From a virus: a stretch of 25,968 nt of DNA. Under the pieces are notes generated by a model. It was not told the origin of the DNA. It saw nothing but the letters and a program-made list of their open reading frames with translations, and made no database searches. Of the stretch, positions 1 to 25,968 are shown piece by piece. The stretch is from positions 1 through 25,968 of IMG/VR virus record IMGVR_UViG_3300043470_000337. One strand, 5' to 3'. The first letter of the stretch is position 1. Each line of letters opens with the position of its first letter. The translations under genes were made by a program, and so were the position numbers.

Positions 1-599
1 ACTCTCAAGAAGTTATGCTTAACCCATCTATCAGCTTTACCAATCTTAATAAACAAATCACTAAAGTCTTTACACATTGCTTGAGCTTTTGGATTTGTAA
101 CTCTAAAGTTACCAGTTTTAATTAAATCACTTGCAGCAGATACACCATTGTAAGAATCTGAATTATTACAAATACCTGCAATCATTAGTGGTTCCAAGTT
201 ATACAAGTTCTTAAACTTTTTCAGTGTAAGGTAATCAGGGTGAATATATAACCAAGCATTTACATAATCCATAAGCTTCCAAGACTTGGAAGAGTTATTG
301 TAAAATGCCATAGTATGTACTATATCATCAAGATCAGTTACCTCAACATATTCATATCTAACTGGAACGCCTTCCCTTTGACATGCATGTAACAAATGCT
401 GACCATCAATAATATAAGTTTTTAACTCACCATCAATAAGATCTGTTTTAATACACATTACTGATCTTCTTACACCAATCTTGCGGAGACTCTGTACTAA
501 TGCTTCTACTTGTTTTGCATCAATAATTCTGTTCATTGGTAAATAGTTAAACAATGTATAATCTGTTGTTGTAGCTATTTGAATAAATCCTTTTTTCAT
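1..599 (-). CDS. ParB-like nuclease-domain protein (partial, C-terminus missing)
   Basis: An open frame starts at 599 and runs off the left edge, leaving 199 codons. The N-terminus (MKKGFIQIATTTDYTLFNYL) is followed by a ParB/Srx-like region. This has a segment like the ParB box near residues 22-45 (NRIIDAKQVEALVQSLRKIG) and an IIDGQHLLHA motif near residues 65-74, matching the family's DGxHR-type motif with Leu in place of Arg. In ParB-related proteins this motif contributes to nucleotide or DNA handling; phage versions are often of unknown role. The rest (KSWKLMDYVNAWL) resembles the helical part of phage ParB-like proteins. An in-frame ATGATT precedes the ATG, so the start could be two codons earlier. 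It is the last visible gene of the minus-strand arm. Confidence 0.7.
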   Translation of the reverse strand, partial: MKKGFIQIATTTDYTLFNYLPMNRIIDAKQVEALVQSLRKIGVRRSVMCIKTDLIDGELKTYIIDGQHLLHACQREGVPVRYEYVEVTDLDDIVHTMAFYNNSSKSWKLMDYVNAWLYIHPDYLTLKKFKNLYNLEPLMIAGICNNSDSYNGVSAASDLIKTGNFRVTNPKAQAMCKDFSDLFIKIGKADRWVKHNFLR

Positions 600-699
600 A
601 ATCATAAATTTTTAAATCATTAATAAAATCATTTTAACCATCCCATGGTCCTAGCATCTGCTGGATTAGCACTTTACTACTATTTATCTCATTCTATTC

Positions 700-1113
700 T
701 CATTTTTTTTGTTCTACAATTTCAATTAAATTAGCTAGACAGGCTGTTTGTGCTTCTTCATAGCTTTTAAATGATGAGCCTGTGTAGGTATCATTAAATC
801 CATCTAAAACTTCAAGAATTTCATAATCGTAAAGATTTTCGGAAAGGTCTTGAATATCTACCCTGTGATGTATTTTATACTTCTCTCTAAACCATCTAAA
901 TGCTTGTTGCCAAGTTGGTGCTGAGTAAAATGGTACACCTAATTTTGAATATTCATAATCATTAAAATCAGATGCCATGTTTGTAAAACTAATAGGTAGT
1001 ATATTATCATTTCCAATTACAGCTGATTTTTGGTAATATGCAATACATTCTTCATCAAATCCAATTTTCTTCATTCTTGAAGCTAATTCATACGGTACAA
1101 ATTCTTTTGTCAT
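700..1113 (-). CDS. conserved hypothetical phage protein (KEFVPYELA type)
   Basis: A 137-residue soluble protein. Its pattern is one I associate with small proteins recurring in Bacteroidota phages and prophages: an N-terminal KEFVPYELASRMKKIGFDEE segment, a central PFYSAPTWQQAFRWFREKY segment, and a C-terminal SYEEAQTACLANLIEIV helix. No catalytic motif, signal peptide or membrane segment is visible and the function is unknown. It ends in TGA. It lies between the ParB-like gene and the GIY-YIG gene with short spacers, so it may be cotranscribed with them. The recognition rests on memory of the pattern, not a search. Confidence 0.75.
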   Translation of the reverse strand: MTKEFVPYELASRMKKIGFDEECIAYYQKSAVIGNDNILPISFTNMASDFNDYEYSKLGVPFYSAPTWQQAFRWFREKYKIHHRVDIQDLSENLYDYEILEVLDGFNDTYTGSSFKSYEEAQTACLANLIEIVEQKK

Positions 1114-1132
1114 TTTTATTATTTGTTAAAGG

Positions 1133-1891
1133 TTAAATAAATTTCCAAATATACCCAGCACTTGTATAGCTCTTTTGTCTTAAACAGTTGTTAATACCTG
1201 TTCTAGATATATTTAATTCTCTAGCTGCTTCAGAAGCACTTTCCCAAATTCTCAACGGAGTAGAAGATTCATGTGAATATTGAGCTACTTGTTTATTAGC
1301 TTTTTTCTTTTCAGGTACTTTACCTATACCAACTTTAATTTCATATTTTCTCCATTGAAAACCTGCAATTAAGTGTCTCCTACCATTAATAGCTCTTGTA
1401 ATATCAGCATGTAAACAATCTACATCTTTACATGCATCATTTATACTACTATATGTTTTAACAAAGTTTCCGTCTTTATCATATGCAGTTACTGAAATAC
1501 TGTATGGTTTTTGAGCTTGTTTATAAACATGGGATAAATGCTTTTTGGAATGTTGTATCTTTTTTTTCAACTGGGGACCTGGATTCTTTAATCCTGCACC
1601 TCCATCACACTGATTTATTAAAGTTCCAGTATTAAGATCTTTTCTACCATACTTTTTAATAAGCTTCATTTCTAATTTAAAAGCTTCTTCTTTAGTAAGT
1701 TTATCTTTTACAATCTTAACATTATATGGACATATTCTTGCATAATTATGCCAAGCTGTTTTTCTTTTTTCAAAAGCAGATCTATATGCTCTTGAATAAA
1801 TTAATCCCTCTTTACTAATTAAAGACATTCCAACATAAAAAACTTCATTTATATCAGTTCTAACATGGATATATACATAATAACTTCTCAT
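1133..1891 (-). CDS. GIY-YIG homing endonuclease with NUMOD1 repeats
   Basis: 252 residues. The N-terminal GIY-YIG nuclease domain (about residues 4-90) shows YYVYIH and VFYVGMS as the two halves of the signature, a conserved Arg in the SRAYR segment, and the Glu-bearing KEEAFKLEMKLIKKYGR helix. Two modular DNA-binding repeats of NUMOD1 type follow: VTAYDKDGNFVKTYSSINDA...IAGFQWRK, and RIWESASEAARELNISRTGI...GYIWKFI. These free-standing nucleases cut intron- or gene-lacking alleles and spread by repair. The gene stands alone with spacers of about 20-45 nt on both sides and no split host gene is visible, so it appears to be an intergenic invader. Family assignment is confident; target site unknown. 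Confidence 0.9.
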   Translation of the reverse strand: MRSYYVYIHVRTDINEVFYVGMSLISKEGLIYSRAYRSAFEKRKTAWHNYARICPYNVKIVKDKLTKEEAFKLEMKLIKKYGRKDLNTGTLINQCDGGAGLKNPGPQLKKKIQHSKKHLSHVYKQAQKPYSISVTAYDKDGNFVKTYSSINDACKDVDCLHADITRAINGRRHLIAGFQWRKYEIKVGIGKVPEKKKANKQVAQYSHESSTPLRIWESASEAARELNISRTGINNCLRQKSYTSAGYIWKFI

Positions 1892-1935
1892 AACATTTTT
1901 TTACAAATATATGACAATTATTACATAATAGCAAA

Positions 1936-2340
1936 CTATTTTAAATATCCTAGTATTCTTGCCTTTTCTGGGTTCAAATGCACCCAAGAATGGCAGTTAC
2001 GACACACAGCTAAAAATGTACTTTGAACTAAATAAAATGCATCTCTGTTAGCTCCATTAAAAGTGTGGTGCACATCTGTAGCAAAGTGAGTACAGCCTTT
2101 AACTTTGATCATACATAGAGGATTCTCTGTAAGATATCTCTGTCTTAGTTTGCTATACTCAGCATCTTTCTTTGCCCTTTTAGCGGAGACACGGGGGATT
2201 TCAGAACTTGTTGGTTTCTGTGTATTTTCTCCGCTTTTGTGGCAACTCCAGCATTGTTTGCATAATTTTAGTCCCCCGGTTCCACTACTTTTCCAGATGG
2301 GTTTTTCTTTTCCACACCCATCACATACTTTTAACTTCAT
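1936..2340 (-). CDS. small HNH/zinc-binding protein (NinG-like)
   Basis: 134 residues. The N-terminus has a Cys4 zinc-ribbon-like pattern (CDGCG near residues 6-10, CKQC near 27-30). The C-terminal half has an HNH-type pattern: a Cys in PLCMIKVKGC, then TDVHHTFNG, then LAVCRNCHSWVHLNP, matching Cys-His-His-Cys-x2-Cys-His of small phage HNH proteins such as lambda NinG relatives. Proteins of this kind act in phage recombination or as nicking nucleases; which applies here is not clear. Its start overlaps the end of the upstream minus-strand gene by 20 nt, so the two are probably translationally coupled. Compared with the two homing endonucleases it lacks NUMOD repeats. Confidence 0.7.
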   Translation of the reverse strand: MKLKVCDGCGKEKPIWKSSGTGGLKLCKQCWSCHKSGENTQKPTSSEIPRVSAKRAKKDAEYSKLRQRYLTENPLCMIKVKGCTHFATDVHHTFNGANRDAFYLVQSTFLAVCRNCHSWVHLNPEKARILGYLK

Positions 2341-2815
2341 GCTTTAATCTTGGTAATTTATTTGGATTCTTATCTAAACTTAAAAAGTTTTTAGGTAAGA
2401 TACCTTCAGTGATAAAGATACTGATAATATCCTCTTTTGAGATGTTTAAATCTTTAAAAGTTAAAGTATTTTTAAACTTCTCATCAAACTCAGTACATGC
2501 TAGTAATGAGTCAGTTAGAGGGCTATTTGGAAACAAAGTCTTAAAGATAAAATTAGTATATCTTATAGTAAACTCCTGTTTAAGTTTATTGATCACTACT
2601 TGAGCTCTCTTATAAACATTTACAATTCTTTGTTTCTTTTTACTACACATTGTAGCCAGTTCTTGTTCAGAAAGAGCATTTAGACCATAAAGTGCTCTCT
2701 TGTACAAATAATTTTGATACTGTGAATATCTGTCAGTCTCATACTGCATATAAGTTTTGCCTGCATTTAACTGATAATTTTTAATTTCCTGTTTTAACTT
2801 TTCCATTTTATACAT
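2321..2815 (-). CDS. hypothetical protein, helical and charged
   Basis: 164 residues, unrecognised. It is Lys/Tyr/Gln-rich and predicted largely helical, with an N-terminal KLKQEIKNYQLNAGKTYMQY helix, a central KKKQRIVNVYKRAQVVINKL helix, and a C-terminal half with DLNISKEDIISIFITEGILP. No signal peptide, membrane segment or Cys cluster is seen. Two starts are possible, MYKMEK at 2815 or MEK at 2806; both follow an A/T-rich leader. It overlaps the HNH gene downstream by 20 nt. A terminator (2829-2861) lies just upstream, separating it from the preceding gene, so this gene and the HNH gene likely form a two-gene unit. Confidence 0.7.
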   Translation of the reverse strand: MYKMEKLKQEIKNYQLNAGKTYMQYETDRYSQYQNYLYKRALYGLNALSEQELATMCSKKKQRIVNVYKRAQVVINKLKQEFTIRYTNFIFKTLFPNSPLTDSLLACTEFDEKFKNTLTFKDLNISKEDIISIFITEGILPKNFLSLDKNPNKLPRLKHEVKSM

Positions 2816-2828
2816 TTTTAATCATAAA

Positions 2829-2861
2829 TAAAAAAGAGAGGGAGATCAGTGTCCCCCTCTC
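2829..2861 (-). terminator. Rho-independent terminator after the 159-aa gene
   Basis: On the minus strand a 7-bp perfect stem GAGAGGG/CCCTCTC (2836-2842 with 2855-2861) is followed by a run of T and then TTATTT. It lies about 25 nt after the stop codon at 2887, so transcripts entering from the right would end here. Confidence 0.85.
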
Positions 2862-2886
2862 ATATTAACTAATAGCTTAGACTATC

Positions 2887-3366
2887 TTAGATAGATAAGT
2901 CTTCAGCTGGACGTGCATTCTCTATAGCACTAGATTTACCTGCTTGTACAGCATAAGCATCACGCAATTGATCAACATTATCATGTTTGATAAGTGTGTC
3001 TTGTGCATTTGAAGCTGTTGTGTATGCAGTTTTACGGTAAATAGGCTGTCCTTCAAAAGTACATACTATACCTGTAGAGCCAGCTACTTTAAGATCACGC
3101 TCAGGAGTTTTAGAATTAAATGGCTCTAAAGCTTCTTTAATTACAATTTGTCCTGGTAACTCTTGTCCAGCATAAAAGTTCATAGCTTTCAACTCATTGA
3201 TGTCACCATGAATTAATGTACTAACTGGTTTTCTTCTTAAGAATCCATTGTCATCAATGACAGATCTTACTTGCTCTAATCTAACATAACCAAATTGTGC
3301 ATTACCAGACAATGTAATAACTGATCCTGTTGTAGCATCACCTACAACTTTAACTTTTGTGTTCAT
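2887..3366 (-). CDS. conserved-looking phage protein of unknown function, beta-rich
   Basis: 159 residues. The first half is beta-rich (VKVVGDATTGSVITLSGNAQ, FGYVRLEQVRSVIDDNGFLRR). The middle has GQELPGQIVIKEALEPF, and the tail is polar and ends SSAIENARPAEDLSI. There is no catalytic motif. The compact beta segments and the position among early genes would fit a nucleic-acid-binding fold, but this is a guess. It has its own terminator downstream and a leader of about 115 nt upstream containing a TTTATTTATTTATTT run, so it is probably transcribed alone. A well-isolated gene with strong downstream termination suggests high expression. Confidence 0.7.
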   Translation of the reverse strand: MNTKVKVVGDATTGSVITLSGNAQFGYVRLEQVRSVIDDNGFLRRKPVSTLIHGDINELKAMNFYAGQELPGQIVIKEALEPFNSKTPERDLKVAGSTGIVCTFEGQPIYRKTAYTTASNAQDTLIKHDNVDQLRDAYAVQAGKSSAIENARPAEDLSI

Positions 3367-3482
3367 AACTTTAAGTTTTAAAATAAATAAATAAATAATT
3401 GATTGTTTTGAGTTGATTGTACTATATCATTAGTTACTCATGCTAAGTGATAAGTTGTTAATACCTTATTGCAATTCAGGTA

Positions 3483-3761
3483 TTATGTATCCAGTGGGCC
3501 CGTTAAGTCTATGATATCATCAAATGGGTCATCATCTGATATCACATCATCATCACTTTCATCATCTGCTAGATAATCAAAGTCATAATATTTTTCTTGT
3601 TTGTTTTTTTCTACTGCTGATCCTGTGAATGGATCTAAGATATGTTCTCCATAGTCTAGAGACATAAGGTACTGCACATCTTCATCTGTAAGATCAAGAT
3701 ACTCTTCTATTGAGAGATGAACTACTTTCCCGTTTGGGAGTTGATATTGCATTACCGGCAT
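3483..3761 (-). CDS. acidic hypothetical protein
   Basis: 92 residues. The N-terminal half is ordered-looking (MQYQLPNGKVVHLSIEEYLD, then DEDVQYLMSLDYGEHILDPF). The C-terminal third is extremely acidic, with a cluster of about 15 Asp/Glu in 30 residues (ADDESDDDVISDDDPFDDII). Such tails occur in DNA-mimic inhibitors and in chaperone-like or polymerase-binding phage proteins; none is demonstrated here. The stop TAA at 3483 is followed on the minus strand by a weak AATACC...GGTATT hairpin. No membrane segment or signal peptide. Confidence 0.7.
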   Translation of the reverse strand: MPVMQYQLPNGKVVHLSIEEYLDLTDEDVQYLMSLDYGEHILDPFTGSAVEKNKQEKYYDFDYLADDESDDDVISDDDPFDDIIDLTGPLDT

Positions 3762-3847
3762 AAAATTATGCTAGTAAATGTAGCACTTTTAATTATACCT
3801 GTAAAGTTTAAACCAATAATATTTAGCATTATATAGCTAAACAATGA

Positions 3848-3869
3848 GAAGGGAGCATTTCTACTCCCT
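3848..3869 (-). terminator. possible terminator hairpin
   Basis: A 6-bp stem AGGGAG/CTCCCT (3850-3855 with 3864-3869) lies 40-60 nt after the stop of the 139-aa gene on the minus strand. Only a weak T-rich tract follows (TCTCATTGTTT), so it may instead be a transcript-stabilising hairpin. Confidence 0.45.
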
Positions 3870-3911
3870 CTATCATTTGGTCAGGAAAAGCATATTCACA
3901 GAATACACTTC

Positions 3912-4331
3912 TTAAAACTCTTCTATAACATCTAGTTGATCTTCTCTAAGGTAAACAGTATCAAGTTTAGTGGTTCCAGTACCTACAACTCCTGTATATT
4001 CTACAATATATGGGCTGTATTCATGATAACCTCTAAACTCTTTTATAGTCACTACAATTTTGTCATCTGTATCTGCAAACTTTTGTCTAGTAAGTTCTTT
4101 ATCTATACCATATCCAACATTTAACACATCCATTTTGCATAATGTACCAACAGATATAATATCCGGCAACTTATTACCTATCATAAGTTTGAAAAAGTGA
4201 TCTACACCTTGAGAATTATTACACAGCATAGGAGTAAGTAACTTAACAAACTCCTCTGAATTTGGATCTTTGATGATCTTACTGAGAGCTTTTGCTACAT
4301 CAGTATCATCATATGTAACACTTATCTTCAT
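3912..4331 (-). CDS. hypothetical protein
   Basis: 139 residues, unrecognised. The N-terminus (MKISVTYDDTDVAKALSKII) is followed by a helical segment with NSEEFVKLLTPMLCNNSQGV, then a beta-rich half (KIVVTIKEFRGYHEYSPYIV, GTTKLDTVYLREDQLDVIEE). The layout suggests a small alpha/beta protein in the cytoplasm. Start at 4331 follows the stop of the upstream 70-aa gene by 4 nt, a tight operon with the two genes before it. Confidence 0.7.
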   Translation of the reverse strand: MKISVTYDDTDVAKALSKIIKDPNSEEFVKLLTPMLCNNSQGVDHFFKLMIGNKLPDIISVGTLCKMDVLNVGYGIDKELTRQKFADTDDKIVVTIKEFRGYHEYSPYIVEYTGVVGTGTTKLDTVYLREDQLDVIEEF

Positions 4332-4335
4332 ACTA

Positions 4336-4548
4336 CTAGATATTGTTTCTTAAATCCCTTATTTTAGCTAACAGAGCTTCATTATAGTTTGTAAAGAACT
4401 TTTTATCTAGTATTCTAGACTTAATTTTAGATTTCTTTCTTGGATTAATGCATCCTTTACAACCTGTTCTAATAGCTTCACCGTTAAGATCAACTATCTC
4501 TGCCTTAAGATCAAATCCTAAGACAGAGGTAATTAGTGTCTTATCCAC
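4336..4548 (-). CDS. hypothetical basic protein, GTG start
   Basis: The frame is open back to an ATG at 4605, but that start would overlap the previous gene by 65 nt. A GTG at 4548 gives MDKTLITSVLGF..., a normal-looking N-terminus, and an 8-nt overlap in which GTGGATAA holds both this start and the previous stop. This gives a 70-residue protein: a beta-like head (FDLKAEIVDLNGEAIRTGCK), a two-Cys element (GCKGCINPRKKSKIKS), and a basic helical tail ending ALLAKIRDLRNNI. Function unknown; it could bind nucleic acid. The start choice is an inference from the overlap geometry. Confidence 0.6.
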   Translation of the reverse strand: MDKTLITSVLGFDLKAEIVDLNGEAIRTGCKGCINPRKKSKIKSRILDKKFFTNYNEALLAKIRDLRNNI

Positions 4549-4870
4549 GGCCAAACATGTTTTTAAGCATATTAGAAATCCTTTCATGTGACTCATTCTT
4601 TTCAATAACTTTAGCCATCATAAGAGTAGCAAAGACTATCTCATTAGTATGAGTGCATATATCAACAACCTTTTCCATTGCAACATGCACACGTTGACTG
4701 CTATCAAAAGCCTCTAAACAGGCAGTTAATAGTACTTCTGCTCTGGTATCATTAATACCTAGGTTCTTGTGTAACAACTCTGAGTCATCATCAATGATAA
4801 GTAGCTTATACTTAACATCAGTGTTGTAACTCTTTTCTTTCTTCTTGAACAATTTTCCTAACCAGTTCAT
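4541..4870 (-). CDS. hypothetical protein
   Basis: 109 residues, unrecognised. It has a basic amphipathic N-terminus (MNWLGKLFKKKEKSY), a beta segment with an acidic turn (VKYKLLIIDDDSELL), and then a helical region up to MLKNMFGRG. There is no transmembrane helix; the N-terminus could sit at the membrane surface. It is first in a three-gene run with the GTG-start gene and the 139-aa gene. The leader AAAATTTGTAATT before the ATG resembles the leaders of other genes in this arm. Confidence 0.7.
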   Translation of the reverse strand: MNWLGKLFKKKEKSYNTDVKYKLLIIDDDSELLHKNLGINDTRAEVLLTACLEAFDSSQRVHVAMEKVVDICTHTNEIVFATLMMAKVIEKNESHERISNMLKNMFGRG

Positions 4871-4885
4871 AATTACAAATTTTAA

Positions 4886-5158
4886 TTAATACTCTCTACC
4901 TAATGCTATCCAATCCTCATCTTCTAAAATCCACATTTGGTCTATATAACCTAGATCATTAAGGGTGTACATAGTATTCCAAAACTCTACTACTATGATA
5001 CCATCATTTCTTTTAGTTACATTTACTAAGACATCATTTGTAAGTTCAATTACACTCTTAACATACTTTTTCTCAGACCTTGTTAAATTCTTTGGTAATT
5101 TTTGTGAGTAACCAGCTCCGGCAATCATAATTGCCACAATCATAAATAACTTTTTCAT
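4886..5158 (-). CDS. small secreted or periplasmic protein
   Basis: 90 residues. MKKLFMIVAIMIAGAGYSQK is a typical signal peptide: basic start, hydrophobic core, and cleavage likely near GYS-Q. No lipobox Cys is present, so signal peptidase I is expected. The mature part, about 70 residues, is mixed alpha/beta with aromatic residues (VVEFWNTMYTLNDLGYIDQM). No family recognised. Its start codon overlaps the previous stop by 1 nt (TAATG), so it is coupled to the coiled-coil membrane protein before it. Exported early phage proteins often alter the envelope; that role is an inference. Confidence 0.7.
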   Translation of the reverse strand: MKKLFMIVAIMIAGAGYSQKLPKNLTRSEKKYVKSVIELTNDVLVNVTKRNDGIIVVEFWNTMYTLNDLGYIDQMWILEDEDWIALGREY

Positions 5159-5412
5159 TACATAAATATTAAAATTGTTAAACCTAATACAACCATTGTA
5201 TATAATACTACAAGAAATGCAGCACTCACATTGTTGTTTTCTCTTATTGAATCTTTCTCATCTTCAATACAATCCTCAATACAAGCTATAGTATATTCTA
5301 GCTCATGTCTTTTTGTTTTGTACCACTCTTCACTAGGCTCATAAATATGGAGCTCTTCTAATTCTTGTTGGCATCTTGCCCTTTCTTGTTCTAGTTCTTC
5401 TAGTCTACTCAT
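5158..5412 (-). CDS. coiled-coil protein with C-terminal membrane anchor
   Basis: 84 residues from ATG at 5412 (MSRLEELEQERARCQQELEE). The frame extends upstream to 5445, but that part is the terminator hairpin and leader. Residues 1-60 are highly charged and helical, a probable coiled coil. Residues of about 64-84 (AAFLVVLYTMVVLGLTILIF) form one transmembrane helix at the C-terminus, so the protein is probably tail-anchored with the coiled coil in the cytoplasm. An ATGATTATG start region is shared with two other genes. It is coupled to the secreted protein that follows. Possible roles include superinfection exclusion or an accessory lysis function; nothing decides. Confidence 0.65.
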   Translation of the reverse strand: MSRLEELEQERARCQQELEELHIYEPSEEWYKTKRHELEYTIACIEDCIEDEKDSIRENNNVSAAFLVVLYTMVVLGLTILIFM

Positions 5413-5432
5413 AATCATAAGATTTAATAATA

Positions 5433-5460
5433 CAAAAGGAGCCAAGTTTCCCCGGCTCCT
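5433..5460 (-). terminator. Rho-independent terminator after the lipoprotein gene
   Basis: A perfect 7-bp stem AGGAGCC/GGCTCCT (5437-5443 with 5454-5460) carries the loop GGGGAAACTT and is followed on the minus strand by TTTGTATT. It separates the small lipoprotein gene from the coiled-coil gene. Confidence 0.8.
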
Positions 5461-5482
5461 ATAACTCTTAGTACCTTAGATA

Positions 5483-5614
5483 CTAAATTCTTTCTTCTGT
5501 GTCTACCTGACCATAGGCATCACATGCATGACCGCTTGTACCACAACTAGCAAATAATACTGCTATTGTAATAACTACTGCAAACCATACAACTACTGCT
5601 GACATTGTTTTCAT
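5483..5614 (-). CDS. small lipoprotein
   Basis: A 43-residue protein: MKTMSAVVVWFAVVITIAVL followed by FASCGTSGHACDAYGQ and a short tail, ending in TAG. It has a basic start, a hydrophobic stretch of about 18 residues, and a lipobox (LFASC), so Cys24 should be lipidated after signal peptidase II cleavage. The mature peptide would be only about 20 residues with a second Cys. A short Cys-Gly-Thr...His...CDAYG peptide behind a lipobox is a pattern I associate with Bacteroidota phages. Phage-encoded lipoproteins commonly block receptors or DNA entry of competing phages; that role is an inference. Confidence 0.7.
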   Translation of the reverse strand: MKTMSAVVVWFAVVITIAVLFASCGTSGHACDAYGQVDTEERI

Positions 5615-5630
5615 ACTGTAAATTAAGTAA

Positions 5631-5861
5631 TTAATAAATATTATCCAAATCTGCAGGTGGATATACTACTTCCTTCTCATATTCCTGAAGTAGCCATTGT
5701 TTATCACTTAACTCCATAGAAGTTAAGGCTAGTTTTTCAGAAGCATTTAATGGAATACCATAATACTTCTCTGTTGTCTCAATTAGCTTACTGTTGATTT
5801 GTGAGCTAAAGTGGTGTTGAGTTTCTACAAACTCTCTGTTGTAAATCATACTTGAAATCAT
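5631..5861 (-). CDS. hypothetical protein
   Basis: 76 residues from MISSMIYNREF; the second Met (residue 5) is an alternative start. The sequence is polar and helical (TQHHFSSQINSKLIETTEKY, then NASEKLALTSMELSDKQWLL) and ends in an extended, Pro-containing tail. No motif is recognised. It is the first gene after the structured noncoding stretch at 5884-6229, whose terminator ends 23 nt upstream of its start, so it probably has its own promoter or depends on readthrough. The minus-strand leader before the ATG is A/T-rich (AAAAACAAATAT). Confidence 0.65.
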   Translation of the reverse strand: MISSMIYNREFVETQHHFSSQINSKLIETTEKYYGIPLNASEKLALTSMELSDKQWLLQEYEKEVVYPPADLDNIY

Positions 5862-5883
5862 ATATTTGTTTTTAAAAGTTACT

Positions 5884-5923
5884 TAATAAAAAACACAAGC
5901 AAACCTTACTATAAAGCTTGTGT
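5884..5923 (-). terminator. Rho-independent terminator of the structured RNA region
   Basis: A perfect 8-bp stem ACACAAGC/GCTTGTGT on the minus strand is followed directly by TTTTTT and ATT. It is placed between the structured region and the 76-aa gene. Confidence 0.8.
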
Positions 5924-6086
5924 ATGCACCTTTGGGAAACCAAGGATAAACTGTATGAAACCAGTGACAGAGGTGCTTTTATGCTGGATTGATTAAGTCC
6001 TTCTAGTTGGCATTAACAACGGAGCGTTACATCCAGTGTAACTACCCATTTAGTCAGGATGCACTTACGGAATCACCCTGCCTGAC
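5884..6086 (-). ncRNA. candidate structured RNA B with terminator
   Basis: No ORF. Several inverted repeats are packed together: GTCAGG/CCTGAC (6053-6058, 6081-6086); GTTACA/TGTAAC (6026-6031, 6037-6042); GCACCT/AGGTGC (5926-5931, 5971-5976) enclosing CTTTGG/CCAAGG and ACTG/CAGT. The block ends on the minus strand with ACACAAGC/GCTTGTGT (5893-5900, 5916-5923) followed by six T. The terminator works only for minus-strand transcription. One loop would be a GNRA tetraloop (GAAA) if read on the plus strand, so the strand is not settled. No known RNA family is recognised. Confidence 0.45.
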
Positions 6087-6110
6087 AGATAATATTTTTT
6101 AATTAAAGAA

Positions 6111-6229
6111 ACCAAGTATGCTGACACCTTCACTTCAGCAGATTTTATCGTATGTGAGCATATAGCAGTTATCTGCAGTCTAACTATACTCTAAGAGGTT
6201 TCAGGATTTTGCCTCACTTTATACTTGGT
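6111..6229 (-). ncRNA. candidate structured RNA A, closed multibranch
   Basis: A perfect 9-bp outer stem ACCAAGTAT/ATACTTGGT (6111-6119 with 6221-6229) closes 101 nt containing at least three hairpins: GCTGA/TCAGC (6120-6124, 6135-6139); AGAT/ATCT (6140-6143, 6171-6174) with TATG/CATA inside it; and GAGG/CCTC (6195-6198, 6212-6215). This multi-arm layout with a closing stem is typical of stable noncoding RNAs and unlikely by chance in AT-rich DNA. It lies 6 nt after the stop of the 123-aa gene and upstream of RNA B, so it could be cut from that transcript. No tRNA, ribozyme or riboswitch signature was recognised. Minus strand is favoured only by its neighbours. Confidence 0.45.
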
Positions 6230-6235
6230 TAAATA

Positions 6236-6601
6236 TTATAGCAATGACATAAATACATTAGCAGTCATTACTTTTGTTTTTGGTTGTAGTTTGTCAAATA
6301 ATCTTACAGTGTGTACAGACCATTTGATGTTGAGGTTATTATAGCACCACAGCATATAATCCGGATGCTTTCTTATTGCATCTTCTACAGTAAGATTAAT
6401 AATATGTGGCTTATTACTAAACCAACAGTTATCCCATGGCCTAGTTCTTCTTCTAGTACCATAGTTACCTGTATCATTTGGTTTATCATAGACTTCTTTG
6501 TTTTCTGGTCTATGAGATTGTTTATAGAAATATAACTGTCTTTCTTGGTGAGTCATATTCCATACTCTAACAGCTTCAAGGGTTTTGTACATTGAATACA
6601 T
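6236..6601 (-). CDS. hypothetical protein, aromatic and basic
   Basis: 121 residues from MYSMYKTLEAVRVWNMTHQE; an in-frame ATGATT two codons upstream (6607) is an alternative start, and the same ATGATTATG start region precedes two other genes. The sequence is rich in Trp, Tyr, Arg and Asn (GTRRRTRPWDNCWFSNKPHI, DYMLWCYNNLNIKWSVHTVR). There is no signal peptide or membrane helix and no family is recognised. It is flanked on both sides by noncoding, hairpin-rich DNA, an unusual setting in this compact genome. Confidence 0.7.
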   Translation of the reverse strand: MYSMYKTLEAVRVWNMTHQERQLYFYKQSHRPENKEVYDKPNDTGNYGTRRRTRPWDNCWFSNKPHIINLTVEDAIRKHPDYMLWCYNNLNIKWSVHTVRLFDKLQPKTKVMTANVFMSLL

Positions 6602-6607
6602 AATCAT

Positions 6608-6931
6608 AAGTTTTAATCAGGTTAATAATCATATATAGTGGACGGAAACTAAATTCCCGGAAGATATTACTGTAAAACACTAACTAGTATATATAATAGT
6701 AGTAGTAATAAGAGTAATAGTAATAGAGTGTGATTAACATAGGCTGGTTTAGCCATATATATTATAACATTGAGTGTTTACCATGATTTGGAACATCTCA
6801 CTTGACCCAAAGAATAGTGGAGAGATTAACACATCATCACACACACTTATCTCTATAATGTGTACTTAATAAACAGTGCAACAGGGTTGAGTATGCAACT
6901 TATGTGCATTTGAGCCTACTCAACCCACAAA
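6608..6931. other. noncoding stretch with hairpins downstream of the last TACAGCT motif
   Basis: There is no gene of normal size. Read from the motif at 6932-6946 leftwards on the minus strand, it holds a 10-bp perfect stem GGGTTGAGTA/TACTCAACCC (6884-6893, 6917-6926) with TGCA/TGCA nested inside. It also holds AGAGAT/ATCTCT (6821-6826, 6849-6854) and GGCT/AGCC (6742-6745, 6751-6754). A TAG/TAA triplet run lies at about 6695-6728. The layout fits a long untranslated leader or a small RNA rather than a lost gene. Confidence 0.5.
6667..6756 (-). CDS. possible poly-leucine membrane micropeptide
   Basis: A 29-codon frame: MAKPAYVNHT, eleven Leu in a row, then YILVSVLQ and TAA. As a peptide it would be a single transmembrane helix. 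The Leu run comes from a low-complexity triplet tract that reads TAG/TAA on the other strand, so it may be a by-product of that tract. It is not directly behind a TACAGCT motif. Kept as a weak candidate because phage membrane micropeptides of this size do exist. Confidence 0.2.
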   Translation of the reverse strand: MAKPAYVNHTLLLLLLLLLLLYILVSVLQ

Positions 6932-6946
6932 AGTACAAAGCTGTAC
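6932..6946 (-). promoter_or_regulatory. TACAGCT-N4-ACT motif, copy 1
   Basis: Minus-strand TACAGCTTTGTACT. It is preceded by CAACTTGTTTG and a short GCC-TTC-GGC hairpin, as at copy 2. It leads into the noncoding stretch 6608-6931, not directly into a gene. Confidence 0.65.
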
Positions 6947-6969
6947 AAACAAGTTGCCGAAGGCCTAAT

Positions 6970-7008
6970 TAAAAAAATATAACCCGCACATAATGTACGG
7001 GCTATATT
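6970..7008 (-). terminator. Rho-independent terminator after the 103-aa gene
   Basis: An 11-bp stem (6976-6986 with 6998-7008, one G-T pair) is followed on the minus strand by seven T. It starts 8 nt after the stop codon at 7016. Confidence 0.85.
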
Positions 7009-7015
7009 ACTCACA

Positions 7016-7327
7016 TTAGAACAATGGTTCTTCAGCAAGAGTGTTTTCTGTAACACCAAACATTGCACCAAGGTTGGCAACAGTTGCAATATTAGCAGAA
7101 GGTCCATTAAGTACGGTCAACCAAATGTTGTCTCCGTCTCTTTGACCCTCAACGGTATATTCACTACCAAGCTCAACACCATATTGAAAAGACTTTTCCC
7201 AAATCTTTGCAATATAATTGTTACCGTCTGCTAATCTAACGGTACAAGTACGGTATTGAGATGCATTCTCACTGTTAGCTGTTTTTACTGTGTTGCTAAC
7301 TGACACTAATGTTCCTTGAACTTTCAT
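7016..7327 (-). CDS. OB-fold-like small protein, possible nucleic-acid binder
   Basis: 103 residues with a clear beta-barrel-like alternation: KVQGTLVSVSNTVKTAN, YRTCTVRLADGNNYIAKIWE, SFQYGVELGSEYTVEGQRDG, NIWLTVLNGP. It then has a loosely structured acidic tail ending TLAEEPLF. An acidic flexible tail behind an OB-like barrel is the plan of single-stranded-DNA-binding proteins, so an SSB-like role is a reasonable guess; no homolog search supports it. The gene is a single unit, with a TACAGCT motif 45 nt upstream of the start and a strong terminator just after the stop. Confidence 0.7.
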   Translation of the reverse strand: MKVQGTLVSVSNTVKTANSENASQYRTCTVRLADGNNYIAKIWEKSFQYGVELGSEYTVEGQRDGDNIWLTVLNGPSANIATVANLGAMFGVTENTLAEEPLF

Positions 7328-7358
7328 AATAAATAATTTATTGGTTAATACTCACATC

Positions 7359-7373
7359 AGTATAAAGCTGTAT
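7359..7373 (-). promoter_or_regulatory. TACAGCT-N4-ACT motif, copy 2
   Basis: Minus-strand ATACAGCTTTATACT, 45 nt before the ATG of the 103-aa gene. The upstream hairpin GTGC-TTC-GCAC and CAACTTGTTT match copy 1, so copies 1 and 2 share an extended unit of about 30 nt. Confidence 0.7.
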
Positions 7374-7398
7374 AAACAAGTTGTGCGAAGCACCTAAT

Positions 7399-7423
7399 TA
7401 AAAAACAAGGGATTACTCCCCTG
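7399..7423 (-). terminator. terminator containing the stop codon of the 98-aa gene
   Basis: Minus-strand CAGGGG/CCCTTG stem (7418-7423 with 7406-7411) is followed by TTTTTT. The TAA stop of the gene (7413-7415) lies in the hairpin loop. Confidence 0.8.
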
Positions 7424-7709
7424 TCTTGAACATAGGTTCAGGATACATTACATTAATAGCATCTTCCAATCTTTTGGCAAGGCTACCTAAGTATATACCT
7501 TCATCACTATACACAGGAAGTCTAAGGACATCCTTGTCTAATTTAGTACCACGACACCATTCCATGTTAATACAATCTATGATGTGTTCTCCTACATAAA
7601 AGGTTATAGTCCAAGAAACACCATTGTCTCTTTCAATAACTTTTAACAAAGGATCTTCAGTGGTAGTTAATGTAGGTGCCCACCAACCTGTATGAATAAA
7701 ATCTGTCAT
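7413..7709 (-). CDS. hypothetical protein
   Basis: 98 residues, unrecognised. Two short beta-rich segments (VSWTITFYVGEHIIDCINME and LPVYSDEGIYLGSLAKRLED) sit around a Cys-Trp element (NMEWCRGTKLD), ending in a helix with AINVMYPEPMF. It is probably soluble. The gene is a stand-alone cassette: TACAGCT motif 38 nt before the start, and a terminator whose loop contains the stop codon. Confidence 0.7.
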   Translation of the reverse strand: MTDFIHTGWWAPTLTTTEDPLLKVIERDNGVSWTITFYVGEHIIDCINMEWCRGTKLDKDVLRLPVYSDEGIYLGSLAKRLEDAINVMYPEPMFKTGE

Positions 7710-7733
7710 AATATATAGTTTTAATTAATTACT

Positions 7734-7748
7734 AGTTAAAAGCTGTAT
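7734..7748 (-). promoter_or_regulatory. TACAGCT-N4-ACT motif, copy 3
   Basis: Minus-strand ATACAGCTTTTAACT, 38 nt before the ATG of the 98-aa gene, followed by an A/T leader (AGTAATTAATTAAAACTATA). Confidence 0.75.
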
Positions 7749-7751
7749 AAT

Positions 7752-7777
7752 AAAACCTAGAGGAAATTAATCCTCTA
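7752..7777 (-). terminator. terminator containing the stop codon of the 63-aa gene
   Basis: A perfect 7-bp stem TAGAGGA/TCCTCTA (7758-7764 with 7771-7777) has loop TTAATT on the minus strand, followed by GGTTTTATT. The TAA stop at 7767-7769 is inside the loop. Confidence 0.7.
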
Positions 7778-7958
7778 AGTCTTCATTATACTCAAATGTT
7801 CCGGTTTCTATATACTCTATGATTTCTGCCTTATATGCATAATCAACAACCTTTCCATCTGGGAAGAATAGAGCATACTGATCTCTACCATCCATGTCCT
7901 GTTGGTATACTACAGTCCCTGTAATGAGATACCAAATAAAAATAATCTGTGCTATCAT
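7767..7958 (-). CDS. small membrane-associated or secreted protein
   Basis: 63 residues. A hydrophobic N-terminus (MIAQIIFIWYLITGTVVYQQ) could be a membrane anchor or a short signal peptide. It is followed by a polar, acidic domain (DGRDQYALFFPDGKVVDYAY...) ending EYNEDLED. Lacking Lys/Arg before the hydrophobic stretch, it is a weak signal peptide. No family recognised. The TACAGCT motif is 31 nt before the start, the shortest spacing in the array. Confidence 0.7.
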   Translation of the reverse strand: MIAQIIFIWYLITGTVVYQQDMDGRDQYALFFPDGKVVDYAYKAEIIEYIETGTFEYNEDLED

Positions 7959-7975
7959 ATATATAATTTAAAATT

Positions 7976-7990
7976 AGTACAAAGCTGTAT
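7976..7990 (-). promoter_or_regulatory. TACAGCT-N4-ACT motif, copy 4
   Basis: Minus-strand ATACAGCTTTGTACT, 31 nt before the ATG of the 63-aa gene and about 10 nt after the preceding terminator hairpin. Confidence 0.75.
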
Positions 7991-7995
7991 TAAAG

Positions 7996-8015
7996 TAAAA
8001 GGGGATTACTCCCCT
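7996..8015 (-). terminator. terminator containing the stop codon of the 96-aa gene
   Basis: Minus-strand AGGGG/CCCCT stem (8011-8015 with 8000-8004) and loop AGTAAT, followed by TTTACTTT. The TAA stop (8006-8008) is in the loop. Confidence 0.7.
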
Positions 8016-8296
8016 CCTAAAATTAGTCCTTCTTTTTCAAAGGTTACATAATGCTCACATAGATATTTAAGTTTTTCATACTCTTCATTGTTTATATGTA
8101 TTGTGCAATATGGTATTCCTTGAGAATCATCTATTCTGATTAACATTTTCTGTGGATAACCAAAATCAATAATGCATTTAAACATATTATCAAAATCAGA
8201 ATCTAGTGCTACAAAAGCACCCCAAATTTCTTCTGTTAAGTCATCAGGTGTATAATTTTTTTTATACTCACCTGAATGGTAAAATAAAACATTCAT
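8006..8296 (-). CDS. hypothetical acidic protein
   Basis: 96 residues, soluble and acidic, with segments NYTPDDLTEEIWGAFVALDS, MFKCIIDFGYPQKMLIRIDD, and a C-terminal helix (NNEEYEKLKYLCEHYVTFEK) ending GLILGGE. No family recognised. It is a single-gene cassette, with the TACAGCT motif 39 nt upstream and its stop codon in the terminator loop. Confidence 0.7.
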   Translation of the reverse strand: MNVLFYHSGEYKKNYTPDDLTEEIWGAFVALDSDFDNMFKCIIDFGYPQKMLIRIDDSQGIPYCTIHINNEEYEKLKYLCEHYVTFEKEGLILGGE

Positions 8297-8321
8297 AATT
8301 TTTAGTTTTTAATTTAAGATT

Positions 8322-8336
8322 AGTAATAAGCTGTAT
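8322..8336 (-). promoter_or_regulatory. TACAGCT-N4-ACT motif, copy 5
   Basis: Minus-strand ATACAGCTTATTACT, 39 nt before the ATG of the 96-aa gene. The leader (AATCTTAAATTAAAAACTAA) closely matches those of copies 6 and 9. Confidence 0.75.
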
Positions 8337-8337
8337 A

Positions 8338-8373
8338 TCAAAAAGTTAAAGTGCCACTATTAAAGTGACACTT
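8338..8373 (-). terminator. terminator after the 22-aa ORF
   Basis: A 10-bp stem AAGTGTCACT/AGTGGCACTT (one G-T pair; 8364-8373 with 8349-8358) is followed by TAACTTTTT. It starts 4 nt after the stop codon of the small ORF. Confidence 0.8.
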
Positions 8374-8377
8374 CAAG

Positions 8378-8446
8378 TTAAGCATTGGGATTTAATACCC
8401 ATTCCTTAACTGTTACAATTCCATTGATGATTACATAAGATACCAT
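8378..8446 (-). CDS. 22-residue microprotein in the cassette array
   Basis: The short frame is MVSYVIINGIVTVKEWVLNP followed by NA and TAA. Its position argues for a real gene: a TACAGCT motif 39 nt before the ATG, an A/T leader nearly identical to those of the larger neighbours, and a terminator immediately after the stop. Length and composition alone would not be convincing. No homolog recognised; the beta-strand-like sequence could be a binding peptide or a remnant of a larger gene. Confidence 0.45.
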   Translation of the reverse strand: MVSYVIINGIVTVKEWVLNPNA

Positions 8447-8471
8447 GATATTTAGTTTTAAGATTAATACT

Positions 8472-8486
8472 AGTGAAAAGCTGTAT
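8472..8486 (-). promoter_or_regulatory. TACAGCT-N4-ACT motif, copy 6
   Basis: Minus-strand ATACAGCTTTTCACT, 39 nt before the ATG of the 22-residue ORF. Confidence 0.75.
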
Positions 8487-8489
8487 AAT

Positions 8490-8520
8490 AAAAAGAGAGA
8501 GAGTCTACATAACTCTCTCT
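8490..8520 (-). terminator. terminator containing the stop codon of the 28-aa ORF
   Basis: A perfect 9-bp stem AGAGAGAGT/ACTCTCTCT (8512-8520 with 8496-8504) is followed by CTTTTTATT. The TAG stop (8505-8507) sits in the 7-nt loop. Confidence 0.8.
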
Positions 8521-8591
8521 ATTGTGGATGCTAATCCTCTTGTGGTATTACGGTCCAAAGCAATAAGGAACCAACCCTCTGGTGAAAACAT
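8505..8591 (-). CDS. 28-residue microprotein in the cassette array
   Basis: The frame is MFSPEGWFLIALDRNTTRGL followed by ASTIERVM and TAG. The stop codon falls in the loop of the terminator, as in the larger neighbours, which supports this frame. A second ATG in another frame (24 codons) lies closer to the usual motif-to-start distance (about 33 nt against 47), so the frame is not certain. No homolog recognised. Confidence 0.4.
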   Translation of the reverse strand: MFSPEGWFLIALDRNTTRGLASTIERVM

Positions 8592-8624
8592 AAAACTGAT
8601 ATCATTTGGTCAATCAGCAATAGA

Positions 8625-8639
8625 AGTAAAGAGCTGTAT
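8625..8639 (-). promoter_or_regulatory. TACAGCT-N4-ACT motif, copy 7
   Basis: Minus-strand ATACAGCTCTTTACT. It is 47 nt before the ATG of the 28-residue ORF; the following leader is less A/T-rich than the others. Confidence 0.65.
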
Positions 8640-8653
8640 TAACTACAGAGAAA

Positions 8654-8672
8654 GAGAAGCCTTTATAGCTTC
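8654..8672 (-). terminator. hairpin containing the stop codon of the 62-aa gene
   Basis: Minus-strand GAAGC/GCTTC stem (8668-8672 with 8656-8660), loop TATAAAG, then TCTTTCTCT. The TAA stop (8663-8665) is in the loop. The T tract is interrupted, so termination may be partial. Confidence 0.55.
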
Positions 8673-8851
8673 CCTTGTCTCCATTCCCAATGTAGAGTTC
8701 TAGCAATCATGAACATGCCAAAACCAGCTAAAGACATAATAAATGCATTAGCATACATACCAGCAAATGCTACATAATATGTAACACTAACAATAGAAAT
8801 TATGGTGCATATATATGCTGCAACCATATTAAACAATCCAAATACTTTCAT
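8663..8851 (-). CDS. small two-helix membrane protein
   Basis: 62 residues from MKVFGLFNMVAAYICTIISI; the frame is open further upstream, but that part is the motif and the preceding terminator. Two hydrophobic segments (about residues 5-27 and 31-51) suggest two transmembrane helices, followed by a short polar tail (ARTLHWEWRQGKL). No family recognised. The motif lies 39 nt before the chosen ATG, matching its neighbours, and this decided the start. An early inner-membrane protein could act in superinfection exclusion or host takeover; not shown. Confidence 0.65.
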   Translation of the reverse strand: MKVFGLFNMVAAYICTIISIVSVTYYVAFAGMYANAFIMSLAGFGMFMIARTLHWEWRQGKL

Positions 8852-8876
8852 AGGTTTTAATTTTATTATTAATAAT

Positions 8877-8891
8877 AGTAGTAAGCTGTAT
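8877..8891 (-). promoter_or_regulatory. TACAGCT-N4-ACT motif, copy 8
   Basis: Minus-strand ATACAGCTTACTACT, 39 nt before the ATG of the 62-aa membrane protein, with an A/T leader (AATAATAAAATTAAAACCT). Confidence 0.75.
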
Positions 8892-8900
8892 ATAAAACAT

Positions 8901-8920
8901 AAAGGGGTATTACCCCCTTT
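8901..8920 (-). terminator. hairpin abutting the stop codon of the 47-aa gene
   Basis: A 7-bp stem AAAGGGG/CCCCTTT (8914-8920 with 8901-8907) is followed by ATGTTTTATA on the minus strand. The TAA stop (8919-8921) overlaps the base of the stem. Confidence 0.65.
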
Positions 8921-9062
8921 AATCTTCACTCCAAAATTCACACACAAAATTTCCCATAATATCAATCCCACACTCTTCCTCTATCTCCCATACATTATCA
9001 ACATAATATTTCTCTTTACTCAAAACATTATCATTATCCATTACAATCTTATTATACCACAT
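8919..9062 (-). CDS. small acidic protein (47 residues)
   Basis: The frame MWYNKIVMDNDNVLSKEKYY continues through VDNVWEIEEECGIDIMGNFV and ends CEFWSED. It is strongly acidic with four Trp/Tyr-rich spots and two Cys. No family recognised. Evidence for a real gene is its cassette: motif 38 nt upstream, matching A/T leader, and terminator stem overlapping the stop. It is the first gene of the minus-strand arm next to the divergent hub. Confidence 0.6.
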   Translation of the reverse strand: MWYNKIVMDNDNVLSKEKYYVDNVWEIEEECGIDIMGNFVCEFWSED

Positions 9063-9086
9063 AGCTTTTAATTTAATATTAATATT

Positions 9087-9101
9087 AGTATAGAGCTGTA
9101 T
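9087..9101 (-). promoter_or_regulatory. TACAGCT-N4-ACT motif, copy 9
   Basis: Minus-strand ATACAGCTCTATACT, 38 nt before the ATG of the 47-aa gene. Confidence 0.75.
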
Positions 9102-9282
9102 ATATACATGATGATGTTGTGTTGCTTGCTAGATATATACACACTGTGCTGACACCTACCCCCTGCTAGCCAGTATATATAATTATATTATTAATACATA
9201 CATACTAACATAAGTATAGAGTAGTATCATACTATTACATACATATTTACCACAGATAAAAATATATTATTACATCCTAAAA
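9102..9282. other. noncoding part of the divergent hub, left side
   Basis: No ORF. It is A/T-rich with repeated TACATA steps and one clear inverted repeat GCTAG/CTAGC (9128-9132, 9166-9170) around a C-rich loop. It lies downstream, on the minus strand, of motif copy 10, so it may be a transcribed leader. Together with 9298-9405 it is a candidate for the region where replication or bidirectional transcription starts, from position only. Confidence 0.4.
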
Positions 9283-9297
9283 AGTTTTGAGCTGTAT
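9283..9297 (-). promoter_or_regulatory. TACAGCT-N4-ACT motif, copy 10
   Basis: Minus-strand ATACAGCTCAAAACT, the most upstream copy. It directly abuts a hairpin TGGATT/AATCCA (9297-9302, 9320-9325) with a GGTACC core. No gene follows for 220 nt, so it would drive a leader or a small RNA. Confidence 0.65.
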
Positions 9298-9358
9298 GGA
9301 TTTCACGGGGGGTACCACCAATCCAGGCTGAGGGTGGGGTCAAATTATATAACCCCCA
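9297..9358. other. GC-rich hairpin pair in the divergent hub
   Basis: Two inverted repeats: TGGATT/AATCCA (9297-9302, 9320-9325) and TGGGGT/ACCCCCA with one bulge (9335-9340, 9352-9358). They stand out as GC-rich islands in AT-rich DNA at the point where the two transcription directions separate. On the minus strand the first could be a terminator-like or insulating hairpin before motif copy 10. Confidence 0.45.
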
Positions 9359-9405
9359 TCACAACCTACTATATACAATACCATCATACTCTCTTATATG
9401 CAACA

Positions 9406-9435
9406 TTTGCAATTACAAAAAAATTTATATATTTG
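9406..9435 (+). promoter_or_regulatory. Bacteroidota-type promoter for the right arm
   Basis: TTTG (9406-9409) and TATATTTG (9428-9435) are separated by 18 bp, matching the Bacteroidota -33 (TTTG) and -7 (TAnnTTTG) elements. The best promoter match in the window; it would start a short RNA at about 9441. Confidence 0.75.
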
Positions 9436-9440
9436 TAGAA

Positions 9441-9509
9441 GTTTCTTGCATAGAGAAGTTTATTTACTCAGACAGACCCTGGTAGTAATGTACCGGGGTT
9501 TTGTTTTTT
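9441..9509 (+). ncRNA. candidate short RNA or aborted leader
   Basis: Between the promoter and a strong terminator lies about 70 nt without an ORF. It contains a TTTCT...AGAGAA hairpin near its 5' end and ends with the terminator. It could be a small regulatory RNA, or a leader where right-arm transcription stops unless antiterminated. Confidence 0.45.
9477..9509 (+). terminator. Rho-independent terminator
   Basis: An 8-bp stem CCCTGGTA/TACCGGGG (one G-T pair; 9477-9484, 9491-9498), loop GTAATG, then TTTTGTTTTTT. Confidence 0.85.
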
Positions 9510-9512
9510 ATA

Positions 9513-9520
9513 TATCTTTG
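9513..9520 (+). promoter_or_regulatory. possible -7 element before the structured RNA
   Basis: TATCTTTG fits TAnnTTTG. No TTG is seen at the expected -33 position, which lies inside the preceding terminator stem, so this promoter is tentative. Confidence 0.4.
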
Positions 9521-9526
9521 TAGCAT

Positions 9527-9752
9527 AACTCATTCGGCATCCCTTTAGAACTGCCCGCTCAGAGTGAGTCTTTCCCCCCCTGTGGTGAGATAACCATAGG
9601 CCAAGTTCCAGAACACATACCGTAAGATCTGTGTCCCAGCTCTGGACTTTTTGGGTACTGGGAAAGCGGACTGAAGGTACCTAGGTTTGTATAACTAGTA
9701 TCCGGCCCAGATAAGTTTCTCTGATCAAGAAGTACTGTCTGGGTTTTTTTTT
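9527..9752 (+). ncRNA. candidate multibranched noncoding RNA
   Basis: About 225 nt without a plausible ORF, between a promoter-like element and a terminator. An outer stem CCTTTAG/CTGAAGG (9542-9548, 9671-9677) and an inner stem CCGCT/AGCGG (9555-9559, 9665-9669) enclose CCTGTGGT/ACCATAGG (9579-9586, 9593-9600, a perfect 8 bp with G-T) and GTTCCAGA/TCTGGAC with ACACA/TGTGT inside (9605-9647). A GCTCA/TGAGT hairpin (9557-9569) would compete with the inner stem. Nested long-range and local pairings of this kind point to a folded RNA. No known family (6S, RNase P, tmRNA, riboswitch) was recognised. Confidence 0.6.
9706..9752 (+). terminator. terminator of the multibranched RNA
   Basis: Stem CCCAGA/TCTGGG (9706-9711, 9738-9743), a 26-nt loop with a small inner TTCT/AGAA hairpin, followed by nine T. 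Confidence 0.75.
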
Positions 9753-9778
9753 GTATCTTAGCAGTAAGATATGTGTTT

Positions 9779-9832
9779 CCTGGTCAACGGACCGGGTAAG
9801 AAGTCCCGGGTATTACAGTCCGGGATTTTTTT
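9779..9832 (+). promoter_or_regulatory. attenuator-like set of mutually exclusive hairpins
   Basis: Four segments can pair with their neighbours: CCTGGTC (9779-9785), GACCGGG (9790-9796), TCCCGGG (9804-9810), CCGGGA (9820-9825). Pairing 1:2 leaves 3:4 free to form a terminator (6-bp stem plus seven T). Pairing 2:3 would prevent it. This is the logic of an attenuator placed before the HEXXH gene. What would switch it is not visible. Confidence 0.5.
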
Positions 9833-9833
9833 A

Positions 9834-9841
9834 TATATTTG
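9834..9841 (+). promoter_or_regulatory. -7 element directly before the HEXXH gene
   Basis: TATATTTG fits TAnnTTTG, and the ATG follows after 4 nt. If used, transcription would begin at or next to the start codon, giving a leaderless mRNA. No good -33 element is seen. Confidence 0.45.
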
Positions 9842-9845
9842 CTTT

Positions 9846-10289
9846 ATGAAAAAGTTTGACATGGGTAAATATATTCTGTTAGCAGGAGATAATGCTACAG
9901 AGATCTTTGATTATTATAAGGTACCGGAGATGCATGGTCTTAACAGAGCTGATGCCCAGGCAGAAGAGATTGATAAGACTAAAGGCAACGGGGTTTATAT
10001 TTATGGGTGGACTAATTATGACCCGGCTGATAAGAAGCTAACAGCAAAAGCTCCATACAAACCATTCTTGTTTCTTAACTTAAGTACATTTAAGAAGTAC
10101 TCCCTTACAGAAAAAGCTACAGCTGTTATGCATGAAACTATGCACATGAGTATACTCTTGAATAACTGGAAGATTACTGACAAAGAAGAAGAAGCAATAG
10201 GCTTTGCTGAAGATGAAGCTAATAAGATTGTAGAAAAGTTAGGGTTTAATAAAAAGGAAGAACCTAAGAAAGGGTTTTTTAAAAAGTAA
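9846..10289 (+). CDS. small HEXXH zinc-metallopeptidase-like protein
   Basis: 147 residues from MKKFDMGKYILLAGDNATEI. The frame is open upstream to 9771, but that part is the attenuator-like hairpin array. The key feature is AVMHETMHMSI, an HEXXH motif at residues 96-100 in a helix, with a Glu-rich EEEAIGFAEDEA segment about 14-24 residues later that could supply the third zinc ligand. The N-terminal 90 residues are alpha/beta and the tail is basic (KKEEPKKGFFKK). There is no signal peptide, so it would act in the cytoplasm or in the virion. It is the first gene of the right arm and shares TAATG with the next gene. Substrate unknown; a host-takeover or prohead protease role is conceivable. 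Confidence 0.7.
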   Translation: MKKFDMGKYILLAGDNATEIFDYYKVPEMHGLNRADAQAEEIDKTKGNGVYIYGWTNYDPADKKLTAKAPYKPFLFLNLSTFKKYSLTEKATAVMHETMHMSILLNNWKITDKEEEAIGFAEDEANKIVEKLGFNKKEEPKKGFFKK

Positions 10290-10921
10290 TGGCATATATA
10301 GAACACAATTTTTTTCCGCTGAAGGTATTTGTTAGGAATGAGTACATGTATCAACACACTAAGGGTTTAGGAGAATTTACCCCGGGGGTTATCATTTCAG
10401 TTAGGTGTATGCCGGGTCAAGCTGCACTGTTCCAGGTACTGTTAGACAATGGAGTGCTTAGAGATAAGCTACCAGCCCATGCATTACTGACTGAACCAAA
10501 GCTACCGGATCCTGACCTACCGTTTCACTACTTACAGATATGGAATTGTTTCTCCTATAACTTTACTCTGTTACATCTGTCATATCTTTATGATACTCCA
10601 GTGGAAGTTTATATGAAAGATAAAAAGTTCCACAAAGGAAACTACTATGCTACTATTAACTGGGGTAGTAATGATATGAACACAGACTTGTCTCTGGCTG
10701 AAGATGCACTAGAACATAAGAGTCACCATATTATTCTCCTGGACAATGGTCAGATAGCACTACAACCTAACAACCGGATTAAGTGGTCTGAGCCTAGCTT
10801 TGTTACTAAGCCTTTTCCTGAGAGACCGGACTATCTGGTTAACAAAGACTATTATAATTGTGAGGGCTTTGAAAAATGGAATACAGAAGATTCTGAAAGA
10901 ATGTTTTATGATACAGAATAA
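10289..10921 (+). CDS. hypothetical protein
   Basis: 210 residues. Its start overlaps the HEXXH gene stop (TAATG), so the two are coupled and may work together. The first part is beta-rich (PLKVFVRNEYMYQHTKGLGE, PGVIISVRCMPGQAALFQVL), with an SH3-like or barrel-like feel. The middle has LPDPDLPFHYLQIWNCFSYN, and the tail is rich in aromatic and acidic residues. I have an impression of similar proteins in crAss-like phages but cannot name a family. No signal peptide or membrane helix. Confidence 0.7.
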   Translation: MAYIEHNFFPLKVFVRNEYMYQHTKGLGEFTPGVIISVRCMPGQAALFQVLLDNGVLRDKLPAHALLTEPKLPDPDLPFHYLQIWNCFSYNFTLLHLSYLYDTPVEVYMKDKKFHKGNYYATINWGSNDMNTDLSLAEDALEHKSHHIILLDNGQIALQPNNRIKWSEPSFVTKPFPERPDYLVNKDYYNCEGFEKWNTEDSERMFYDTE

Positions 10922-10926
10922 TTTAT

Positions 10927-10934
10927 TATATTTG
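10927..10934 (+). promoter_or_regulatory. possible promoter -7 element
   Basis: TATATTTG just after the 210-aa gene. It would start a short RNA of about 70 nt ending at the terminator at 10986-11010, repeating the layout at 9406-9509. No clear -33 element. Confidence 0.45.
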
Positions 10935-10985
10935 TACTGTTCATTTTACTAAATGATAAACATAATTGATTTGATTTGCTAGAAG

Positions 10986-11010
10986 CCCTGGAAATTTTCC
11001 GGGGTTTTTA
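10986..11010 (+). terminator. Rho-independent terminator
   Basis: A 9-bp stem CCCTGGAAA/TTTCCGGGG with one G-T pair (10986-10994, 10996-11004), tight loop, then TTTTTAG. The same CCCTGG...CCGGGG type as the terminator at 9477. Confidence 0.8.
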
Positions 11011-11030
11011 GTTTAAACAAAAAAAATTTA

Positions 11031-11038
11031 TATATTTG
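11031..11038 (+). promoter_or_regulatory. promoter -7 element for the middle operon
   Basis: TATATTTG in an A-rich tract, 23 nt before the ATG at 11062. It is expected to drive the run of six genes up to the terminator at 12557. Confidence 0.65.
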
Positions 11039-11061
11039 TCAGATCAAGTTTATTATATGAG

Positions 11062-11361
11062 ATGACACTAGAACAGAAAAAGTTATGGCTGCTTGTTGCA
11101 GAAAAGACAGGGTCTAACTTAGAGGCTAGGATGGTGTATGATGAACTATTAAAAATATTAGACATGGAAAAAGATACGGTTATTGTTTCTATCACAGAAA
11201 CAGAAGGAGGCTTGGAGGTAAGAGTTAATGAGGGTGCTTATGGCAATCCACATATCATAGGTATCTTAGAGAAGATTAAGTTTACACTCTTGTCAGAAGA
11301 TCCTCCTATGGTAGAGAAGGTACCATCTTCTACTACCACTAACCAAAAGTATGATGCGTAA
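11062..11361 (+). CDS. hypothetical protein, first gene of the middle operon
   Basis: 99 residues. Helical N-terminus (MTLEQKKLWLLVAEKTGSNL, ARMVYDELLKILD), a beta-hairpin-like middle (TVIVSITETEGGLEVRVNEG), another helix (IIGILEKIKFTLLS) and a disordered tail. No family recognised. It follows the promoter at 11031 and leads a tightly spaced operon with the Acb2-like, GroES-like and DUF3310 genes. Confidence 0.7.
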   Translation: MTLEQKKLWLLVAEKTGSNLEARMVYDELLKILDMEKDTVIVSITETEGGLEVRVNEGAYGNPHIIGILEKIKFTLLSEDPPMVEKVPSSTTTNQKYDA

Positions 11362-11379
11362 ATTTTTAAAACCAACAAT

Positions 11380-11667
11380 ATGAGTGAAAAGAAACCGGTA
11401 TATGCTATACCAGATCAAGCTCCAGAAGTACTTGAGCACAAGATCATCCCATTTGGACATCAGTTAATGGGATTAGATCCAGATAACTTAGATGATACCA
11501 CAGTAACTAAAGTAAAGTTATTAGCAGCTGAGATGGCTGAGATCTTAAAGAAAGACTATGAGGTAGAAAGAGGTCCGTTAAAAAGTCTGCTCTTTGACCA
11601 TGCATTAGGTGAGATATTAAATGCATCCATGTCAGTAGTAAAAGTATTAACTCTAAAAAATAAATGA
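11380..11667 (+). CDS. hypothetical helical-hairpin protein, possibly Acb2-like
   Basis: 95 residues. After a 35-residue head it has two long helices: DTTVTKVKLLAAEMAEILKK and PLKSLLFDHALGEILNASMS (continuing VVKVLTLK), joined by a short polar turn. This reminds me of the Acb2/Tad1 helical-hairpin proteins (DUF7681), hexameric sponges that bind cyclic nucleotides and block CBASS or Thoeris-type defence. A two-helix hairpin alone is weak evidence, and no ligand-contacting residue can be checked by eye. Its stop overlaps the start of the GroES-like gene (ATGA). If the family is right, this is an anti-defence gene. Confidence 0.4.
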   Translation: MSEKKPVYAIPDQAPEVLEHKIIPFGHQLMGLDPDNLDDTTVTKVKLLAAEMAEILKKDYEVERGPLKSLLFDHALGEILNASMSVVKVLTLKNK

Positions 11668-11963
11668 ACATGAAACCATTTAAGTTATTAAGAGGCCGCA
11701 CTATTTTATTAAGTGTACCTGAAAGAAAAAAGTCAGCACTTGAGTTGTCTGCCAAGGATGAAGAGGCAATGATGCAAGAAGCTGCTAAACTATGGAGTAA
11801 ACTTACAGTTTATGCCATAGGAGATAAAGTAGAAGATGTTAAAGAAGGTGATGTTGTTTATGTAAGAACAGGAGCTCTAAATATGGAGCACATGGAGCGC
11901 ATAGAAATAGATGGAGCTATCAAGCTTGTTCTTAATGAAGGTGACGTAGTTATAGTATGGTAA
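11664..11963 (+). CDS. GroES-like co-chaperonin
   Basis: 99 residues, the usual GroES length. MNMKPFKLLRGRTILLSVPE matches the first strand of Cpn10. A stretch of about 25 polar residues (KKSALELSAKDEEAMMQEAA) replaces the mobile loop. VYAIGDKVEDVKEGDVVYVR fits the V-x-x-VG...VKxGDxV core, and IKLVLNEGDVVIVW matches the C-terminal strand (GroES ends ESDILAIVE). Phage co-chaperonins such as T4 gp31 replace host GroES so that host GroEL can fold large virion proteins. Here it would help fold capsid or fibre proteins. The divergent loop makes its chaperonin partner uncertain. ATGA overlap with the previous gene. Confidence 0.6.
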   Translation: MNMKPFKLLRGRTILLSVPERKKSALELSAKDEEAMMQEAAKLWSKLTVYAIGDKVEDVKEGDVVYVRTGALNMEHMERIEIDGAIKLVLNEGDVVIVW

Positions 11964-11966
11964 GTT

Positions 11967-12338
11967 ATGGCAACAAAAAATTATAATACATATACTCCAA
12001 GTCCAGGTGATAAATACTCTCCATATGCAGATATGGCAAAGGATGTTTATGGAAAGGATACTAGTATTACTACCAGTCCCTGCCCTACAGCAGAAGAAAT
12101 AGACTGGAGTAAAAGAGTTGTAAACTTAGATCAAGGACCAAGACCTAAATACTATGGTGGTGTAGATAATCCTTATGAAGTGTTTGAGGTGTTAGAGGCC
12201 TGGGGACTTGATAAAGACTTTTATCTAGGTAATGTAATTAAGTATGTTGCCAGAGCTGGTAAGAAAAATAAATCTACTGAAAAGGAGGATCTTCAAAAAG
12301 CTTTAGTATATTTACAAAAAAGAATTGACTCACTATGA
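11967..12338 (+). CDS. DUF3310 (SaV-like) protein
   Basis: 123 residues. The first 75 are polar and probably flexible. The C-terminal domain (about residues 62-123) reads YYGGVDNPYEVFEVLEAWGL, then DKDFYLGNVIKYVARAGKKN, then EDLQKALVYLQKRID. This is the characteristic order of DUF3310: YGG...YE.I..IEAW, G.A.KY..R.G.K, E.L.KA..YL...I. The family is common in phages and sometimes called a nucleotide-kinase-like protein, but its activity is not established. It is cotranscribed with the GroES-like gene. Its stop overlaps the next start (ATGA). Confidence 0.9.
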   Translation: MATKNYNTYTPSPGDKYSPYADMAKDVYGKDTSITTSPCPTAEEIDWSKRVVNLDQGPRPKYYGGVDNPYEVFEVLEAWGLDKDFYLGNVIKYVARAGKKNKSTEKEDLQKALVYLQKRIDSL

Positions 12339-12532
12339 TACTGAAAGGAATCCTGTTTATATTTGGTGTAATGGTCCTAGGCTTTTTATTCTTAGTAAAC
12401 AATGCTATGAGTAAGCCTTTATATAACAAAATACATAATGTCTGGGAAGAAGACCCAGAGGGAAAGAAATATGCTAATTTAACCTTGACAGTAATGCTCT
12501 TTATTGCATTCTTTATGGGCTTGATGTTTTAA
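12335..12532 (+). CDS. small two-helix membrane protein
   Basis: 65 residues: helix one about 2-24 (LKGILFIFGVMVLGFLFLVN), a polar 22-residue linker (MSKPLYNKIHNVWEEDPEGK), and helix two about 49-65 (LTLTVMLFIAFFMGLMF). It is a hairpin inner-membrane protein; the role is unknown. It is the last gene of the middle operon, with an ATGA overlap upstream and a terminator 25 nt downstream. It is not close to the lysis genes, so a holin role is less likely than for the pair at 18456-19002. Confidence 0.7.
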   Translation: MILKGILFIFGVMVLGFLFLVNNAMSKPLYNKIHNVWEEDPEGKKYANLTLTVMLFIAFFMGLMF

Positions 12533-12556
12533 CCTACATGCTCTCCAAACAAAAAG

Positions 12557-12587
12557 ATCCTTAGTTTTTTAGCTAAGGATTTTTTTA
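12557..12587 (+). terminator. Rho-independent terminator of the middle operon
   Basis: A perfect 8-bp stem ATCCTTAG/CTAAGGAT (12557-12564, 12573-12580), an 8-nt loop, then seven T. Confidence 0.9.
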
Positions 12588-12596
12588 TATCAAATA

Positions 12597-12612
12597 TTTT
12601 TTGTATATTATA
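12597..12612 (+). promoter_or_regulatory. possible late promoter, copy 1
   Basis: TTTTTTGTATATTATA, identical over 16 nt to 18415-18430. It lies between the terminator of the middle operon and the first virion gene, 22 nt before the ATG. The sequence is low in complexity, so identity alone is only moderate support; the two matching positions add weight. Confidence 0.5.
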
Positions 12613-12634
12613 GTATATTATAAATGTAATTACA

Positions 12635-13282
12635 ATGCCTACTCCATTATTCCCATATACCTGGCAATATAATAATCAATCTATTGAAGTATTGGCAAGC
12701 AATGTGAATTTGCTTTTGCCAGCATGTAATGACTCAAACAAGTATAGTACAGAAGTTACTTCTTCTCAAATACCTTATGTTATTAAACCCAGCATGCTCA
12801 GTACATGTCTGAAGGTTGAAGATTTACATAGCATAGATCCTAATTTACCTATTGAAAATTTATCAGGATGGAAAGTTGGAGGGTCTGTGGTTTTACAATC
12901 AGCCGGAAGTTATGCAGTTCCGTTAGGAACAATACTTGTAGAAAATGGATTTGGTTTATCAAACTTTGGAATTTATCCATGGAAAACTTCTGGTGTTGCA
13001 TATGCAGATGTACCAGGAATATCATTAAAACAAAAAGTAGAACCTCTTGGATTATTTAATACTGTAACTGATCTAAGTACCCTAAGTGGATTAAACTATG
13101 CTCAGATTACATTTGAACATACATATAATGTTGTGGGTAATAATGTAGAAGTTATACTTGAACTGAAGGTAGATCCTTGTCCACTTACAGTTCTACCTGC
13201 AACAACTATTGAGGTAAATGTCTCATTTGAAATTGAATACTTAATCAATAATACATGTACCGTATCATACACTGGTGTATAA
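12635..13282 (+). CDS. putative virion protein, first of the fibre operon
   Basis: 215 residues. It is Asn/Thr/Val-rich with alternating beta strands and no charged clusters (SNVNLLLPACNDSNKYSTEV, GWKVGGSVVLQSAGSYAVPL, NVVGNNVEVILELKVDPCPL). Composition and place suggest a virion appendage or fibre protein rather than an enzyme. Its four Cys could form disulfides after release. No family recognised. It starts the long plus-strand structural operon, behind the late-promoter-like element. Confidence 0.7.
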   Translation: MPTPLFPYTWQYNNQSIEVLASNVNLLLPACNDSNKYSTEVTSSQIPYVIKPSMLSTCLKVEDLHSIDPNLPIENLSGWKVGGSVVLQSAGSYAVPLGTILVENGFGLSNFGIYPWKTSGVAYADVPGISLKQKVEPLGLFNTVTDLSTLSGLNYAQITFEHTYNVVGNNVEVILELKVDPCPLTVLPATTIEVNVSFEIEYLINNTCTVSYTGV

Positions 13283-13311
13283 TATATAATTAATAACTAA
13301 ATAAATAAATC

Positions 13312-14937
13312 ATGGATATCTTAAATTTTATTTCTTGGATAAGAGGACGCAGACAAGTAACATCTGTAGATCCTGCTAAAACAGTATTACCAGTAGGACT
13401 TAAAGATCCTAGAAGAGATGACGCTTATCTGGCAGGAGCAATTACTGTACAGGACTTTATAGGTCAAATAACACCAGGCGCAACCGGTCCAACTGGACCA
13501 CAAGGACCTCAGGGGCCTCAGGGAATTGCCGGACCTCAAGGAAATCAGGGAGCTACTGGACCAGCTGGTATACAAGGACCTTCTGGAGTACAAGGTATTC
13601 AAGGAAATCCAGGACCTGTGGGACCTGCCGGTTTAGTATGGGAAGGTACATGGGTATCCGGTACATCTTATTCAATAAATGATTCAGTTGGTTATAATGG
13701 TGCTTCATGGTACTGTATTGCTCCAACATCAGGAACAACTCCTCCAAACTTAGCTACTGCAAACTGGGCATTGTTAGCATCTCAAGGTGCACAAGGTCCT
13801 CAAGGTATTCAGGGAGCACAAGGTATACAAGGTGCTGTTGGACCTCAAGGTATACAAGGACCAATTGGTTTAACTGGAGCTACCGGTGCTCAAGGGCCTC
13901 TTGGACCAGTGGGACCAACAGGTCCTCAAGGAATACAAGGTGTGCCTGGACCAGTAGGACCTGCTGGATTGAATTGGCAAGGTGCGTGGGTTTCTGGAAA
14001 TTCATATAATGTAGATGATGCAGTTGGTTATGCAGGTGCATCTTACTTTTGTATAACAGCAACATCAGGAACTACTAGTCCAGATATTGATCCATTAAAT
14101 TGGGCTTTATTGGCATCACAAGGTGCCGTAGGACCTGCAGGTGCAAATGGTGCTACAGGTGCAACAGGAGCACAGGGTGCACAAGGACCACAAGGAGTTC
14201 CGGGACCAGTTGGTCCAGCAGGATTAAACTGGAGTGGCGCATGGTCTAATGCTGGTACATATGCTGAGAATGATGCTGTATCTTTTGCAGGTGAATCATT
14301 CTTTTGTTATAATCCATCTGGTGTAGGTCCATCTGTTACAGATCCATCTGTTGATACTGCAAATTGGGCACTACTTGCTGCACAGGGTGCTACTGGTCCT
14401 CAGGGTCCTCAAGGGATTCAAGGAATTCCTGGTCCGGCTGGTCCTGTACCACCTGATTATGTTAAAACTATATTTAACCATCCTGATTTTGGAGCTGGAG
14501 TTACTGGAACTACTGTTCCTGTTATTTCAGTATTTAAGGATATAAGTGGTATGTTAGCAACAGATTCAATTCTTGAAATATCTTGGGGTTGTTATAGAAC
14601 TACTGCACTAGGAAATGTTCAATCTCAAGTATATTTATCAGATACATCAGATTTTTCAGGTACTTTTGTAAAAATAGCAACAGGTGCAAATCAACCTGCA
14701 GCAGCAAATGCCTATTTAAGAAATTTTAGAGATGTTAAAAAAATAGATACTGTATTTACAATGTTTAATGGATTAACACAATCTGCAAGTGATTTAAGTA
14801 ATACAGGTAATACTATACAAAATTCAACTGTAGACCTAGGTCAGCTTTACATTTTATTTGCTATTCAATTAAGTAATGCTGCTGATGAAGCATTTATAGA
14901 CAGAGTTCGTATAACTGAACATGCTGCATATATATAA
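13312..14937 (+). CDS. collagen-like tail fibre with three carbohydrate-binding-like modules
   Basis: 541 residues. Residues 1-55 (MDILNFISWIRGRRQVTSVD...) form a head shared with the next gene, probably the virion anchor. Gly-X-Y collagen-like stalks occupy about residues 56-107, 158-219, 271-304 and 360-378. Between them sit three related modules of about 47-50 residues (110-156, 222-268, 307-356), each W.G.W...G.Y...D.V.Y.G.S..C...........NWALLA, resembling chitin-binding type 3 / CBM5-12 folds. Residues 380-541 form a unique beta-rich tip ending ITEHAAYI, likely the receptor- or trimer-forming end. Such fibres bind host surface polysaccharide. The repeat layout makes it prone to recombination. 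Confidence 0.88.
   Translation: MDILNFISWIRGRRQVTSVDPAKTVLPVGLKDPRRDDAYLAGAITVQDFIGQITPGATGPTGPQGPQGPQGIAGPQGNQGATGPAGIQGPSGVQGIQGNPGPVGPAGLVWEGTWVSGTSYSINDSVGYNGASWYCIAPTSGTTPPNLATANWALLASQGAQGPQGIQGAQGIQGAVGPQGIQGPIGLTGATGAQGPLGPVGPTGPQGIQGVPGPVGPAGLNWQGAWVSGNSYNVDDAVGYAGASYFCITATSGTTSPDIDPLNWALLASQGAVGPAGANGATGATGAQGAQGPQGVPGPVGPAGLNWSGAWSNAGTYAENDAVSFAGESFFCYNPSGVGPSVTDPSVDTANWALLAAQGATGPQGPQGIQGIPGPAGPVPPDYVKTIFNHPDFGAGVTGTTVPVISVFKDISGMLATDSILEISWGCYRTTALGNVQSQVYLSDTSDFSGTFVKIATGANQPAAANAYLRNFRDVKKIDTVFTMFNGLTQSASDLSNTGNTIQNSTVDLGQLYILFAIQLSNAADEAFIDRVRITEHAAYI
13639..14379 (+). repeat. three diverged carbohydrate-binding-like modules
   Basis: Three in-frame repeats, 13639-13779, 13975-14115 and 14230-14379, share the W...W...Y...D.V...G.S..C...NWALLA skeleton and are each followed by a collagen-like stretch. 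Copies 1 and 2 are closest. Copy 3 has lost part of the WVSG start and has a longer loop. Confidence 0.85.
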
Positions 14938-14961
14938 TTAATAATATTTTAAATTTATACC

Positions 14962-15765
14962 ATGGATATTTTAAACTGGCTATATTTAAAAACAGCAGGT
15001 CTGATTAAAACTAAAGCTGTAGATCCTAACACAGACCTAGTAGCATTAGGTGCTAATGTAGGGTTTAATAGAAGAGATGATCAGTATCAGACTTATGCTA
15101 TGCCTCTTAAAGATGCAGTGCAGGCGGGTAATATAGGTAATACTGGATACTATACTATTGATTTAAACTCGGTATTAGTACCTGTAGTAGATGTAACTAC
15201 TTCAAGAGGGGTTATTGAAATCATTATGGCAACACCTGAAGTTGATCCACAACCAGCATTTGCTACTGCCGTTCCGCTTAGTATTAATAATGCAGAAATG
15301 GATTTTACAAATCCAGATAATGTATATATGCAGTTTTCTGTATACTACAGTCCTGCAATATCTGATTCTTTTATTCCTTATGTTATTGCAACAGGCTTTG
15401 CACCAACAGGAGCGGATTATGCTATCTTTAATGCAAATCCAACTTTGACTGGTGCAATAACTTCTTTTACACCAGGTACAGGAACAACAATCTTAGCAGA
15501 GGCTGGACAAACCTATTCAAATGTTGGGGTATCAGTTGGTAATGCTACATTTACAGTAACACGTGATGGAGCTGGAGTAATTAATTCAGTTGTTCTAGTG
15601 AATAGTGGAACAGGTTATGTAAATGGAGACACTTTTGTTATTGATGGTGCAAACATAGGTGGTGCTAGTGGTGTAGATGATTTATCTATTACAGTGGATA
15701 ACACTACTTATGCTAATCAATTTGGGGGCCGTTTCTACTTATATTATGAACTTTATAATTTCTAA
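14962..15765 (+). CDS. fibre or adhesin protein sharing the MDILN anchor
   Basis: 267 residues. The N-terminus (MDILNWLYLKTAGLIKTKAV...RRDD.Y..YAMPLKDAV) aligns with that of the collagen-like fibre: MDILN, VDP, L.LG/LK, RRDD, Y, and a following D.x.QA/I helix. Both probably attach to the same virion site. The middle is beta-rich. Residues of about 175-245 (VGNATFTVTRDGAGVINSVV, SGTGYVNGDTFVIDGANIGG, DDLSITVD) match a beta-solenoid-like module known from many phage tail fibres (NGGSGYxxGDTLTI pattern). The end, GRFYLYYELYNF, is aromatic. It likely makes part of the host-contact apparatus. Confidence 0.75.
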   Translation: MDILNWLYLKTAGLIKTKAVDPNTDLVALGANVGFNRRDDQYQTYAMPLKDAVQAGNIGNTGYYTIDLNSVLVPVVDVTTSRGVIEIIMATPEVDPQPAFATAVPLSINNAEMDFTNPDNVYMQFSVYYSPAISDSFIPYVIATGFAPTGADYAIFNANPTLTGAITSFTPGTGTTILAEAGQTYSNVGVSVGNATFTVTRDGAGVINSVVLVNSGTGYVNGDTFVIDGANIGGASGVDDLSITVDNTTYANQFGGRFYLYYELYNF

Positions 15766-15828
15766 TTACTGTAGATATACTAAACTTCATATCATATACA
15801 GGAATAAAAATTTATTAAAATTATAACT

Positions 15829-16284
15829 ATGTCAATAGGAAATTTAAAAGACACCGGAAACCAAGGTAACAACTTACCATTTCAGTGGAAAGTTCTACAA
15901 GGACTTCAGAGTATAATTAGTTCAACATTTAATGTTGCTATTAAAGCTCCATTAGGTCAACAAAATAATGATAAATCAGTTTCTACTGTATTATCTAATG
16001 AACAAGCAAATGTTTTAATATCTGCACAATTTAGAAAATATACTAATACAGATGGTGATCTTAGCGGTTTCCCAATAGTGTTATCTGTTTCTTTTGCTAG
16101 TGTGGGGACTGGTAATGCTAGAGTTTCTACAGATGGTGGATTAAATTACACTGATCTTGCCCCAGGTGAAACATTAAACTTGGATGCTGGTGGAGTTATG
16201 AACTATTATGATGGTAGTAAATTCTATTTTGATACCACTACTAATGTAGGTTCTTCTTTAATAGTTGCTCATAATTATTTATAA
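15829..16284 (+). CDS. structural protein of a Bacteroidota-phage type
   Basis: 151 residues starting MSIGNLKDTGNQGNNLPFQW. The N-terminal signature (MSIGNLKD.GN.GNN.P.Q.KVLQGL) is one I associate with small proteins beside fibre genes in Bacteroidota phages. The C-terminal half is beta-rich (GNARVSTDGGLNYTDLAPGE, LDAGGVMNYYDGSKFYFD). Function unknown; probably an appendage component. Its TAATGGG junction with the next gene (1-nt overlap) suggests the two are made together. Confidence 0.75.
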   Translation: MSIGNLKDTGNQGNNLPFQWKVLQGLQSIISSTFNVAIKAPLGQQNNDKSVSTVLSNEQANVLISAQFRKYTNTDGDLSGFPIVLSVSFASVGTGNARVSTDGGLNYTDLAPGETLNLDAGGVMNYYDGSKFYFDTTTNVGSSLIVAHNYL

Positions 16285-17528
16285 TGGGTATAGTTATAAA
16301 TACTTCTGGATCTAACCAATCATTATTGGCTAATGATCCAATGTTGGCTGATGCATTTGGTAGAATAAGAGTAGCACAGCCATTAACATTATTTGATTCT
16401 TCTCATAGATACAGAGATAATGGATTATGGAATACATTAGCAACACTTGGCGGAACTGCTGTATTTAGTACAAATGAAGGATTAGTAAACTTAAATGTAA
16501 CTAGTACAGGAGGATCTCAAGTAGTAAGAGAGACTGCAAAAGTATTTTCTTATCAACCAGGTAAGTCATTATTAGTACTTAATACATTTGTAATGGCTCC
16601 TGCCCAAACAGGATTAAGACAAAGAGTTGGGTACTATGGAACAGATAATGGTATATACATTCAGTTAAGAGATGATATTTTAAGTTTTGTAGAAAGAAGT
16701 GCGGTTACAGGTTTAGTAACTGAAAGTATTGTGCCTCAAGCTGTTTGGAATGTGGATACACTAGATGGCAATGGACCTTCAGGAGTAACTTTAGATATAA
16801 CTAAAGCTCAAATCATGTTTATGGACATTGAGTGGTTAGGTGAAGGAACTGTAAGAATAGGATTTGTAATAGATGGAGTATTCATACTTTGCCATAGATT
16901 TAATCATGCTAACTTAATTGCATCTACTTATATTACTACAGCTTCATTACCATTAAGATATGAGATAACTAATGAAGGAACAGCAACTGCAGCTACATTA
17001 AAGCAAGTATGTTCTACTGTGATATCTGAAGGTGGTTATGAATTAAGAGGAGCACAACAAGCTATTGGAACTCCAATACTTACTCCAGTAACATTTGCTG
17101 CGGCAGGAACATTTTATCCTATTGTAGGTGTAAGACTTGTACCAACTAAATTAGATGCTATTGTAATACTTACTGCTGTATCTATATTAGGATTAGGTAA
17201 TGGTAAAAACTATGCTTGGAGAGTTGTTCAATCTGCAACTATAACTGGTGGTTTATGGACTCCTATAGGACCTGATTCTGCTGTTGAATATAACTTAACA
17301 GGTGCATCTGCTTCTGGAGGTAGGGTATTAGCACAAGGATATATAAACTCATCTAATCAGGGTTCTCCAAGTATGGATATACTAAAAGAAGCATTATTTG
17401 CATCTCAACTAGAAAGAAATACTTTTACTGGAGTAGCATATGAATTGGTTATTGAAATGGCTATTGATGCTACAGGAGGTACATTAGGAGCTTATGCTTC
17501 AGTAGATTGGGAAGAAATAAGTAGATAA
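16284..17528 (+). CDS. phage structural protein with DAFGR(I/L)RV head
   Basis: 414 residues. LADAFGRIRVAQPLTLFDSS near residues 21-40, QPGKSLLVLNTFVM near 91-104, RQRVGYYG and GFVIDGVFILCHRFNHAN are hallmarks of a widespread family in phages of Bacteroidota and marine bacteria. It is annotated variously as a structural, fibre or head-decoration-like protein and its fold is beta-rich. The C-terminal 90 residues (ASASGGRVLAQGYINSSNQG...) are more variable. It is coupled upstream to the 151-aa protein (1-nt overlap) and is 1 nt from the next gene. No enzymatic motif. Confidence 0.75.
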   Translation: MGIVINTSGSNQSLLANDPMLADAFGRIRVAQPLTLFDSSHRYRDNGLWNTLATLGGTAVFSTNEGLVNLNVTSTGGSQVVRETAKVFSYQPGKSLLVLNTFVMAPAQTGLRQRVGYYGTDNGIYIQLRDDILSFVERSAVTGLVTESIVPQAVWNVDTLDGNGPSGVTLDITKAQIMFMDIEWLGEGTVRIGFVIDGVFILCHRFNHANLIASTYITTASLPLRYEITNEGTATAATLKQVCSTVISEGGYELRGAQQAIGTPILTPVTFAAAGTFYPIVGVRLVPTKLDAIVILTAVSILGLGNGKNYAWRVVQSATITGGLWTPIGPDSAVEYNLTGASASGGRVLAQGYINSSNQGSPSMDILKEALFASQLERNTFTGVAYELVIEMAIDATGGTLGAYASVDWEEISR

Positions 17529-17529
17529 T

Positions 17530-18138
17530 ATGAGTACAAGAATAGACATAAAACCAGTATCTGATCCTCCTGTTGGAGCTACTTTAATGAAAACAGGACA
17601 AACAATAAGTTATAGAACAGGTGATGATGGAGATCTTGAGGCTGGGCGTGCAACATCATTCACAGTATTAGCAAGTAATAATCCATTTGGTAATACAAAC
17701 AGATTTACTGATGAGCTTGGTGGCCAGACATACACAAACAACATTGTGATTGATTGGAGTACTTATGATGGTGCAACTGTATTGGGTATTTCAAGAGCAG
17801 CAATTGCAACAGGTAATACTTGGAATCAGGCTATTGATAATTCACTTGCTTTTTCAGTTGGAACTTTCACAAGTGGTTGGAGATTGCCAAACATTAGAGA
17901 GATATTTAATTTTGCTAATTATGTTAATGACCAAAACAACTTGTTAAATTATTCTCCTTTGAATTTATCTTCATCGGGTAGAGTTTATTGGAGTTCAACA
18001 ACTATAATAGGGACAACAACATTTGCATATGCTTTTAATAATATAGGTTTGACAACACAACAAGCTAAAACATCATCAGTAGCTTTTACTTATTTTCCAG
18101 TAAGAACTTTCACCGTAACAGGAACAACATTATCATAA
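17530..18138 (+). CDS. DUF1566 (Lcl C-terminal, C-type-lectin-like) virion protein
   Basis: 202 residues. A short head (MSTRIDIKPVSDPPVGATLM) is followed by a DUF1566/Lcl-type domain at about residues 60-200: NNIVIDWSTYDG, a Trp-containing helix, SGWRLPNIREIFNFANY (the W-R-L-P-x-x-x-E hallmark), GRVYWSSTT, AYAFN, and YFPVRTF. The fold is C-type-lectin-like and common in adhesins. Likely role is receptor or glycan binding at the tip of an appendage. No retroelement or template repeat of a diversity-generating system is visible in the window. Tightly spaced within the fibre operon. Confidence 0.8.
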   Translation: MSTRIDIKPVSDPPVGATLMKTGQTISYRTGDDGDLEAGRATSFTVLASNNPFGNTNRFTDELGGQTYTNNIVIDWSTYDGATVLGISRAAIATGNTWNQAIDNSLAFSVGTFTSGWRLPNIREIFNFANYVNDQNNLLNYSPLNLSSSGRVYWSSTTIIGTTTFAYAFNNIGLTTQQAKTSSVAFTYFPVRTFTVTGTTLS

Positions 18139-18141
18139 ATT

Positions 18142-18375
18142 ATGGCAACTTATAAATTCCCTCAATTCAACGTAGAGATAATTGATCCTACAGTAACAGT
18201 AACAACTGTATTAGATAACATTATAGATAAAGTATGTAGTACTGATGTATTATTAACCACACCATCTACTGTATTTGGTGTAACCTTTTCTGGTTATACT
18301 TATACTGAAGATTGGAATGATCAAGATATCATTGACTGGGTTAACAATGTACAGTTACCTCAATATGAAGTTTAA
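18142..18375 (+). CDS. small conserved-looking virion-associated protein
   Basis: 77 residues beginning MATYKFPQFNVEIIDPTVTV. The pattern of a short N-terminal strand, helix DNIIDKVCSTDVLL, TTPSTVFGVTFSGYTYTEDW, and a final acidic helix DQDIIDWVNNV recurs, as I recall, next to fibre genes in Bacteroidota phages. Function unknown; its position as last gene of the fibre operon suggests an appendage component or fibre assembly factor. The following terminator starts 2 nt after the stop. Confidence 0.7.
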   Translation: MATYKFPQFNVEIIDPTVTVTTVLDNIIDKVCSTDVLLTTPSTVFGVTFSGYTYTEDWNDQDIIDWVNNVQLPQYEV

Positions 18376-18376
18376 C

Positions 18377-18396
18377 TAAGTATTTTTACTTATTTT
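18377..18396 (+). terminator. Rho-independent terminator of the fibre operon
   Basis: A perfect but A/T-rich 6-bp stem TAAGTA/TACTTA (18377-18382, 18387-18392), a TTTT loop, then TTTT. Weak stem; probably partial. Confidence 0.5.
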
Positions 18397-18414
18397 GCTT
18401 GGTCAGTTTAATAA

Positions 18415-18430
18415 TTTTTTGTATATTATA
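18415..18430 (+). promoter_or_regulatory. possible late promoter, copy 2
   Basis: TTTTTTGTATATTATA, identical to 12597-12612, located 25 nt before the lysis cassette. Confidence 0.5.
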
Positions 18431-18455
18431 AATATATATTTATAACATAACAACA

Positions 18456-18731
18456 ATGGAAACTTGGTTAATGACACTCATCCTTTTTGTAGCTAGTTCA
18501 ATTTTTGCTATATTTGGATACTTTTTAAAAATGATACACTCTGATGTTAGAAAAAATACAGAAGAACAAGGTAAGTTAAAAGGTAAAATAGAATTGGTAC
18601 AGCAAGAAAGTCAAATAAAATATCAAGCACTACAAGAACTTACACAGCTTGAAATTAAAAACTTAGCAAAGAATGTAAGTGAATTATCAGATGCAGTAAA
18701 ATTATTTATAGTAAACAGTAGACATGACTAA
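18456..18731 (+). CDS. membrane-anchored coiled-coil protein of the lysis cassette
   Basis: 91 residues. One transmembrane helix at residues of about 5-27 (LMTLILFVASSIFAIFGYFL) is followed by a long charged helix with heptad character (RKNTEEQGKLKGKIELVQQE..., continuing to ELSDAVKLFIVNSRHD). One membrane helix plus a cytoplasmic or periplasmic coiled coil is the plan of XhlA-like lysis accessory proteins. It overlaps the next gene by 8 nt, and that gene codes for a holin-like protein. Likely partner or regulator of the holin. Confidence 0.7.
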   Translation: METWLMTLILFVASSIFAIFGYFLKMIHSDVRKNTEEQGKLKGKIELVQQESQIKYQALQELTQLEIKNLAKNVSELSDAVKLFIVNSRHD

Positions 18732-19002
18732 TTTAAAAAAAAGATGGAATGCTAAAACACCTAAGTTCTGGAAGAAAGTACAAAAGGTTGCAATTGCAGT
18801 AGGTGCAGCAGCCGGAGTAGTAATAGCAGCTCCAATAACATTACCAGCTACAGTAGTAACAGTGGCTGGATATTTAGTAACTGCAGGAACAGTAGCAGCT
18901 ACTTTATCCCAATTAACAGTAGAAGATTACAAGGATTTAGAAACAGTAATAACTAAAAAAAAGAAAAATGGCAAAGAAAGTAAAACCACAAGTGGAAATT
19001 AA
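18724..19002 (+). CDS. holin-like membrane protein
   Basis: 92 residues. It has a basic amphipathic N-terminus (MTNLKKRWNAKTPKFWKKVQ), then two hydrophobic Ala/Val-rich segments (about residues 22-43 and 46-62, separated by a Pro turn), then a polar Lys-rich tail. This matches the plan of small phage holins that open the inner membrane for the endolysin. It lies upstream of the amidase and overlaps the preceding gene by 8 nt and the following one by 35 nt. No specific holin family can be named. Confidence 0.65.
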   Translation: MTNLKKRWNAKTPKFWKKVQKVAIAVGAAAGVVIAAPITLPATVVTVAGYLVTAGTVAATLSQLTVEDYKDLETVITKKKKNGKESKTTSGN

Positions 19003-19270
19003 TGCTGAAGTTAAGGTAAAGAAAACCAGAGTAAGTGTTAAGAAAAAAGACAAGAACTTAGATGTAGTAGTAGATACACCTAAAGTAGATGTTACAGTAA
19101 AAGCTAATGAAGAAGAAAAGAAGTTTGTACTAGACTCTAGAAAATTAGATGTAGAAGTTACTAAGACAGATGAAGGCACTACAGTTAAAGTAGAAGCTGA
19201 GACTCCAGTACTACAAAGAGTTGGTAAATGGGTTGCTCATATGATGAGTAAAAAATTTAACCGTAAGTAA
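18968..19270 (+). CDS. Lys/Val-rich repetitive protein between holin and endolysin
   Basis: 100 residues of highly basic, alternating Val/Lys strands: QVEINAEVKVKKTRVSVKKK, NLDVVVDTPKVDVTVKANEE, KLDVEVTKTDEGTTVKVEAE. It ends in a helix with RVGKWVAHMMSKKF. The repeated V-x-V-x-K pattern suggests an extended beta structure. It overlaps the holin-like gene by 35 nt and is 2 nt before the endolysin. No signal peptide, so a spanin is unlikely. The role in lysis is unclear, and expression in this frame is supported mainly by its place. Confidence 0.6.
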   Translation: MAKKVKPQVEINAEVKVKKTRVSVKKKDKNLDVVVDTPKVDVTVKANEEEKKFVLDSRKLDVEVTKTDEGTTVKVEAETPVLQRVGKWVAHMMSKKFNRK

Positions 19271-19272
19271 CA

Positions 19273-20151
19273 ATGTCTGTTTTAAAGAAAGGAAGCAAGG
19301 GGCCATCAGTGGTTACTCTTCAAGAATTCTTAAAACTTACAGCTGACGGAATCTTTGGTCCTAAAACAGAATCTGCAGTAAAATCTTACCAGAAGAAAAA
19401 TGGTCTGGTAGCAGATGGTATAGTAGGTACTAAGACTTGGGCACACATGGGTATCCTTAATACAGATAATGCAGAAAATCTAGAAGTAGAAAAAGCTCTA
19501 GAGATTAAGAAACATTACATGATCCCGGGTACTTATTTTGCTGGCCCAGTTCCAAAAAATTGGATATTCTTACACCACACAGCAGGATGGGAAGACCCTT
19601 ATCAGGTTGCTGATATGTGGGCAAGAGATGACAGAGGTAATGTAGCCACTGAATTTGTATTAGGAGGACAGTCTGTTAGAAATGGAGATACTAAGTATGA
19701 CGGTGAATTAATTCAGTGTTTTCCAGAAGGAGGATATGGGTGGCACACAGGTACAGGTAACTCTGTTATGCATAGAAACTCTGTAGCTATTGAGGTATGT
19801 TGTATGGGTCAGATAGTTAATGGTAAAACATATGTTGGTACACCAGCAGATCCTAACCAAATAGTTAAGCTAGCTAAACCATTCCGTGGATTTCAGTTCT
19901 GGCACAGATACTCAGATGCTCAGATAACTGCATTAAAACAATGGATATTATTTGTAGCTGAGAAATATAACATAGATCCTAGAGTAGGTTTAGTAGAGTA
20001 TGTAAGAGCAAAAGGTGCTGATGGATTTGATGTATTAGATTTGGCTAGAGCTAATTCTACACCAGGAATGTACTCTCACACTAATGTATTAAGAGGTAAA
20101 GTGGACATGTTCCCGCAGCAAGAGTTAATTGATATGTTATTAAGCTTATAG
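19273..20151 (+). CDS. endolysin: PG-binding domain plus N-acetylmuramoyl-L-alanine amidase
   Basis: 292 residues. Residues 1-62 form a PG_binding_1 domain (LKKGSKGPSVVTLQEFL, DGIFGPKTESAVKSYQKKNG, DGIVGTKTWAHMG). Residues of about 95-285 form an Amidase_2-type catalytic domain. IFLHHTAG gives the first zinc His (101 or 102). EGGYGWHTGTGNS (H158) and NSVAIEVCC form the core. YSHTNVLRGKVDMFPQ gives H269, K276 and D278, matching the H-x6-K-x-D end of the family. It cleaves the amide between N-acetylmuramate and L-Ala in peptidoglycan. No signal peptide, so it needs the holin-like partner upstream. A binding domain at the N-terminus is uncommon for Gram-negative phages but known. Confidence 0.93.
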   Translation: MSVLKKGSKGPSVVTLQEFLKLTADGIFGPKTESAVKSYQKKNGLVADGIVGTKTWAHMGILNTDNAENLEVEKALEIKKHYMIPGTYFAGPVPKNWIFLHHTAGWEDPYQVADMWARDDRGNVATEFVLGGQSVRNGDTKYDGELIQCFPEGGYGWHTGTGNSVMHRNSVAIEVCCMGQIVNGKTYVGTPADPNQIVKLAKPFRGFQFWHRYSDAQITALKQWILFVAEKYNIDPRVGLVEYVRAKGADGFDVLDLARANSTPGMYSHTNVLRGKVDMFPQQELIDMLLSL

Positions 20152-20152
20152 T

Positions 20153-20311
20153 ATGAAACTGAGAAACAACTGGAATAATTCAAAGAAGCAGTGGGATAAA
20201 GTGATGGTAAGATTGAGATTATCTAGTTTGGACATATTCTCACTAGAGATAGATATATCAAGAGAGTTTTATCTACTTACTGTTTTAAACTTTACAATTA
20301 AAAATAGATAA
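20153..20311 (+). CDS. small basic hypothetical protein
   Basis: 52 residues: MKLRNNWNNSKKQWDKVMVR, then LRLSSLDIFSLEIDISREFY and LLTVLNFTIKNR. It starts 1 nt after the endolysin stop and ends 2 nt before the next start, so it fills the gap exactly. That and the basic N-terminal and Leu/Ile-rich C-terminal pattern support it. No family recognised. Confidence 0.5.
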   Translation: MKLRNNWNNSKKQWDKVMVRLRLSSLDIFSLEIDISREFYLLTVLNFTIKNR

Positions 20312-20313
20312 CT

Positions 20314-20628
20314 ATGAAAAAGATAATCAAAAAAGCAAAAACTAAAAAATTGGTTAAAGCTCAAAATGGTATCAATGTAAAAAATGATCCACCTAAAACT
20401 AAATCTTTTACTAATCCTTTGACTGGCAGAACAAGAGTAACTGAAGGCTGGAAAGAAAAGCCAAGTACAGGTACTGTTGCACCACGTCCAGGTTATGCTG
20501 AAAAAACAGTAGATGTCTATAACAAAAAAGGTGACAAAATAAAAACAGTTGATAAAACAAGACAGCTAACATCTAAAACTAAGTATGCTTATAATACTAA
20601 AGTTACTAAACACAATAAAAAAGGATAA
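20314..20628 (+). CDS. Lys-rich basic protein
   Basis: 104 residues with about one third Lys/Arg/Thr. The N-terminus is MKKIIKKAKTKKLVKAQNGI. The middle (SFTNPLTGRTRVTEGWKEKP) and tail (DVYNKKGDKIKTVDKTRQLT) have short beta-like repeats. It is probably intrinsically disordered and DNA- or virion-associated. A lysine-rich head followed by QNG is a pattern I have seen in small crAss-like phage proteins, without a known role. It is 1 nt from the next gene. Confidence 0.6.
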   Translation: MKKIIKKAKTKKLVKAQNGINVKNDPPKTKSFTNPLTGRTRVTEGWKEKPSTGTVAPRPGYAEKTVDVYNKKGDKIKTVDKTRQLTSKTKYAYNTKVTKHNKKG

Positions 20629-20629
20629 T

Positions 20630-20884
20630 ATGAAACATGGATTAAAAGGAGTTACAGATGCTACAGTATTCTGTAAGTCAATGCAGAAAGGTGGACCTGC
20701 ACCAATGATAAGGTCAATGAAGAGCTATGAAGTTGGTGGAGTAACAGGTTTGCAATCTCCTAATGCAGCATCTGCAGAAAGTCAATGTACTGGTGGACCA
20801 GGTGATCCTCCGGGTTGTAGAGGAAGCAAAAGAAAAGTCAGACAGAAGAAGTATATAAAAAGAAGAAGAGTTCCAGGACTATGA
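20630..20884 (+). CDS. Gly-rich protein with basic tail
   Basis: 84 residues from MKHGLKGVTDATVFCKSMQK; the frame is open upstream, but that part overlaps the previous gene. The body is Gly/Ser/Pro-rich with Cys (QCTGGPGDPPGCRGSKRKVR). The last 15 residues are strongly basic (KYIKRRRVPGL). It might be a small virion or DNA-binding protein. The TAATATG junction shows tight coupling to the Lys-rich gene. A terminator follows. Confidence 0.6.
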   Translation: MKHGLKGVTDATVFCKSMQKGGPAPMIRSMKSYEVGGVTGLQSPNAASAESQCTGGPGDPPGCRGSKRKVRQKKYIKRRRVPGL

Positions 20885-20905
20885 TTAAGATATACTAGAT
20901 ATACT

Positions 20906-20936
20906 AATCCAGGTACTTTGTATGCCTGGATTTTTT
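20906..20936 (+). terminator. Rho-independent terminator of the lysis operon
   Basis: A perfect 8-bp stem AATCCAGG/CCTGGATT (20906-20913, 20925-20932), an 11-nt loop, then a T run. Confidence 0.9.
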
Positions 20937-20968
20937 GTTTTAAATATATCTTGTTTAAACTTTTATTG

Positions 20969-20976
20969 TATATTTG
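20969..20976 (+). promoter_or_regulatory. promoter -7 element for the packaging operon
   Basis: TATATTTG, with TTG at 20951-20953 (15 bp away, shorter than usual). It lies 23 nt before the ATG at 21000. The surrounding TTGTATATT core is also found at 12602 and 18420. Confidence 0.6.
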
Positions 20977-20999
20977 TCTAAACTTTTAAAATATATAAA

Positions 21000-21284
21000 A
21001 TGGAAAACCAACATTTTGAGGAGGAATTAACTCCTGAGCAACTAGCTGAAAAGAAGGCTTCTATGCTTGAATTTTACACAGATTCAGTACCTTATCTTGA
21101 TGCCCAACTAGTGTATGAACAAAAACTTCTAGCTATTGATGAAGCAAGGTTTAAAAGAATGAGTCTTCAGATGCAGTATGCTATGATGATGAATGAAGCT
21201 AAGAATGCTGAGAATGGTGAAGAAGAAGATGACTTAGAGTATCCAGAAACAGAAGCTCCAAAAAGAAAGCTTAAGAAAGACTAA
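21000..21284 (+). CDS. acidic helical protein, first of the packaging operon
   Basis: 94 residues, mostly helical: EELTPEQLAEKKASMLEFYT, then DAQLVYEQKLLAIDEARFKR and MSLQMQYAMMMNEA, with an acidic linker (EEEDDLEYPETEAPKRKLKK). Small, helical and acidic, and in the position often held by packaging or scaffold-type accessory proteins, but no family is recognised. It starts behind a promoter and is 2 nt from the next gene. Confidence 0.7.
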   Translation: MENQHFEEELTPEQLAEKKASMLEFYTDSVPYLDAQLVYEQKLLAIDEARFKRMSLQMQYAMMMNEAKNAENGEEEDDLEYPETEAPKRKLKKD

Positions 21285-21286
21285 TC

Positions 21287-21646
21287 ATGGCTTTAGTTAA
21301 TCAGGTACAGAAAAGAGTAGTGATGTCAAAAAATGATATCATTAAGTTTCAGATCTTAACTCATTGTTATATTAACCGTATAACAATGAGTGAGTCTGAT
21401 CTGGAATGTTTAACTCTGTTATCATTACTTGGTCCAATTGAACTTTCTCATTTTTGTTATGAAGCATCTGATGAACATAAGATATTTAAGTCAGAGCAAA
21501 CAGTAAGAAACTGTATTAACAAGTGTGAGAAGAATAATTTAGTAAGTAAAGATCCTTCAAATAAAAAGGTTGTATTTATAGACCCAGCTCTAAAGGTGCA
21601 AACTGAAGGTGACATATTATTAGACTTTAAATTTTTAGGTAAATGA
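21287..21646 (+). CDS. winged-helix-like DNA-binding protein (putative)
   Basis: 119 residues. MALVNQVQKRVVMSKNDIIK is followed by helix-rich sequence. TMSESDLECLTLLSLLGPIE and EHKIFKSEQTVRNCINKCEK resemble a helix-turn-helix pair with the second helix as recognition helix. LVSKDPSNKKVVFIDPALKV then makes a beta wing. A protein of this type near the terminase is a candidate small terminase or sequence-specific DNA binder; this is inference. Its stop overlaps the next start (ATGA). Confidence 0.6.
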   Translation: MALVNQVQKRVVMSKNDIIKFQILTHCYINRITMSESDLECLTLLSLLGPIELSHFCYEASDEHKIFKSEQTVRNCINKCEKNNLVSKDPSNKKVVFIDPALKVQTEGDILLDFKFLGK

Positions 21647-22029
21647 TACCACAGAAGTCAAAGTCTTTATATAAAGAAGTTGCTGAAGAATTAAATATCC
21701 CAATTGATCTGGTTGAAGATTTGATTGAGTATTACTACAAAGAAGTAAAAAGTAATATAACAGGTTTAAAACATTTAAGAATAAATGTAGATGGTCTTGG
21801 TCAGTTTGTTATAAAAGAAAGTTTTGTAAGAAAGATGGTGCCTAGATATAAAAAGGCATTAACCAACCATGACACATCTACCTTTAATGCTTATCACCAC
21901 AAGATGATGCTAGAAAAAAAACTAATAGCTTTGGCTCACATAGAAAAAGAATTAGATAAAGTAGCATTAAAAAAAGAAGAGACTTTAAAGAAGAAAGAAG
22001 AATATAAACTTAATAAAGAAGACTTATGA
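21643..22029 (+). CDS. HU/IHF-like DNA-binding protein
   Basis: 128 residues. The first 85 fit the HU/IHF fold: helices SLYKEVAEELNIPIDLVEDL and IEYYYKEVKSNI (the N-terminal helical pair), then LRINVDGLGQFVIKESFVRK, the beta region with the family's LGxF motif. The C-terminal 45 residues form a Lys-rich helix with coiled-coil character (AHIEKELDKVALKKEETLKK). IHF-like genes near the terminase have been described in crAss-like phages, and this supports the lineage. The protein would bend DNA or act in packaging or the virion. ATGA overlaps on both sides. Confidence 0.7.
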   Translation: MIPQKSKSLYKEVAEELNIPIDLVEDLIEYYYKEVKSNITGLKHLRINVDGLGQFVIKESFVRKMVPRYKKALTNHDTSTFNAYHHKMMLEKKLIALAHIEKELDKVALKKEETLKKKEEYKLNKEDL

Positions 22030-22325
22030 AAAACACACTAAAACTAATTTGGGAGAACAGGAACCAAATAATTGAAGGTATAACTAACTCAGTTATCAGA
22101 GATGAAACAGTGGAAGAAATAGCTAGATTAAGATATAGTATCTGTGATGACTGTGAGCACAAAGGAAAGAAGTGTGCTGTTAAAGGTACTGCTCCATGCT
22201 GTAATGAATGTGGATGCTCACTTAACTTTAAAACAAGATCTTTATCATCAGAATGCCCATTAGGTAAATGGGAAGCACTTACTACTGAAGAGAAGGAAGA
22301 TGAGTTAGACAACCTTAAAGATTAA
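22026..22325 (+). CDS. zinc-ribbon protein of the packaging operon
   Basis: 99 residues. A helical head (MKNTLKLIWENRNQIIEGIT) is followed by a Cys cluster in residues of about 40-80: CDDC, then C (KGKKCAVK), CCNECGC, then a final Cys in SSECPLGKW. Two CxxC-type knuckles plus the ending KTRSLSSECPLGKW form a pattern I recall in Bacteroidota phages. It is probably a structural zinc site for DNA or protein binding. ATGA overlap with the HU/IHF-like gene. Confidence 0.7.
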   Translation: MKNTLKLIWENRNQIIEGITNSVIRDETVEEIARLRYSICDDCEHKGKKCAVKGTAPCCNECGCSLNFKTRSLSSECPLGKWEALTTEEKEDELDNLKD

Positions 22326-22329
22326 TATT

Positions 22330-22662
22330 ATGAATGTACCAATTCCAAGTGTATATCATCCAGCTGGAACTTTAGTTAATGATGGCAGTCAAGTAATTAA
22401 TACTATACCATTGGATACAGCTTCTAGTAATGGTTTGTTTTCTCAAATGAATACTGGACCCTATAGTGATCCATGGAATCCTATACATCAAATAGAAGAA
22501 AGACTTAGGAAACTAGAAACAGAAAACAAGTTTTTAAGACTAAAGATTCTATCTATAGAAGGTAAATTTACACAAGAAGAAGTAACTAATATCCGGAAGA
22601 TGTTAATTGCAGAAGATGAATCATCAAGAACATTAGCTGAATCAATAATAGATAATGCATAA
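22330..22662 (+). CDS. hypothetical protein with coiled coil
   Basis: 110 residues. The first 50 are extended and Asn/Ser/Pro-rich (PSVYHPAGTLVNDGSQVINT). The middle, about residues 54-78, is a Glu/Arg/Leu helix with heptads (IEERLRKLETENKFLRLKIL), a likely oligomerising coiled coil. The last 30 are helical. It may be a small virion or packaging adaptor. Its stop overlaps the next start by 8 nt. Confidence 0.7.
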   Translation: MNVPIPSVYHPAGTLVNDGSQVINTIPLDTASSNGLFSQMNTGPYSDPWNPIHQIEERLRKLETENKFLRLKILSIEGKFTQEEVTNIRKMLIAEDESSRTLAESIIDNA

Positions 22663-22906
22663 TTGGGAACATTTTCAAACAGATGGTATGGCTGCACAAG
22701 GCCCTAACATTATGTATACTACAGATACTAATGATGAACTTGCACATTACATGTCTATAGAAAATTCTGTAGGCTTTGTAGAGTGGATGGAGAGCAGAGG
22801 TAAAGTAGATTCTGAGACAGCAAAAAGTTTGATAACTATGTTGAGGTCAGAAGACATAGATAATTTTAACATAGCAATACTTGCTATAGAACAATTAAAG
22901 AAATGA
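22655..22906 (+). CDS. hypothetical protein
   Basis: 83 residues. The head is polar (MHNWEHFQTDGMAAQGPNIM) and the second half is helical and acidic (FVEWMESRGKVDSETAKSLI, DNFNIAILAIEQLKK). No family recognised. It overlaps its neighbours by 8 and 4 nt within the packaging operon, so it is very probably translated. Confidence 0.65.
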   Translation: MHNWEHFQTDGMAAQGPNIMYTTDTNDELAHYMSIENSVGFVEWMESRGKVDSETAKSLITMLRSEDIDNFNIAILAIEQLKK

Positions 22907-23733
22907 GTATAGTATTTAATGCAGCAGATCATAGCTATAAAAGCTTAAGCTCAGAAGAAAACATTAGTTGGACTAGTGTTACTTCTGTAGTATCAGCTTT
23001 TAAAAAACCTTTTGATGCAAAAAAGACTGCAGAGAAAGTCACCAAGAGTAAAAAGTCAAAATGGTTTGGTATTGATCCTGTATTAATACAACAGATATGG
23101 ACTAATGAAGCAGACAGATCTACTACCTTAGGTACATGGTACCATAACCAAAGAGAAGATGACTTATGCTCTTTAGCTTCATTAGAAAGAGAAGGAGTTA
23201 CTATACCTGTATTTAAACCATCTGGTGAGAATAATGGGATAAGAGTAGCACCAAATCAAAAGTTAGAACCAGGCGTGTATCCAGAACATATGGTCTATCT
23301 TAAGTCAGCAGGCTTATGTGGCCAATCAGATTTAGTTGAAGTAGTCAATGGTAAAGTAAATATCACTGACTACAAAACTAATAAGAAGATAGATATGGAA
23401 TCTTATGTAAACTGGGAGGGTATGCCAGATAAAATGCTACCACCAGTAGATAACTTAGATGACTGTCATTTCTATCATTATGCTTTACAATTGAGTATTT
23501 ATATGTATATTATATTGAAGCATAATCCTAAGCTAAAACCAGGAAGAATATTTATACACCATGTTATGTTTGAGGTAGAGGCTGAAGATAATTGGGGGTA
23601 TCCTGTAACTAAGAAAGATGAGAATGGAGACCCTGTAATAAAAGAAGTAAAACCAATTGCAGTACCTTATCTAGTAGATGAAGTACAGGCAATTATTCAC
23701 TATATGAAAGACAACCCAATTAAAAAGAAATAA
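22903..23733 (+). CDS. PD-(D/E)XK superfamily nuclease
   Basis: 276 residues. Typical of RecB/Cas4-like phage nucleases: H81 in TLGTWYHNQRE, then LCGQSDLVEVVNGKVNITDY with D143 and D156, K158 in DYKTNKK (the D...(D/E)xK catalytic set), and Q196 in ALQLSIYMYI. The order His, Asp, D-x-K, Gln-x3-Tyr matches the Cas4/RecB motif set. A Cys cluster for iron-sulfur binding is not evident. crAss-like phages carry such nucleases near packaging genes. Possible roles are trimming or recombination of phage DNA during replication or packaging. ATGA overlap with the previous gene; shares its end with the next start. Confidence 0.85.
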   Translation: MSIVFNAADHSYKSLSSEENISWTSVTSVVSAFKKPFDAKKTAEKVTKSKKSKWFGIDPVLIQQIWTNEADRSTTLGTWYHNQREDDLCSLASLEREGVTIPVFKPSGENNGIRVAPNQKLEPGVYPEHMVYLKSAGLCGQSDLVEVVNGKVNITDYKTNKKIDMESYVNWEGMPDKMLPPVDNLDDCHFYHYALQLSIYMYIILKHNPKLKPGRIFIHHVMFEVEAEDNWGYPVTKKDENGDPVIKEVKPIAVPYLVDEVQAIIHYMKDNPIKKK

Positions 23734-24248
23734 TGATAGTTAAGCTATTTGAAATACAAAACAATGTGGTAATACCAACTGAGCATTGTTATACCTTAAA
23801 GGCACTTAAAGATATAATGGATGATTATCCAGAAGATTATCTTAAGATATATCAGTATCTGTTCTACATGACATGTCCTAATCCAGATATGAATCCTTTC
23901 TTCTATACACCAGATATAGATAAAGAGAATTTAATTATGCAACAAATAGAAGGTGAGTTCTCAACAGAAGATGATGCTGTGTTTACTGCGCTTAAATTCT
24001 GTGAAAGAATGTATGAAACACCAACATCCAGAGCATATAAAGGTATTGCATCCATGTTAGATAGATTAGCAAGATATATGGAAGTAACTACAATTACTGC
24101 AGGTAGAGATGGTAATATAAACTCTCTAATTAGCGCAGCTAAAAACTATGATGCAATTAGACAGTCTTTTAAAGGAGCCTATAAAGATCTTCAGGAAGAG
24201 CAATCAAGCAGAGTAAGAGGTGGGCAGGGGCTTGCGTATGATTCATAA
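23733..24248 (+). CDS. conserved-looking protein upstream of the terminase
   Basis: 171 residues, helical. MIVKLFEIQNNVVIPTEHCY is followed by IMDDYPEDYLKIYQYLFYMT and CPNPDMNPFFY. A repeated-helix region follows (FCERMYETPTSRAYKGIASM, LDRLARYMEVTTITAGRDGN) and the tail ends VRGGQGLAYDS. Similar proteins precede terminase genes in large Bacteroidota phages as I recall them; a small-terminase-like or head-completion role is possible but unproven. It starts on the stop of the nuclease gene (TAATG). The HNH gene separates it from the terminase. Confidence 0.7.
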   Translation: MIVKLFEIQNNVVIPTEHCYTLKALKDIMDDYPEDYLKIYQYLFYMTCPNPDMNPFFYTPDIDKENLIMQQIEGEFSTEDDAVFTALKFCERMYETPTSRAYKGIASMLDRLARYMEVTTITAGRDGNINSLISAAKNYDAIRQSFKGAYKDLQEEQSSRVRGGQGLAYDS

Positions 24249-24269
24249 ATTATTAATAATTAATTACTT

Positions 24270-24962
24270 ATGAACTATATAAAAATATATAACAAGCTTA
24301 TAATTAAAGCAAAATTAGAAAGTAGAAAAAGATCTGATGATGTTTATTATGAAGCTCATCATATAAAGCCAAAATCATTTGGAGGAAAGGGTGATGGTAG
24401 AAATACTGTCCACCCTAATATAGTATTATTAACACCAAAAGAACATTACATTGCACATTTGTTATTAGTTGCAATATATCCCAATTCACCAGCAATGCAT
24501 AAAGCATTGTGGAATATGTGTAATGTAAAAAAAGATTTAAGATTCAAGCCTTCAGCAAAAACATATTGCAAAATTAGAACAGAATATATAAAAAATACTA
24601 AAGGTTCTAATAACCATTTTTTTGGCAAAACACATTCAAATGAAAGTAAATTAAAAATTAGCAAAAAAGCAAAAGGAAGACAAACTTTTTTAGGTAAGAC
24701 ACACACAAAAGAATCTAAATTAAAAATGAGAAACTCTCAATTAGGTAAAGCAGTTTCAGAAGAAACTAGGGTTAAAATAAGATTGAGTGTATCAGGTGGT
24801 AATCACTATAATGCTAAAAAAATTATATGTACTCAAACACAAAAATTATTTGGTTCTGGTAAAGAGTTATCTGAATATTTGAATATACCATTTAGTACTA
24901 TTAGATCTTATTTAAATGGAAATTCAAAAGCTCCTAAATGGTTTTGCTATCAAAGAGTTTAA
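24270..24962 (+). CDS. HNH homing endonuclease with NUMOD3 and NUMOD1 repeats
   Basis: 230 residues. HNH nuclease at about residues 25-70: EAHHIKPKSFGGKGDGRNTV, HPNIVLLTPKEHYIAHLLL, with His-His, Asn and His-x3-His in place. Three NUMOD3-type motifs follow (NNHFFGKTHSNESKLKISKK, FLGKTHTKESKLKMRNS, LGKAVSEETRVKIRLS). A C-terminal NUMOD1 helix-turn-helix (LFGSGKELSEYLNIPFSTIR) ends PKWFCYQRV. It sits 21 nt after one gene and 2 nt before the large terminase, free-standing and not inside an intron as far as can be seen. It probably cuts rival terminase regions lacking it. Confidence 0.92.
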   Translation: MNYIKIYNKLIIKAKLESRKRSDDVYYEAHHIKPKSFGGKGDGRNTVHPNIVLLTPKEHYIAHLLLVAIYPNSPAMHKALWNMCNVKKDLRFKPSAKTYCKIRTEYIKNTKGSNNHFFGKTHSNESKLKISKKAKGRQTFLGKTHTKESKLKMRNSQLGKAVSEETRVKIRLSVSGGNHYNAKKIICTQTQKLFGSGKELSEYLNIPFSTIRSYLNGNSKAPKWFCYQRV

Positions 24963-24964
24963 TT

Positions 24965-25968
24965 ATGAGTGAAATTTATCAAGACATACCAACTTATGAC
25001 AATGGAGACTGGACAATTACAAGTTTTGAATCCAGAGAGGAGTTCAGCAACTTTATCTTTAGCATATTTAAAGAACCAGGTAAGTACAACTTCAATGAAA
25101 CTACAAATAAAGTTTTCATATCTGAGTCAACAAAATTTAAAAAAGATGGAATATACACTCCGGCACCCTACAGATCAAAAGACTTTATAACATATTGGGA
25201 TGACCAAAAAGCTAAATGCCGTAAAGGTGTAATAGTTAAAGATGGTAATAATGCATGGTTCATTGCCAGAGAATACTACATGTGGTTAAACTTTTTACCA
25301 ATTTTTGATAAAGAGTTGCAACAATTTGGGTTTGCTAAGATACGGGATGCTCAGTATCATATGGCATTATATGAACTATTAGCTGAACTTAACTATAAAC
25401 ACTCTGCAATATTAAAGAAAAGACAGATAGCTTCTTCTTACTATCATATGGGTAAACTTATAAATCAGCAATGGTTTGAAGCAGGGGTAACACTTAAGAT
25501 AGGAGCTAGTCTTAAAGATTATATTAATGAGAAAGGATCCTGGAAGTTTTTACAGGAATATGCTGCATTCTTAAATGAACATACAGCATGGTACAGACCT
25601 ATGTCACCGGATAAGGTAATGATGTGGCAACAGAAGATTGAGGTAAGAAAAGGAGATAGAAAAACAGAAGTTGGTCTTAAAGGTACTATACAAGGTATGT
25701 CATTTGAGAAAGATCCAACAAATGGTGTAGGAGGTCCGGTAAAATACTTCTTCCATGAGGAGGCTGGAATTGCTCCTAAGATGGATCAGACATATGAGTA
25801 CATGCGCCCAGCCATGAGATCTGGACTTATTACTACAGGAATGTTTATAGCTGCAGGATCTGTGGGTGATTTATCTCAGTGTAATCCACTAAGAGATATG
25901 ATCCTTAATCCATTATCTAAAGATGTATATGCAGTAGAAACAGATCTTATAGATGATAAAGGCACTCA
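24965..25968 (+). CDS. terL: terminase large subunit (partial, C-terminus beyond window)
   Basis: 334 codons are visible from MSEIYQDIPTYDNGDWTITS. The N-terminal part carries an adenine-binding-like region and FLPIFDKELQQFGFAKIRDA. The ATPase core is then readable: LKKRQIASSYYHMGKL as a degenerate Walker A (residues ~153-168), and VKYFFHEEAGIAPKM as Walker B with the acidic pair EE (about 258-262), followed by a motif-III-like AGSVGDLSQCN. The nuclease half is not in the window. This is the packaging motor that pumps DNA into the prohead. Divergent Walker motifs are usual in crAss-like and related phages. Start chosen because the frame opens right after the HNH stop. Confidence 0.88.
   Translation, partial: MSEIYQDIPTYDNGDWTITSFESREEFSNFIFSIFKEPGKYNFNETTNKVFISESTKFKKDGIYTPAPYRSKDFITYWDDQKAKCRKGVIVKDGNNAWFIAREYYMWLNFLPIFDKELQQFGFAKIRDAQYHMALYELLAELNYKHSAILKKRQIASSYYHMGKLINQQWFEAGVTLKIGASLKDYINEKGSWKFLQEYAAFLNEHTAWYRPMSPDKVMMWQQKIEVRKGDRKTEVGLKGTIQGMSFEKDPTNGVGGPVKYFFHEEAGIAPKMDQTYEYMRPAMRSGLITTGMFIAAGSVGDLSQCNPLRDMILNPLSKDVYAVETDLIDDKGT

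What the first reader, a model, noticed from the sequence alone, without database searches (positions are those of the whole stretch)
9527..9752. Candidate multibranched RNA of about 225 nt in the divergent hub
Between a -7-like element and a nine-T terminator, two nested long-range stems (9542-9548/9671-9677 and 9555-9559/9665-9669) enclose further hairpins. No ORF is present. It could be a phage regulatory RNA, a polymerase-binding RNA, or an RNA that affects host defence.
Basis: seen in the sequence. Interest (0 to 1): 0.7.

Follow-up and report, generated by a model that had tools for sequence, protein, structure and literature searches.

The report
Phage RNA mimicking an AbiF antitoxin
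This virus of Bacteroidota-type bacteria carries a small RNA gene built from two copies of the RNA hairpin that such bacteria use to keep their AbiF 'suicide' toxin switched off, so the virus probably makes its own antidote to stop infected cells from shutting down.

Summary
Window 9520-9752 (+) is a real structured RNA gene with no ORF, between a Bacteroidota-type -7 element and a nine-T terminator. The two long-range stems are not supported. The conserved fold is a chain of hairpins.

A covariance model built only from hairpins upstream of cellular abi_2/AbiF toxin genes finds exactly two places in the 26-kb window, 9603-9650 (E 4e-5) and 9522-9573 (E 8e-5). Both lie in this RNA. In cells these hairpins sit just upstream of AbiF, a HEPN toxin related to the ancestor of Cas13. 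Published work shows that such RNAs (RCd22, AbiFr) bind and neutralise AbiF. No abi_2 gene was found in the window or in 23 related phage records. The RNA is an accessory cassette: present in 12 of 80 relatives at this site, cleanly missing in others. Its two modules carry signatures that belong, in cells, to two different AbiF clades. The terminator loop keeps a 6-nt palindrome in three sequence versions, suggesting RNA dimerisation.

Best reading: a phage-borne, probably bivalent antitoxin-RNA mimic that blocks AbiF-type abortive infection. It works like pseudo-ToxI or RNA anti-CRISPRs, but for AbiF. Rfam has no such phage family. Function is inferred, not tested.

The parts
9512..9519 (+). 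Bacteroidota-type -7 promoter element TATCTTTG (form TAnnTTTG); no TTG was seen at the usual -33 spacing
   Evidence: Sequence; consensus from general knowledge. Kept in L015/L425, and left at the empty site of L002
9522..9573 (+). AbiFr-like module 1, CGCUCA subtype
   Evidence: R1 (cellular AbiF hairpins only) 24.3 bits, E 8e-5, filters off. Apical letters vary in L015, L158 and L271 while the CCC and AGAAC flanks are kept
9577..9601 (+). P1 hairpin CCCCUGUGGUGAGAUAACCAUAGGC, role unknown
   Evidence: Fold z -4.8; arms change together in relatives, CCUGUGG/CCAUAGG and CCUGUAG/CUGCAGG
9603..9650 (+). AbiFr-like module 2 (P2/P3), loop AUACCGUAAGAUCU with bulge CCCAG
   Evidence: R1 25.3 bits, E 4e-5. 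The same loop letters lie upstream of cellular abi_2 genes
9651..9703 (+). P4/P5 hairpin with conserved internal loop GGGAAAG / GUAUAAC
   Evidence: Covariation; fold z -3.2
9704..9752 (+). P6, terminator hairpin with inner stem and nine T
   Evidence: 98.2% of cells paired and 9 of 15 pairs changed on both sides in 19 relatives; fold z -3.2
9722..9727 (+). Palindrome UGAUCA in the P6 loop, candidate site for pairing of two RNAs
   Evidence: Self-complementary in all 19 rows of A3, in three versions UGAUCA, UGGCCA, UAGCUA

Best explanation
The locus is a small-RNA gene of a Bacteroidota phage whose product mimics the antitoxin RNA (AbiFr) of AbiF-type abortive-infection systems. In the host, a short AbiFr hairpin encoded just upstream of abiF binds the HEPN RNase AbiF and holds it inactive; if host transcription fails during infection, the toxin would be freed and stop the cell. 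The phage transcribes its own RNA from a -7 promoter to an intrinsic terminator. The RNA carries two AbiFr-like hairpins of two subtypes, which in cells belong to two different AbiF clades, so one RNA could occupy an AbiF dimer or serve against two AbiF lineages. A palindromic loop in the terminator hairpin may pair two RNAs. Shown here: the RNA gene, its conserved fold, the two AbiFr-like modules, no toxin gene found in the phage records, and accessory distribution. Inferred: expression, binding to AbiF, neutralisation, dimerisation, benefit to the phage.
For: Model R1 made only from cellular hairpins hits the window twice, both in this RNA, next hit E 2.7. Cellular hairpins lie just upstream of abi_2 genes; 35 of 73 R1 places in 395 Bacteroidota genomes are 67-190 nt upstream of Abi_2. 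The AbiF protein matches PDB 8vz6, an Abi family protein solved with its ncRNA, E 3e-44 (PMC12737573). RCd22 binds and neutralises AbiF in trans (PMC12373285). AbiFr subtypes follow AbiF clades and the two modules bear two of the signatures. No Abi_2 in the window or 23 phage records. Accessory, with a clean empty site in a close relative. The same loop sits in unrelated phage RNA scaffolds. Precedent: pseudo-ToxI of phage PhiTE (PMC3475682).
Against: No expression or binding data. R1 scores in the window are moderate (24-25 bits) and its E-values rough. About half of the cellular R1 places are not next to a found Abi_2 gene, and some hairpins precede hsdR or DUF3800, so the partner could be another protein. 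The host is unknown. Phage sk1, for which an AbiF-protecting region is reported, has no such hairpin. Pseudo-ToxI as a single repeat was inactive in one assay, so resemblance need not mean activity.
Confidence: 0.7

Rival explanations
1. A phage regulatory or attenuator RNA that has borrowed a stable hairpin type: the AbiFr-like hairpins serve only RNA stability or termination, and the resemblance to AbiF antitoxins reflects common ancestry without a present role in defence.
For: Several phage copies of the P3 hairpin lie at gene ends or before T runs; the RNA is co-oriented with tRNAs in 22 of 79 loci.
Against: The loop and bulge letters are conserved while the stems vary and covary, which fits recognition rather than termination; a separate terminator hairpin is already present (P6); two different AbiF-clade signatures occur in one RNA.
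Confidence: 0.12
2. The RNA targets another RNA-controlled defence protein that shares this hairpin, such as the gene products behind it before hsdR or DUF3800, rather than AbiF itself.
For: The hairpin precedes hsdR in Algoriphagus and DUF3800 in Spirosoma; 38 of 73 R1 places have no Abi_2 found beside them.
Against: AbiF is the commonest neighbour and RNA subtypes follow AbiF clades; published antitoxin RNAs of this general kind bind AbiF (PMC12373285).
Confidence: 0.1
3. The RNA is the antitoxin half of a toxin-antitoxin pair of the phage itself, with an unrecognised toxin gene elsewhere in its genome.
For: Cellular AbiFr always works with a toxin; the window is only a fragment of the genome.
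Against: No Abi_2 match in 24 phage records, many over 100 kb; the RNA changes place relative to neighbouring genes, so no fixed partner gene.
Confidence: 0.05
4. A polymerase-binding (6S-like) or packaging RNA.
For: Size of about 225 nt and a stable fold; possible dimerisation recalls phage packaging RNA (general knowledge).
Against: No Rfam match; no single long helix with central bubble; missing from close relatives, unlike an essential packaging RNA.
Confidence: 0.01

Closest known systems
AbiFr / RCd22 / abiF RNA motif (Rfam RF03085), antitoxin RNAs of AbiF abortive-infection toxins
   Same: Short hairpin with conserved loop and 3' bulge; R1 built from the cellular Bacteroidota version recognises both modules; RCd22 also carries two motifs in one RNA (PMC12373285).
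   Different: No abi_2 gene beside it; the two modules are of different subtypes; extra hairpins P1, P4/P5 and P6 not found in cells; no match to RF03085 itself.
Pseudo-ToxI RNA of phage PhiTE (PMC3475682)
   Same: Phage-encoded copy of a bacterial antitoxin RNA, without the toxin, that suppresses abortive infection.
   Different: Different toxin family (ToxN, not a HEPN AbiF), a pseudoknot repeat that gained activity by expansion in the laboratory; here an old, widespread RNA gene with its own promoter, terminator and covarying structure.
RNA anti-CRISPRs, Racrs (PMC10651486)
   Same: Small phage RNAs that copy an RNA part of a defence system and are found without its proteins.
   Different: Racrs copy CRISPR repeats and were reported for all types except type VI; this one copies the antitoxin of AbiF, a relative of the Cas13 ancestor.

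Membership tests
AbiF antitoxin RNA (AbiFr, type III toxin-antitoxin) | Hairpin with the AbiFr sequence-structure consensus | tested here: met
   R1 from cellular hairpins only: E 4e-5 and 8e-5, next E 2.7
AbiF antitoxin RNA (AbiFr, type III toxin-antitoxin) | Lies just upstream of an abi_2/AbiF gene | tested here: not met
   No PF07751 match in the window or 23 related records; hence a mimic, not a member of a TA pair
AbiF antitoxin RNA (AbiFr, type III toxin-antitoxin) | Binds and neutralises AbiF | not testable with these tools
   Needs an experiment
Rfam RF03085 (abiF RNA motif) | Match to the Rfam model | tested here: not met
   No RF03085 match up to E 10 at 9400-9860; cellular Bacteroidota loci of the same kind did not match it either at E 1
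Phage antitoxin-RNA mimic (pseudo-ToxI kind) | Phage RNA resembling a host antitoxin RNA, with no toxin gene | tested here: met
Phage antitoxin-RNA mimic (pseudo-ToxI kind) | Made during infection and suppresses abortive infection | not testable with these tools
   Needs an experiment
6S RNA | Match to a 6S family and single long helix with central bubble | tested here: not met
RNA anti-CRISPR (Racr) | Copy of a CRISPR repeat | not tested
   No comparison with CRISPR repeats was made

The most novel reading that the evidence does not exclude
A widespread, modular class of phage 'antidote' RNAs: each RNA strings together hairpins that copy antitoxin RNAs of several toxin lineages (two AbiF clades here, other RNA-controlled defence proteins through P1 and P4/P5), and uses a palindromic terminator loop to form dimers that fit dimeric HEPN toxins.
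Probability: 0.3. Interest if true: 0.92.

Novelty: new variant of a known kind. Interest (0 to 1): 0.8.

Why it matters
AbiF is held to be the ancestor of the RNA-targeting CRISPR effector Cas13, yet I found no report in the paper library of how natural phages counter it with RNA. A common RNA family carrying AbiF antitoxin hairpins would be evidence that AbiF is a real anti-phage barrier in aquatic Bacteroidota, would extend RNA mimicry from ToxIN and CRISPR to HEPN abortive-infection toxins, and would give a ready set of natural, subtype-specific AbiF inhibitors. It also gives many unexplained RNAs in IMG/VR phages a testable function.

Tried and rejected
Rfam at gathering and relaxed thresholds: only hits far below the curated scores (best E 0.002), taken as chance. 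BLASTN against INPHARED phages, whole element and P3 hairpin: no match, so no annotated phage relative of the RNA. Phage sk1, chosen because an AbiF-protecting DNA region is reported for it (title listed in the references of PMC12737573), searched with R1 and Rfam: no AbiFr-like hairpin. P4-P6 model in 395 Bacteroidota genomes: one hit at E 0.09 only, taken as chance. The 16-letter pattern was too loose (some chance hits inside coding sequence), so only longer patterns and models carry claims. A first alignment of all AbiFr subtypes together (A1) was misaligned and not used. Alignment A4 misplaces P2 by one column in some rows, so P2 covariation was counted directly. A first census used a frame shifted by one; the corrected run is.

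Full report
WHAT WAS CHECKED. The window is a 25,968-base IMG/VR virus fragment with genes leftward on the - strand and rightward on the + strand. The 226-base stretch 9527-9752 folds at -71.7 kcal/mol as + strand RNA (z -2.5) while the - strand is ordinary (z -0.44). It has no + strand ORF of 20 aa or more, a TATCTTTG element upstream and nine T at the end.

RELATIVES. The core recurs in contigs that encode a close relative of the neighbouring ferredoxin-like protein, both at the same place and downstream of that gene. The 19-letter inner part of the terminator hairpin occurs in 104 stretches of IMG/VR (two of those read are inside coding-like sequence, the rest are this RNA). About 70-80 distinct sequences carry the RNA from P3 to the terminator. 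The array is modular: hairpins P1, P2/P3, P4/P5 and P6, with variable additions.

STRUCTURE. P6: 19 distinct sequences, 98.2% of cells paired, 9 of 15 pairs with changes on both sides, no shuffle as good on covariation score. P4-P6: 15 of 25 pairs with changes on both sides. In P2 the third pair appears as A-T (33), G-C (17) and T-A (11), with 2 G-T and 13 G-A rows, the last being the minimal type. The P6 loop is nine letters with a 6-letter palindrome at positions 3-8, in three versions (UGAUCA, UGGCCA, UAGCUA), all self-complementary in the 19 rows. One further copy in L220 deviates, with loop GACG. This suggests a loop-loop dimer of the kind known from the retroviral dimer initiation site (general knowledge), but it is not shown.

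THE KEY STEP. A 20-letter P3 pattern scanned over GTDB genomes gave 22 stretches, mostly Bacteroidota. In about ten, the hairpin lies a few tens of bases upstream of an ORF that reads as an Abi_2 protein (Pfam on representatives; PF07751 in seven of these genomes). One such protein matches PDB 8vz6, an Abi family protein solved with its ncRNA, at E 3e-44 (PMC12737573). An independent survey of Abi_2 genes in 395 Bacteroidota genomes, blind to the motif, showed an upstream hairpin of this general build in the loci read, most with the same loop letters. From 13 cellular hairpins I built model R1 (covariation). Eleven come from Abi_2 surveys and two are second hairpins in L335 and L336; none is viral. 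Searched without filters over the whole window, R1 gives two hits above background, 9603-9650 (E 4e-5) and 9522-9573 (E 8e-5); the next is E 2.7. Module 1 had not been recognised before that search. Other phage copies score up to 63.7 bits. R1 E-values are rough because the calibration was short.

SPECIFICITY. In the same 395 genomes R1 finds 73 places; 35 are 67-190 nt upstream of Abi_2 on the same strand, and 29 of 44 full-length Abi_2 genes have one. The rest have no Abi_2 match beside them; in Algoriphagus and Spirosoma the hairpin also precedes hsdR and DUF3800. A tree of 36 AbiF proteins shows that hairpin subtypes follow the protein: the CGCUCA subtype is one group (98/97), the GCAUNCC subtype another (100/99). 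Module 1 of the window bears the CGCUCAG signature. Module 2 bears the AUACCGUAAGAUCU loop with a CCCAG bulge, which in cells belong to the GCAUNCC group and its NACCNGG sister group.

NO TOXIN, ACCESSORY DISTRIBUTION. No Abi_2 gene was found in the window or in 23 related phage records (records may be fragments). Among 80 distinct upstream regions of the 9846 gene, 12 have the RNA there and 7 have it downstream. Relatives with 97% identical protein (L427, L429) lack it, and L002 shows a clean empty site with only the promoter element left. In 22 of 79 loci the RNA lies within 500 nt of a tRNA gene, always on the same strand. P4-P6 was not found in cells at E 0.01.

MECHANISM. From the literature: AbiF is a toxic HEPN RNase, dimeric, bound and neutralised by a ncRNA upstream of its gene; RCd22 has two motifs and works in trans (PMC12373285). 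Inferred: the phage supplies the antitoxin when host AbiFr runs out during infection, so AbiF stays blocked. Two modules per molecule and a possible dimer fit a dimeric toxin or two toxin lineages. The precedent is pseudo-ToxI of PhiTE (PMC3475682); RNA anti-CRISPRs are the parallel for CRISPR, with no type VI example reported there (PMC10651486). I found no paper describing such phage RNAs against AbiF in the held library; most subscription papers are missing from it.

LIMITS. Expression, binding and effect on infection are untested. The partner could be a protein other than AbiF. P1 and P4/P5 have no assigned role. The host is inferred to be Bacteroidota from the promoter form and from where the cellular hairpins occur.

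Noticed in passing
L085, L086, L088, L090, L095, L097, L113, L114, L116, L306, L321 and others: The P3 hairpin GCAUACCGUAAGAUCUGC also stands alone as GUACC...GGUCUUUUU in many other phage contigs, often at gene ends or beside tRNA genes.
   Followed up: partly
L083, L092, L112, L120, L126, L149, L160, L163, L184: The same P3 loop occurs in a different RNA scaffold (AUCGAA...AUCGUU...), mostly inside tRNA arrays of phages.
   Followed up: no
L181, L293, L295, L301, L326: A third scaffold has the P3 hairpin followed by GAAUAGCCCAAGGCAUAAG, perhaps an alternative form of P4.
   Followed up: no
L339, L340, L344, L350; L341, L346: AbiFr-like hairpins lie directly upstream of type I restriction hsdR genes in Algoriphagus and of DUF3800 genes in Spirosoma/Cyclobacteriaceae MAGs; L339 has one before AbiF and one before hsdR 2.5 kb apart.
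   Followed up: partly
L339 504-568 and 1750-1815; L335; L338: DUF3800-VIII RNA matches (some below the Rfam cut-off) lie near AbiF loci on the opposite strand.
   Followed up: no
window 9427-9510: A second small hairpin unit with its own -7-like element (TATATTTG) and terminator just upstream; fold z -4.5.
   Followed up: partly
window 9752-9833: Three further hairpins ending in a terminator, between the RNA and the gene at 9846; fold z -4.8. Not AbiFr-like by R1. A -7-like element TATATTTG lies a few bases before the ATG.
   Followed up: partly
window 9846-10289 (+): Gene next to the RNA has an HExxH-like VMHETMHM motif; most relatives align from the M at 9846, so the true start is probably there and not at 9771.
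   Followed up: partly
window 1133-1891 (-): HNH homing endonuclease with NUMOD domains.
   Followed up: no
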